Shown: positions 1-49,611 of the stretch, one piece after another
How positions within the stretch are numbered: position 1 is the stretch's first letter
Layout: each line of letters begins with the position of its first letter
Origin: Dehalococcoidia bacterium
Lineage (GTDB): Bacteria > Chloroflexota > Dehalococcoidia > DSTF01 > JACRBR01
Length of the DNA: 49,611 nucleotides
Assembly (NCBI GenBank): GCA_021462855.1
Contig: JAJTXQ010000017.1
Coordinates: 1 to 49,611, forward strand
Reading direction: 5' to 3'
Program-made: the position numbers and the translations under genes
The notes under the pieces: model-generated
Database searches by the model: none
Told to the model about the DNA's origin: nothing
The model's input: the letters and a program-made list of their open reading frames with translations, nothing else

Positions 1-124
1 CGTGGATACCTCGCGGCCATCCGGGACTCCCTTCTCTGTGGCGCTCAGCCAACAGTCTAGGTGTCCGGGAAAGCGGGGTAAGCTCAGCTACCCAAAGTCA
101 ACCCTATCAGCTTTTTGAACTACT

Positions 125-471
125 TCAAGGCCGCCCCAGTTCCTCGACGACCTCGGCCGTGATCACCCGTCGCCGGGAGGTTGGCGGCGTTCACGATCGG
201 ATTCTTCGCGTATCCAGGAAGTGTCGAAGTTCGCTTTGTCGCGCTATGAAGCTTGTCGCATTCCGAATGGCCGACCAGCGACGGTCGGGGTCGCCTCCGA
301 CCACTTCGCGCTGCGCTGACGGCGGCTTTCGCCAAGTCACAATTCGTAGGCATCGACGGCGCCGTCTCCGGCGATGCGCGAGTGACTGCCTCCTCGCGCT
401 TCGCGACGAGGTCTCGAACCTCATCGAGTTTCGGAGAATGTGACGCGATAGTCCGCCCGCCTCATTCTCAT
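125..471 (-). pseudogene. Possible decayed coding sequence with frameshifts
   Basis: No single open frame covers this stretch, but three consecutive minus-strand frames read like protein. A start at 471 gives MRMRRADYRVTFSE. A shift near 435 continues with a helical run (KLDEVRDLVAKREEAVTRA). A further frame gives RRWSAIRNATSFIARQSEL, and a third ends in RRRVITAEVVEELGRP followed by a TGA at 125-127. I do not recognise the family. The frame changes suggest a broken gene rather than a short real one. It is also possible that the apparent coding signal is chance in GC-rich DNA. Nothing else is recognisable in 1-621. Confidence 0.25.
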
Positions 472-621
472 GCAGGTCGAATAGGGCGGTTCTCAGGTCA
501 AATCATCGGCGAAACTGCTCGCTTAAGGCTGATGGAATTGGCTCGATGACGACGACGTATTCGTCCTCCAAAACCCCGGTCGGGGCGAGGTGCTTAGAGC
601 CACGGAGTAGCGATCCGTCGG

Positions 622-1098
622 TCAACCATCTGAGGTGGCCGGCTCACCGGTGGCTCTCTTCAGGAAGACGCTGGTCACTTCCTCGATGGCGTGCGGCCAC
701 CACGTCTTGTGAAGCCATTCCCGCCCATAGGACAGCTCACGCGCAATCGCAGCGATTGTGCTCCCCTGCATCGCGCCGTGAAGCACCGTTTCAAGCTTGG
801 TTCGATCTATCGGATCAGCTGATGAGATTACTTCCTCGACGGCGCCTCGGATGGCCTTGCGCAGGGCCGTGACGCCCGACGGATCGATTGCGTTGCCTAG
901 AGCCAGCGAACGACGCGGTTCGCCCTGCAGCAAGGGGTTCCGGCGAAGAGCGTGCGGACGCGAAAAGTTTCGCACGGCGTGTCGAACGCAGGCTTCGTAC
1001 CAGGCTCGCGATTTCGGGCCGCGTTTGCTGAGTTCGACCGTTGCCTGGCGTACACGCATTGATCCGCACTCGCGTTGTCGTGGTGCTCGATAGGCCAA
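622..1098 (-). CDS. Hypothetical protein, HTH-like C-terminus
   Basis: A 158-residue open frame that I do not recognise. Residues from about 14 (MRVRQATVELSKRGPK) read as a charged, DNA-binding-like N-terminus. The C-terminal third (GSTIAAIARELSYGREWLHK) has the spacing of a helix-turn-helix of the kind found in sigma-like or transposition-associated regulators. The start is uncertain: Met14 at 1059 is as plausible as 1098. The gene sits immediately left of the GTGAACAAACG repeats and tRNA fragment A, so it could be a leftover of the mobile element that made the junction, but no recombinase motif is visible. Confidence 0.4.
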   Translation of the reverse strand: MAYRAPRQRECGSMRVRQATVELSKRGPKSRAWYEACVRHAVRNFSRPHALRRNPLLQGEPRRSLALGNAIDPSGVTALRKAIRGAVEEVISSADPIDRTKLETVLHGAMQGSTIAAIARELSYGREWLHKTWWPHAIEEVTSVFLKRATGEPATSDG

Positions 1099-1188
1099 CG
1101 GTAGGCGCGATGCGACGCGTCCTCAAGAGCGACGGATTCGCGACGAAAGGAGTGCGTTCCAGGTGCCGGCGCGCGCGGAATTCTTGAC

Positions 1189-1291
1189 CACCTTTTGTTC
1201 ACCTCCTTGCTGTGAACAAACGAAAATCGGTGTGAACAAACGCAACGTAACGCGGATGTATAAGTTCAGAACGCAATCAAATGTCAACTAA
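1189..1291. repeat. Left-arm repeat of att-like site A (copy 1)
   Basis: About 103 nt closely matching 15148-15250. It contains CCTTTTGTTCACC, then GTGAACAAACG at 1212-1222 and again at 1232-1242, so inverted and direct copies of the same core lie within 60 nt. It ends in ATGTCAACTAA exactly 30 nt before the tRNA-Leu fragment at 1321, and the second copy has the same 30-nt spacing. Clustered short repeats beside a tRNA core are the usual layout of tyrosine-recombinase arm sites. That role is inferred, as no integrase is present. Confidence 0.7.
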
Positions 1292-1320
1292 CGACCGCTA
1301 AACTGACGTAAGAGCCGGAA

Positions 1321-1377
1321 CTCAAAAACCGTTGGGCGGCAACGCCCGTGGGAGTTCGACTCTCCCCTTCGGCACCA
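1321..1377 (+). repeat. tRNA-Leu(CAA) 3'-half fragment A
   Basis: A 57-nt 3' half of a class II tRNA: anticodon loop CTCAAAA, stem ACCG, variable arm GGGC-GGCAAC-GCCC, T arm GGGAG-TTCGACT-CTCCC, acceptor strand CTTCGGC, then ACCA. The 5' half (acceptor GCCGAAG, D arm) is absent, so this is not a working tRNA. The T stem differs from copies C and E, but both strands have changed and pairing is kept, so the copy descends from a functional tRNA allele and not from simple decay of its sister copies. Probable attachment-site core or scar. Confidence 0.8.
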
Positions 1378-1398
1378 CCATAGCACCGGCCGCAAGGT

Positions 1399-1424
1399 CC
1401 TGACTATTGCCGGGATGGCAACTT
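1399..1424. repeat. Right-flank repeat shared by sites A and D
   Basis: The 26 nt starting CCTGACTATTGCCGGGATGG are repeated at 16494-16519 with one difference. Both copies lie about 20 nt beyond the CCA end of a tRNA-Leu fragment. The shared position suggests the right arm of the same integrating-element family. Confidence 0.65.
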
Positions 1425-1489
1425 CTTCAAAATTGCCCAGGGCGCTACTCGCGCCAGCCCATTTCGCGCAGCCGACCGGACTCATCGGC

Positions 1490-2347
1490 CTAGAGGCTTC
1501 TCCACCACCGTCGGCCATCAAGCCGCACGATGTCGCCGTACCCGGGCTCAGGAAGATGGCCCGCCACAACCTTCATCCCTTCCGCTTCGATACGGTCCAA
1601 CAGTGCCTTGCGCGTACTGTTCGCCATCAGCGAGTCGGCTTCGAAGGGCGCAGTCAGCAACCAGTCTGGTTCGGTGATCTCGTGCGGGTGGGAGATGGCG
1701 TCTCCAGTGATCACCGCCTTCTCGCCATCGGATGCCACGAGCAGGCTCATGTGCCCTTCGGTGTGCCCCGGCGTGCAGATCGCCGTCACCTGGTCCGTGA
1801 GACGGGTATCGTCGTCCAGCAGTTCCAGAACACCGAGGTCGCGCAACGGCGTGACGAAATGCCGGATGTGCCCGTTCATCGGATTGGAAAGCGCCTCCGG
1901 CCGATGGAACGCGCCCCAGTCGTTGCGGTGAAGGAGGTATCGAGCCCTAGGGAACGTCGGCCGCCCGTCAACCGTCAGGTTCCATCCCGTGTGGTCGATG
2001 TGGAGATGGGTCAAGAATACGATGTCGACGTCCTCCGGCTCGCACCCGGCAGCCCGCAGGTTCTGCAGCAGGACGCCACCGACGCCGGGAAAGAACGGAA
2101 TCGGGCGCTCGCCGAGCCCGGTATCGACGAGGATCACCTTGCCGCGCGAACGAATGAGAAAGGACTGGTACGCCTCCCGAAGATAAGCACCGTCAAAGCA
2201 GTCCGGATAACGCTCGCGGAAGGGCCCCCAGGCGCTTTCGGGGACGCCGCCGTACATCTCCGACAGCGTCATGAACCCGAACGTCGCCGTTCCCTCGCTC
2301 GCGGATACGATGGTCACGTCGCCAACGCGCAGTTCACGGCCAGCCAT
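1490..2347 (-). CDS. MBL-fold metallo-hydrolase (lactonase-like)
   Basis: A 285-residue metallo-beta-lactamase-fold hydrolase. The zinc-binding motif HLHIDH is at residues 114-119, followed by a later His in TPGHTEGH, an Asp in ITGDA and a His in AGHLPEP, which completes the two-metal site typical of AttM-like lactonases and related hydrolases. It lacks a signal peptide and is probably cytoplasmic. The frame is open further upstream, but ATG at 2347 is preferred because GGAGG lies 7 nt before it and the upstream extension overlaps the previous gene. It is 13 nt downstream of the cyclase gene on the same strand, so the two are probably co-transcribed and may act in sequence on a cyclic ester or amide. 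The substrate is unknown. Confidence 0.85.
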   Translation of the reverse strand: MAGRELRVGDVTIVSASEGTATFGFMTLSEMYGGVPESAWGPFRERYPDCFDGAYLREAYQSFLIRSRGKVILVDTGLGERPIPFFPGVGGVLLQNLRAAGCEPEDVDIVFLTHLHIDHTGWNLTVDGRPTFPRARYLLHRNDWGAFHRPEALSNPMNGHIRHFVTPLRDLGVLELLDDDTRLTDQVTAICTPGHTEGHMSLLVASDGEKAVITGDAISHPHEITEPDWLLTAPFEADSLMANSTRKALLDRIEAEGMKVVAGHLPEPGYGDIVRLDGRRWWRSL

Positions 2348-2360
2348 GTTCGCCTCCGGT

Positions 2361-3227
2361 TCAGATGAGCGCGATTGGCCGCGAGGGGCCACCGGTCCCG
2401 CCTTGGTGCTTCACTGAGGCACAGAAGAACGCGAACTCGGGCGCGTTTGCGTCGGCTAACTCCTGCGTGCGCACATTCTCAATCAGGAACACTCCGGCTT
2501 CGGTAAGACAGCGTTGGTGTACCCCGAACAGGTCCGGCGGACCGCTGAGGCCCGGGGATTCGACGGCGCCGTTGTCGCAGCCGATAGCCACAACGCCATG
2601 CTCGATCAGGTAATCCGCCGCGTCCACCGTCAGGCCCGGAAACCCCACCTGCGCATATCGCGAGGCGTCGTCATAGTGCGCCGCCAGCCAGCCGGTATGC
2701 ACGAGGGCAACGTCGCCGGGCTGCAGCGCGACGTCCGCTGCAGCGAGGGCGCGCCTGAGATCAGCGGCTGTCACAGAGCGCCCGACCGGAAGCGTGCTAA
2801 CAGCGTCAAGACGTGCGATGTCGAGCAGGACCCCGCGGCTCACGAACGTGGGGATGGTCTCTGAGCCCAGATGCGTGAGGCCTGATAGCTGCACGACCTC
2901 GCGCGCCGAGAGCCCGCCGTACAGCGTGTCGCCGATCGCGACGTGACCCAGCGCATCCACATGCGTCCCGGTGTGCAGATCCATCTCCACGCGCTCGAGG
3001 GCGAAGCCGATGTCGTCGCCCTCGATGCCCGCTTGCCGCAGATTGCGCTGCGTCTGTTCGGGCGTCAGGTAGACCGTCATGAAATACGGCGACTGGCCCG
3101 GCAACCGTGGCGCCGCAGAGGAGTTCGACACGGCAAGATCGAACACTCTGCCCGAGCGAACCCGGTCCAGAGCCGCCAAGACAGCTTCCGGGCGAGGCAC
3201 GCGATCTACAACAGGTGCTGTGCTCAT
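2361..3227 (-). CDS. Cyclase family protein (kynurenine formamidase-like)
   Basis: A 288-residue member of the cyclase/arylformamidase superfamily, metal-dependent enzymes that hydrolyse formamides or close and open rings. The metal signature HTGTHVDALGH occupies residues 85-95, with the expected His, His, Asp and His. Later Asp/His residues (ALVHTGW, IGCDNGAVES) agree with the family. Length is at the upper end of the usual 210-320. GGAG lies about 10 nt before the ATG at 3227. The gene heads a two-gene unit with the MBL hydrolase downstream. Substrate cannot be told from sequence; an aromatic-degradation or isatin/formamide role is possible. Confidence 0.85.
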   Translation of the reverse strand: MSTAPVVDRVPRPEAVLAALDRVRSGRVFDLAVSNSSAAPRLPGQSPYFMTVYLTPEQTQRNLRQAGIEGDDIGFALERVEMDLHTGTHVDALGHVAIGDTLYGGLSAREVVQLSGLTHLGSETIPTFVSRGVLLDIARLDAVSTLPVGRSVTAADLRRALAAADVALQPGDVALVHTGWLAAHYDDASRYAQVGFPGLTVDAADYLIEHGVVAIGCDNGAVESPGLSGPPDLFGVHQRCLTEAGVFLIENVRTQELADANAPEFAFFCASVKHQGGTGGPSRPIALI

Positions 3228-3362
3228 GAATGTGCTTCTCCACTACCAGGCGTGCGGTTCATGATCATTACCACGCCGCCGATTAGTGTTGAAGTGCCGA
3301 TTAGAGTTCGGTGCTCGGCCAGGGCTCCTTACGTCCGTCTCGCCTACACACGTCTAGCCCGC

Positions 3363-3497
3363 TCACGCTCCCACCGGCGCCGCTCTCGCGTCGAAACCCA
3401 GGTCGGTCCAACGTTGCGTGGGCGGATCGACGACGCCTTTGCCGTCGAGGGAGGAGAGCAGGTCGAGCGCGAGCCCGTGCGCGTCGAAGTCAGTCAC
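3363..3497 (-). pseudogene. Short ORF, possible 2-keto-4-pentenoate hydratase N-terminal remnant
   Basis: A GTG at 3497 opens a 44-codon frame ending at TGA 3363-3365. It reads MTDFDAHGLALDLLSSLDGK, then a PPTQRWTDL segment. This helix plus 'PP(T/S)xR.xDL' layout resembles the first 40 residues of 2-keto-4-pentenoate hydratase/fumarylacetoacetase-type enzymes, after which the frame stops. It fits between the cyclase and the cupin, where a ring-cleavage hydratase would make sense. Resemblance is by eye only; it may be chance. Confidence 0.3.
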
Positions 3498-3568
3498 TGA
3501 GCCGTCATTCTCCCCGCGCGGCAGCGACGTGGCGCGGTCGCGCGCTGCCGGCTGTGGTCCGGAGCGCC

Positions 3569-4009
3569 CTAGACGGGTATGGAGTCGTAGCGTGAGGCGA
3601 CTTCGGCGCGGATCTTCGGATCGAGAATGGCTTCCGGCGTGAGCTGGGAGAGCTCGATGAACATCGTCTCGAGACCCCCCGGAACCCAGAGGACCAGCAC
3701 CGTGCCACCGCCGGAGCCGGCACCGAGAACATGCGGTGTGTCTCGCGGGACGAGCAGGTAATCACCGGCGCCGGCTGCGATCGCTTCGCTGCCGACGGTG
3801 AAGTGGAATCTACCATCCAGGACGAAGAACGATTCGGCCGCTTCACGGTGGACGTGTGGCACCGTCCAGGCGCCCTCGCCTCCCTTGAACTCGGCCAGCG
3901 CGAAGCCGCCTCCGGTCTGGTCGGCGGCGGAGAGCAGGCGCATTCGGGCGATGCCGAGGTCGTAGATGGCTCCCTGGCTGTGTTCTACGTGTAGCGAGGG
4001 TGACTTCAT
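3569..4009 (-). CDS. Cupin domain-containing protein
   Basis: A 146-residue single-domain cupin. Cupin motif 1 is PHVHREAAESFFVLDGRF (residues 51-68, metal ligands His52, His54 and Glu59), and motif 2 is around VPRDTPHVLGAG with His93. This is the small quercetinase/isomerase-like type; the reaction is unknown. GGAGG lies 7 nt upstream of the ATG at 4009. It is transcribed divergently from the HxlR regulator, separated by 139 bp, so that regulator is the likely local controller. Confidence 0.85.
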   Translation of the reverse strand: MKSPSLHVEHSQGAIYDLGIARMRLLSAADQTGGGFALAEFKGGEGAWTVPHVHREAAESFFVLDGRFHFTVGSEAIAAGAGDYLLVPRDTPHVLGAGSGGGTVLVLWVPGGLETMFIELSQLTPEAILDPKIRAEVASRYDSIPV

Positions 4010-4025
4010 GGTGGATCCTCCGCAA

Positions 4026-4045
4026 ATTGGTTCGTGCAGGCCAAT
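4026..4045. promoter_or_regulatory. Candidate HxlR operator
   Basis: An inverted repeat ATTGG-N10-CCAAT lies between the divergent cupin and HxlR genes, 17 bp from the cupin start. HxlR-family proteins bind dyad sites in such divergent gaps. The assignment rests on position and symmetry only. Confidence 0.35.
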
Positions 4046-4148
4046 GGTTTTGGTCTCTTCCGCTGTTCATGCTTGCCCAGCTGGGCGCGCGCGGCAATCT
4101 CATAAAATGAACTTGCACCTGTTGGCGTCCGGGGAAAGACTGTTCGCC

Positions 4149-4844
4149 ATGAAGTCGTACGGCCAGTACTGCCCGATCGCGCGCACGTCTGAGCTGTTCG
4201 CCGAACGCTGGACGCCCATCATCGTGCGCAACCTGCTCGCCGGCTGCGCCACGTTCACGCAGCTTCGCCAAGGCGCGCCGGGCATTCCGAAGGCGCTCCT
4301 TGCCGAACGTCTCCACAACCTCGAACTCCATGGCGTCATAAAGCGACGGCCCCAAGAGACGGGCCGCGGTTCCATCTACGAGCTCACGGCCAGCGGTCGC
4401 GAGCTGAAACGGGTGTGTGATGCGATGGGCGAGTGGGGCGGCCGCTGGCTCGAGATCAAGCCTCACCACCTCGACCCTGCGTATGTCCTCTGGGCAACGT
4501 GCCGCCTCGTCGACCTAGCTAAGGTGCCGAACTCGGGCGTCGTCGTTCGGTTCGACCTCCGGGATGCGCCCAAGCGGAGATTCTGGATGATGTTGCAGGA
4601 GCCCCGCGCCGAGCTGTGCACGGCCTATCCTGGCCGGGAAGAGGATCTTGTGATCACGACGGATGCAGAGCTGTTGGTGCAATGGAACCTGAGGCGCATC
4701 ACACTAACGCAAGCCCGTCGGATCGGCCGCTTCCAGATCGAAGGCCCCTCGGTGCTGACCCGAGCATTCCCCACGTGGGTGCGGCCGAGCCCGTTCGCCA
4801 AGGTGTCCACGGCGAACGCGGTCGCTCGGCTGCCGATGAAGTGA
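4149..4844 (+). CDS. HxlR-family winged-helix regulator with C-terminal SCP2-like domain
   Basis: A 231-residue transcription factor. Residues 1-95 are an HxlR winged helix: MKSYGQYCPIARTSELFAER, then the conserved W-TPIIVRNLL, 'F.QLRQGAPGIPKALLAERL..LE..GVI' and the 'Y.LT.SGREL' wing. The remaining ~130 residues resemble the sterol-carrier-like domain often fused to HxlR in actinobacteria and Chloroflexota, which may bind a hydrophobic ligand. The Cys at position 8 is the residue used for redox sensing in some HxlR proteins. ATG 4149 fits the family's normal N-terminus; an upstream ATG at 4107 in the same frame would add 14 residues. It is divergent from the cupin gene and probably controls the cassette. 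Confidence 0.85.
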   Translation: MKSYGQYCPIARTSELFAERWTPIIVRNLLAGCATFTQLRQGAPGIPKALLAERLHNLELHGVIKRRPQETGRGSIYELTASGRELKRVCDAMGEWGGRWLEIKPHHLDPAYVLWATCRLVDLAKVPNSGVVVRFDLRDAPKRRFWMMLQEPRAELCTAYPGREEDLVITTDAELLVQWNLRRITLTQARRIGRFQIEGPSVLTRAFPTWVRPSPFAKVSTANAVARLPMK

Positions 4845-4983
4845 GGGCGAAGCGTGAGCGGCATGCCCTCTGCACAGCATACTCAGATGGCGGTCTGCAT
4901 CGTCTCTGCGGTCGCCATCGGCTCGCTGACGGAGAGACCGCGGGCTAGCGTCGGATGTGTCGCGCGCAGCGTCCTTCTAACGG

Positions 4984-5112
4984 TTTGCTAACGGACTGAG
5001 CGTAACGGAGCCGTACTCATTGGGACGAACCGGAACGAACGACTGGCTCTGGTGGATACAGGACGTGACTCAGCGGTACGGAACGGGACGCAGCGGGACG
5101 AACGACCGCATA
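4984..5112. repeat. Left flank of att-like site B, with repeated GGGACG/GGAACG units
   Basis: Opens with TTTGCTAACGGACTGAGCGT, which recurs at 27706 (followed in both by ACGGAGC-GTAC). In both places a tRNA fragment begins about 125-129 nt later. The interval holds many short GGGACG, GGAACG and GTGACG units without coding potential. It is probably the arm region of a second element type. Nothing else is seen in 4845-5401 apart from the tRNA piece. Confidence 0.6.
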
Positions 5113-5169
5113 CTCAACAACCGTTCCTGAGCAATCAGGGTGTGGGTTCGACTCCCACCTTCGGCACCA
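5113..5169 (+). repeat. tRNA-Leu-type 3'-half fragment B
   Basis: 57 nt with the architecture of fragment A but a distinct variable arm (CCTGA-GCAA-TCAGG) and loop CTCAACA. The T arm is GTGGG-TTCGACT-CCCAC and the end is CTTCGGC-ACCA. All stems pair, so it descends from a real class II tRNA, different from the donor of the other copies. There is no 5' half. A TTTGTTCACC motif like those at sites A and C occurs about 70 nt beyond it (5237-5246). Confidence 0.75.
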
Positions 5170-5401
5170 CAAACGAATCCAAACGAGAGCTGCTGGGACA
5201 CAACCTGGGCGGATCCTGCTGTCGACTTGCTCACCGTTTGTTCACCTCGCCGCGCGAAACGCGGGTTTCCCGTCGACTTCTCGGCTTACTACCTGGCGAC
5301 AGACGAGAGCAAACGGAACCTGATATCACCAAATGGGCTGTTGGGACGAGGCGCAACGGTCGCAGAAACCGCCGCGTGGATGAAATCGCTCTTGGCGGCG
5401 C

Positions 5402-6043
5402 TCAGTCCGCGGCGCGATACGACTCCGGTAGCAGGCTGGCAATCCGGCTCATAATGACGTCCATGTCGTCGCGCAGTTGCTCCGACCGCGACGAGGCCGC
5501 CCCATTGAGTCGAAACGGTTCGCCGATGGTGACGCGAATGTGATGGATGCTCCTCGGCCGAAGAAACACGCCCGGCCACTTGATTCCCTCAGTTCCGGTG
5601 ATCGCGACAGGAAGGACCGGCGCGCCGGTTCTTCGTGCGATCAGCGCAGTTCCGGGGTGGCCGGCGCCGAGACGGCCTGAACGGCTCCGTGTTCCCTCGG
5701 GGAACATCATCAGCATCTCCCCGCCTCCCACGACGCGACACGCGGCCCGCACCGCACCCAGGTCCGGCTCGCCGCGGCGCACGGGAAACGCGCCCCACGC
5801 CTTGAACAACGCACCAATGATGGGCGCGTCGACCATCTCCTTCTTCGCCATGAAGATCACATAGCGCGGCAACGCGCGCTGGATCATCGGCGGGGCGGCG
5901 GCGTTCAGGGGATTGCTCACGACGATCACGCCGCCCGAGGCGGGGACGTGCTCCCGGCCGACCACCTCGTACCGCCGGCAGTAAACGAACGTGAGCAGGT
6001 CACCAACCAGGAGCACGAATCGGCGATATGCGCTGCGCATCAC
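5402..6043 (-). CDS. PlsC-like acyltransferase lacking the catalytic HX4D
   Basis: A 213-residue lysophospholipid acyltransferase-fold protein and the last gene of the seven-gene operon. The glycerol-3-phosphate-binding motif FPEGTRSRSGRL (114-125) and downstream VPVAITG are intact. The catalytic block, normally NHxxxxD, reads SNPLNAAAPP here: His is Pro45 and Asp is Ala50. Each is one A-to-C change from CAC and GAC codons. With neither catalytic residue it should not transfer acyl groups by the known mechanism, so it may be a regulatory or scaffold partner of the intact acyltransferase two genes upstream, or be decaying. It starts 6 nt after the DUF1295 stop. Confidence 0.85.
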   Translation of the reverse strand: MMRSAYRRFVLLVGDLLTFVYCRRYEVVGREHVPASGGVIVVSNPLNAAAPPMIQRALPRYVIFMAKKEMVDAPIIGALFKAWGAFPVRRGEPDLGAVRAACRVVGGGEMLMMFPEGTRSRSGRLGAGHPGTALIARRTGAPVLPVAITGTEGIKWPGVFLRPRSIHHIRVTIGEPFRLNGAASSRSEQLRDDMDVIMSRIASLLPESYRAAD

Positions 6044-6049
6044 CGAAGC

Positions 6050-6841
6050 TTATTCGGGGGCGATGTTGCGGGGAAACCACGGCACGAATGCGCTCGTCCG
6101 GGCGATGTACTCGCGGTAGCCCGGCTTCGTGCGCACCTGTGATCGCTCCAGAAGCGCGACGCCGGACACACGGACGAGCAGCAGCGTCATGATGATCGGG
6201 CTGGCCACCGTGAGCCACCCCATGCCAGCGCCGGCCGCGACAAGAAACAACCCCCACCATACGAGCGCATCTCCGAAGTAGTTCGGATGGCGCGTGTAGC
6301 GCCAGAGCCCGCTGTCCATGACATTGCCGCGGTTCGCCGGGTCGGCTTTAAACCGCGCGAGCTGCCAGTCGCCAACCGACTCAAACACGAACCCGACTGA
6401 CCACACGGCTACGCCGGCCACATCTGTCCATGTGGCTCCTGAAGCGTCATATGTGGCTGCCCAGACGAGAGGGAGAGAGATCAGCCACACCAGGACGCCC
6501 TGGAGGAGAAAGACCTGGACGAGGCTGAACCACCAGAAGCGCGGTCCAGCGTTGCGGCGCATCGCCTGGTAGCGCGGGTCTTCACCGTGGCCGCGATTGC
6601 GCAGGAAGATGTAGCCACCGAGCCGGAGGCCCCAGATCGAGGCGAGGGCGGCGACGACGATGCGACGCGCCGGGTCGCCTTCACCGACCATTGCGGCGAA
6701 GAGCGCGACCGCGGCGAAGCCCGGCCCCCACGCGATGTCGACGATGCTGGCGTTTCGGAGAACAAGGCTCAACAACCACAGCGCCGTCATCACAGCGGCG
6801 ATGCCGGCCAGTGCGACGGTCCACGTCTCCAGGAAACTCAC
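6050..6841 (-). CDS. DUF1295 membrane protein (steroid 5-alpha-reductase-like)
   Basis: A 263-residue polytopic membrane protein of the DUF1295/isoprenylcysteine methyltransferase-like superfamily. The C-terminal signature is clear: LWRYTRHPNYFGD, followed by 'WWG.FL' and a terminal 'LLERSQVRTKPGYREYIART.AFVPWFP', as in 5-alpha-reductase-like enzymes. About six hydrophobic helices are visible. The family reduces or methylates lipid-like substrates, and the true substrate here is unknown. The ATG overlaps the preceding acyltransferase stop by 4 bp. Its presence between two acyltransferases suggests envelope lipid modification. Confidence 0.85.
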   Translation of the reverse strand: MSFLETWTVALAGIAAVMTALWLLSLVLRNASIVDIAWGPGFAAVALFAAMVGEGDPARRIVVAALASIWGLRLGGYIFLRNRGHGEDPRYQAMRRNAGPRFWWFSLVQVFLLQGVLVWLISLPLVWAATYDASGATWTDVAGVAVWSVGFVFESVGDWQLARFKADPANRGNVMDSGLWRYTRHPNYFGDALVWWGLFLVAAGAGMGWLTVASPIIMTLLLVRVSGVALLERSQVRTKPGYREYIARTSAFVPWFPRNIAPE

Positions 6842-7632
6842 AGCCTCGTTCCAGCGTGAGGGTTCAACGCGAGTTCGAGCGGCCGCAGCTGCGCATAGGC
6901 CCAGTTGGCGATTTGCTCCCAGCGGCGCTGCTCATCCCCTGCTTCGACGGTGCTCGTGAGGTCATCGACGAGTGCTTCGTCACACGCAGTCGGCTCGCCG
7001 AACCGCAGCGCGACGCAGTTGCCCGCGCGCGGCCGCACTGAACCGACCGGCAACACCTTTTGCATGCCGTAGTGATAGAAGGGAAGCGCAATAGGGTGCG
7101 CCTCGTCGATCAGCCGGCCAATGCCGCTCTTGAACGGTGTACGCATCAGTGCCTGCGCGTCGCGCGTGCGTCCGCCTTCGGGGAAGATGTGTACCCACGC
7201 GCCCTCGGCGAGCTTGTCGCGCAGGAAGTAGAAGCCATCCTGTCCCATCCCTGCGCCCCGCACGACTGGCACGCACTTACCGGCCGTAAACACCCAGGCT
7301 TTCCACCAGGACCCGAAGAAATTGATCGCGTCGGACGCGACCCACCGGATGTCGTCGTAGCGCGCTGACGTGAAGTTCGCCGTCAACAAGGGATCGTCGA
7401 ACATCGAGACGTGATTGCTGAAGGTGAGCAAGCCTCGTCCGTCTCGCTCGGACAACGCATCGAGGCGCTCCCGTCCTTCTATCGTAAGTGTGTTCAGGCG
7501 CCCCATGATCGTCTTCGAGCCAAGAATCACCAGTGCGGCGAGCGCCGGATGATACCAGCGGCGCGCCGGACGCCAGCGCGCGACGGCCCGGGCCTCGTTC
7601 ACGCCGATGCGCGGAACCGTCTCCTCGATCAT
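6838..7632 (-). CDS. 1-acyl-glycerol-3-phosphate acyltransferase family protein
   Basis: A 264-residue PlsC/tafazzin-like acyltransferase with both key blocks intact: FSNHVSMFDD with His74 and Asp79, and HIFPEGGRTRD at about 149-158. The 'TFSNH.S.FDDPL' and 'WVHIFPEG' wording is closest to tafazzin-like phospholipid transacylases. It is expected to act at the inner face of the cytoplasmic membrane. ATGA overlaps of 4 bp link it to the SDR gene upstream (7629-7632) and to DUF1295 downstream. It is the catalytically competent counterpart of the altered acyltransferase at 5402-6043. Confidence 0.87.
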   Translation of the reverse strand: MIEETVPRIGVNEARAVARWRPARRWYHPALAALVILGSKTIMGRLNTLTIEGRERLDALSERDGRGLLTFSNHVSMFDDPLLTANFTSARYDDIRWVASDAINFFGSWWKAWVFTAGKCVPVVRGAGMGQDGFYFLRDKLAEGAWVHIFPEGGRTRDAQALMRTPFKSGIGRLIDEAHPIALPFYHYGMQKVLPVGSVRPRAGNCVALRFGEPTACDEALVDDLTSTVEAGDEQRRWEQIANWAYAQLRPLELALNPHAGTRL

Positions 7633-9110
7633 CGTGCGCTCTTGGACGGGCGGCCCGGAGCGTGCGGCGGCGACTCAACGGCGGCCTGGGCGCGCGCGAC
7701 GATTCTTGAAGCCATGCCGTGGAAGATGATCGCATGGACCGGAAACAGCAACCACCAATAGAGGCGGCCGAGTAGGCCTTGCGGCATGAACCTCGCCGTC
7801 TGTACAAGCACGGAATACGGAGGCTCCATCTCGACGTGGAACTCCAGCTCGGCACGGCCGGGCACCTTCATCAGGGCGCGCATCCGAAGCCGCTCGTTGA
7901 CGTCGTGCTCGAGTACTTCCCAGAAATCGACGCGATCGCCCGCTCGTAGTTCGCTGGCCGGGACGCCGGAGCGTCCGAGGCCAGGCCCGCCGAACAGCCG
8001 ATCGACAGCGCCGCGCAGCCGCCACAGCGGATCGAGCACCGGGTACCCTTGGCGTCCACCTATTGCGACGGCGCTGGTCCACAGCGCCTCTCGGGACGCA
8101 GTGGAGCGGCGCACTTGCGTTTCGACGAACACCGACGGGAATACGCGCCGCCGGACGAAATCGGCGAGGTGACGGGGAAGACGCCGCAGCCAGAGAAGCG
8201 GGGCTTCCCTGGGTTCGCGCTCCTCTCGTCGCGCGCGTTCCAGGGCTCCTTCGTAATCGATCCGGGCCGGACCAAAGGCGCGCGCCGCCGCGTCGTCTCG
8301 CACAAGCATCTCGCTCCGCAGCCCCTCGATGAGCGGACGTGCCAGTGCGGCGTCGACATCGGTGATCACGTCGACCCAGTACGAGGACAGCCGCGGGGTG
8401 AGCACCGGGACCGGGATCATCCAGCGCCGCTTCCCGCGAGCACGCGCGTATCGCTGCATCATCGAGCGGTACGTCATCACGTCGGGCCCGCCGACCTCGT
8501 AGATGCGCTCCTCAACGGCCGGATCGTCAAGCACCGCGACCAGATATCGCACGATGTCGTCGATGGCGATCGGTTGCGTACGCGTGTCGACCCAGCGGGG
8601 CGTGATCATCACTGGCAGGCGTTCAACGAGCTGCCGGAGCATCGTGTACGACGCGGACCCTGCGCCGATGATTAAGCCGGCACGCAGCTCGGTCACAGGG
8701 ACCGTGCCCGTCCGCAGGATGGCACCGACCTCATGACGGCTGCGCAGGTGCGCGCTCAGTTGCGATGCCTCATCGCCGAGGCCACCGAGGAAAATGATGC
8801 GCCGCAGGCTGGCGGCCTCTGCGGCAGCAGCGAAGTTCCGGGCTGCGGATCGGTCGCGTTCTTCGAACTCGAACTCGCTGCCCTCCATCGAGTGCACGAG
8901 GTAATACGCGACGTCCGTGCCGTCCATGGCCGCCTGCAGCGAGGGCAGGTCATGCACATCGCCGCGCACAACCTCCGCCGACGATGGCAGGAGGCCAACA
9001 GCCCGTGCCGGGTCACGCGACAAACAGCGGACCCGGTGGCCGCGGGCGAGGAGCGCCGGAACCAGGTGCGATCCGACGAAACCGGTGGCGCCAGCGACGA
9101 GGATGTTCAT
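7629..9110 (-). CDS. SDR-family NAD(P)-binding protein with DUF2867 domain
   Basis: A 493-residue two-domain protein. Residues 1-300 are an extended-type Rossmann fold: MNILVAGATGFVGSHL at the N-terminus, then 'VVRGDVHD' and 'YYLVHSMEG' as in NmrA/complex I NDUFA9-like SDRs. From about 330 onward is DUF2867, an SRPBCC-like lipid-binding fold (DRVDFWEVLEHD, 'LKMRALMKVPGRAELEF'-type strands, PQGLLGRLYWW.LFPVHA). The start at ATG 9110 overlaps the photolyase stop by 4 bp. The frame extends upstream, but that part is photolyase sequence read out of frame. In many genomes this fusion is a neighbour of photolyase and TIGR01777 genes under CarH/LitR control. Confidence 0.88.
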   Translation of the reverse strand: MNILVAGATGFVGSHLVPALLARGHRVRCLSRDPARAVGLLPSSAEVVRGDVHDLPSLQAAMDGTDVAYYLVHSMEGSEFEFEERDRSAARNFAAAAEAASLRRIIFLGGLGDEASQLSAHLRSRHEVGAILRTGTVPVTELRAGLIIGAGSASYTMLRQLVERLPVMITPRWVDTRTQPIAIDDIVRYLVAVLDDPAVEERIYEVGGPDVMTYRSMMQRYARARGKRRWMIPVPVLTPRLSSYWVDVITDVDAALARPLIEGLRSEMLVRDDAAARAFGPARIDYEGALERARREEREPREAPLLWLRRLPRHLADFVRRRVFPSVFVETQVRRSTASREALWTSAVAIGGRQGYPVLDPLWRLRGAVDRLFGGPGLGRSGVPASELRAGDRVDFWEVLEHDVNERLRMRALMKVPGRAELEFHVEMEPPYSVLVQTARFMPQGLLGRLYWWLLFPVHAIIFHGMASRIVARAQAAVESPPHAPGRPSKSAR

Positions 9111-10600
9111 GCAGCAACCCCCGTTCCGTACCGGGAAAGATAGTCGCCGAGCTTGAACTTGCGTGCCGTGTTCGCCGAGCTCATGTATCGCACTGTTCCG
9201 AAGATCGGGCGCTCCGGCCCCCACGGCCGGTCGTAGCGCCCGAGAGTCCAGAAGATGCCACTGTAGGAGTTCGGGTCGCGGCCGTCGAGGGCGTACTTGT
9301 TGTTCAGGTGGATCATGACAGCGAGAGCATCGCGCGGCGATCGCGTCCACTCCAGGATCCGCTTGCCCCAGAGCATGCGCAGGTAGTTCTGGATGACGCC
9401 CTCGCGCACAAGCTGGGACTGCGCGGCGTTCCAGACGACATCAGATGTCTCGGCCCGTTCGAGTTGCTCGATTCCGTAGAGGTGCGGGCGCGGGTCACGC
9501 TCGTGTCGCCCGAGCGTTCTCTGTGCCCATGCGGGCAGCGACTCGTAGCGGTCGTAGTCCGGCCGGTAGGCGCAGAAGTTGAACCCCAGCTCCCTCCATG
9601 TGATGAGTTGGTCGAGGAATGCCTCCGCCGCTTCACTCATCCCCCAAAATCCGGTTCGTGTACCGCGGCCTCCTGCCTTGATGCGGTCGATCGACCATCC
9701 CTCCGAGCGCGCAATCGCCGCGAACACTTCGTGCGTCGAAATGTGCCCGAAGTGGAGGTACGGCGACAGCAAACTGCTCGCCGACGCGTCGGGATCATTG
9801 CGGTCTTCCGCATATCGCGGGAGGCCGTGCTCGACGAGTGCGGCGAGTTGTGCCGATGCAGCGGCGCAGCCACCTCGGCGCGACAAGGTTCCGACGCAAT
9901 GGTCGATCGGCAGTGATCCAGCGTCGAAGTGAGCGAGTTGTTCCGCAGTTGCGGTCGGCCATCGGACGAGCGCGTCGCCTGAAATCGACGCTGCTCGCGC
10001 AGGAGCGAACAGCAGTGGTTCCTCCTGCGGCACGGCCAGGAGGTCCTCAAGGATGTTGTGCTGGAGCCAGCGACGGAACGAGAACGCGGTGTCGAATGCT
10101 CGTCCCGGACATGCGAGCGCATGGAGACCGTTCGAGTCGATTGTCTCGAGGGCGACATCGGTGCGGGCCGCGGCCGTGCGGATTGCGGCCGGCAGGAAGA
10201 ATGCCGGGTAGTCGTCCGCGACGACGACGCACGCCCGCGCCGCGAGCGCGCGCAGCAATCCCTTGCCGGCGCCTGGCGATCGCTCAACGTACGGGTAATA
10301 ACTGACTCCGGCGCTCGCGAACGCCGCCGCGTTGTCCGCCATCCCGTCGATGATGAAGCGATGGAATCGGTCAGATGCCCACGAGTAATCGAGCCGCAGC
10401 GTTTCCAGGACGAGCAAGGGCTTTCCGAGATGATTCGCCCACTCCACCGCACGCTGCAAGGCGAAGTTGTATCGCGTGCGGCGAAACGCCGTCATCAAGT
10501 AGAGCACGAAGTCGCCGTCCGGACGGACCGGTCGCTCGTTCGCCTGTCGGATGCGAACCGAAGGGATGGCCGAGCCGAACAGCGCCGCCGCTCCGGTCAT
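9107..10600 (-). CDS. phr: Deoxyribodipyrimidine photolyase, class II type
   Basis: A 497-residue photolyase, which repairs UV cyclobutane pyrimidine dimers using FADH- and blue light. The N-terminal antenna-binding half starts at about residue 29 (GDFVLYLMTAFRRTRYNFAL). The C-terminal FAD domain holds the class II hallmark around NNKYALDGRDPNSYSGIFW, followed by GRYDRPWGPERPIFG and YMSSANTARKF. The last block usually reads SSEN or SSDN; Ala in that slot is unusual. It overlaps its neighbours by 4 bp on both sides. Its place in a CarH-linked operon argues for light-induced expression. Confidence 0.92.
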   Translation of the reverse strand: MTGAAALFGSAIPSVRIRQANERPVRPDGDFVLYLMTAFRRTRYNFALQRAVEWANHLGKPLLVLETLRLDYSWASDRFHRFIIDGMADNAAAFASAGVSYYPYVERSPGAGKGLLRALAARACVVVADDYPAFFLPAAIRTAAARTDVALETIDSNGLHALACPGRAFDTAFSFRRWLQHNILEDLLAVPQEEPLLFAPARAASISGDALVRWPTATAEQLAHFDAGSLPIDHCVGTLSRRGGCAAASAQLAALVEHGLPRYAEDRNDPDASASSLLSPYLHFGHISTHEVFAAIARSEGWSIDRIKAGGRGTRTGFWGMSEAAEAFLDQLITWRELGFNFCAYRPDYDRYESLPAWAQRTLGRHERDPRPHLYGIEQLERAETSDVVWNAAQSQLVREGVIQNYLRMLWGKRILEWTRSPRDALAVMIHLNNKYALDGRDPNSYSGIFWTLGRYDRPWGPERPIFGTVRYMSSANTARKFKLGDYLSRYGTGVAA

Positions 10601-11133
10601 GCTGCCTCCGTCGCCGTTACTGGCTCACCAGGCGCGCGTGAACCGAATCGAAGGGCGATCGCGCCGGCACGATGCGCGAAGATGTCGTACAACTGGCGGC
10701 GAATGAAGAAGAAGTGCGCGATGCGGCCGAGCAGGCCGAGCGGCGGCGTATAGAGCACGCGGTCTTCCATGATCGTGCGCCGCGGGCCGTCTGCGCTGAA
10801 CTGATGCTCGTGCCACCAGCAGTGATACGGGCCGCGAAGTTGCGAATCGATGAATCGCTTCCCCGGCTGCCAGGCTTCGATGCGCGTCTGCCATCGGACT
10901 CGGGCTGGGCCGATGCGGACGCGGTACGAGATGAGCGCACCGTCCTTCATCTCACCGGAGTAGCTCGTAATCCGGAAGCCCATCCTCGGCGGCGTGATGG
11001 CACCGAGGTTCTCGGGCTTCGAAAAGAACGCAAACACTTCGTCGATTGGGGCATCGATGACCGTGCGGCACTTCAGCTCGTAGCGCGGACGACGTGTCCG
11101 GAGATATGCGTTCTCCACGTGGTGGCTACGCAT
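10597..11133 (-). CDS. SRPBCC-family (START/PYP-like) protein
   Basis: A 178-residue helix-grip (SRPBCC) protein of the ligand-binding cyclase type. The fold is recognisable from 'IDAPIDEVFAFFSKPENLGAITPP', the following 'F.I' strand, and the 'GPYHCWWHEHQF' and VLYTPPLGLLGRIAH C-terminal helix. It has no enzyme motif. The ATG at 11133 shares bases with the TGA of the TIGR01777 gene and has GGAG 8 nt before it; an alternative ATG lies at 11139. The stop overlaps the photolyase start by 4 bp. SRPBCC plus TIGR01777 pairs are common and sometimes fused, which suggests they work together on a lipid or quinone-like molecule. Confidence 0.85.
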   Translation of the reverse strand: MRSHHVENAYLRTRRPRYELKCRTVIDAPIDEVFAFFSKPENLGAITPPRMGFRITSYSGEMKDGALISYRVRIGPARVRWQTRIEAWQPGKRFIDSQLRGPYHCWWHEHQFSADGPRRTIMEDRVLYTPPLGLLGRIAHFFFIRRQLYDIFAHRAGAIALRFGSRAPGEPVTATEAA

Positions 11134-12077
11134 CACCATGACTCCAGTCGGCGGACCTCGACCGGCGCCGACCGCCCGACGATCTCGGAGAGCGCGGCGT
11201 TGATCTCCCCATATGAGAAGTGGAAGCCGACATTGAGCGCCTTCTCCGGTACAGCCCGCTGTCCGGTCAGAAGTACGCTGGACGCCTCGCCGAGCGCCAG
11301 CTTCAGGGCGAATCCAGGGAGCGGCAAGAAGGCCGGGCGGTGCAACGCGCGGCCGAGAGAGCGCGCGAACTCGCGGGTCGTGACGGGCTCCGGCGCCGAA
11401 ACGTTCACAGGCCCGCTGAAGCGATCGTCCCGGAGCGCCGCAGCGATCATGTCGACGTGGTCGTGGAGGTGGATCCAGGGCATGTACTGCCGGCCGGAGC
11501 CGATCGGCCCGCCGAGGCCCAGCTTGAACGGGAGCAGGAGCCGGGCAAGCGCCCCGCCCTCCCGGCCCAGCACGATGCCGGTACGCAGCAGCACGACGCG
11601 CGTACCTGCCGACTCGGCCCGGAGCGCGGCTTGCTCCCAATCGCGGCAGAGGCGAGCGAGGGTATCGTCGGCTGGCGCGCTTGCCTCTGTCAGTACTTCG
11701 TCGCCGCGATCGCCGTAGTAGCCCACCGCGCTTCCGGACACGAAGACGGACGGCTGGTGTTCGGCATACCGCATGGCATGCACGAGCCGCTCGGTCAGTT
11801 GCACGCGGCTTTCCGTGATCGCCTGCAGGCGCTTTCGCGTCCAGCGGCCGACGAGTGGCTCCCCGGCAAGGTTGACGACGCCGTCACTCACCGCGAGAGC
11901 GTCCCGCAACGCTGATTCGCCGGACTCGATCGGGAGCAGGTCCACGTCCGCGCCGAGCGCGCCGCGCGCCCGCTCCTCGTCGCGGATCCACGCCGTAATC
12001 GTGTGTCCATCGCGCTGCAGGCGCAGGACGAGCGCCCGGCCAATGAAGCCCGTCGCGCCGGTGATGAAGATGTGCAT
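11133..12077 (-). CDS. TIGR01777 family epimerase (YfcH-like SDR)
   Basis: A 314-residue extended SDR and first gene of the seven-gene operon. The cofactor motif is MHIFITGATGFIGRALV. Family signatures follow: VNLAGEPLVGRWTRKR, SGSAVGYYGDRGDE (with the Tyr of the catalytic site), LLRTGIVLGREGGALA and MPWIHLHDHV. Its substrate is not known for any member. GGAG lies 7 nt before the ATG at 12077. It frequently neighbours photolyase and MerR/B12 regulators in bacteria, as here. The operon then runs with 1- to 7-bp overlaps down to 5402. Confidence 0.9.
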   Translation of the reverse strand: MHIFITGATGFIGRALVLRLQRDGHTITAWIRDEERARGALGADVDLLPIESGESALRDALAVSDGVVNLAGEPLVGRWTRKRLQAITESRVQLTERLVHAMRYAEHQPSVFVSGSAVGYYGDRGDEVLTEASAPADDTLARLCRDWEQAALRAESAGTRVVLLRTGIVLGREGGALARLLLPFKLGLGGPIGSGRQYMPWIHLHDHVDMIAAALRDDRFSGPVNVSAPEPVTTREFARSLGRALHRPAFLPLPGFALKLALGEASSVLLTGQRAVPEKALNVGFHFSYGEINAALSEIVGRSAPVEVRRLESW

Positions 12078-12132
12078 AGCGCTCTCCGTACAAGTCAGTC
12101 CGCAGAACCTTGTGGCGCTGCGCACCGCCGAA

Positions 12133-12143
12133 TCTAGGTTAGA
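12133..12143. promoter_or_regulatory. Possible CarH-type half-sites upstream of the photolyase operon
   Basis: TCTAGGTTAGA, an imperfect dyad with TCTA and TAGA arms, lies 56 bp upstream of the operon's first start codon. Its arms resemble the centre of the GTCTAGAC sites at the carH promoter. No convincing -35/-10 pair was found here. The link to CarH is a guess from similarity. Confidence 0.25.
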
Positions 12144-12191
12144 GTCACGATGATCTGCGGCGTCTTGCCGAGTAGGTTGCAGTGCGTTCGA

Positions 12192-12224
12192 GCAGGGGAG
12201 CGGCGCACGCCGCCGCTCCCCTGC
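12192..12224 (-). terminator. Stem-loop after the DUF4397 gene
   Basis: A perfect 14-bp inverted repeat (GCAGGGGAGCGGCG, 5-nt loop, CGCCGCTCCCCTGC) starts 11 bp past the DUF4397 stop codon. It is very stable. It lacks a U-run, so termination strength is uncertain, but it separates DUF4397 from the photolyase operon on the same strand. Confidence 0.65.
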
Positions 12225-12235
12225 CCCTTCGGCGT

Positions 12236-13096
12236 TTAGGCGCGCCGCTTCGACGCGACCAGCGTCCCCGACGCTGCCGCGACGATGCCGACGGCGGCGA
12301 CCCCAGCAATGAGCCACATCCAGCCGCTTCCGGCGTCAGTCGGGCCCGTGCCCGTCTTCGGCAGCGCGCTGCCGCCAGAGGCCGGCGCGGCCGCCGGCGC
12401 TGCCGCGGGAGCCGGCGCCGGGTCATTGACCACGGGCAGCGCCTCGAGCTTTGGCGTGCCGTTCAACAGACCCACGGCGAACACGGTGTAGATCTTCCCG
12501 GCCGCCAGCTTCACGCCATTGATCGGGAGGGCGACCGTGGTCGTGCCGGCGGCGCGGACTTCGAGGTCGTACGCACCGGCATCGACCGGCAGCGGGCCGG
12601 CGTCCTTGCCGAACGCCAGGTTCGGGACGAGGACGGCCCCATCCTTCACCGCGATGTCGACGGCGGGGGCATCAGGCGAGGCGTGGACCACACGCACGTG
12701 CGCCTTGCCCGGGGCGGGCGCAGCGTTGTTGTCGACGAGGACGAGCGGCTTGATCTCGGCAAGCTTGCCGATCGCGACGACCGTGTAGTCCTTGCCGGCT
12801 TCGAGCGTCGCGTCCGCGTTGATGACGGCGGTGGCGGACGCCGGGTTCGCACCGGTACCGAAGACCTTGAAGTTGTGCGGCCCCGCCGGGACCAACAGAT
12901 AGTCCGACGCCCCCTTGAAGGCGACGTTGGTGAGCACCTTCGTCCCGTCGGCGTAGATGTCGACCGCGGGCGCGTCCGGGGAGGCGTGAACGACGCGCCC
13001 GCGCGCCATCTCCGCCGCCGTAGCGGCCGACCCAGCGGCCCAGAACACGATTCCGATTGCGCCGATGGCGGCCAAGATGCCAAGCAAGCGTTTCAT
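12236..13096 (-). CDS. Secreted DUF4397 surface protein with LPXTG anchor
   Basis: A 286-residue exported protein. It has an N-terminal signal peptide (MKRLLGILAAIGAIGIVFWA, cleavage probably after ATA-A near residue 28). Two DUF4397 repeats each begin with the same phrase, RVVHASPDAPAVDI, near residues 34 and 137. An Ala/Pro linker follows, then LPKTG at about 245-249, a hydrophobic helix and a KRRA tail. That C-terminus is a full sortase sorting signal, so the protein should be linked to the cell wall or surface layer. AAGGAGG lies 6 nt before the ATG. Its promoter (TTGACT/TACAGT) is embedded in the CarH operator array, so it is probably light-regulated. Confidence 0.88.
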   Translation of the reverse strand: MKRLLGILAAIGAIGIVFWAAGSAATAAEMARGRVVHASPDAPAVDIYADGTKVLTNVAFKGASDYLLVPAGPHNFKVFGTGANPASATAVINADATLEAGKDYTVVAIGKLAEIKPLVLVDNNAAPAPGKAHVRVVHASPDAPAVDIAVKDGAVLVPNLAFGKDAGPLPVDAGAYDLEVRAAGTTTVALPINGVKLAAGKIYTVFAVGLLNGTPKLEALPVVNDPAPAPAAAPAAAPASGGSALPKTGTGPTDAGSGWMWLIAGVAAVGIVAAASGTLVASKRRA

Positions 13097-13157
13097 TGAG
13101 ACCTCCTTCTTGGTTCAGTCCCTCCCCGGAACGCCCGGAGAGGTTGGTTCCGTTTCT

Positions 13158-13213
13158 TGTACAGAGACTGTACAGAGTCTAGACCGGGCGAGTCAAGGGT
13201 TTGTCTAGACAAA
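13158..13213. promoter_or_regulatory. CarH operator array between divergent DUF4397 and carH
   Basis: Four palindromes occur in 56 bp: TGTACA at 13158-13163 and 13169-13174 (11 bp apart, one helical turn), and GTCTAGAC at 13177-13184 and 13203-13210. The last lies inside a perfect 14-bp dyad, TTTGTCTAGACAAA (13200-13213). TGTACA-type repeats are the known operator style of CarA/CarH/LitR regulators. The first GTCTAGAC and second TGTACA sit in the spacer and -10 of the DUF4397 promoter; the second GTCTAGAC covers the carH -35. A tetramer bound in the dark could therefore close both promoters. Confidence 0.7.
13167..13196 (-). promoter_or_regulatory. Promoter of the DUF4397 gene
   Basis: On the minus strand, -35 TTGACT (13191-13196) and -10 TACAGT (13167-13172) are separated by 18 bp. 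The -10 overlaps a TGTACA operator and the spacer contains GTCTAGAC. Confidence 0.6.
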
Positions 13214-13234
13214 TTTGGACAAAAGTTGTATGCT
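13206..13234 (+). promoter_or_regulatory. carH promoter, probably giving a leaderless transcript
   Basis: -35 TAGACA (13206-13211) and -10 TATGCT (13229-13234) are 17 bp apart. The -10 ends only 6 nt before the carH ATG at 13241, so transcription should begin at or beside the start codon. No Shine-Dalgarno sequence precedes the ATG, which agrees with leaderless translation. Confidence 0.55.
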
Positions 13235-13240
13235 CGCTGC

Positions 13241-14125
13241 ATGGTCAGCGAGAACTTGCTTCGCATCGGTGAATTGAGTCGACGGACGGGGGTCACGCCG
13301 GAGGTCCTCCGGGCGTGGGAGCGGCGCTACGGGCTGTTCGCCCCGCAGCGGACGGATGGTGGGTTCCGCCTCTACTCGGCGGCCGACATCGGCCGCATCA
13401 ACATGATGAAGCGCCTCCTCGCTGACGGCGTGTCAGCGAGCGAAGCGGCGCACCGGATCGCGAGCGGACCGGCGGACGCGCCCGTGCCGGCGCCGGACCA
13501 CTCGCTCTTCGAGGCGCGGCGAGACGCGCTGGCGCAGGCTCTCTTCGCGTACGACGAAGCGAGCGCGCACGACGCCATCGATCGCGTTCTGATGGAGTTC
13601 GACGCCGAGGTATTGATGCGTTTCGTCTTCCTCCCGTTGCTGACAGAGGTAGGGCGGCGGTGGGAGGAGGGTGTGCTGTCGGTCGCCCAGGAGCACTTCG
13701 CCAGCAACCTCATTCGCCGTCGCCTGAGCGGATTCGCGCGGGGATGGGAGGATGGTGTCGGTCCGCGTGCGCTGCTCGCCTGCCCGCCGGACGAAGAGCA
13801 TGACATTCCGCTCTTCATGTTTGGCATCGCGCTGGGCCACCGCGGGTGGCGCATCACCTACCTCGGTCAACGCACGCCCGCGGATGAGTTGCTGAAGGCC
13901 CTCGAAGCGGTACGACCCGAGATCGTTGTGCTTGGGTCGCCCCGGCAGGGCGCCTACAGGGAGTTGATCGGCCCGCTCGGCAACGCGCCGCGCGGCGTGC
14001 GGGTCGCGATCGGTGGAGCAGGAGCCACCGCCGACCTTGCGGAGCGCATGGGCGCGCTCCTCCTCCAAGGCGATCCGATCGCGGCGGCCGACTGGGTAGC
14101 ATCATCGAATGGGGTGCGGGAATGA
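13241..14125 (+). CDS. carH: CarH/LitR-type MerR regulator with B12-binding light-sensing domain
   Basis: A 294-residue light-dependent repressor. Residues 7-75 form a MerR winged helix (RIGELSRRTGVTPEVLRAWE RRYGLF, then GGFRLYS). Residues 90-170 are the four-helix cap with the AdoCbl-pocket signature W-x9-EH: Trp141, Glu151, His152. Residues 178-294 are a cobalamin-binding Rossmann domain with the lower-ligand His187 in PDEEHDIP. Known CarH proteins bind DNA as tetramers with adenosylcobalamin in the dark and fall apart on blue to green light. The residue after Trp141 is Glu, where Thermus CarH has the His that caps cobalt after photolysis, so photoproduct chemistry may differ. It is translationally coupled (4-bp overlap) to heliorhodopsin. 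Confidence 0.93.
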   Translation: MVSENLLRIGELSRRTGVTPEVLRAWERRYGLFAPQRTDGGFRLYSAADIGRINMMKRLLADGVSASEAAHRIASGPADAPVPAPDHSLFEARRDALAQALFAYDEASAHDAIDRVLMEFDAEVLMRFVFLPLLTEVGRRWEEGVLSVAQEHFASNLIRRRLSGFARGWEDGVGPRALLACPPDEEHDIPLFMFGIALGHRGWRITYLGQRTPADELLKALEAVRPEIVVLGSPRQGAYRELIGPLGNAPRGVRVAIGGAGATADLAERMGALLLQGDPIAAADWVASSNGVRE

Positions 14126-14901
14126 ATGACCAACAGGGGTCTGGATGGTCCCGGCTGCGCCTCTTCAACCTCCTGATGGCGGTCCTGCACACAGGGCAGG
14201 GCATCGCGATCCTGCTGCTAAGCAACGAGGCGACGCTCCCTATCCGCACGTCATTCCTCCGCTTCAACGAGGAACGGCAGGCGCTCGAGACGGCAACGCG
14301 TGACGTCTTTGACGTGCAATTGGCGCCACTCGTGGCCTCGTTTCTCTTCATCTCCGCGATCGCGCACGCGCTGGTCGTGCTGCCGGGCGCGTACTCCTGG
14401 TATCGACAAAATCTCGATCGCTGCATCAACTACGTTCGCTGGTGGGAGTACGCGCTGAGCGCCTCGCTGATGATCGCCGTCATCGCGATGCTGCCGGGAA
14501 TGTACGACCTCCCGAGCTTGATCCTCATCTTCGCATTGAACGCCATGATGCTGCTCTTCGGCTTGCTGATGGAGATGCAGAACCGGCCCGGCGATCGCGT
14601 GAACTGGACACCATTCTGGTTCGGCTGCATCGCTGGAGCCGTGCCGTGGGTGGTGATCGCCTTGTACCTTTGGTCGCCGGGCACGGGTCCAGGCAACCCG
14701 CCGGGCTTTGTCTACGGGATCTTCTTCTCGCTGTTCGTCTGGTACTCACTCTTCGCCGTGAACATGTGGCTGCAGTACCGCCGGATCGGGCCCTGGCGCG
14801 AATACGTGTTCGGCGAGTATGGGTACATCGTGCTTAGCCTGACGGCGAAGTCCGCCCTGGCGTGGCAGGTGTTCGCCGGGGCACTCACGGTGCCGGTCTA
14901 G
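14122..14901 (+). CDS. Heliorhodopsin
   Basis: A 259-residue seven-helix retinal protein of the heliorhodopsin family, which has the opposite membrane orientation to type 1 rhodopsins (N-terminus inside). The family landmarks are all present with a nearly constant offset from the reference protein 48C12: His23 in AVLHTGQG, His82, counterion Glu109 in YVRWWEYALSASLMI, Ser239, and the Schiff-base Lys243 in LSLTAKSALAWQVFAG. Heliorhodopsins do not pump ions efficiently and are thought to signal or to modulate partner proteins. The gene overlaps carH by 4 bp and is followed 17 nt later by a small membrane protein, which makes it part of the CarH-controlled transcript. Confidence 0.95.
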   Translation: MNDQQGSGWSRLRLFNLLMAVLHTGQGIAILLLSNEATLPIRTSFLRFNEERQALETATRDVFDVQLAPLVASFLFISAIAHALVVLPGAYSWYRQNLDRCINYVRWWEYALSASLMIAVIAMLPGMYDLPSLILIFALNAMMLLFGLLMEMQNRPGDRVNWTPFWFGCIAGAVPWVVIALYLWSPGTGPGNPPGFVYGIFFSLFVWYSLFAVNMWLQYRRIGPWREYVFGEYGYIVLSLTAKSALAWQVFAGALTVPV

Positions 14902-14918
14902 ACGCGGGAGAGAATCGA

Positions 14919-15077
14919 GTGACGAAGCAGAAACTGGCCAAAGGGCTGATCACGTTGGGCGTGATCATGGAGTTTGCTGGGACGCTCATCGTCGTCGCCG
15001 GTGAACGCACAGCGGGTCTGGCCCTGGGTGGCGCGGCGGTGGTAGTTGTGATCGCTGGCTACCTACTCTATGACTGA
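14919..15077 (+). CDS. Small two-helix membrane protein
   Basis: A 52-residue protein starting at GTG 14919, with GGGAG 8 nt upstream. A short basic N-terminus (MTKQKLAKGL) precedes two hydrophobic segments, LITLGVIMEFAGTLIVVAG and a LGGAAVVVVIAGYLLYD end, separated by a charged turn (ERTAG). I do not recognise a family. It begins 17 nt after the heliorhodopsin stop and is the last gene of the carH transcript. A role as a heliorhodopsin accessory subunit is an inference from position. Confidence 0.7.
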   Translation: MTKQKLAKGLITLGVIMEFAGTLIVVAGERTAGLALGGAAVVVVIAGYLLYD

Positions 15078-15147
15078 GCCGCGGAATTCGTCGTCGAGTA
15101 CATGAGGCAGCCGAGAACAAGTACCCCATCGGTGCTCGAAAGTTGCT

Positions 15148-15250
15148 CACCTTTTGTTCACCCTCTTGTTGTGTACAAACGAAAATCGCTGTGAACAAAC
15201 GCAACGTAACGCTGGAGTGTAGGTTCACAACGAAACCACATGTCAACTAA
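15148..15250. repeat. Left-arm repeat of att-like site C (copy 2)
   Basis: Second copy of the 103-nt block at 1189-1291. It has the inverted CCTTTTGTTCACC, a GTGTACAAACG variant, and GTGAACAAACGCAACGTAACG. It ends in ATGTCAACTAA, 30 nt before tRNA fragment C. Spacing and order match copy 1, which indicates the same recombination junction type at both ends of the 1.4-15.3 kb interval. Confidence 0.7.
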
Positions 15251-15279
15251 AATCGCGTGTTGGCGTTCGAGGGCCGAAA

Positions 15280-15336
<57 letters not shown>

Positions 15337-15576
15337 ACTTTGTATCTAGAGATGTCCGAGCGGGCTGGCGTTTGTCCGCCGCGACCTGGCCGCATTCCTG
15401 GTCAGGCAGGACGACGATGAGGATGCAGACTGCAACCTGAACTAACCCCGACGGACCACGAACTCATCAGGCGGCAGTGCGTACGCCAAGAGGCAGATAC
15501 CCCTGCCGAGATCGCCGCGTTTAGCGCAGCCTATAAGCGTGCGAAAGGCTTCGCAGGGGCGGCCGAATGGACGAGC

Positions 15577-15939
15577 GTGCATCCCGAGGAGCTTCTGACG
15601 TTAGTGTTGGAACTCGGCGCTCTCACGGATCCGCGAAACGCGGGCGGTTTCAGACATCAACCAGTCATCTTTCGGTCGGGAGACCACGGACTGCAACACA
15701 CGCTCATACCGCGCGCGATGCGTGCGTGGGCCGAAGCGTTCCTCGACGACCGCCTCTCTCCGCCGGATCTCTACCGCGAGTTTGAGCGCATTCACCCATT
15801 CGTCGACGGGAACGGGCGCGTGGGCGATTTGCTCTGGAAGATCGCTACCCATCGCAAAACGGATGCCTGGCCCGAACAGTTGCCGTCAGAGGCATTCGAC
15901 CCCCACGCCGACCTACCACGGGAATTGCGGCCGGACTAG
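15577..15939 (+). CDS. Fic-like protein, N-terminally unclear, altered Fic motif
   Basis: A 120-residue protein from GTG 15577. It carries FERIHPFVDGNGRVGDLL, the Fic core that in active AMP-transferases reads HxFx(D/E)GNGRxxR. The catalytic His is present but the last Arg, which binds the nucleotide phosphates, is Asp. The reading frame stays open and protein-like back to 15421 (PELTPTDHELIRRQ, then EADTPAEIAAFSAAYKRAKG) with no ATG, GTG or TTG. So the gene may start at CTG 15430 or may have lost its original start at junction C, 94 nt away. It converges with a second Fic gene. Confidence 0.6.
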   Translation: MHPEELLTLVLELGALTDPRNAGGFRHQPVIFRSGDHGLQHTLIPRAMRAWAEAFLDDRLSPPDLYREFERIHPFVDGNGRVGDLLWKIATHRKTDAWPEQLPSEAFDPHADLPRELRPD

Positions 15940-16038
15940 CTGGCGGCGCGGCGCGCGATCGGGGTGGTTCGTCATCATGCGCCTTCGTTGGGCACAGCGG
16001 CGACCGCCGACGCTCCGGTGACCGATTGAACGTTGGGA

Positions 16039-16473
16039 TCAGGTCTCAGCGCGCTCGTGTAGCTTCGCCGCATCCCGGACGGTGGCGAGGTAACTCTCCC
16101 GCTCGAGAGACGAGAACACGAACCATCGCTCGCCGGCGAGCAGTCGGAGCTGGTTGAACAGGAGCCGACCCATCCGGCCATTACCATCGACGAACGGATG
16201 GATACACTCGAATCGGCGGTAGAACGTCCACGCGCGTTTGCCGAGGTCGCGTTCCGACAGGCTAGCAACTATGTCTGACCACAAGATGTCGACGAGTTCC
16301 GAGACTCGACCTGACTGAGGAGGTAGGAAATCGCTACCTGAGAGCATGACATTGACATGCCTATAGCTTCCAACGCTGTCCCAAGGCAGGAGTCGACGCA
16401 TTAGCATGCGATGAATCTCGAGGGGGTGAGCGAGCCTGCCAGCTGCCACCTCATCGCCCCCCTTCGGCACCAC
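16039..16473 (-). CDS. Fic family protein, 5' end fused to tRNA fragment D
   Basis: Fic-domain protein with a canonical active site, FECIHPFVDGNGRMGRLLF, and the upstream strand 'VGSYRHVNVMLSGSDFLPP' typical of the flap that holds the target. Fic enzymes usually transfer AMP to hydroxyl side chains, often as toxin or host-modifying proteins. The frame runs from inside tRNA fragment D: its first residues (MVPKGGDE) are translated acceptor-stem sequence. The original N-terminus may have been cut by recombination, and the working start could be Met23 at 16407. No antitoxin gene is visible beside it. Confidence 0.65.
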   Translation of the reverse strand: MVPKGGDEVAAGRLAHPLEIHRMLMRRLLPWDSVGSYRHVNVMLSGSDFLPPQSGRVSELVDILWSDIVASLSERDLGKRAWTFYRRFECIHPFVDGNGRMGRLLFNQLRLLAGERWFVFSSLERESYLATVRDAAKLHERAET

Positions 16474-16474
16474 G
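16457..16474 (+). repeat. tRNA 3'-end fragment D (acceptor and CCA only)
   Basis: CCCCCCTTCGGCACCACG keeps only the last bases of the T stem, the acceptor strand CTTCGGC and ACCA. The rest of the tRNA half is missing. It is recognised mainly because the right-flank repeat at 16494-16519 follows it as at site A. It coincides with the 5' end of the Fic gene on the other strand. Confidence 0.6.
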
Positions 16475-16493
16475 ATAACAGCGGCGGCGAAGA

Positions 16494-16519
16494 CCTGACC
16501 ATTGCCGGGATGGCAACTT
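16494..16519. repeat. Right-flank repeat at site D
   Basis: Second copy of the 26-nt CCTGAC(T/C)ATTGCCGGGATGG... block of 1399-1424, at a similar distance from the CCA end. A GCTTGCTAACG motif like that of sites B and F follows at about 16539. Confidence 0.65.
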
Positions 16520-16629
16520 GCGGCAAGTTCACTAACGGCTTGCTAACGACCGGCGGGGACGCGTCTGCGGCGATCCAGCCGTCCTCCCCCCGTCGCACCT
16601 GGTACGACCGCACGGCGTCATCGATGCCC

Positions 16630-17211
16630 TTACATCTCGTGTTCGACTCGATCCGAGAAGGCGAATTTATTGTCACCCTTGGCCATCACGGCGAACAATA
16701 CGCCAAAGAGCAGCCAGGCAGCACCAGTGACGGCAACTCCGCCACGTTCCGAGCCTGCGTTTAACCCGAGTGCAGAGACACCGAACAGGAGTCCAAGCCA
16801 TCGCCCGAGCTGGGCAGTCACGAATAGCGCGACGCTGAGGGCGCAGGTCGCCAGAACGTACACCAGCATGCCGGCCACGAACATTAAGAAGAACGGCTCG
16901 GCAACGCAGTGCTCGACCGAGTTGCCGATGCCGCCCGCGGCCACGCCGACAGCCGCGGCAAGGCTTAACCACCGAGGTGCGCCGCGCAACAAACGCGACA
17001 AGCAGCCAAGCGCCACTGCTGCGGCCGTCGTGGCGAGAGCAAACGTCGCGTCGTTGTAGAAGTCGGCGGATGTCGAGCAGTCGCTGGAAGCGCCGTCAGC
17101 CCAGAAGCGGCGCGAGAACTCCCAGGCCAGCCACGCGATCCCGCTGAGGATCGAGGTTCCGACCGCGAGTGAGCGAGCAGACGCGCCAAACCCGGATGGT
17201 TGACTGTTCAT
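16630..17211 (-). CDS. Hypothetical integral membrane protein (DUF998-like)
   Basis: A 193-residue protein with about five to six hydrophobic helices, for example at residues 15-32, 56-75, 80-97, 104-130 and 135-155. It has a charged C-terminal tail (KGDNKFAFSDRVEHEM). The topology, size and the early extracellular loop with two Cys-containing stretches suggest a DUF998-type protein, but no motif is decisive. It stands alone on the minus strand between junction D and the divergently transcribed LysM gene. Confidence 0.65.
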   Translation of the reverse strand: MNSQPSGFGASARSLAVGTSILSGIAWLAWEFSRRFWADGASSDCSTSADFYNDATFALATTAAAVALGCLSRLLRGAPRWLSLAAAVGVAAGGIGNSVEHCVAEPFFLMFVAGMLVYVLATCALSVALFVTAQLGRWLGLLFGVSALGLNAGSERGGVAVTGAAWLLFGVLFAVMAKGDNKFAFSDRVEHEM

Positions 17212-17451
17212 GAATACGCCGAGCCCTCTCCCGCCGCCACCTCCATCGCCCGTTTGAATCGAGACTGCTGCCTGCGGGCATTCATGTGCATGAATCTACA
17301 GAAGAAGGCAGCAAAGAACCGCCCACCGGCGACAAAGCATGACGCGCGGACGCACACGAGTGTCAACACTGGGCTATTGACAACGCTCGTATACTGTAGA
17401 TAGCAAGCCCAACAGGCAAGCCAAGAGTCTCAAGAAGGCTGGCCGCAACTG

Positions 17452-18708
17452 ATGAGTCACGCACGCGCCCGCGTTTCGGCCACGCGATGGGCGCTCACCG
17501 CGCTCGTTGTGGCGGGCGTCGCCGGAGTTGCGGTTACCGTGATCCTCGTCCTCCAGCCGTGGAAGGACGAGACCGACGACGAAAGTATCGTCACGAGCCC
17601 TACATCGGTGCCCACTACCGGTCCGGTTTGGCCGGATACCGAGTACGCGAAGCTGAGTCGCCTAGGCGGCGGTTTGTCTGCCGCGTACTTTCGCGACGTC
17701 CTCGGAACGCCGCTCTTCACGAACGCTTCGCCGGATGACGAATTCGTGCAGGACTTGTACCAAGGACCTGGCTACTGGGTGCAGACAGTAAGTGATTCCG
17801 CCGGCAGCGTCCAGTTCATGACAGTCACGTCTTGCGTCGCAACGTTCCGACCCACCCTCGACTCAGGAGGATTCCGTCCCATGACTCTCTTGGAGACTCG
17901 GCTAGCCGAGCTCGGGCAACCCTGGGCGGCGGCCTACCGCGGCTTGGCCGTCACCGCCAATCGAACGTTCTTCGAGCATTTCTATGAGGGCAATCCGGGC
18001 CTGTACAAGACCTACTTTGCGGGCATCAACGACGCGTGCCCCAACCCCGATGCTCCCGAGCTGGCGTGTGAGATTCCGTTAGTCAACGTGAACTACCATC
18101 GGCTTGATGCCGAGTTCAACATCGTTCCATTCGACGACCCCGAAGTGATGCGCTTCCGAGCCTGTGCAACGATCAACACGTTCGGCGAGTCGGGGCCTGG
18201 GTTCAACGAACGCGCGCTCGAGGCGTTTCAACTCGGCGCTGACCGGATCCTCGTGCGGGCCGCGCCCGGTGCTCTCCCTACGCGGGCAGGCGAAGTGCCG
18301 ACGCCATCACCCTCAGAGGTGCCAACCTCGGCACCCGCGACGGTTTCCACCGCGCCTCCAGATCCTCGAATCACATCGGCTCTCTATTACGTCTATGAGG
18401 CTCGAGGCGCCGAAACCGTCTCGGAGATCGCCGAGCGATTCGGTCTGGATGCCGAGTACATCGTGGCGAACAATCCTGAAATGGCAGCCCCGCCTGTGGC
18501 CGGGACTTCACTCATCATCCCGGTGGCGAACGGAGTCCTGCACGAGGTTCGATCTGGCGAGACCCTCTACACCATCGCAGAACGCTACGACGTGACCACG
18601 GCAGCGATCGTGGCGTTTGAGGCAAATGGCTTGTCGGGCAACGCGAGCTTGGGCCCGGGGCAATTGCTATTCGTCCCAGAAGCGAGGACAGGAGTGTCCG
18701 ATAACTAG
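17452..18708 (+). CDS. Membrane-anchored protein with two C-terminal LysM domains
   Basis: A 418-residue exported protein. A single N-terminal helix (ALTALVVAGVAGVAVTVILV, about 14-33) anchors it, with the bulk outside. Residues 60-270 form an unrecognised domain with four Cys. A Ser/Thr/Pro-rich linker (about 275-305) leads to two LysM modules: the first around YYVYEARGAETVSEIAERFG, the second around HEVRSGETLYTIAERYDV. LysM binds peptidoglycan or related glycans, which places the protein at the cell wall. The central domain might be enzymatic but shows no known active site. Confidence 0.75.
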   Translation: MSHARARVSATRWALTALVVAGVAGVAVTVILVLQPWKDETDDESIVTSPTSVPTTGPVWPDTEYAKLSRLGGGLSAAYFRDVLGTPLFTNASPDDEFVQDLYQGPGYWVQTVSDSAGSVQFMTVTSCVATFRPTLDSGGFRPMTLLETRLAELGQPWAAAYRGLAVTANRTFFEHFYEGNPGLYKTYFAGINDACPNPDAPELACEIPLVNVNYHRLDAEFNIVPFDDPEVMRFRACATINTFGESGPGFNERALEAFQLGADRILVRAAPGALPTRAGEVPTPSPSEVPTSAPATVSTAPPDPRITSALYYVYEARGAETVSEIAERFGLDAEYIVANNPEMAAPPVAGTSLIIPVANGVLHEVRSGETLYTIAERYDVTTAAIVAFEANGLSGNASLGPGQLLFVPEARTGVSDN

Positions 18709-18756
18709 CAGCCGCGGGATCGCTTGCCTGGCGGCAATGACAAAGGACTCACTCAG

Positions 18757-18876
18757 ATGAATCACCGATTCACCATGGCGTACCTGACAGCAATCGGCGT
18801 ATTCAGCAGGAACTCTTTCGCTCTGTTTGCTATGTACCGAGCTGACTTGGCTCGGCGGAGCGTTATCCTCAGATAA
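18757..18876 (+). CDS. Short ORF of unknown function
   Basis: A 39-codon frame, MNHRFTMAYLTAIGVFSRNS, then FALFAMYRADLARRSVILR. The composition (no excess Arg/Pro, ordinary hydrophobic pattern) reads better than the background frames here. No SD sequence is evident and no family is recognised. Apart from this and tRNA fragment E, I see nothing in 18709-19396. Confidence 0.2.
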   Translation: MNHRFTMAYLTAIGVFSRNSFALFAMYRADLARRSVILR

Positions 18877-19064
18877 AGTGACGCGGGCGGTGCGCACCGT
18901 ACTCTGCGATCCGGCGCAATCAAAGAACTCGACCCCAACTCGACCCCAACTGCGAGGGATTGGGTGCGACGAGGTGGCATGGAGAGGTAAAGAACGTAGC
19001 CGTTTCATCTACGGGTCGACACGCCGTGAGACTCCTGCTAACGCAGGATGACTCGCTTCAGAAA

Positions 19065-19121
<57 letters not shown>

Positions 19122-19396
19122 AACCAGCTTCAAGAAGGCCTCCCGGCTACTGCCCGCGTGGCAATATCGCTGGTCGCCGTCTAACCGTCTGCCAACGACG
19201 CGCGGATATATTCGTGTCGGCGCCGGGCCGATGGGGGAAGGAACCGGCCGTGACGCAGCATGACTCGGCGTGACGCACAGGGACGAAACGGAAGCAGCAG
19301 ACGTGGTACAACGGTCTTGCGAACCGTGAGGACGTGCGGATCGCTGCTCCGCGATCCCTTCGGCCACGCGCCCGTGCCGCATCCGCAAACGGTTGG

Positions 19397-21901
19397 CTAC
19401 AACGGCAATTCGGCCGTCACCTTCGTCCCGCTGCCTGGCGCGCTATCGATGGTGAGCGAGCCGCCCAGCTTGCGCGCGCGCTCGGGCATCGACTGCAGGC
19501 CGACGTGGCCAGGGAATGACTGCGCGGTATCGAAGCCGCGGCCGTCGTCGCGGATCATCAGCTCGATCGATCCGTCGACCCGGCGCAGCCGTATTTCGAC
19601 GCGCGAGGCCTGCGCGTGTTTCACCACGTTGTGCAGCGCTTCCTGCGTGATGCGATAGAGCGCTTCCTTGATATCCAGCACGCAGTCCGGCTCCTCGCCC
19701 AGATCGAGTTCGACGCCGAGCTTGTAACGCGCTCCGACTGACGCCGCCTGCTTCTCGATTGCGGCGACCAGGCCTTCCTCTTCGAGCGACTCGGGTCTGA
19801 GCTCGAAGATGAGCGCGCGCATCTCGGCCAGGCCGGCCTGCGCGAGCGAAGCGACGTAGTCGATGGGCTCGGCGGCGTTCTGGGGATCGTCGCCCAGCCG
19901 CATCCTCGCTGTGCGTGTGCCCAGCGCAATGCCGTAGAGCGCCTGCGACACAGAATCATGCAACTCGCGCGCGAGGCGCTGGCGCTCCTCGAGTGACGCG
20001 GCTTGCTGCGCGGTTCGGTAGAGCTCGGCGTTGTTGATGGCGACGCCGGCGTGCGTGCCGAGCGCGGTCGCAAGCTCGGCGTGCCGCTGGGTGAAGAATC
20101 CAGCCTGTTCCTTCGATATCGCTAGCATGCCGATGGTGCGCTCGCCGAGTCTGATCGGGACCGCCATCCAGGAACCGACGCGCCGCAACGCCGAGTCCAG
20201 GACGCGTTCGTTGTTCCTGCGCCACGCGACCGCGAGCGGTGTCTCGCCGCGCGTGTCCTCGATGATTGCGGCCTCACCGCGTTCGATGAGTTCCCATATG
20301 ACACCTCCTTCCGCGACGGGGGCGCGCAGTTGTAGTTGCGATTGTTCCATCTCGAACCCTGGCTCGGCACGCGTCGCGAGGACGCGAAGCTCGGCGTCCT
20401 CGAGGATCATGATCAGCGAGCGGTCGTACGGGATGATCGCGCGGAGTTGCTCCAGGATGAGCTGCAGCAGGGGCCGCAGTTCCAGCGTTGATCCGACATT
20501 GCGCACGACGTCGAGCAGAGTCGTGAGCTCCCGAGTCCGATCCTCGACCCGCTGCTCGAGGACGCGTTCAGACTCCCGGAGTTGCTTCACCATGACGTTA
20601 AAGTCAGTCGCGAGGTCGCCAAGTTCGTCGCGACGCCCGAGCGCCACATTGGCAGTAAGGTCGCCGCCCGCAACCTGCCGCGTGGCATCGGTGAGCCTGT
20701 GCAGGGGCGCGAGCAGCAGCCGGCGGTTGAGGTAGGTGGCGCCGACCAGCCCGGCAACGAAGAGGCCGCCGAGCGCCACCAGCATGGTCTGGAGGGTGCG
20801 CGTTCCTTCGTCTCGAATTCCAGCTGTTATCAACGCCGCCTGGCCTGTGATGTCGGACACCGGCGCTGCCGCAGCAACGCTGCCGCCGACCTCCCCACTC
20901 GGCGTGTAAGAGATGAAGTAGTCCTCGTCGCCCAGCTCCACACTCTCGACCGGCAACGGGAAGACCGGCTTAGCCGTGCCCATCGCGGTGAGGACAGCGG
21001 AGACCGCCGGATTGCGCGACGCCTCGCCTGTAAGCAGGTCGAACTGCTTGGTTCGCGCGAGGACGCCGGTGCTATCCACGTAGAAGGCGAAGCCGCGAGG
21101 AGTGGGTTGAACCCCGTTCAGCGCGGCGATCACGCCGTCGAACGAGAACTGTACATCGATCGCGCCGCGAAACGCATCGCCAGCATAGACGGGGGTGCTC
21201 GCGGTGACGATCTGTCCCAGCTGCGCGCCGCCATCGTGGGGCGGCATCCAAACTGTGCGCCGGTCGGGATTATTGTCCGGCCCGACTGCGACCGTGTGCT
21301 CAGCGAAGCCGCTAGCAGCAGCAGTGGCGTCCACCGTCCCGCCTGGGGGATAGGAGCGAATGACACCGTTCGTGCTGATGAAGGAGATCGCGGCAGGATC
21401 GAACGCGCCGCCGCCGGCTCGTCCCTCGAATCCCCGGAGCACGATCGGAAACACGATGTCCAACGGCTTGGAGTACTCGATGTCGGCGCTCACCTCCGGT
21501 GACACCGGGTTGGCACCGCTCATCACGATGAGATCGGTGACGCGGTCAGGGTTCGCATCGAAGTGACGCCCGGACGTATCGACATCGAGCGCCGCGGGAT
21601 CGACACCATCGCCGTCTGCCACCGGTGGTTTCGCGGCGAGATAGAGGGCGGCGCGGCGTCCGGCCTCGGCGCCTGTTTCCAACTGCACCGCGCCAACCGA
21701 GGAGATCCCCCCTACGAACGCCTGCAGCGCGAGCTTGCCCTGCTCCTCGAGCGCCCGCTGACTGCGCCTCGATGCGTCGTCCTGGGCGCGGTCAAATCCC
21801 AGAAAGATGATGGCCGACGCTGCCGCCGCGAGGATCAGCAGGAAGGCCAACAGGCCGATATTGATCTTCGCGCCGAGGGAAAGGGAGCGGAGCGCGTTCA
21901 C
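19397..21901 (-). CDS. Sensor histidine kinase (NarL/HisKA_3 type) with extracellular sensor, HAMP and GAF
   Basis: An 834-residue membrane kinase. TM1 is at about 13-34. A ~340-residue extracytoplasmic Cache-like sensor follows, then TM2 at about 375-397 and a HAMP segment (NRRLLLAPLHRLTDATRQVA). A coiled linker leads to a GAF domain (about 455-630, 'PYDRSLIMILEDAEL' through 'GTHAGVAINNAELY'). The dimerisation/phosphoacceptor segment EERQRLARELHDSVSQALYG carries His648. The ATPase has N box EALHNVVKHA, G1 DDGRGFD and G2 GSGTKV. The start overlaps the response regulator stop by 4 bp. The cue is unknown. Confidence 0.93.
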   Translation of the reverse strand: MNALRSLSLGAKINIGLLAFLLILAAAASAIIFLGFDRAQDDASRRSQRALEEQGKLALQAFVGGISSVGAVQLETGAEAGRRAALYLAAKPPVADGDGVDPAALDVDTSGRHFDANPDRVTDLIVMSGANPVSPEVSADIEYSKPLDIVFPIVLRGFEGRAGGGAFDPAAISFISTNGVIRSYPPGGTVDATAAASGFAEHTVAVGPDNNPDRRTVWMPPHDGGAQLGQIVTASTPVYAGDAFRGAIDVQFSFDGVIAALNGVQPTPRGFAFYVDSTGVLARTKQFDLLTGEASRNPAVSAVLTAMGTAKPVFPLPVESVELGDEDYFISYTPSGEVGGSVAAAAPVSDITGQAALITAGIRDEGTRTLQTMLVALGGLFVAGLVGATYLNRRLLLAPLHRLTDATRQVAGGDLTANVALGRRDELGDLATDFNVMVKQLRESERVLEQRVEDRTRELTTLLDVVRNVGSTLELRPLLQLILEQLRAIIPYDRSLIMILEDAELRVLATRAEPGFEMEQSQLQLRAPVAEGGVIWELIERGEAAIIEDTRGETPLAVAWRRNNERVLDSALRRVGSWMAVPIRLGERTIGMLAISKEQAGFFTQRHAELATALGTHAGVAINNAELYRTAQQAASLEERQRLARELHDSVSQALYGIALGTRTARMRLGDDPQNAAEPIDYVASLAQAGLAEMRALIFELRPESLEEEGLVAAIEKQAASVGARYKLGVELDLGEEPDCVLDIKEALYRITQEALHNVVKHAQASRVEIRLRRVDGSIELMIRDDGRGFDTAQSFPGHVGLQSMPERARKLGGSLTIDSAPGSGTKVTAELPL

Positions 21902-22536
21902 GACGTTTCGAGCGGCGCGAGGCCTATCTGCGCCGCGTAGAGTGCAGCCTGCGTGCGGCTCTGCACGCCGAGCTTCATCAGGATGTTACTGACGTGGGTC
22001 TTCACGGTCTGCTCGCCGATCGTGAGCGCCGCCGCTATCTCTTTGTTCGCCTTGCCGCCCGCCAGCAGCCGCAAGACGTCCACTTCGCGCTCCGACAGCT
22101 GCTGCGGGTTATCCGGTGCTCGCACTTCGCGCATCAGTCGCGCGGCGGCTTTCGGCGTCAGGTGCACCTGGCCGACCGAGGCCGCATGGATGGCGGTGCG
22201 GAGCTCCTCCGGTTCGGCGTCCTTCAGCAGATATCCGATGGCGCCCGCCTTCACCGCACCGATCACCGCGCTGTCCTCTAGCACGCTCGTGAGCGCGATC
22301 ACCTCCGTGTCCGGAAGCTCGCGGCGGATCTGGGCGGTCGCGGCGATGCCATCCATGACGGGCATCAGCATGTCCATAAGGACGACATCCGGTCTGAGTT
22401 CATGCGCGAGGCGCACGGCCTCGGCGCCGTCAGGCGCCTCGCCGACGACGTCCATCTCGGGGTCGTCGGACAGGAACATCCGCAGGCCCTGGCGCACGAC
22501 CTGGTGATCGTCGGTGATGAGGATGCGAATTGCCAT
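21898..22536 (-). CDS. Response regulator, NarL/FixJ (LuxR-type HTH) family
   Basis: A 212-residue DNA-binding response regulator, partner of the histidine kinase downstream (4-bp overlap). The receiver domain has Asp9/Asp10, phosphoacceptor Asp55 (VVLMDMLMP), Thr/Ser at ALTS and Lys in YLLKDAEP. The LuxR-type HTH is at about 145-205 (LSEREVDVLRLLAGGKANKE, then TVKTHVSNILMKLGV). ATG 22536 is preferred to the upstream ATG at 22575 because the extra 13 residues are not domain-like. It probably activates the ABC transporter operon or its own operon. Confidence 0.93.
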   Translation of the reverse strand: MAIRILITDDHQVVRQGLRMFLSDDPEMDVVGEAPDGAEAVRLAHELRPDVVLMDMLMPVMDGIAATAQIRRELPDTEVIALTSVLEDSAVIGAVKAGAIGYLLKDAEPEELRTAIHAASVGQVHLTPKAAARLMREVRAPDNPQQLSEREVDVLRLLAGGKANKEIAAALTIGEQTVKTHVSNILMKLGVQSRTQAALYAAQIGLAPLETS

Positions 22537-22573
22537 CGTGTCCCCGCCGTCGCAGGATCTGTTGGATTCCCAC

Positions 22574-22601
22574 AATATATCCGCTCCCCCATGCGGGTGA
22601 A
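22574..22601 (-). promoter_or_regulatory. Candidate promoter of the response regulator-kinase operon
   Basis: Minus strand -35 TTCACC (22596-22601) and -10 TATATT (22574-22579), 16 bp apart, 38 bp before the response regulator start. The -10 is a rare AT-rich hexamer in this GC-rich DNA. Confidence 0.4.
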
Positions 22602-22685
22602 GCCGGCCGTCACCCGGAAGCGGTCATCGATCTCAACCTGCCGCACGATTCGCCCGTCTCCCCATGTCTCGATACTCGAACCGTG

Positions 22686-23084
22686 ATGAAGACGATCCGT
22701 CTGTACCTGGTGGACGACGAACGGCCCGTGCGCGACGGACTGCGGATGCGCCTCGGCATGGAACCGGATCTCCTCGTCGTGGGGGAGGCTGGCGACGCCG
22801 AGACGGCGATCCGCGAGATCCCGCGCGCGCAGCCCGACGTGGTGTTGATGGATGTCTATCTGCCGGGTATCGACGGCATTACTGCCACAGCCCGGCTGCG
22901 TGATCTCTGTCCGAACTGCGCCGTCGTGATGCTCAGCATGCACGACGACAACCGGACGCGGGAGCGGGCCACGCTCGCGGGCGCCCGCGCATTCGTCGGC
23001 AAGCAGGACATCGACTCGGCGCTGCCAGGCGCGATTCGGTGCTGTGCCGGGTCCGCCACGTCCGCGAAGGGAGGCGCTGATTGA
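22686..23084 (+). CDS. Single-domain response regulator (receiver only)
   Basis: A 132-residue CheY-like receiver without an output domain. It has acidic pocket Asp10-Asp11, phosphoacceptor Asp56 (VVLMDVYLP), a Ser in VMLSMHDD where Thr is usual, and Lys in FVGKQD. The C-terminus after helix 5 is only a short Gly/Ala tail, and no HTH follows in any frame before the ABC gene. It is divergent from the response regulator-kinase pair by 149 bp and leads into the ABC transporter operon (71 nt to the next start). It may be a phosphate sink or a lost NarL-type regulator. Confidence 0.85.
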
Positions 23085-23155
23085 GCAGAGCCAGAGATCC
23101 AGCTCGTGCTGGAGGGCAGGTAGCACAAAGCGAACAGGTTCGAAGGAGGAACGAG

Positions 23156-23902
23156 ATGGCAATCATGATCGAACGCGGGAAGGAAGGGGTTCTCGTGCCC
23201 AGAAGCGAGCCCACGGCAATCGTCGAAGCGACGAATGTCGTCAAGAAATACGCGAGCGGCGGCGCCGAGGTGCAGGCATTGCGCGGCGTGTCGCTCAGGG
23301 TCCCGCGCGGCGAGATCGTCGGCATCATGGGTCCGTCGGGCTGCGGCAAGACGACGTTGTTGAACTGCATCAGCGGTCTCGACGTCATCGACGGCGGCTC
23401 CGTGCGCATTGACGGTGTCGACCTGGCGTCGCTCAGCGACAAGAAGAAGACGTCGTACCGGGCGCAGAACATGGGATTCATCTTCCAGACGTACAACCTG
23501 CTGCCGGTGCTGTCGGCGGTGGAGAACGTCGAGTTACCGCTCGTCGTCTCCGGCGTCGGTGCTGGCAAGGCGCGCGAGCGAGCGATGGCTGCGCTCGAGC
23601 GTGTGAACCTTGCCGACAAGGCGCAGAGCCGGCCGGCGCAGCTCTCCGGCGGCCAGCGGCAGCGCGTGACCATTGCGCGGTCGCTCGTCAACGGCCCGGC
23701 CATCATCTGGGCCGACGAGCCCACGGGCGCGCTCGACTCGAAGACGGCTAACGACATCGTCACCCTGATGGAGCAGCTGAACGACGAGCACGGCCAGACG
23801 TTCGTGCTGGTGACGCACGACGCGGGCATCGGCAAGCGCTGCCACCGGCTCGTGCACATGAGCGACGGCGAGATCGTCGGGGAGGAGCGGAACCGTGGAT
23901 AA
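23156..23902 (+). CDS. ABC transporter ATP-binding protein (MacB/LolD type)
   Basis: A 248-residue ATPase of the MacB/LolD (type VII) class. It has Walker [10 protein letters not shown] (59-67), Q-loop Gln111 in [10 protein letters not shown], signature LSGGQRQRV (163-171), Walker [13 protein letters not shown] with Glu188, and H-loop LVTHD. FIFQ.YNLLP and the ADEPTGALD wording are typical of partners of FtsX-like permeases. AAGGAGG at about 23143-23149 fixes the start at 23156, although the frame is open earlier. It overlaps the permease start by 8 bp. Confidence 0.93.
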
Positions 23903-26900
23903 GCTGTTTGGCATTCCAATGACGTCCATCATGGTGGTGCTGGTAGCGATCTTCGCCGTCGGTCTCGCCAGCATCGCACTCATCGCCATCACGAATCGCC
24001 ACATGTTCCTGCTGGGCATGCGAAACCTCCCACGACGAGGGATACAGACCGGGCTCGTCGTCGTCGGGCTGATGCTGGCGACGCTGATCACGACGGCAGC
24101 GTTCGTGACCGGCGATACCGTCGACTACTCGGTGAAGAAGTTCGGGTATGACCAGCTGCAGCGGATCGACCTGTCGATCAACTTCCAGGGCGAGGACGGG
24201 GCGCAGGCCACGCAATCCGCATACGCAGCGGCGGCGGCCGTCGATGTGCTTGAGTCGCGGTTCGAGAGCGACCCTGACATCAACGGCTTCCTGCCGCTGC
24301 TCTTCGAGCCGGCGCCGGTGCGAAACGAGCGCACCGGTCTCAGCGAGCCGCGCGTGACTCTCTCGGGCGTCGACCCGGCGAGGCTGGGACGGCTCGGCGG
24401 ACTGCGCCTCTCCGACGGCCGGCGCGCGGACCTTGCGGCGCTGGATGACAGATCCGTCATGCTCACGAAGCAGGCGGCCGAGGATCTGGACGCTCGGGCC
24501 GGCGATACCGTCAGCCTGTACGTCCGCGAGCAACCGACGCAGTTCATGGTTGCCGGCATCGTCAAGGACGAGCTCGCGTCATCCGGCTGGAACAACTTCG
24601 ACGTGTCGTCAAGCGGCGGCGCTGTCGTGCGGTTAGACGTCGCACAGCGCCTTACCGGCCACGAAGGGCGTGTGAACTTCATCGGCGTGGCATTGAAGGG
24701 CAACGTGCAGGACAGCTACCGCCGGTCGGACGCAGCCATCGGCCGCCTCGAGCCGTTCGTGCAGGGCGCCGCAGGACGGGCTGCGCTGGACGCCGGCGAG
24801 CGCTCCGTTGAGGTCGACCCGCTGAAGCAGGACGCAATGGAACTTGCCGAGACCAACGGAAACATGTTCGTGACGTTCTTCCTGGTGCTCGGTCTCTTCT
24901 CCATCGCGAGCGGCGTGCTGCTGATCTTCATGATCTTCGTGATGCTGGCAGCAGAGCGCCGGAGCGAGATGGGCATGGCACGCGCGGTCGGTGCGCAGCG
25001 AAGCAACCTCGTGCAGGCGTTCGTCTCCGAGGGCATGGCCTACAATCTGGCGGCTGGCCTCGTCGGCGCGGCAGCCGGCGTGGCTGCAGCGCTCGGACTG
25101 GTCGTCGTGTTCCTGAAGCTCGCCGTCGGCGACGACTTCAGCTTCATCACCGCTCACGTGACGTGGCCATCGCTGATCATCAGCTACACCCTTGGCGTGT
25201 CGCTGACCTTTGTCACCGTCGTCATCGCGTCGATCAAGGTGACGTCGCTGAACATCGTCGCGGCGGGGCGCGCCCTGGACGAGGAGCCGAAGCGCGAGGC
25301 CCGGCGCGGGATTAGCTGGAGGTGGGTCGCGATCGGCGTGCCGTCGATGCTGGTTCCGCCGCTCGGCGTGTGGTTCCTGTTCCGCAAGGGCTTCGGCATC
25401 TCGTGGGCATGGATCCTCGCGCCCGCGGGCTCGGCGATCGCCGCCCTGGCGATCCTCGGCGCGAAGGGTGGCGGGAGCGCGAGCGAATTCCTCGCCGGAT
25501 TCGGCTTCAGCGTGCTGCCGCTCTGCATCGCGATGCTCGCTGCCCACTACCGTGTGCCCGGCCGCGCCGTCTGGACGGCTGTCGGGTCATGGCTCGTGTT
25601 CTACTGGTTGGCGCCCTTCAGCGTCGCGGAGAAGATCCTCGGCACGGAAATGACGGGTGACATCGAGATGTTTGTGCTCTCGGGCATCATGGTCGTCGCC
25701 GGATTCACGCTCGTCATTGTGTTCAACGCCGGGATTTTGGCGGCGCTGTTCCAACGCAAGAACGGCCACAGGTATCGCAAGCCTGTCTTCATCGGCGTCA
25801 TCGCCGCGTCGCTCGCCGCGGCAGGCGCGGGGATCGGCGACAGAGGCGACGGCGCCGGCCAGGTGCTGTACGTGGTCGCGGGGCTGGCCGGCCTCGCAGC
25901 CGCAGCGGCGTGGGCTGCGGTGCGATTCCCATCGGCGGCCCCCGCGCTCAAGATGGGTGTCGCCTACCCGCTGGCGAGCCGCTTCCGCACCGGCATGACC
26001 ATCGCGATGTTCTCGCTCATCGTCTTCTCCATCGTCGTCTTCAGTGCTGTGAACGCCAACTTCACCGCGACGATGACGGGCGAGAGCGGCGATGGCGGCT
26101 GGGACATCGTTACGACCTCCAACCGCAACAACCCGGTTCATGACGTGCCTGGCGCGCTGCGCGGCCGCAACGCCGCGGTAGCGGGTGACATCGCGAACTC
26201 GGGACGCACGACGACGTTCACCGGTTCGCAGGAAGTCCTCCACGATGGCGAGTGGGCTACCTACCCCGTCATCGCCGGCGATGCGGCCTTCTACGCCGCA
26301 TCGAACGCGACGCTCGCCGGCCGCGCGAGCGGATACGATAGCGATCGCGCCGTCTTCGACGCCGTCGGAGCCGATGCGACGCTGGCGCTCGTCGACGCGA
26401 CCGACTGGGGCCCGTATGACTTCACCTGGGGTGTTTCGAAGGACGATGCCTTCGAGCCGTTCGAGGCGACATTCCGGAATCCGCTGACCGGAGTTGAGTC
26501 GACCGTTACCGTGATCGGCGTCATCGGCACACGGCTCAACGCCGAGATCATCGCGGGGCTCTACGTGAACGAAGCCGCATACCGATCCGTCTTCGGCGCG
26601 CCGGCGTATGAGCGGACCTACGTTCAGCTCCAGGACGGCGTCAAGGTGAGGGCGGGCGCTCGCGCGATCGAGTCGACACTGGCATCGAGTGGTGTACAGG
26701 CCGAGAGCATCAAGTACCTGATCAGCGAATCGGCGGCACAGGACCGCGTGTTCACGCGGATGTTCCAGGGGTTTATGGCGCTCGGGCTCATTGTCGGCAT
26801 CGTGGCGCTCGGTGTCATCGCCTTCCGCTCCGTGGTCGAGCGACGCCAGCAGATCGGCATGCTGCGGGCAATCGGGTACCAGACGAGCACCATCGCGCTG

Positions 26901-27149
26901 ACGTTCGTGCTGGAGTCGAGCTTCATCGCGCTGATGGGCATCCTCTCGGGGATGGTCGGCGGCGTGATCATCTCGCGCAATCTCTTCACGACGGGCCAGT
27001 TCGCCGGTGAAGGCGTCGAGTTCATGATGCCCTGGACGGAGGTCCTGGTGTTCACCGTGGCTGCCCTGGTCGTCTCGCTGGCGATGACGTGGTGGCCAAG
27101 CCGCGCGGCGGCAAAGGTCCCGGTAGCCGATGCCCTACGGTACGAGTAG
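23895..27149 (+). CDS. FtsX-like ABC transporter permease, large
   Basis: A 1084-residue permease starting at GTG 23895. It has N-terminal helices at about 10-32 and 50-75, then a large extracytoplasmic domain (about 80-310). A first FtsX core (about 325-455) contains the conserved '[22 protein letters not shown]' coupling segment. A stretch of further helices runs through ~700, then a second outer domain and a second FtsX core at about 950-1084 with '[20 protein letters not shown]'. This duplicated arrangement is the fused type in which one polypeptide provides both halves. Such systems export or mechanically release lipids, lipoproteins or peptides. Regulation by the adjacent two-component system is likely, recalling BceAB-style modules. 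Confidence 0.9.
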
Positions 27150-27161
27150 TTCGTTCGATGG

Positions 27162-27199
27162 CAGGGGACGGCCCGATCCCGGGTCCGTCCCCTGATCTT
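27162..27199 (+). terminator. Terminator after the ABC transporter operon
   Basis: Inverted repeat CAGGGGACGG / CCGTCCCCTG (27162-27171 and 27185-27194) with a 13-nt loop, followed by ATCTTT. It lies 12 bp past the permease stop. Confidence 0.65.
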
Positions 27200-27222
27200 T
27201 CGGACCGATGAGGAGGACAGAT

Positions 27223-27609
27223 ATGACGGACCTGAAGGCGCGATCAAGACGGTGGCTCGAAGAGGGCTACGGGCGCAACAACGCCGCCGTTCTCGAAGAA
27301 CTCATGCCGCCGCAGATGCTGGAGGAGTCGTCCTGGCGAGAGCAGATCGCGGCGTTCCATACGGCGTTTCCGGACCTCACCGCAACCATCGATGAGCAGC
27401 TCGCCGAAGGTGATCGCGTCATGACGCGCGTCACGCTGCGAGGCGTGCATACGGGCGACCTGCTAGGACTGCCGCCAACGGGCAAGCCGATCGAACTGAC
27501 AATCGTCGAAGTGCACGAGTGGCGGGATGGCCAGATCTCCGACCTGTGGAACAGTTTCCACCCGGTGCTGGTGCTGGCGCAGCTAGGCGTCATCGTCCCG
27601 CCCAACTAG
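27223..27609 (+). CDS. SnoaL-like ester cyclase-family protein
   Basis: A 128-residue NTF2-fold protein of the SnoaL-like polyketide cyclase type ('AAFHTAFPDLTATIDEQLAE', 'VMTRVTLRGVHTG.LLGLPPTGKPIELTIVEVHEWRDGQISDLW'). These proteins isomerise or cyclise small molecules, and most bacterial homologues have unknown substrates. GAGGAGGAC about 6 nt upstream supports ATG 27223. It follows the ABC operon terminator, so it may have its own promoter. It is the last gene before junction F. Confidence 0.85.
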   Translation: MTDLKARSRRWLEEGYGRNNAAVLEELMPPQMLEESSWREQIAAFHTAFPDLTATIDEQLAEGDRVMTRVTLRGVHTGDLLGLPPTGKPIELTIVEVHEWRDGQISDLWNSFHPVLVLAQLGVIVPPN

Positions 27610-27705
27610 GTACACCGTGCCGCCAGATGGATGGACGCTTGCCGGTGCAAGACGGCTCGACGGACGAGCAGGAGTCTCCTGTCGTCCTCGAATTCCTGCA
27701 AACCG

Positions 27706-27830
27706 TTTGCTAACGGACTGAGCGTGACGGAGCGGTACGTGCCGGGACGAGCCAGGATGACGCGTGTCGAATGCTAGACGGAACGTGATCAGGCCGGACT
27801 GAGCGTGACTGGCCGGGATCAACGCGCCTA
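27706..27830. repeat. Left flank of att-like site F
   Basis: Begins TTTGCTAACGGACTGAGCGT like 4984 and continues with ACGGAGCGGTAC and repeated GTGACG, GGGACG and GGGATC units. It reaches the tRNA fragment after 125 nt. Nothing else is seen in 27610-27980. Confidence 0.6.
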
Positions 27831-27886
27831 CTCAAAACCGTTGGGCTGCAAGCCCCTTGTGGGTTTGACTCCCACCTTCGGCAACA
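27831..27886 (+). repeat. tRNA-Leu 3'-half fragment F, degenerate
   Basis: 56 nt: CTCAAAACCG (one A fewer), variable arm GGGC-TGCAA-GCCC, T arm GTGGG-TTTGACT-CCCAC (loop C changed to T), CTTCGGC, then AACA instead of ACCA. Loss of the T-loop C and the CCA makes it the most decayed copy, and so possibly the oldest junction. Confidence 0.75.
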
Positions 27887-27980
27887 CGGCCGCCCGGTCT
27901 AACCAGGTTGCCCGCAACGACGGGCGGCGGTCGCGCGGCGCGGCATTCCGCAGGCAGCGGACCGATGATACAGTCACGCC

Positions 27981-30308
27981 ATGAAGGGCGACATCCCCGG
28001 CCCCACCCCTCCGTTTGAAGGCCGCGTGGAGCCTCACGTCGCCGACTCAACGCCGGCGCCGCGGCGCGCTCCCGGTGTGCCGTCCGGCGCGCCAAACATC
28101 GTGCTGATCTTGCTCGATGACGTCGGCTTCGGCTCGCCCGACGTGTTCGGCGGCCCCGTGCCGATGCCCGCGCTCGCGCGTGTCGCGCAAGCTGGTCTGC
28201 GCTACAACCAGTTCCACACCACCGCGCTCTGCGCGCCGACCCGCGCCGCGCTACTCACCGGCCGCAACCATCACGCCGTCCACATCGGCGGCTCCGCGCA
28301 ACTCACCAATTCGTACCCCGGCTACGATAGCTCCATGCCGCGGGAAGCCGCGACCGTCGCCGAGGCCCTGCGCCTGCACGGCTACTCGACCGGCATCTTC
28401 GGGAAGTGGCATCTGACGCCGACGTGGGAGCAGGGGCCGGCCGGCCCGTACGATCACTGGCCGACGCGCATGGGCTTCGACCGCTTCTACGGCATCATTG
28501 GGCCCGAGTCGTCGCAGTGGGAGCCGCCGATCTATGACCAGACCACGCCGATCGAGCCATACGCCGGGCGGGACGATTACCACCTCACCGAGGACCTGGC
28601 GGAACGCGCGATCGAGTGGATGCAGCGCCAGAAGGCGTCCGCTCCCGACCGCCCGTTCTTCCTTTATTTCCCGACGCCGGCCGTCCACGCGCCCCACCAC
28701 GTCTGGCCCGAGTGGAGCGACCGCTTCCGCGGACGCTTCGACGCGGGATGGGACGCCCTGCGGGAGGAGATCTTCGAGCGGCAGCTCGCGCTCGGCGTGG
28801 TCCCGCAGGGGACGCGACTGACGCCCCGGCCCGCCGAGATACCCGGCTGGGACGACTATCCCGACGCGTACAAGCCGGTGGCATCGCGGCTGATGGAGGT
28901 CTTCGCCGGCTTTCTCGCGCACACGGACGCGCAGATCGGCCGCATGCTCGACGCGATCGACGCACTCGGCTGCATGGAGGACACGCTCGTCATCTACGTC
29001 ACCGGCGACAACGGCGCCTCCGCCGAGGGCACCATCCACGGGGCGTGGAGCGCGCCCTCGTTTCAGAACGGCGTGCCCGAGGATCCCGCGTGGCTGCTGG
29101 AACACATGGACGACTTCGGCTCAGCGCGCTGCGAGAACCACTACAACGTGGGCTGGGCGTGGGCGCTGGACGCTCCGTTCCAATGGATGAAACAGATCGC
29201 GTCGCATCTCGGCGGCACCCGAAATGGCCTGGCGATGTCGTGGCCGGCGCGCATCCGGGACGGCGGCGGGCTTCGGAGCCAGTTCCATCACGTCGTCGAC
29301 GTCGTCCCCACGCTGCTCGAAGCCGCCGGCATCGAGCCGCCGCGCCGCGTGCATGGCATCGAGCAGATGCCGCTGCACGGGACCAGCATGGCGTACTCCT
29401 TCGACGACGCCGGCGCGCCCGAGCGTCACACGACGCAGTACTTCGAGATCCTCGGCAACCGCGCCATCTACCACGATGGCTGGATCGCGTCCTGTTTTCA
29501 CGGCCGGCTGCCGTGGGTGCGCCTGCGCGGCTACGAGTTCGATGGCCCGCAGGAGCGCTGGGAGCTGTATTGCGTCAGCGACGACTTCTCGCAGAGCGCC
29601 GACCTCGCGGCGAACCACCCGGAGAAGCTCGCGGAGTTGCGCGCGCTGTTCGACCGAGAGGCGCGGCGGAACGGCGTCTACCCGTTGATCGATGCCGCCT
29701 CCATGCGGCCGGAGATCCTCGTGCCGGCCGCGCTCGCCGCGCCACGCCGCATGACGTACACGGCGGCGCATACGCGGGTGCCAGAACCGTCCGTCGTCAA
29801 CCTCAAGAACTGCTCCTTTTTGATCACCGCGCGGATCGCCGTCCCGGAGGGCGGCGCCAGCGGCGTCATCGCGTGTCAGGGCGGCAACATGGCCGGCTGG
29901 AGCCTGTACCTGGATCCGGAGGGCCGTCCGACGTTCCACTACAACTGGCTGGGTCACGTGCACACGTCGCTGGCGGCGCCCTCGCTGGCGCCCGGCGAGC
30001 ACGAGATCGTCGTGCGGTTCGACTACGACGGCGGGTTCGGCGCGGGCGGCGATGCGACGCTCCACGTCGACGACCTACAGGCCGCGGCGGCACGCATCGA
30101 GAAGACGGTGCCGGTCGTGTTCTCCATGAGCGGCGAGACGTTTGACGTCGGTGTCGACACGGGGTCGCCGGTTGGGCCGTATCCACACCGGTTCCCGTGC
30201 ACCGCCCGCATCATCGGCGTGACGCTGGAGCGGCTCGGTGAGCGCACGGCGGAGGTACGGCGCGCCATGGAAGACGGTCAGTCGCGCGCCGAGCTGAGCT
30301 CGCACTGA
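27981..30308 (+). CDS. Arylsulfatase (AtsA-type sulfatase)
   Basis: A 775-residue type I sulfatase that hydrolyses sulfate esters. Cys84 in LCAPTRAALLTGR is the residue converted to formylglycine (CxPxR). Metal ligands Asp46-Asp47 are in VLILLDDVGFG. Other family blocks are GIFGKWHLTP, 'VIYVTGDNGAS' and 'WPARIRDGGGLRSQFHHVVDVVPTLLEAAG'. The ~200-residue C-terminal extension with a lectin-like beta fold (from about residue 590) is usual in the large AtsA group. There is no signal peptide, so it is probably cytoplasmic. It needs a formylglycine-generating enzyme, which is not in this window. It converges on the molybdopterin oxidoreductase with a 9-bp gap. Confidence 0.93.
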   Translation: MKGDIPGPTPPFEGRVEPHVADSTPAPRRAPGVPSGAPNIVLILLDDVGFGSPDVFGGPVPMPALARVAQAGLRYNQFHTTALCAPTRAALLTGRNHHAVHIGGSAQLTNSYPGYDSSMPREAATVAEALRLHGYSTGIFGKWHLTPTWEQGPAGPYDHWPTRMGFDRFYGIIGPESSQWEPPIYDQTTPIEPYAGRDDYHLTEDLAERAIEWMQRQKASAPDRPFFLYFPTPAVHAPHHVWPEWSDRFRGRFDAGWDALREEIFERQLALGVVPQGTRLTPRPAEIPGWDDYPDAYKPVASRLMEVFAGFLAHTDAQIGRMLDAIDALGCMEDTLVIYVTGDNGASAEGTIHGAWSAPSFQNGVPEDPAWLLEHMDDFGSARCENHYNVGWAWALDAPFQWMKQIASHLGGTRNGLAMSWPARIRDGGGLRSQFHHVVDVVPTLLEAAGIEPPRRVHGIEQMPLHGTSMAYSFDDAGAPERHTTQYFEILGNRAIYHDGWIASCFHGRLPWVRLRGYEFDGPQERWELYCVSDDFSQSADLAANHPEKLAELRALFDREARRNGVYPLIDAASMRPEILVPAALAAPRRMTYTAAHTRVPEPSVVNLKNCSFLITARIAVPEGGASGVIACQGGNMAGWSLYLDPEGRPTFHYNWLGHVHTSLAAPSLAPGEHEIVVRFDYDGGFGAGGDATLHVDDLQAAAARIEKTVPVVFSMSGETFDVGVDTGSPVGPYPHRFPCTARIIGVTLERLGERTAEVRRAMEDGQSRAELSSH

Positions 30309-30319
30309 CGCTCGCTGCG

Positions 30320-32560
30320 CTATCGCTCGCCCGGCTGCGCCGCCGCGATCTCTATCACGATGCCGTTCAGGTGCGGGTTGCCCGACAGCGGGTCGACGTG
30401 GTCCGACGTCGCCAGGAGGTTCGCGTTGACGCCGGGCTGCCGCGCGGCCACGCCGATCTGCGTCCCTGGCAGGTCGTGCCCGAAACCGTGCGGAAGGCTC
30501 ACCACGCCTTCCATCACCGCGTCCGTCACCTCCACCGGGGCGATGAGCGAGCCCGCGCTCGCCGTCACGCGCGCCTCGGCGCCGTCCGCGAGCCCGAGCC
30601 GTGCCGCATCGGTCGGGTGCACCTGCAACGTGCACCGGTCTTTCCCCTTCACCAATGACGGCACGTTGTGCTGCCACGAGTTGTTCGACCGCAGCTGCCG
30701 CCGCCCGATCAGCACGAACGCGGGCCGTGTCTCCAGCAGACGCGCGCGCAGCCGTTCGAGGTCGGCGATGAAGGCCGGCGTCGCCAGGTCGATGCGCCCG
30801 GTCGGCGTCCGCAGCATCTCCGGGATACGCGGCTCCAGCGGCCCCAGGTCGACCCCATGCGGCTGCTCGATGAGGCGGTCCAGCGAAAGGCCTTCTCGGG
30901 TGCCGAAGCCGTCGCCGTACGGCCCGATCCGCAGGCCCAGGTCGAGGATCCGCTCGGGCCCACGCCGCGGCTCCAGCGCCCGCATCAACTCGCCGGCATC
31001 GCGTCCGTGAACCACGCTCGATGCATCCGCGGTCGCCGTGCGCACGAGGAACGTCGCCATCCCCTCGTCCATCGTGTCGACGTCGGGGGCGGGGCCGGCG
31101 CCCTGCAGCATGCCGGATAGCGTGAGGAAGATCCGCCACTCCTCCATGAGCCCGTCCAGCGGCAGGATCGGCGGGGAGTAGTTGGCGATGTTGCGCACCG
31201 CGAACTGGTAGTACGGCACGTCGTAGTGGCTGCGTTGCAGCGCCGTCGGCGCTGGCAGGATGACGTCCGCGTGGCGCGTCGTCTCGTTCAGATAGATGTC
31301 CACGGACACCATGAACTCCAGTGACTTGAATGCTCGCGCGAGGCGCGCTCCATCGGGCGCCGAGAGCACGGGGTTTCCCGCGATCGTGATCAGCCCGCGC
31401 ACCTGGCCCTCGCCCGGCACGTCGATCTCTTCCGCGAGACACGCCGCGGGCAGTTGTCCGAAGGCGCCCGGAAGCCCGCGCACGCGGCTGCGGAACGTCG
31501 CGTAATCCGTCCCTTGTCCGATGCCGGGCCGGCCGCTCGTGTTTAACCCCAGCGCGGCCGGCCGCGCGAACATCGCGCCGCCCGGCCGGTCCAGGTTGCC
31601 CGTGGCGATGTTGACCACGTCCAGCAGCCACGATGACAGCGTCGCCAGGTCCTGCAGACAGGTGCCGAGGCGCCCGTGCAGGGCGGCGCGGGGCGCCGCC
31701 GCCAACTCGCGCGCCAACGCGCGGATCCGCTCTGCCGGGATGCCGCACATCGGCGCCACAGCCTCCGGTGCGAACGCGGACAACGCGCGCGCCACCGCGT
31801 CCATCCCGTCGATGTGCGCGCCGACGGGCCCCGGAGCGGCCAGCCCCTCGGCGAACAGCGTGTGCGCGATCCCGGCGAGCAGCGCCGCGTCCGTGCCCGG
31901 CACGATAGGGAGATACTCATCCGCCACGGCGGCGGTCGCGGACCGCCGCGGATCGATGACCACGAGCCGTCCACCGCGCGCGCGCAGCGCTCGCAGCCGC
32001 CCGCGCCAGTCGGGCGCCGTGGCCAGGCTTCCGTTCGATTCCAACGGGTCCGTGCCCAGCAGCACCAGCAGCTGTGTCCGGTCGATGTCCGGCACCGGAA
32101 ACGCGGTCCGCGTGCCGAAGTGCACGCTCGAGACGATCTCGCGCGGCCGCTGGTCCAGGCTCGCCGCAGCGAACCGGTTCTTGCCGAGCGCGCGATAGAG
32201 CATGGGCGTGTAGAGGATCGTTTCGTAGTTGTGCGACCACGGGTTGCCGGTGTACAGCGCGACTGTGTCCGGCCCGTGGTCGCGGATGAGCGGGCGCAAC
32301 CCCGCTTCGACGCGCGCCAGCGCCGTCGGCCAGTCGGTTTCCTCGAACCGGCTGCCCATCCGCACGAGCGGCCGGCGCAGCCGGTCGGGATCGTCGTGCA
32401 GTCCCTTGAGCGATGGCCCCTTCGGGCACACGTGCCCCTTGGAGAACACGTCCAGAGCATCGCCGCGGATGCGGCCGACGGCGCCTTGCGCGACCGTGAT
32501 CTCCAGCCCGCATGTTGCCTCGCACAGGGGGCACGTGCGGAAGTGGAGGCCGTCGCTCAC
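30320..32560 (-). CDS. Molybdopterin oxidoreductase, [4Fe-4S] type
   Basis: A 746-residue DMSO-reductase-superfamily catalytic subunit. It has a 4Fe-4S motif at the N-terminus (Cys10, Cys13, Cys17, Cys45: FRTCPLCEATCGL and HVCPKG). The central domains bind bis-MGD (ALYTGNPWSHNYE, LLGTDPLESNG, VVIDPRRS, VSVDIYLNETTRHADVILP). The C-terminal barrel contains RRQLRSNNSWQHNVPSL and LPHGFGHD. No Tat signal is visible, so it is cytoplasmic, and no iron-sulfur or membrane subunit is adjacent. The GTG start at 32560 overlaps the alkylsulfatase-like stop by 4 bp. The in-frame upstream extension lies within that gene and is not coding. Confidence 0.9.
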   Translation of the reverse strand: MSDGLHFRTCPLCEATCGLEITVAQGAVGRIRGDALDVFSKGHVCPKGPSLKGLHDDPDRLRRPLVRMGSRFEETDWPTALARVEAGLRPLIRDHGPDTVALYTGNPWSHNYETILYTPMLYRALGKNRFAAASLDQRPREIVSSVHFGTRTAFPVPDIDRTQLLVLLGTDPLESNGSLATAPDWRGRLRALRARGGRLVVIDPRRSATAAVADEYLPIVPGTDAALLAGIAHTLFAEGLAAPGPVGAHIDGMDAVARALSAFAPEAVAPMCGIPAERIRALARELAAAPRAALHGRLGTCLQDLATLSSWLLDVVNIATGNLDRPGGAMFARPAALGLNTSGRPGIGQGTDYATFRSRVRGLPGAFGQLPAACLAEEIDVPGEGQVRGLITIAGNPVLSAPDGARLARAFKSLEFMVSVDIYLNETTRHADVILPAPTALQRSHYDVPYYQFAVRNIANYSPPILPLDGLMEEWRIFLTLSGMLQGAGPAPDVDTMDEGMATFLVRTATADASSVVHGRDAGELMRALEPRRGPERILDLGLRIGPYGDGFGTREGLSLDRLIEQPHGVDLGPLEPRIPEMLRTPTGRIDLATPAFIADLERLRARLLETRPAFVLIGRRQLRSNNSWQHNVPSLVKGKDRCTLQVHPTDAARLGLADGAEARVTASAGSLIAPVEVTDAVMEGVVSLPHGFGHDLPGTQIGVAARQPGVNANLLATSDHVDPLSGNPHLNGIVIEIAAAQPGER

Positions 32561-33828
32561 GCGCCGTCCCGCGGCGCAGCGTTCTTCGCTTCCAGCTCGT
32601 CGGCGCCGTTCAGGTAGAGGCTCTGCGTCACGTAGGACGCGGTGACCGTCGCTGCCTTCCGGCAGAGGTCGGCCTTGAGCGTTCGCGCCTGCACGGTCAG
32701 CTCGTCCGCGCCGTCGCCCATCGCCAGCAGGTCGATGACGTGCAACGCGAGCTTCCACTCGCCCGCCTCGGAAAGCTTCTGTGCGTGCGCAAGCACCGTG
32801 GCCGGGTCGCTGATCGCGGCACGGACCTCGTGCGCGACCGCGGCCGGGTGCGCCGGGTGCAGCGATGTGGGGTTCAGGTCCTCCCACCAACCAAACTGGC
32901 CGCGGTACACGTCGCGCAGCACGTGCTCGATGGACGTGTAGCCCTCGCGCAGCCACGGCTTGCCGAACACCTCGGGCGGCGGCTCGACCATGTTCACGAT
33001 CTCGTGGCTGTTGTAGCCCTGGTTCATCAGGCTGACCACGGCGTCGTGGCACCAGCGCAGCGCTGCTGACGTAGTGCTCAGATACTCGGCGATCTCCGCC
33101 CGGCCCTTGAGCGGCAGGCCGAACTCACGGATCAGCAACTCCGACGGGTACGCCGCCAGGCGGTCCAGCGTGTTGGCCCAGCGGATTGGGTCCCGCCACG
33201 TGCGCTGCGGGCTTCCCACGTTCGGCATGAACGGGATGCACGCTGGTCCGCCGTAGAGGATCTTGTCATCGGGCAGCCACGCCGCGATGCCGTCGTCGGT
33301 CTCGCCTGGCGCCCACAGCACGTCGATGATGCGGTCCCGTGTCTCGATCCGCAGCGCCTTGTCGAAGGTCTCGGTGGGCGCCATGAACGGGAAGACGCGG
33401 CCGGCGAACGTGCCCCTCGGATAGCGGAACTGCCGCTCGATGATCCGGTTCTGCACGCCGTTCGTCTCGTTGTACCGCCGCTGGCGCTCCAGCACGTTAC
33501 GGTGCGCGATGATCCGCGGCACCACCCCGAACCGTTCCACGTTGTGCAAGACCCACTCGCGGCACGACAGGTTGTATCGCTGGTGCCCGTGGCTGTAGAC
33601 GATCGCGTGGAACGGCTGCTCCGTGCGCGCGCGGATGGATGCCAGCGACCCCTTCGCCTGGTCGCCGGTGTCGATCTGCACCAGTCCATCGCCGGTCTCG
33701 ATCGTCACGAGCCAGCCGGCCTGCGGCTGCCCGAAGATTCCGGGCGCGAGGTCGACGATTTCGTGTGAGCCAGCCAGTGCGTCGCCCGCCCTCGCGGTCG
33801 CGTTGGGTGCAGTCGATTCAGTCGTCAT
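32557..33828 (-). CDS. Alkylsulfatase-like MBL-fold protein with degenerate metal site
   Basis: A 423-residue protein of the alkyl sulfatase/MBL type. It has an MBL domain to about residue 250, then the dimerisation domain (YTSIEHVLRDVYRGQFGWWE DLNP). Active enzymes have HxHxDH; here residues 80-85 read HGHQRY, so the Asp is Arg84 and the next His is Tyr85. Further on, 'APGETDDGIAAWLPDDKILYGGP' lacks the usual metal-binding Asp. It keeps overall length and order, so it is not a recent pseudogene. It may bind one metal or none, or have new chemistry. It forms a 4-bp-overlapping pair with the molybdopterin enzyme. Confidence 0.82.
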   Translation of the reverse strand: MTTESTAPNATARAGDALAGSHEIVDLAPGIFGQPQAGWLVTIETGDGLVQIDTGDQAKGSLASIRARTEQPFHAIVYSHGHQRYNLSCREWVLHNVERFGVVPRIIAHRNVLERQRRYNETNGVQNRIIERQFRYPRGTFAGRVFPFMAPTETFDKALRIETRDRIIDVLWAPGETDDGIAAWLPDDKILYGGPACIPFMPNVGSPQRTWRDPIRWANTLDRLAAYPSELLIREFGLPLKGRAEIAEYLSTTSAALRWCHDAVVSLMNQGYNSHEIVNMVEPPPEVFGKPWLREGYTSIEHVLRDVYRGQFGWWEDLNPTSLHPAHPAAVAHEVRAAISDPATVLAHAQKLSEAGEWKLALHVIDLLAMGDGADELTVQARTLKADLCRKAATVTASYVTQSLYLNGADELEAKNAAPRDGA

Positions 33829-33946
33829 GGAGCGTCTCTTCGGCGATGCATGGGGTCCGTTCCGAGCGGCGGTCGCGACAATGTGTCGAGTCTACATGCG
33901 CTCGTTCCGCCCCGTCCAGACTCGTCCCGCGCCCCGGCCGGCGCCC

Positions 33947-34600
33947 TTACGCCGCTGGAGCCGCGCCGCGCTGCCGGTTCGCCCGCACGAGCATCGCCAC
34001 CTCTTCCGTCAAACGAGCGCGGAACGCCGGATCCGAGTACGGCAACTCGCCATCCGAGGAGCGGATCGTCAACATCCGGTCCATGAACGATCCGAACTCG
34101 AGGTCCACGAGCATGCGCGAGAAAGCTGAGGCGATCGCGGCGTCGGCCTCGCCGCGCTCCGCGTAGATGAGGAACAGGCGCTCGACGCCGCGGCGCCAGC
34201 GCTCCATGAAGGACTCGTGCACTTCGAGGGCGAGAGCGTCCCCGGCGAGCACCTCGGTCAACACGACACGCAGAAAGCCCGAGTTCTGCGCCCAGAGGTC
34301 CGCGCTGGCGAGCGCGTTCAACTGGAACTGGCGCTCCATATCGACGGCGCCCGGCAGGTGCTCGAGGAGGTCGAGCGCGCGGGGAAAGCCGCGCTCCTCG
34401 TAGAGCGCCTCGAGGATGTCGCGCTTGGAGGCGAAGTGGTTGTAGAGGGAGGCATCAGCGACGCCGACCGCGGCCGCGAGCTGCTTCATCGACGTGCGCG
34501 CGTAACCCCGATCGGCGAACAGGCGCTCAGCGGCGGCGATGATCGCGCGGCGGCGGTCCCGGGTGCTGCGCCTCGTGGAGCGCGGCGGCGTCTGTGTCAC
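33947..34600 (-). CDS. TetR/AcrR-family transcriptional regulator
   Basis: A 217-residue TetR repressor starting at GTG 34600. The HTH is at about 18-60: RRAIIAAAERLFADRGYART, then 'SMKQLAAAVGVADASLYNHFASKRDIL'. The C-terminal ligand domain is helical and unremarkable. It is divergent from the acyl-CoA ligase gene (150 bp), and near-identical 15-bp elements lie in front of both genes, so it probably represses itself and the catabolic operon. The inducer is likely an acyl-CoA made by that pathway, as in other TetR regulators of fatty-acid-type operons. On the minus strand a TTGACG/TAGGCT promoter lies upstream. Confidence 0.9.
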   Translation of the reverse strand: MTQTPPRSTRRSTRDRRRAIIAAAERLFADRGYARTSMKQLAAAVGVADASLYNHFASKRDILEALYEERGFPRALDLLEHLPGAVDMERQFQLNALASADLWAQNSGFLRVVLTEVLAGDALALEVHESFMERWRRGVERLFLIYAERGEADAAIASAFSRMLVDLEFGSFMDRMLTIRSSDGELPYSDPAFRARLTEEVAMLVRANRQRGAAPAA

Positions 34601-34615
34601 CTCGAACTCCGTATA

Positions 34616-34630
34616 ACTAGCGACCGTTAG
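34616..34630. promoter_or_regulatory. TetR operator 1 (in front of the tetR gene)
   Basis: ACTAGCGACCGTTAG, 15 bp upstream of the tetR start. It matches operator 2 at 12 of 15 positions (ACTAGCG-CC--TAG). Confidence 0.55.
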
Positions 34631-34694
34631 CCTAGCGCAGCGCGCCTCTTGCCGTCAAGCAGCGCGTTCCGCCGGAACCTGCAAGGCCGGACTC

Positions 34695-34723
34695 TTGACA
34701 GTCCATTGGGACAGGAATAAACT
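34695..34723 (+). promoter_or_regulatory. Promoter of the acyl-CoA catabolic operon
   Basis: -35 TTGACA (34695-34700), 17-bp spacer, -10 TAAACT (34718-34723). It is the closest match to the sigma-70 consensus in the window. Transcription should start near 34730, inside operator 2. Confidence 0.75.
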
Positions 34724-34735
34724 AGCGTCCACTAG
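34721..34735. promoter_or_regulatory. TetR operator 2 (over the -10 and start site)
   Basis: ACTAGCGTCCACTAG, extended by T to the perfect dyad ACTAG-N6-CTAGT. It overlaps the -10 of the catabolic operon, the ideal place for repression. Confidence 0.6.
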
Positions 34736-34750
34736 TCATTCGGAGGCGCC

Positions 34751-36304
34751 GTGCACAGCCCCTGGTACACGCTCCGTCCCTACCCCGAGTACCCGCTCTT
34801 CGAGTTTTTGCGCGATGCCGCCTCCAAGCATCCCTCGCGCCCGGCGCTGCTGACGCCCGACGGCGAGCAGTGGACGTTTGGGGCGGTGGAGGAGGGGGCG
34901 CGCCGCGTCGCCGGATCGCTCATGACAGCGGGCGTGCGCCGGGGCGACCGCGTCCTGTTCATGGCGCCGAACTCGCCGGCGTACGCGACGGCAATCTACG
35001 GCGCGATGATGGCCGGGGCGATTGTCGTGCCTGTGAACCCGCTGTTCAAGCCAGACGAGGTCCGGCGCGCGCTCTCAGACACGGAGCCCGCCGCCGCGTT
35101 CGCCTCCGCCGAGGCGGCGGCATCGCTCCTCGACTCGCTGCGCCACGAGGCGCCGTCGCTGCACGGTGTCCACGTGCTCGACACGCTGTGGGCCGATCTC
35201 GAAGGCTTGCGCAGCGCCGAGCCGGTGGAACTCGAAGCGCGCAACGACATCGCTGCGCTGCCGTTCTCGAGCGGCACCACGGGCGTCCCGAAGGGCGTGA
35301 TGCTCACGCACTTCAACCTCGTCGCCAACGTGAGGCAGACGCTGGCGACCGGCATGACGCCGGCGTACAGTCCGCTGCTCAACTACATGCCGTTTTTCCA
35401 CGTGTACGGGTTCGCCTCGGTCATGGGCATGGCCTTCGCGATGGGCGTCCCGCAGGTGATCATCCCGCGCTTTGACCCCGAGCTCGTGGTGCGCCTGGCG
35501 GCGCAGCACGGCGTACAGACGCTCTACGCGCCGCCGCCGGCGCTGCGGGCGCTGGTCGCCGCGCGCCGCGGAGGCGCGCCGGCCGTACCGTCGCTACGCG
35601 TCATCATCACCGGCGCTGCGCCGACGCCCCCTGACCTCGCGCAGTCCGCGGAGGAGGCGTTCGGCGTGCCGGTGTGCCAGCCGTACGGGCTGTCCGAGGC
35701 GACGGCGGCGACGAACATGAACCTGCTATCGCGCAACAAGCCGGGCACCGTCGGGCCGCCGCTGCCGGACACCGAGGAGAAGATCGTCGATCCGGACAGC
35801 GGCGCCGAGCTCGAGACGGGCTCGGCCGGCGAGGTCTGGGTGCGCGGACCGCAGGTGATGCGCGGCTACTGGCGGCGCCCCGACGCCACGGCGGAATGCC
35901 TCACGCCCGACGGCTGGCTGCGCACCGGCGACCTCGGCAAGTTCGACGACGATGGCTACCTGCAGATCGTCGACCGGCTCAAGGACATGATCCGCTACAA
36001 GGGTCATCAGGTGGCGCCCTTCGAGCTCGAGGCGATCCTGCTTGAACATCCGGCTGTTGCCGACGCCTGCGTCATCCGCAAGGACGACGTCGAGGCGGGC
36101 GAGATCCCGAAGGCGTGCGTCGTGCTGCGGCCCGGCGCGCAGGCGACCGGCGACGAGCTCAGGGCGTTCGTCGCCGCCCGCGTCAACCCGATGAGCCACG
36201 TCCGCGAGGTCGAGTTCATCGACGCGATCCCGCGCAACCCGTCCGGCAAGATCCTGCGGCGCGAACTCGTCGAGCGGGAGCGTGCGAAGCCGTCACCGGC
36301 GTGA
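34751..36304 (+). CDS. AMP-dependent acyl-CoA synthetase (4-coumarate-CoA ligase-like)
   Basis: A 517-residue ANL-superfamily ligase that activates a carboxylic acid to its CoA thioester via acyl-AMP. Motifs are LPFSSGTTGVPKGVMLTHFN (P-loop), YGLSEATAATNMN (A5-like), GWLRTGDLGKFDDDGYLQIV, DRLKDMIRYKGHQVAP (hinge) and the C-terminal NPSGKILRREL with the catalytic Lys. Starts at GTG 34751 with CGGAGG 5 nt before. It is the first gene of the operon and so sets the substrate for the pathway, probably a branched, cyclic or aromatic acid. Confidence 0.92.
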   Translation: MHSPWYTLRPYPEYPLFEFLRDAASKHPSRPALLTPDGEQWTFGAVEEGARRVAGSLMTAGVRRGDRVLFMAPNSPAYATAIYGAMMAGAIVVPVNPLFKPDEVRRALSDTEPAAAFASAEAAASLLDSLRHEAPSLHGVHVLDTLWADLEGLRSAEPVELEARNDIAALPFSSGTTGVPKGVMLTHFNLVANVRQTLATGMTPAYSPLLNYMPFFHVYGFASVMGMAFAMGVPQVIIPRFDPELVVRLAAQHGVQTLYAPPPALRALVAARRGGAPAVPSLRVIITGAAPTPPDLAQSAEEAFGVPVCQPYGLSEATAATNMNLLSRNKPGTVGPPLPDTEEKIVDPDSGAELETGSAGEVWVRGPQVMRGYWRRPDATAECLTPDGWLRTGDLGKFDDDGYLQIVDRLKDMIRYKGHQVAPFELEAILLEHPAVADACVIRKDDVEAGEIPKACVVLRPGAQATGDELRAFVAARVNPMSHVREVEFIDAIPRNPSGKILRRELVERERAKPSPA

Positions 36305-36323
36305 CGTAAGGAGGAGAAGCACC

Positions 36324-37124
36324 TTGGCTGACTACCGCGACTACCGATACCTGACGGTCGAGCATCACCCGGGCGACGTCGCCGTCCTGACGCTCAACCG
36401 CCCCGAGAAGCGCAACGCCATCGACAACGACATGCACACTGAGCTTGAGCGCGTCTTCCTGGAGATCGGCATGGACACGTCGATCCGTGCCCTTGTCGTG
36501 ACGGGCGCCGGCAAGGCGTTCTGCGCCGGCGGTGACGCGCGTTCCATGGAGGACCGCTCGTTCGTGCCGTCGGGCCCGGCGACGCCGTTCCGCGCCGTGC
36601 GCACGCTGCTGCACAACCTGCTCGAGGTCGAGCAACCCGTCGTCGCCGCGGTGAACGGCGACGCCGCCGGCCTCGGCGCGAACATCGCGCTGTACTGCGA
36701 CGTCATCATCGCATCCGAGACCGCGCGGTTCGCCGACACGCACACGCGCATGGGGCTCGTGGCGGGCGATGGCGGCGTGATCATCTGGCCGCTGCTGATC
36801 GGCTGGGCGCGCGCGAAGGAGTACCTGCTCACCGGCGACTGGATCACGGGCGAGCAGGGACAGCGGATGGGGCTGGTGAACTACGCGGTGCCGCAGGACC
36901 AGGTTCTGCCCGTCGCGATGGACTGGGCACGCCGGCTCGCCGCCGGCGCGCCGAAGGCGATGCGCTGGACGAAGTACTCGATGAACCGCATCCTGCGCGA
37001 CCAGATCAACCTCGCGCTCGACGTCTCGACGTTCCTCGAGGCGGCGACGATGGACAGCGCCGACCTCCGCGAAGCGACATCGGCATTCTTCGAGAAGCGC
37101 GAACCGACGTTCACGGGCGAGTAG
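36324..37124 (+). CDS. Enoyl-CoA hydratase/isomerase family protein (crotonase 1)
   Basis: A 266-residue crotonase. The fold is clear (VAVLTLNRPEKRNAID, 'VVTGAGKAFCAGGDARSM', oxyanion region GDAAGLGANIALYCD). The start is TTG 36324, with AAGGAGGAG 8 nt upstream. Both glutamates that true hydratases use are absent: the GGGxE position has Ala-Asn and the PE position is Thr-His. Expect another crotonase reaction (isomerisation, hydrolysis or C-C cleavage) or a non-standard base such as Asp in VAGDGG. Confidence 0.88.
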   Translation: MADYRDYRYLTVEHHPGDVAVLTLNRPEKRNAIDNDMHTELERVFLEIGMDTSIRALVVTGAGKAFCAGGDARSMEDRSFVPSGPATPFRAVRTLLHNLLEVEQPVVAAVNGDAAGLGANIALYCDVIIASETARFADTHTRMGLVAGDGGVIIWPLLIGWARAKEYLLTGDWITGEQGQRMGLVNYAVPQDQVLPVAMDWARRLAAGAPKAMRWTKYSMNRILRDQINLALDVSTFLEAATMDSADLREATSAFFEKREPTFTGE

Positions 37125-37136
37125 GAGGCGAACAGC

Positions 37137-38105
37137 ATGATCCGCACCGCGATCACCGATCTTCTTGGCATCGAGCACCCGATCATCCAGGCGGGCATGG
37201 GCAGCGTCGCCGGGTCCGACCTGGCGGTGGCCGTGTGCAACGCGGGCGGGCTGGGCGTGCTCGGCGCGGCGTTCTGGCCGCCGGACCAGCTCCGCAGCGA
37301 GATCCGCAGTCTTAAGGCGCGCACGGACAGGCCGTATGCGGTCGACCTGCTCGTCGCCGAGGGCGCCCCGGGCATGGAGGCGCTACTCGAGATCATCTTC
37401 GAGGAACAGGTCCCGGTCTTTCTGTCCGGGCTCGGCAGCCCCGGCGCGCTCGTCGACGAGATGCACCGCCGCGGCATGAAGGTGCTGGCGATGGTCGGCA
37501 CGGTGCGGCACGCGAGGCGCTGCGTCGACGCCGGCGTGGATGCCGTCGTCGCGCAGGGCACGGAGGCGGGCGGGCACACGGGCCGCGTGGCCACCTTCCC
37601 GCTCGTGCCGGCCGTCGTCGATGCGGTGCGGCCGGTGCCGGTCGCCGCCGCGGGCGGCATCGCCGACGGGCGCGGCCTCGTCGCGGCGCTCGCGCTCGGC
37701 GCGTCCGCCGCCGTCGTCGGGACGCGTTTCATCGCCACGCCGGAGGCGCACGGCCACGACAACTTCAAGCAGCGCGTGGTCAGCGCCAGCGAGGAGGAGA
37801 CCGTCGTCACGAAGGTGTACACGGGCAAGAGTTGCCGCGTTATCCCGAACCGCTACGTCGATGGCTGGGCCGGCCGCGAGGCCGAGGTCGAGCGTTTCCC
37901 CGTCCAACTCATGAAGAACTGGACGCAGATGGAGGCCGCGATCGAGGGAGGCGACACCGACACGGGCATCATGCCCGCCGGCCAGGTCTCCGGCGTGATC
38001 CGGTCCGTCGAAGGCGCGGGTGACATCGTCCGGCGCATGGCGGCCGAAGCTGAAGAGATCATCGCCGGCCTCGGCGCAGCGCGGCTCGCCACGGCAAGGG
38101 GATAG
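37137..38105 (+). CDS. Nitronate monooxygenase family protein
   Basis: A 322-residue FMN-dependent TIM barrel of the NMO/2-nitropropane dioxygenase family. FMN-site blocks are PIIQAGMGSVAGSDLA, VVAQGTEAGGHTGR (His in EAGGHTG is the proposed catalytic base) and PVAAAGGIADGRGLVAALAL, with 'GT.FIAT.EA..H..FK' near the C-terminus. In catabolic operons these often act as flavin enzymes on enoyl-CoA-like or unidentified substrates, not on nitronates. It begins 12 nt after crotonase 1, with GGAGGCG before the ATG. Confidence 0.9.
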   Translation: MIRTAITDLLGIEHPIIQAGMGSVAGSDLAVAVCNAGGLGVLGAAFWPPDQLRSEIRSLKARTDRPYAVDLLVAEGAPGMEALLEIIFEEQVPVFLSGLGSPGALVDEMHRRGMKVLAMVGTVRHARRCVDAGVDAVVAQGTEAGGHTGRVATFPLVPAVVDAVRPVPVAAAGGIADGRGLVAALALGASAAVVGTRFIATPEAHGHDNFKQRVVSASEEETVVTKVYTGKSCRVIPNRYVDGWAGREAEVERFPVQLMKNWTQMEAAIEGGDTDTGIMPAGQVSGVIRSVEGAGDIVRRMAAEAEEIIAGLGAARLATARG

Positions 38106-38111
38106 CTGCTG

Positions 38112-38894
38112 GTGAAGCTGGAACACGTCCTCTTCGAGCCGCGGGGGCGTATTGCGCTGATCACGATCAACCGGCCGCAGCGCATGAACGCGATCGACAC
38201 CGCCACGAGTGCCGAGTTGCTCGCCGCGTTCGAGACGTTTCGCGACGACGATGCCCTGTGGGCAGCCGTGCTGACCGGCGCGGGGGATCGCGCCTTCTCG
38301 GCCGGCGCCGACCTCGTGAGCATGGCGGCAGCGGCCGCCCGCGGGGAGGCGCCTGACTTTCGCGTCCCCTTTGGGGGCATCACACGCAAGTTCACCTGCT
38401 GGAAGCCCATCATCGCGGCCATCAACGGGCACTGCCTCGCTGGCGGCCTGGAGCTCGCGCTCTGCTGCGACATCCGCATCGCCGCGGAGCACGCGCAGTT
38501 CGGCCTGCCCGAGGTGACGCGCGCGATCATCCCCGGGGCGGGCGGCACGCAGCGCCTCGCTCGCGCCATCCCGTCCTCCGCGGCGATGCAGATGCTGCTC
38601 ACAGGCGGTCGCTTCGATGCGCAGTGGGCGCTTCGCTCGGGACTCGTATCCGAGGTCGTGGCGGGGGACGCCGTGCTGCCGCGAGCCCTGGAGATCGCGG
38701 ACGAGATCTGCCGCAACGGTCCGCTCGCGGTGCGCGCCGTGAAAGAGGCCGCGCTCCGTGGGCGAGAGGTGTCGCTCGAAGAGGGCCTGCGGATCGAGAA
38801 CGAGCAGGGACGCGCGATCATGGCGAGCGCCGATGCGCGCGAAGGTCCGCGCGCGTTCGCCGAAAAGCGGCCCGCACGCTACGAGGGGCGCTAG
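38112..38894 (+). CDS. Enoyl-CoA hydratase (crotonase 2, complete active site)
   Basis: A 260-residue crotonase that keeps both catalytic glutamates: GHCLAGGLELALCCD and QFGLPEVTRAIIPGAGGTQR. It is therefore the best candidate in the operon for hydration of a trans-2-enoyl-CoA. Starts at GTG 38112, 6 nt after the NMO stop. Confidence 0.92.
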   Translation: MKLEHVLFEPRGRIALITINRPQRMNAIDTATSAELLAAFETFRDDDALWAAVLTGAGDRAFSAGADLVSMAAAAARGEAPDFRVPFGGITRKFTCWKPIIAAINGHCLAGGLELALCCDIRIAAEHAQFGLPEVTRAIIPGAGGTQRLARAIPSSAAMQMLLTGGRFDAQWALRSGLVSEVVAGDAVLPRALEIADEICRNGPLAVRAVKEAALRGREVSLEEGLRIENEQGRAIMASADAREGPRAFAEKRPARYEGR

Positions 38895-38896
38895 CG

Positions 38897-39943
38897 ATGG
38901 GAGACAGCATGCGCGCGGCACGTTTTCACGCACCGGGCGAACCCCTCCGGATCGAAGACGTACCGGCGCCGTCCGCCGGCCAGGGCGAGGTGCTCGTGCG
39001 CGTGCTCGCGTGCGGGCTCTGTGGCTCGGACGTGCACTTCGTCGAGGGCCGCGTGCCGCTCGCGCGCGTGCCGATCACGCTGGGCCACGAGCCGGCCGGC
39101 GTCATCGAGTCCGTCGGAGACGGCGTCGAAGGCATCAAGCCGGGGCAGCGCGTCATCGTCCGTCCCGGCGCCGGATGCGGCCAGTGCCCGTCGTGCGCCG
39201 CCGGACGCGAGCATCTCTGCGAGCGAACGGAGGTGCTCGGCATGCACGTCGATGGCGGGCTCGCCGAGTTCCTGTCCGTGGACGCCACGTCGGTCATCGC
39301 CGTGCCCGACTCCGTGCCCCTCGACCAGGCCGCCATCATCAGCGACGCCGTCGCGACGCCGTACCACGCGCTGGTCGACCGTGGCGCCTTGCGCGCCGGC
39401 GAGACCGTCGCGGTCTTCGGCGCGGGCGGACTCGGCGAACACGCGGTCCGCATCGCCCGGCTGTGCGGGGCGGCCACAGTCGTCGCCGTCGACGTCCGCC
39501 CCGCGGCCCTCGACGCGGCGCGGGATGCGGGCGCCGACGTGGTGATCAACGGCAGCGAGGAGCGCGCCGCGCGCCGCATCCGTGAGCTCACCGGCGGCGT
39601 CGACCTCGCCATCGAATGCATCGGACGCGCGGAGACGATCGGCGAGGCCGTGAAGAGTCTGCGGCGCGGCGGCCGAGCTGTCGTCGTCGGCATGGGGGCG
39701 GAGCCGATCCAGTTGCCACCGCCCAACGCGTTCACGTGGGGCGAGCAGGCGCTGCTCGGCGCGTTCGGGAGCACCGCGGGGCACGTGCGGAGCGTCCTTT
39801 CACTCGTGGCGGCCGGGCGCCTGGACCTGACGCGATCCGTCGGCATGGTGCTGCCGCTCAGCCGCGTCAACGTGGGGCTCGATGCGCTCCGAGCGAGCGA
39901 GCGCGCGGTGACACGCGTTGTCGTGCGCCCGCACGAGGCGTGA
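38897..39943 (+). CDS. Zinc-dependent alcohol dehydrogenase
   Basis: A 348-residue MDR-type dehydrogenase. The catalytic zinc site is CGLCGSDVHF plus GHEPAG. The structural zinc site is CGQCPSCAAGREHLC. The Rossmann motif is AVFGAGGLGEHAVRIA, followed by VVAVDVRP, where the Asp prefers NAD. It would oxidise the hydroxyl made by a hydratase or of the starting alcohol. It starts 2 nt after the crotonase 2 stop. Confidence 0.92.
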   Translation: MGDSMRAARFHAPGEPLRIEDVPAPSAGQGEVLVRVLACGLCGSDVHFVEGRVPLARVPITLGHEPAGVIESVGDGVEGIKPGQRVIVRPGAGCGQCPSCAAGREHLCERTEVLGMHVDGGLAEFLSVDATSVIAVPDSVPLDQAAIISDAVATPYHALVDRGALRAGETVAVFGAGGLGEHAVRIARLCGAATVVAVDVRPAALDAARDAGADVVINGSEERAARRIRELTGGVDLAIECIGRAETIGEAVKSLRRGGRAVVVGMGAEPIQLPPPNAFTWGEQALLGAFGSTAGHVRSVLSLVAAGRLDLTRSVGMVLPLSRVNVGLDALRASERAVTRVVVRPHEA

Positions 39944-39945
39944 GC

Positions 39946-40824
39946 ATGACGAAGTACGAGTTAACGCCTCCCTCGCGCCGCATCGGCCAGTACGTCGAGA
40001 GCGGCGATTGGAGCGACTACTGGCGCACCGCGATCAGTGCCGCGGGCGACGGGCGCATCCTCGTGCGCGGCTACCCGGTCGAAGAGATCATCGAGCGCCT
40101 CACGTCGACGGAGGCGCACTGGCTGCTGCTCCAGGGCGAGCTGCCGACCGGGCGACAGGCGGCCATTTTTGACGCGTGTTTGCGCAGCGGCATGGACCAG
40201 CAGTTCATCAGCTCCGCAGCGAGCGCCACCCGCTTCGCGGCGTCCGCGTCTCGCTCGCCCGTCAGCGCGCTCGCCGCCGGGATGCTCGCGACGGGCGTCG
40301 TGACGGGCTCGCCGCGCCCCACCATGGAGATGCTCTACGCGTCGGCCGAGCGCGGCGAGCGCGAGGGCCTCTCTCGGGAACGCGCCGCGGCGGCGGTCGT
40401 CGCGGAATACCGCGCCCGCCGTGAACTCGTGCCGGGCTTCGGCCATCCGCTGCACCGGGACGGGATCGAGCCGCGGGCCGTGGCGCTGCGCCGCGTGGTC
40501 GAACGCCATGAGGGCTGGGGAGCGCATGGCCTGCTGCTGGATGCCCTGCGCGATGCGCTGCAGGAGACGCTGGGCCGCACGGTGACCGTCAATCTCGCAG
40601 GGATGCTCGCCGCGGTCTACTGCGATCTCGACTTCGACCCGCTGGTCGCCGAGGGTGTATCAGCGCTCGAATACGGCTGGGCGCTCGTCGCGCACGCGGT
40701 CGAAGAGATCCGTGATGGCGTGCCGCTGCGCATCATCCCCGACGCGCTCGGCGCGGCATACACCGGGTCACCCGAACGGCACATCCCTGAGCCAGGCATC
40801 AGTCACGAGTCGCACCGCAAGTGA
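39946..40824 (+). CDS. Citrate synthase/citryl-CoA lyase family protein
   Basis: A 292-residue protein with the small citrate-synthase fold. 'ILVRGYPVEEIIERLTSTEAHWLLLQGELPTG' is the N-terminal domain. LVPGFGHPLHRDGIEPRA holds the catalytic His of the GHP motif. It is much shorter than citrate synthase (about 370-430) and fits the citryl-CoA lyase-like group (cleavage of a 3-hydroxy-3-methylglutaryl- or citryl-CoA-like thioester). In this operon it could perform the C-C cleavage or condensation step. The start at ATG 39946 follows the dehydrogenase stop by 2 nt. Confidence 0.83.
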   Translation: MTKYELTPPSRRIGQYVESGDWSDYWRTAISAAGDGRILVRGYPVEEIIERLTSTEAHWLLLQGELPTGRQAAIFDACLRSGMDQQFISSAASATRFAASASRSPVSALAAGMLATGVVTGSPRPTMEMLYASAERGEREGLSRERAAAAVVAEYRARRELVPGFGHPLHRDGIEPRAVALRRVVERHEGWGAHGLLLDALRDALQETLGRTVTVNLAGMLAAVYCDLDFDPLVAEGVSALEYGWALVAHAVEEIRDGVPLRIIPDALGAAYTGSPERHIPEPGISHESHRK

Positions 40825-40840
40825 AAGGACACACTGCCTC

Positions 40841-41626
40841 ATGAGCTTCAAGAACATCCTGCTGGACCGCGAAGGCGGCATCTCGACGATCACCCTCAAT
40901 CGCCCCGATCGCATGAACGCCATCAGCACCGACACCGTGCCCGAGTTGATCGAGGCGCTCCGCATGGTCGCGGACGATGCAGAAGCGCGCGTGCTCGTAA
41001 TCACCGGGGCCGGCGATCGCGCCTTCTCCGCGGGCGCCGACGTCTCCGACATGGTGCGTCGATCCGCGCCGGAAGCCGCGGCGATCGTCCGCCTCTACCT
41101 CGACTACATCCGCGCCATCCGCGAGCTGCCGATACCCGTGATCGCCAAGGTGAACGGCGTGGCCGCGGGCGGTGGCTGCTGCACGACTCTGGCGAGCGAC
41201 GTCCGCATCGCGTCGGACCGGGCGCGGTTCGGCTTCGTCTTCGTGCGGGTGGGGCTGACGGGCGCCGACATGGGCGCGACCTACTTCCTTCCGCGCATCG
41301 TCGGGTTCGGGCGCGCGACGGAATTGCTGATGAACGGCGACGTGATCGACGCGCAGGAGGCCTACCGCATCGGACTCGCGAACCGCGTCGTGCCGCACGA
41401 TGAGCTCGACCGCACGGTCGATGAGTACGCGCGGCGCCTGGCGGCGGGCCCGCCTCTCGCGCTCAAGCTTACGAAGTCGGCCCTGAACGCGAGCCTGGAC
41501 CGCGATATGGCGGCGGAGTTCGACTACGAGACCTACGCGCAGACGCTTTGCATCATCTCCGAGGACCACCTCGAGGGCGCGCAGGCGTTCCGCGAGAAGC
41601 GCGCGCCGGTGTTCGCCGGGCGCTGA
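40841..41626 (+). CDS. Enoyl-CoA hydratase/isomerase family protein (crotonase 3)
   Basis: A 261-residue crotonase with ISTITLNRPDRMNAIS, ITGAGDRAFSAGADVSDM and NGVAAGGGCCTTLASD. Both catalytic glutamates are replaced (Cys in GGGCC, Val in FVFVRVGL). Close relatives of this pattern include cyclohexenecarboxyl- and other ring-acting crotonases, but I cannot assign the reaction. A weak AAAGGA lies upstream of ATG 40841. Confidence 0.88.
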   Translation: MSFKNILLDREGGISTITLNRPDRMNAISTDTVPELIEALRMVADDAEARVLVITGAGDRAFSAGADVSDMVRRSAPEAAAIVRLYLDYIRAIRELPIPVIAKVNGVAAGGGCCTTLASDVRIASDRARFGFVFVRVGLTGADMGATYFLPRIVGFGRATELLMNGDVIDAQEAYRIGLANRVVPHDELDRTVDEYARRLAAGPPLALKLTKSALNASLDRDMAAEFDYETYAQTLCIISEDHLEGAQAFREKRAPVFAGR

Positions 41627-41636
41627 TGGAGACGCG

Positions 41637-42779
41637 ATGATCGATTTCTCGCTTACGGAGGAACAGGAGCTGTTCCGCAACGCCGTCAAGACGTTCGCCG
41701 AGCAGGAGGTCGCGCCGATCGCGCGCGAGTACGACGAGCGGGAGGAGTACCCCGTCCACATCCTGCGGAAGCTGGGCGAGCTGGGATACCTCGGCGCGTC
41801 CTTGCCCGTCGAGGCCGGCGGTGGAGGCGGCGGCATGATCGCCGCGGCGATCATGTCCGAGGAGATGGGCTACGCCTCGGCCGGTATCTATCTCGGCGTA
41901 TACGTCCATGTGTTCCTGGCGCTCAACGCGATCGCCCGCTTCGGCAGCGACGCGCAACGCGCGAGCTACCTCGAACCGGGTATCCGCGGAGAGAAGATTG
42001 GCGCCTGGGGGTTCGCCGAGCCCGACGCGGGCTCGGATCCGGGGTCGATGACGACGCGGGCGATCCGTGACGGCGACGACTACATCATCAACGGGACGAA
42101 GCTCTACATCACGAATGGGTCGATCGCGGATTTCGTGGTCGCCACCGCGATCACGGAGCCAACGCTCGGGATGAAAGGACTGAGCCTGTTCATCATCGAT
42201 ACGGACAGGCCCGGATTCAGCGTGGCGCGCAAGCTCAGGAAGCTCGGCGTGCGCGCGTCGGACACGGCGGAGTTGGCGTTCCAGGACTGCCGCGTCCCGA
42301 AGGATGCGATCCTGGGCGACGAAAACGTGGGTTTTGCGAATGCGATGCGGACGCTGACGGCCGGGCGCATTGTGTCGGCCGCGTTCGCGTTGGGCACCGC
42401 GCGCGCGGCGTTCGACCAGTCGGTCGCGCACGTCAAGCGCCGGCAGGCGTTCGGTCAGCCGGTGGGGCAGTTCCAGGGGATCCAGTGGCAATGCGCGGAC
42501 ATGGCGCTGGAGATCGAGGCGGCCCGGCTGCTGATGCAAAAGGCCGCCTGGCTTGCCGACGAAGGCTTGCCGCACATCAAGGAAGCGTCGATGGCCAAGC
42601 TGTACGCGACGGAGATGTGCGCGCGCGTCACCGGCCAGGCGGTGCTGCTGCACGGGGGCTCCGGGTACATGATGGACTCCGACATCCAGCGCTTCTATCG
42701 TGACGTGAAGGTGATGGAAATCGGCGAGGGGACGTCGCACATCCAGCGCAACACGATCGCCCGGCAGATCGGGCTCTGA
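41637..42779 (+). CDS. Acyl-CoA dehydrogenase
   Basis: A 380-residue FAD acyl-CoA dehydrogenase. The usual signatures are GAWGFAEPDAGSDPGSMTTR, 'YITNGSIADFVVATAIT', RQAFGQPVGQFQGIQW and the C-terminal VMEIGEGTSHIQRNTIARQI, where the Glu of GEGTS is the expected catalytic base and His replaces the common Glu after it. It introduces the alpha-beta double bond in an acyl-CoA. An electron-transfer flavoprotein is needed and is not encoded here. Confidence 0.93.
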   Translation: MIDFSLTEEQELFRNAVKTFAEQEVAPIAREYDEREEYPVHILRKLGELGYLGASLPVEAGGGGGGMIAAAIMSEEMGYASAGIYLGVYVHVFLALNAIARFGSDAQRASYLEPGIRGEKIGAWGFAEPDAGSDPGSMTTRAIRDGDDYIINGTKLYITNGSIADFVVATAITEPTLGMKGLSLFIIDTDRPGFSVARKLRKLGVRASDTAELAFQDCRVPKDAILGDENVGFANAMRTLTAGRIVSAAFALGTARAAFDQSVAHVKRRQAFGQPVGQFQGIQWQCADMALEIEAARLLMQKAAWLADEGLPHIKEASMAKLYATEMCARVTGQAVLLHGGSGYMMDSDIQRFYRDVKVMEIGEGTSHIQRNTIARQIGL

Positions 42780-42803
42780 CGGCCGCGACGAAGGAGGCCT
42801 CCG

Positions 42804-43463
42804 GTGGCGTACCAGCTGTTGACCCTGGAGCGCGATGAGAAGACGGCAATCATCACGCTCAACCGGGCGGAGAAGCGCAACGCGCTCAACACGGGGCTGC
42901 GCGACGAGGTGCGCGCCGCGCTCGAGGAGCTGGAATCCGACGACAGCATCAGCGTGGCGGTCATCACTGGCGCCGGGCCTGTGTTCTCGGCCGGATTCGA
43001 CACCAGCGAGTTCGCGGCGAGCTCGCCGGCCGCGGTCTTCGCCGGCGAGTCGGCGCGGCGCTACCACCACCGCCTCCAACATTTCGCGAAGCCGCTGGTC
43101 GCCGCGCTCAACGGGCCCGCGATGGGCGGAGGCTTCGACATTGCCACGCTGTGCGATGTGCGCATCGCAGCGGAGAGTGCAGCGTTCGGGCACCCGGAGG
43201 TCAAGTTCGGCGCGCCGGCCCTCTACGAGCCGCTTGCGGCGATCATCGGCGGCGGCATCGCACGCGATCTCTGCCTGAGCGGCCGCCGCATCGACGCCGC
43301 CGAGGCGCTCCGTATCGGACTGGTGAGCCAGGTTGTGCCTGCCGACCAGCTGCTCGATGCGGCGCGCGCCGCCGCACGCACGATCGCGGAAGCGCCGCTG
43401 GCTACGCTGACCGGCATGAAACGCTCGATGGTAGACAGCCTCGGTTGGCGATTCGAACCGTGA
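42804..43463 (+). CDS. Enoyl-CoA hydratase/isomerase family protein (crotonase 4, short)
   Basis: A 219-residue crotonase, about 40 residues shorter than usual at the C-terminus. It starts at GTG 42804 with GAAGGAGG upstream. It has NGPAMGGGFDIATLCD (Asp in place of the first Glu) and FGHPEVKFGAP (second Glu kept). A one-Glu active site is typical of isomerases and some hydrolases. The stop overlaps the next gene's GTG. Confidence 0.87.
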   Translation: MAYQLLTLERDEKTAIITLNRAEKRNALNTGLRDEVRAALEELESDDSISVAVITGAGPVFSAGFDTSEFAASSPAAVFAGESARRYHHRLQHFAKPLVAALNGPAMGGGFDIATLCDVRIAAESAAFGHPEVKFGAPALYEPLAAIIGGGIARDLCLSGRRIDAAEALRIGLVSQVVPADQLLDAARAAARTIAEAPLATLTGMKRSMVDSLGWRFEP

Positions 43464-44455
43464 CGGCGGAGCATCAGCAACTCGAGAGTCTCCTGCGCGC
43501 GCTCATGCCACCGGCGCGAGCGATCGCGGTGCGATCCGCGACGGTGCTCGCCGGCGGCTGGTCCGCCGACACCGTGCGCGCCTGCGGCACCTACAGGGAA
43601 GGCGACCGTGCGCGCGATTTCGACGTCGTCGTGCGCCGGGCGCCGGCCGACGGACTCCTCGCGCCATATGACATCGAGCGCGAGTGGCGCATCCTCAGCG
43701 CATTGCGGGACTCGCCCATCCCCGTGCCGCCCGTGATCGGGCGCGACGCGGCCGGCTCGCACACCGGCTCGCCTTGCCTCGTCACCGAGTACGTGGATGG
43801 CTCGCCGCTCCCGTTCTTCGGACAATCGCTGGAGGAAGGCGACACGCGTCTCCCGGCGTACTTCGGCATGCTTGCGACGATCCACCGTCTCGACTGGCGC
43901 GCGCATGGCCTGGCATTCCTTGACACCGGCGATGATCCGGTCGAGGCGGAGTTGCGACGCGATGAAACGCGCCTGGTGCACCACGGCCGCCTGGGCGAAG
44001 CCGAGCGCGCCATGCTCGCCTGGCTCCGCGCGCACAAGCCGCTCGACATGGCGAAGGCGCTCGTGCACGGCGACGCCAACCCGGCGAACTACCTCTTCCG
44101 CGGTGATCGCGTAGCAGCGGTCCTCGACTGGGAGCTCGCGATCGTCGGGGACGCGCGGCTCGACCTGGGATTCGTCGCCGCGATCCAGCGCATGTTCGGC
44201 GGTGACTGGCAACTCGGCGCGCCGGCGTTTGTGCGCGGCTACGGTGCGGCGAATCCGGCCGCGAATCTGGCGCACCTCGAGTACTTCGAAGCGGTCTCGC
44301 TCTTCCGCATGACGGGATTTCTGCACGCCGCCGAAATCGGACGGGCCGCCCCGGTCGGAGAGCTGCGCGCGCGCCTGCACGACCGGTTCGACGCGATTGC
44401 GGGCGGCCGCGCCGGCAGCGCCGACGCGGCGGCCGCCGATCGGAGAGGCGTCTGA
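43460..44455 (+). CDS. Phosphotransferase family protein (APH/ACAD10-11 type)
   Basis: A 331-residue kinase-like protein. Glycine-rich ATP site is near VLAGGWSADTV, the catalytic loop is VHGDANPANYLF (Brenner motif HGDxxxxN), and the metal-binding Asp is in AVLDWELA. In this context it belongs to the group that phosphorylates 3- or 4-hydroxyacyl-CoAs before elimination (as in ACAD10/11), which fits the adjacent acyl-CoA dehydrogenase. The GTG at 43460 overlaps crotonase 4 by 4 bp. Confidence 0.87.
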   Translation: MTAEHQQLESLLRALMPPARAIAVRSATVLAGGWSADTVRACGTYREGDRARDFDVVVRRAPADGLLAPYDIEREWRILSALRDSPIPVPPVIGRDAAGSHTGSPCLVTEYVDGSPLPFFGQSLEEGDTRLPAYFGMLATIHRLDWRAHGLAFLDTGDDPVEAELRRDETRLVHHGRLGEAERAMLAWLRAHKPLDMAKALVHGDANPANYLFRGDRVAAVLDWELAIVGDARLDLGFVAAIQRMFGGDWQLGAPAFVRGYGAANPAANLAHLEYFEAVSLFRMTGFLHAAEIGRAAPVGELRARLHDRFDAIAGGRAGSADAAAADRRGV

Positions 44456-44456
44456 A

Positions 44457-45644
44457 ATGAACGGCCCGCTCAACGGCATCCGCGTTTGCGACCTGACGAT
44501 TGCGCAGTTCGGCGCCCACGCCACGATGATGCTCGCCGACATGGGCGCGGACGTCGTCAAGGTCGAGTCGCCGCGGGGTGGCGACCCCGGGCGTGGCATC
44601 GCCCTGCAGCCGGATGGGCGCTCGGCGTTCTTCCTGGCGCACAACCGCAACAAGCGCAGCATCACGCTCAACCTGCGGCGTCCTGCCGGCAAGGAGATCG
44701 TCCGCCGCCTTGCCGCGCAGTCTGACGTGTTCGTGCAGAGCTGGAAGCCCGGCGTCATCGAGCGCCTGGGCCTGGACTACGAGGCGGTCCGCGAAGCGAG
44801 GCCGAACATCATTTACGCGTCGGCCACCGGCTTCGGGCCGCGTGGCCCGCGGGCGCATCTGCCCGCGATGGACATGGTGGCGCAGGCCGTCGGCGGACTG
44901 GCGATGGCGAACGCAGCGCCCGGCGATGACGCGCCGTCACCCGTCGGACCGACGGTCGCCGACCAGACGGGATCCCTCGTGCTCGCATACGGCATCGTGC
45001 TGGCGCTGCTGCACCGCTTCCGGACCGGTGAGGGACAGCAGGTCGACGTGTCGCTGCTCGGCTCGCAGATGACGCTGCAAGCGTGGAACATCGCCAACCA
45101 CTTCCTCAGCGGCGAGCAGACGCGCGGGGGGCGCCGGAACGCGATCTCGCCGCTCTTCACGTTCTACCGCGCGAGCGACAGCTGGTTCGCCATCGCGATC
45201 ATCGACGAGCGCCAGTGGCCGGCGCTCTGCTCGATCGTCAACCGTCCCGACCTCGCGTCCGACGTCCGCTTCGACGGACGCAGCGCACGGGATGCGCACA
45301 GGGACGACCTCATCGCTATCCTGGACGCCGCGTTCGCCACCCGGCCGCGGGAGGCGTGGCTGCGGGAGTTCGAATCGGCCGACATACCGTGCGGGCCGGT
45401 GAACGAGTACGCGGATCTTGCCCGGGACGTGCAAGTGGCGGCCAACGGGTACCTCGTCGACGTGCCTGCCGGCGGCGCGGCTCCGCTGAAGCAGGTCGGC
45501 GCCGCCGTCGATCTCAGCGCAAGCCCGGGCGCGGTCCGCACGACCGCCCCGGAGCTGGGGCAGCACACCGAGGAGGTGCTCATCGAGCTGGGTTACGGCT
45601 GGGACGAGATCGCGTCGCTCCGGGAGGAGCGCGTCATCCTCTAA
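44457..45644 (+). CDS. CaiB/BaiF family (class III) CoA transferase
   Basis: A 395-residue CoA transferase. The N-terminus is 'LNGIRVCDLTIAQFGAHATMMLADMGADVVKVESP'. The catalytic Asp lies in LPAMDMVAQAVGGL. Later blocks are VDVSLLGSQMTLQ and IPCGPVNEYADL. It transfers CoA between carboxylic acids, so the pathway has two routes for activating substrate (ligase and transferase). It begins one base after the phosphotransferase stop. Confidence 0.92.
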   Translation: MNGPLNGIRVCDLTIAQFGAHATMMLADMGADVVKVESPRGGDPGRGIALQPDGRSAFFLAHNRNKRSITLNLRRPAGKEIVRRLAAQSDVFVQSWKPGVIERLGLDYEAVREARPNIIYASATGFGPRGPRAHLPAMDMVAQAVGGLAMANAAPGDDAPSPVGPTVADQTGSLVLAYGIVLALLHRFRTGEGQQVDVSLLGSQMTLQAWNIANHFLSGEQTRGGRRNAISPLFTFYRASDSWFAIAIIDERQWPALCSIVNRPDLASDVRFDGRSARDAHRDDLIAILDAAFATRPREAWLREFESADIPCGPVNEYADLARDVQVAANGYLVDVPAGGAAPLKQVGAAVDLSASPGAVRTTAPELGQHTEEVLIELGYGWDEIASLREERVIL

Positions 45645-45689
45645 CGGCACCGCAATGCAGCGCGCACTGTTCAGAGAAGGAGGAGCGAC

Positions 45690-46073
45690 ATGGCCACGGC
45701 AAACGAGACGGTGATCCGGGAGTTCTGCGCGGCGTTCGCGCGGCGCGACGTCGACGAGCTGCTGACGTTCTTCACGGAGGACGCGGTGTACCACAACATG
45801 CCGATGCGGGCGGTGCAGGGCAAGGCGGCGATCCGCGGCGTGCTGGACATGTTCGTCAAGCCCGCGCAGTCGGTGGACTTCGCGCTGCTCAACCTGGCAT
45901 CGACGGGCGACACGGTGTTCACTGAGCGTCTCGACACGTTCCAGATCGGCGACCGGCGCGTCGAGTTGCCGATAGCGGGCGTGTTCGACATGGACGGCAG
46001 CAAGATCGCGGCGTGGCGCGACTACTTCGACCTGGCGACGTGGACGAAACAGGCAAGCCCGCCGGCGGGATGA
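45690..46073 (+). CDS. Limonene-1,2-epoxide hydrolase-like protein
   Basis: A 127-residue NTF2-fold protein. The arrangement ERLDTFQIGDRRVELPIAGV, then AAWRDYFDL, matches the Asp-Arg-Asp active site of limonene-1,2-epoxide hydrolase (Arg and Asp of ERLD, Asp of WRDYFD). It would open an epoxide to a diol without a covalent intermediate. GAAGGAGGAG before ATG 45690 is a strong ribosome site. It hints that the operon handles a terpenoid or another cyclic alkene. Confidence 0.85.
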   Translation: MATANETVIREFCAAFARRDVDELLTFFTEDAVYHNMPMRAVQGKAAIRGVLDMFVKPAQSVDFALLNLASTGDTVFTERLDTFQIGDRRVELPIAGVFDMDGSKIAAWRDYFDLATWTKQASPPAG

Positions 46074-46114
46074 GTACCGGCAACCGCTGGGTTGCGCAGG
46101 CGAGGAGGCGAACG

Positions 46115-47218
46115 ATGGACGAGCGAGCGATCCGGGTCCCCGTGAGTTCCCGCTCCGTTGACCCGGCGCGGATCCGGAACGCCTGGGCCGGCCGCATCTC
46201 CGGCTGTCAGCTCGGCAAGGCGGTCGAAGCCCTGTCGTTCGTCCGGGGTAACGCGGAGCTGACGCGCTATCTGCAGGACGCGGGCGCGTTGCCGCTGCGC
46301 GATTACGTGCCGCTCGTGCGCGACACGCTGGTCGAGCGCACCGGGGCGCGCTGCTGTCGCGGCGAGATCTCGCGCAGCGAACCCGACGACGACATCAACT
46401 ACACGCTCCTCGCACTGATCCTTCTCGAGCGCCACGGGTTGGCGCTGACCACCGAAGACGTCGCCCGCGCCTGGCTGGAGTTTCTCCCCGCGGGAGCGAC
46501 GTACACGGCCGAGCGCGCCGCGTACCGCACACTGCTGCAGCGCATGTCCGCGCACTTTATGCTGGGCGCACCAGCGGGGTTCGACATCATCGAGTGCGCC
46601 GAAAACGAGTACAGCGACTGGATTGGCGCGCAGATCAGGGCCGACCTGTACGGCTGGGCCTGTCCCGGAGACATGACGCTCGCCGCGGACCTCGCGCGGC
46701 GCGACGCCGCACTGTCGCACGCCGGGGACGGCGTCGATGGCGCCGCCTTCGTGGCGGCGCTCGGTGCCGCAATCCCGGCATCGGACTCATTCGCGGCCGC
46801 CGTCGACGCGGCGAGACGCGCGGCGTCGGTCGGGGCCGGCGTGGGCGAAGCGATCGATCTGGCGCTGTCGGTCGTCGGAGCGGATGACGCGGTCGACCGG
46901 ATCCGCGCCCGCTACGGCGGCCTCTCGCCGGTCCACACGCTCAACAACCTGACGCTCGTCGTGTGGGCACTGTTGACCTATGCGGATGACTTCTCAGCGG
47001 CCATCGGCGAAGTGGTGGCGGCGGGCTGGGACACCGACTGCAACGGCGCCACGGTGGGAGGGCTCTGGGGGCTGTCCGGCCGGCCAATCCCCGGGCACTG
47101 GACGGCGCCCTGGGAAGGCACGGTCGCCTTTACGCTTGCAGGCATCGCGGAACTGACGCTCGACGATCTGGTGGCAAGAACCGTCGCCGTGGCGCAGTCG
47201 CTTCGGCGAGACGGGTAG
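46115..47218 (+). CDS. ADP-ribosylglycohydrolase family protein
   Basis: A 367-residue DraG/ARH-fold protein. Metal-site motifs are DDDINYTLLAL (first) and AAGWDTDCNGATVGGLWG (second). The N-terminal 'RIRNAWAGRISGCQLGKAVE' is the usual opening helix. GAGGAGG 6 nt upstream supports ATG 46115; an ATG at 46070 overlapping the previous stop is the alternative. In catabolic operons such proteins are usually hydrolases of N-glycosidic bonds with unknown natural substrate, so it may act on a nucleoside- or sugar-linked intermediate. It is the last gene of the operon. Confidence 0.88.
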   Translation: MDERAIRVPVSSRSVDPARIRNAWAGRISGCQLGKAVEALSFVRGNAELTRYLQDAGALPLRDYVPLVRDTLVERTGARCCRGEISRSEPDDDINYTLLALILLERHGLALTTEDVARAWLEFLPAGATYTAERAAYRTLLQRMSAHFMLGAPAGFDIIECAENEYSDWIGAQIRADLYGWACPGDMTLAADLARRDAALSHAGDGVDGAAFVAALGAAIPASDSFAAAVDAARRAASVGAGVGEAIDLALSVVGADDAVDRIRARYGGLSPVHTLNNLTLVVWALLTYADDFSAAIGEVVAAGWDTDCNGATVGGLWGLSGRPIPGHWTAPWEGTVAFTLAGIAELTLDDLVARTVAVAQSLRRDG

Positions 47219-47381
47219 TACGCGCGACCCGTCCGTGCCGATGTAACCGGCATGGCGGCCTGCTGATTCCGCAATCTGCACGCACTTCCCTCGACGACCT
47301 CCCGGCAGGACAATCGGCGACACAAGCCCGGCTGGCTCGTCGCTTCGGGCGGCCGGACGAGCGCTCGTCGAGGTGCGACGC

Positions 47382-48272
47382 ATGAACGTCGGCAACAGCG
47401 AACAACCCATCCGCCTGAAGGATGGCCGCCGCCTGGGGTACGCCGAATACGGCGACCGTCAGGGCACCCCGCTCTTCTACTTCAACGGCACACCGGGTTC
47501 ACGGATCGAGGCTCGGACTGCCGATGGCATCGCCGGTCGCCTCGGCATCCGGCTCATCGGCACGGACCGCCCGGGATACGGGCTCTCCGACTTCAAGGAG
47601 GGAAGAACCTTCCTGGACTGGCCGGACGATGTGCTTGAACTGGCGCAAGCGCTCCGCATTGGCCGGTTCGGAGTGCTCGGCTTCTCGGGTGGCGGCCCGC
47701 ACGTGGCCGCGTGTGCGCTCAGGATCCCGGAGCGCCTGACCGTTGCGGCGATCGTCAGTTGCTCCTTGCTCCACGATTCCCCGGAGGGCGTTGACGGGAT
47801 TCGGCAGCGACGCCTGATCCACGGGATCTCGTCGCGCGCGCCGGTGCTGGGGTGGCTCGCCTGGAGGGCAATCGCGATGGCCGCTCGGAGGTTCCCGCGC
47901 CTGATGATCTCCCGGATGGGAGGCATGATGTCCGAACCGGACAGAGCCGTGCTCTCCCGCGACGACGTGAGGGCGCTATTCATCGACGACTTTGCCGAGG
48001 CGTTCCGCCAGGGAGCCCGCGGCGCCGCCTGGGACATGGCGCTCGTGGGGCGCCCGTGGGGATTCCAGCGGCGGGACATCGGCCGGGAGATACACCTCTG
48101 GCACGGCGAGGAAGATACGAACGCCGGCCGCGTCGCGAGCCGGGAGATCCCGAACTGCCGCGCGACGTTCCTTCCCGGAGAGGGCCACCTGCTGTTCTGG
48201 AACCATACGGAAGCAATCCTGCACCGGTTGGCCGAGTTGATGGCCGTGCCCGCCCGCGTCTCGCGCGGGTGA
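47382..48272 (+). CDS. Alpha/beta-fold hydrolase
   Basis: A 296-residue alpha/beta hydrolase. It has oxyanion block YFNGTPGSRIEA, nucleophile elbow GFSGGGPHVAA, a cap region (about 150-215), the acid near LWHGEEDTN, and catalytic His in GEGHLLFW. The two-residue-earlier GTG at 47373 is an alternative start. 163 bp without a gene precede it, so it is probably a separate unit from the catabolic operon. Substrate unknown. Confidence 0.87.
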   Translation: MNVGNSEQPIRLKDGRRLGYAEYGDRQGTPLFYFNGTPGSRIEARTADGIAGRLGIRLIGTDRPGYGLSDFKEGRTFLDWPDDVLELAQALRIGRFGVLGFSGGGPHVAACALRIPERLTVAAIVSCSLLHDSPEGVDGIRQRRLIHGISSRAPVLGWLAWRAIAMAARRFPRLMISRMGGMMSEPDRAVLSRDDVRALFIDDFAEAFRQGARGAAWDMALVGRPWGFQRRDIGREIHLWHGEEDTNAGRVASREIPNCRATFLPGEGHLLFWNHTEAILHRLAELMAVPARVSRG

Positions 48273-48304
48273 CGGCGCGCCCGCACGAATGCGGCGATGA
48301 CGCA

Positions 48305-48937
48305 ATGGGCGACACACTGACGTTCCGGCAGGCCGCGGCGGCCGACCTCGATCGCGTGGCCGCGATCTTGTGCGACGATCCTCCGCGCGAGCTCGTCGCG
48401 GTGGCCGGAGACGTCGAGCGTGCCCGCAGGGTTGGCCGCGTCATCGTGCGTGCGGGGGCAATGGCTCAGCTCGACAGCACGGTCATGTGCGATGTCGGCG
48501 GAGACGCCGTCGGACTGATCGAGACGATCGCCCACGGGCGGACTCTGACCCGCGCCGAGGTGGTGCGGATGGCGCGCGCGTTCGGTGGCGGCGCGCTCAT
48601 GATCGGACTGCCCGGAGCCATCCGATTCGTGCGATGGCGCATCGCCCGGTCCCGCGTCGACGCGCCGCGGCCTTCCGGATCGTATTACGTCGCCGAGCTT
48701 GCCGTCGATGCACGCTGGCGCAATCGGGGCATCGGCGGGGCGCTGCTGGCGCAGGCCGAGGGCCGCGCGCGGGCGCTTGGCCATCGGCAGATGTCGCTGC
48801 ACACGGCAACCGACAACCCCGCCCGTCACCTGTATCGGCGCAACGGCTTCCGCGTCACCGAGACCCGCTTGGATGCCAGCTATGAGCGCATGACGGGAAT
48901 ACCCGGCAGGCTGCTGATGGTGAAGGATCTCGAGTAG
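48305..48937 (+). CDS. GNAT-family N-acetyltransferase
   Basis: A 210-residue GNAT protein. The acetyl-CoA site is VAELAVDARWRNRGIGGALL (motif A, R-x-x-G-I/G-G), followed by LHTATDNPARHLYRRNGFRV. A GTG at 48269, in frame and overlapping the previous stop by 4 bp, could be the real start and would add 12 residues. It is probably co-transcribed with the alpha/beta hydrolase. Confidence 0.87.
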   Translation: MGDTLTFRQAAAADLDRVAAILCDDPPRELVAVAGDVERARRVGRVIVRAGAMAQLDSTVMCDVGGDAVGLIETIAHGRTLTRAEVVRMARAFGGGALMIGLPGAIRFVRWRIARSRVDAPRPSGSYYVAELAVDARWRNRGIGGALLAQAEGRARALGHRQMSLHTATDNPARHLYRRNGFRVTETRLDASYERMTGIPGRLLMVKDLE

Positions 48938-48968
48938 CGGCGAGTGCTTCCGGAGCCGTGCTACCCGG

Positions 48969-49611
48969 TCACCAGCGCCGGCAGCGCCGGCCGAGTTGCG
49001 ACAGCGCGAGCGCGACGTCACCGTGATCGACGCGCCCATTCCGGTCGACGTCGTAGTAGGGGTTGTGGTGATGCCACGCCACGGCGCGGGCGATCACGGC
49101 CACGTCGATCCACGTAACGCACCCATCGCCGGTGACGTCGGCGCAGCGGCCGTACGGGCGCGGCGTCGCGGTCGGGCGCGGGGTACGTGTCGAAGTTGCT
49201 GTGCGTGTCGGCGTCGCGGTGCGAGTAGGCGTTCCCGTGGCGGTCGGCACGCTCGTCACGGTCTCCGTGGGCGTGCTGGTCGCGGTCGGGGTGCCCGTCG
49301 CGGTGGCGGTCGGGTCGGGCGTGTTGGTCGCGGTGGATGTCGCGGTGGATGTCGCGGTGGGCGTGTTGGTCGCGGCCGGCGTGTTGGTCGCGGTGGCGGT
49401 CGGGTCGGGCGTGTTGGTCGCGGTCGGCGTGCCCGTCGCGGTGGCGGTCGCGGTGGGCGTGTTGGTCGCGGTAGCCGTGGGGTCGGGCGTGTTGGTCGCG
49501 GTCGGCGTGGCGGTCGCGGTGGATGTCGGGTCGGGCGTGTTGGTCGCGGTCGGCGTGCCCGTCGCGGTGGCGGTCGGGTCGGGCGTGTTGGTCGCGGTCG
49601 GCGTGCCCGTC
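48969..49611 (-). CDS. Thr/Pro-repeat stalk protein with C-terminal dockerin, partial
   Basis: The reading frame is open from the right edge to the TGA at 48969-48971, so only about 213 C-terminal residues are seen. The first ~120 are a Thr/Pro-rich stalk (units like [19 protein letters not shown]). The end is a type I dockerin-like pair of calcium loops: [12 protein letters not shown] and [12 protein letters not shown], each followed by a helix, then a Cys/Arg tail. Dockerins bind cohesins or act as surface calcium modules. The stalk suggests O-glycosylation and an outer surface location. The N-terminal domain that would show its function lies outside the window. Confidence 0.85.
49225..49611. 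repeat. 48-bp/6-bp tandem repeat encoding the Thr/Pro stalk
   Basis: Tandem units of about 48 bp (GTCGGGTCGGGCGTGTTGGT and 28 further bases), themselves built from 6-bp steps of GTCGCG/GTGGCG type, run to the window edge. Each unit codes 16 residues. Copies differ by whole 6- or 12-bp steps, as expected from replication slippage, so stalk length is likely to vary between strains. Confidence 0.8.

Follow-up and report, generated by a model that had tools for sequence, protein, structure and literature searches.

The window analysed here, a stretch of 49,611 nucleotides from a Dehalococcoidia bacterium, carries a carH gene that runs into a heliorhodopsin gene on one strand, and a DUF4397 surface protein gene backed by seven tightly packed genes on the other (Table 1). 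The heliorhodopsin, which the initial annotation had overlooked, is matched over its full length, and the family model NF038020 (HeR) gives it 318.6 bits against a cut-off of 100. The seven-gene run comprises a TIGR01777 oxidoreductase, an SRPBCC protein (named from its sequence), a class II-type photolyase, an NmrA/DUF2867 protein, an acyltransferase, a DUF1295 protein and another acyltransferase. The photolyase (9107-10600) is matched by TIGR00591 at E = 7e-99, which is below the cut-off of that model, and by no Pfam model; among solved structures it is closest to deoxyribodipyrimidine photolyases such as 2xry. Beyond heliorhodopsin, two facing frames at 15577-15939 (plus strand) and 16039-16473 (minus strand) with the Fic-type motif HPFVDGNGR are possibly Fic remnants, and at 19397-22575 the sequence alone indicates a sensor histidine kinase adjoining a NarL-type response regulator.

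Table 1. Genes, promoter elements and putative operator positions around carH (coordinates in the window).
Feature	Coordinates	Strand	Remarks
Seven tightly packed genes behind DUF4397	5402..12080	-	
DUF4397 surface protein	12236..13096	-	PF14344, E 3.5e-60; C-terminal LPKTG; divergent from carH
Putative operator rung TGTACA	13158..13163	both	
DUF4397 -10 TACAGT	13167..13172	-	18-bp spacer from -35
Putative operator rung TGTACA	13169..13174	both	11 bp from the 13158 rung; overlaps DUF4397 -10
Third 11-bp position	13180..13185		plus strand TAGACC (degenerate), minus strand GGTCTA
DUF4397 -35 TTGACT	13191..13196	-	also a degenerate ladder rung
Putative operator rung TAGACA	13202..13207	-	in 11-bp register with the DUF4397 -35 rung; overlaps carH -35
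carH -35 TAGACA	13206..13211	+	from promoter scan; doubles as half-site; TAGATA at the same position in L005
Half-site TGGACA	13216..13221	+	in carH promoter spacer; 10 bp from TAGACA; kept in L005
carH -10 TATGCT	13229..13234	+	17-bp spacer from -35; ends 6 nt before ATG 13241
carH	13241..14125	+	294 aa; MerR-family B12-binding photoreceptor/repressor; Pfam MerR_1, B12-binding_2, B12-binding
Heliorhodopsin	14122..14901	+	ATG overlaps carH stop (ATGA); PF18761, E 1.3e-98

The MerR DNA-binding domain of the carH product is recognized by PF13411 (E = 6.6e-17) and contains RxWERRY in the form RAWERRY, and the top PDB matches of the protein are Thermus thermophilus CarH (3whp/5c8d). The NCBIfam model TransRegCarH matches at E = 3.9e-43 with 147.7 bits, below its curated cut-off of 400, which is a threshold for naming and not a mechanistic feature. 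Published signatures of CarH are RxWERRY, Wx9EH, which lies over the adenosyl group, and D/ExHx2G/P, and Wx9EH separates light-sensing CarH from CarA (PMC9304148). Here Wx9EH is intact (WEEGVLSVAQEH) and the lower axial ligand motif reads EEHDIP. In the B12 motif, GG is kept and SxT/V is replaced by GSP, and the residue after Trp is Glu, not His. These two replacements would fit a protein with CarH-like DNA binding that does not sense light through AdoCbl (CarA-like or apo-active) and answers to some other signal, and PMC9758184 describes a Pseudomonas class II LitR/CarH that acts via a LOV partner. Such a protein is nevertheless unlikely here: Wx9EH is intact in all 15 homologues compared (own sequence included), the axial His is present in every homologue whose alignment reaches it (L127 ends earlier, at a contig end), SxT/V is degenerate in most close homologues as well, and the photolyase and heliorhodopsin neighbours suggest light. 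Judged by these domains and motifs, the carH product is a CarH homologue despite the loss of SxT/V. The initial annotation had named CarH as the regulator of the locus, which agrees with the CarH domains, Wx9EH and ExHx2P, and we infer the regulation itself.

When the region 12950-13300 was scanned for promoters, exactly two sigma-70-like promoters were found (0.1 in shuffles), and these are the TTGACT/TACAGT and TAGACA/TATGCT promoters proposed from the first inspection. The DUF4397 transcript has a leader of approximately 60 nt with the Shine-Dalgarno sequence AAGGAGGT ahead of its ATG; before the carH start there is none. The 140 bases ahead of the start codon were compared among 15 carH genes, consisting of our own, seven homologues within its class and a further seven drawn mainly from Actinomycetota, with near-identical pairs reduced to one; some of the homologue start codons were chosen by hand, within the choice left by the open frames. 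TAnnnT ends 6-8 nt before the start in 11 of the 15, compared with a mean of 0.76 and a maximum of 5 in 5000 shuffles. Other -10-like words are TAnnnT at 9 nt in L047, and GAGAAT, GACACT and TATAAC at 6-7 nt in L006, L127 and L043, respectively. The nearest homologue, L005 (61% identity), has TAGATA-17-TATCAT-6-ATG, with TGGACA again in the spacer. Several homologues have no alternative carH start, because their open frame extends just a few codons upstream of the one used.

This geometry strongly predicts a leaderless carH transcript, as the initial annotation had proposed from the position of the -10, and transcription is predicted to start at or adjoining A13241. Alternatively, carH mRNA might be leadered and start at a more distant upstream promoter, with the -10 beside the ATG being a coincidence. 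We regard this as quite improbable, considering the missing Shine-Dalgarno sequence, the gap of 6 nt, which L005 shares and most homologues approach, and the result that no second plus-strand promoter was found within 12950-13300.

The initial annotation had described an operator code of two TGTACA and two GTCTAGAC palindromes with spacings of 11 and 26 bp, and its letters and coordinates are all correct: the TGTACA pair is that of Table 1, and the two copies of GTCTAGAC, with 26 bp from one to the next, occupy 13177-13184 and 13203-13210. CarH operators described in the literature consist of direct repeats of 11 bp in tandem, 5'-nnnnTnnACAn-3', which overlap the -35 or -10 and in which full and degenerate repeats are often mixed (PMC9304148). 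Read on the minus strand in an 11-bp register, positions 13207, 13196, 13185, 13174 and 13163 give TAGACA, TTGACT, GGTCTA, TGTACA and TGTACA, that is, in order, a full, a degenerate, a degenerate, a full and a full rung. The two middle rungs, TTGACT and GGTCTA, deviate from TnnACA, and on the carH side the plus strand adds the half-sites TAGACA at 13206 and TGGACA at 13216, 10 bp from each other. As the first reading had held, both divergent promoters are overlapped by these sites, since rungs coincide with the -35 and -10 of DUF4397 and with the -35 and spacer of carH.

The 11-bp register is also the one found in relatives. Upstream of the 15 carH genes, 19 pairs of TnnACA lie at a lag of 11, whereas 1000 dinucleotide shuffles average 0.045 and never exceed 1, and the next commonest lags are 22 bp (8) and 33 bp (6). 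L005 has TGCCTA where our rung 13202..13207 stands. Two homologues from the same phylum that were found later, L159 and L160, have the same repeats, and L160 also has TATAAT 7 nt before its ATG. In less closely related CarH homologues (families f5, part of f36, and L161) the ladder is mostly missing or reduced to one pair, and these were left out of the support for leaderless transcription. TGTACA occurs nine times in the window, and when the whole window was scanned in 144-nt tiles, two 11-bp TnnACA pairs were found only in tiles over the operator region. By pattern search across the 3.0-Mb genome, TGTACA-N5-TGTACA with at most one mismatch has a single match, at the carH operator, and its control has 0; the three-unit TnnACA ladder with one mismatch is likewise present only here, with one match for the reversed control as well, so that chance is about as likely for that pattern.

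From these repeats, we think it very probable that CarH is bound to an 11-bp repeat ladder between two back-to-back promoters. The palindrome as operator unit was rejected because direct repeats at lag 11 account for the set of loci; the conserved unit has the core TnnACA and matches published CarH operators, and TGTACA and GTCTAGAC appear palindromic because TAGAC(A) and TGTACA, as TnnAC(A) half-sites, can by happenstance be read on both strands. Relatives do not keep the 26-bp spacing, which had been taken as meaningful. Operators of two strengths with ordered release, suggested by each palindrome occurring twice on the promoters, are very improbable, since relatives keep the direct-repeat register and neither the palindromes nor the 26-bp spacing, and GTCTAGAC occurs once more where the heliorhodopsin gene ends (14896-14903, across its stop codon). 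Separately, 15101-15300 contains up to eight TnnACA half-sites without the 11-bp register.

We then compared the gene neighbourhoods. carH and heliorhodopsin adjoin in our genome (G000) and in G293, G318 and G264, that is, in four genera and three arrangements: heliorhodopsin is downstream of carH here, divergent from it in G293 and G318, and behind DUF4397 on the divergent side in G264. Therefore, heliorhodopsin changes side yet remains behind the same operator. Heliorhodopsin was found in 16 of the 32 genomes with carH and in 60 of the 361 others (Fisher p = 4e-5), counts that carry no correction for relatedness or draft assemblies; the estimate for adjacency by chance treats the genomes as independent and is only indicative. 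One strand of G154 (L153, 6632-11359) carries in a row heliorhodopsin, further frames, a CarH less closely related to ours and a photolyase-like frame. The DUF4397 gene is divergent from carH in G049 and G264 also, and the kinds of genes in the seven-gene run flank carH in relatives too. A promoter or terminator was looked for in the gap between DUF4397 and this run, and none was found; the seven genes may belong to the CarH regulon, and carH and heliorhodopsin would share one transcript.

Carotenoids are the usual product of CarH control. The phytoene synthase family has no match in our 97%-complete genome, and 7 of the 14 controls were positive. This bacterium seems unable to make carotenoids, and with no phytoene synthase match, the retinal for heliorhodopsin would therefore come from outside or by another route. 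The retinal-forming Blh (PF15461) gave no match, but its controls were equally silent, which makes this negative uninformative.

The repeats, promoters, gene identities, conserved geometry and recurrent carH-heliorhodopsin linkage computed here lead us to consider it highly probable that the locus is a CarH-type autoregulated light switch, in which an 11-bp ladder lies on a divergent promoter pair and carH-heliorhodopsin mRNA is leaderless. Dark repression by AdoCbl-bound CarH, lifted by light, is established for CarH elsewhere. By analogy, binding, oligomeric state, light response, co-transcription and transcript start would be as follows. In the dark, an AdoCbl-bound CarH oligomer, as known from other CarH proteins, would occupy the ladder at approximately 13158-13221 and cover the -35 and -10 of DUF4397 and the -35 and spacer of carH. 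Because elements of both promoters are covered, both would be repressed, with polymerase blocked. Green or blue light would break the Co-C bond, the oligomer would dissociate and both promoters would open, giving the leaderless carH-heliorhodopsin mRNA on the plus side and, on the minus side, a leadered mRNA that encodes the DUF4397 surface protein and probably includes the photolyase and the lipid/SDR genes. We also find it reasonably probable, with less confidence, that a B12 photoreceptor gates production of a retinal photoreceptor directly and more widely. Heliorhodopsin would then be under dark repression by CarH in several Dehalococcoidia genera, whichever side of the same operator it lies on, and at least one of their genomes would lack phytoene synthase; the output would be light sensing, DNA repair and envelope change, not carotenoids.

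The regulator and the operator type are already known. T. thermophilus CarH (5C8D/5C8E/5C8F) shares the domain order, RxWERRY, Wx9EH and ExHx2G/P with our protein, and in its operator 11-bp TnnACA repeats likewise follow in tandem, one of them being the -35 (PMC9304148). In contrast, our protein lacks the His after Trp and has lost SxT/V, no phytoene synthase was found in its genome, and its ladder, which lies between divergent promoters, has as many as five positions, two of them degenerate. The myxobacterial operators are similar in their mixed ladders of full and degenerate repeats (DR/dr), four to five of them over the -35/-10 and bound by CarH there, although they control carotenoid genes (PMC9304148). 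LitR/CarH loci with photolyase and SDR genes in Pseudomonas and Actinomycetota share the TIGR01777, NmrA/DUF2867 and DUF1295 neighbours, whereas those examined have no heliorhodopsin beside carH. A MerR-family gene adjoins heliorhodopsin, as here, in one of ten heliorhodopsin neighbour groups of PMC11109279, whose relevant passages do not name the regulator as CarH or describe an operator. A light/dark RNA-Seq study (PMC8591293) contains heliorhodopsin, and CarH is absent from it. No paper mentioning both CarH and heliorhodopsin was found in the open-access literature, a search outside which most subscription journals lie, so that priority is not proven; nor did the titles and abstracts of that literature yield a paper on leaderless carH. 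The association of CarH with heliorhodopsin in four genera, its presence in a phytoene-synthase-negative genome and the predicted leaderless self-repressed transcript thus appear to be unreported, as far as the open-access literature goes.

The function of heliorhodopsin is mostly open, and its conserved place behind a light-released repressor would tell when it is made, namely in the light and together with photolyase. A heliorhodopsin locus released by light would thereby offer a testable regulon, and CarH control would extend to an organism without detected phytoene synthase. The locus may also serve as a compact example of a self-repressing light switch with a leaderless transcript, in which promoter elements are at the same time operator rungs.
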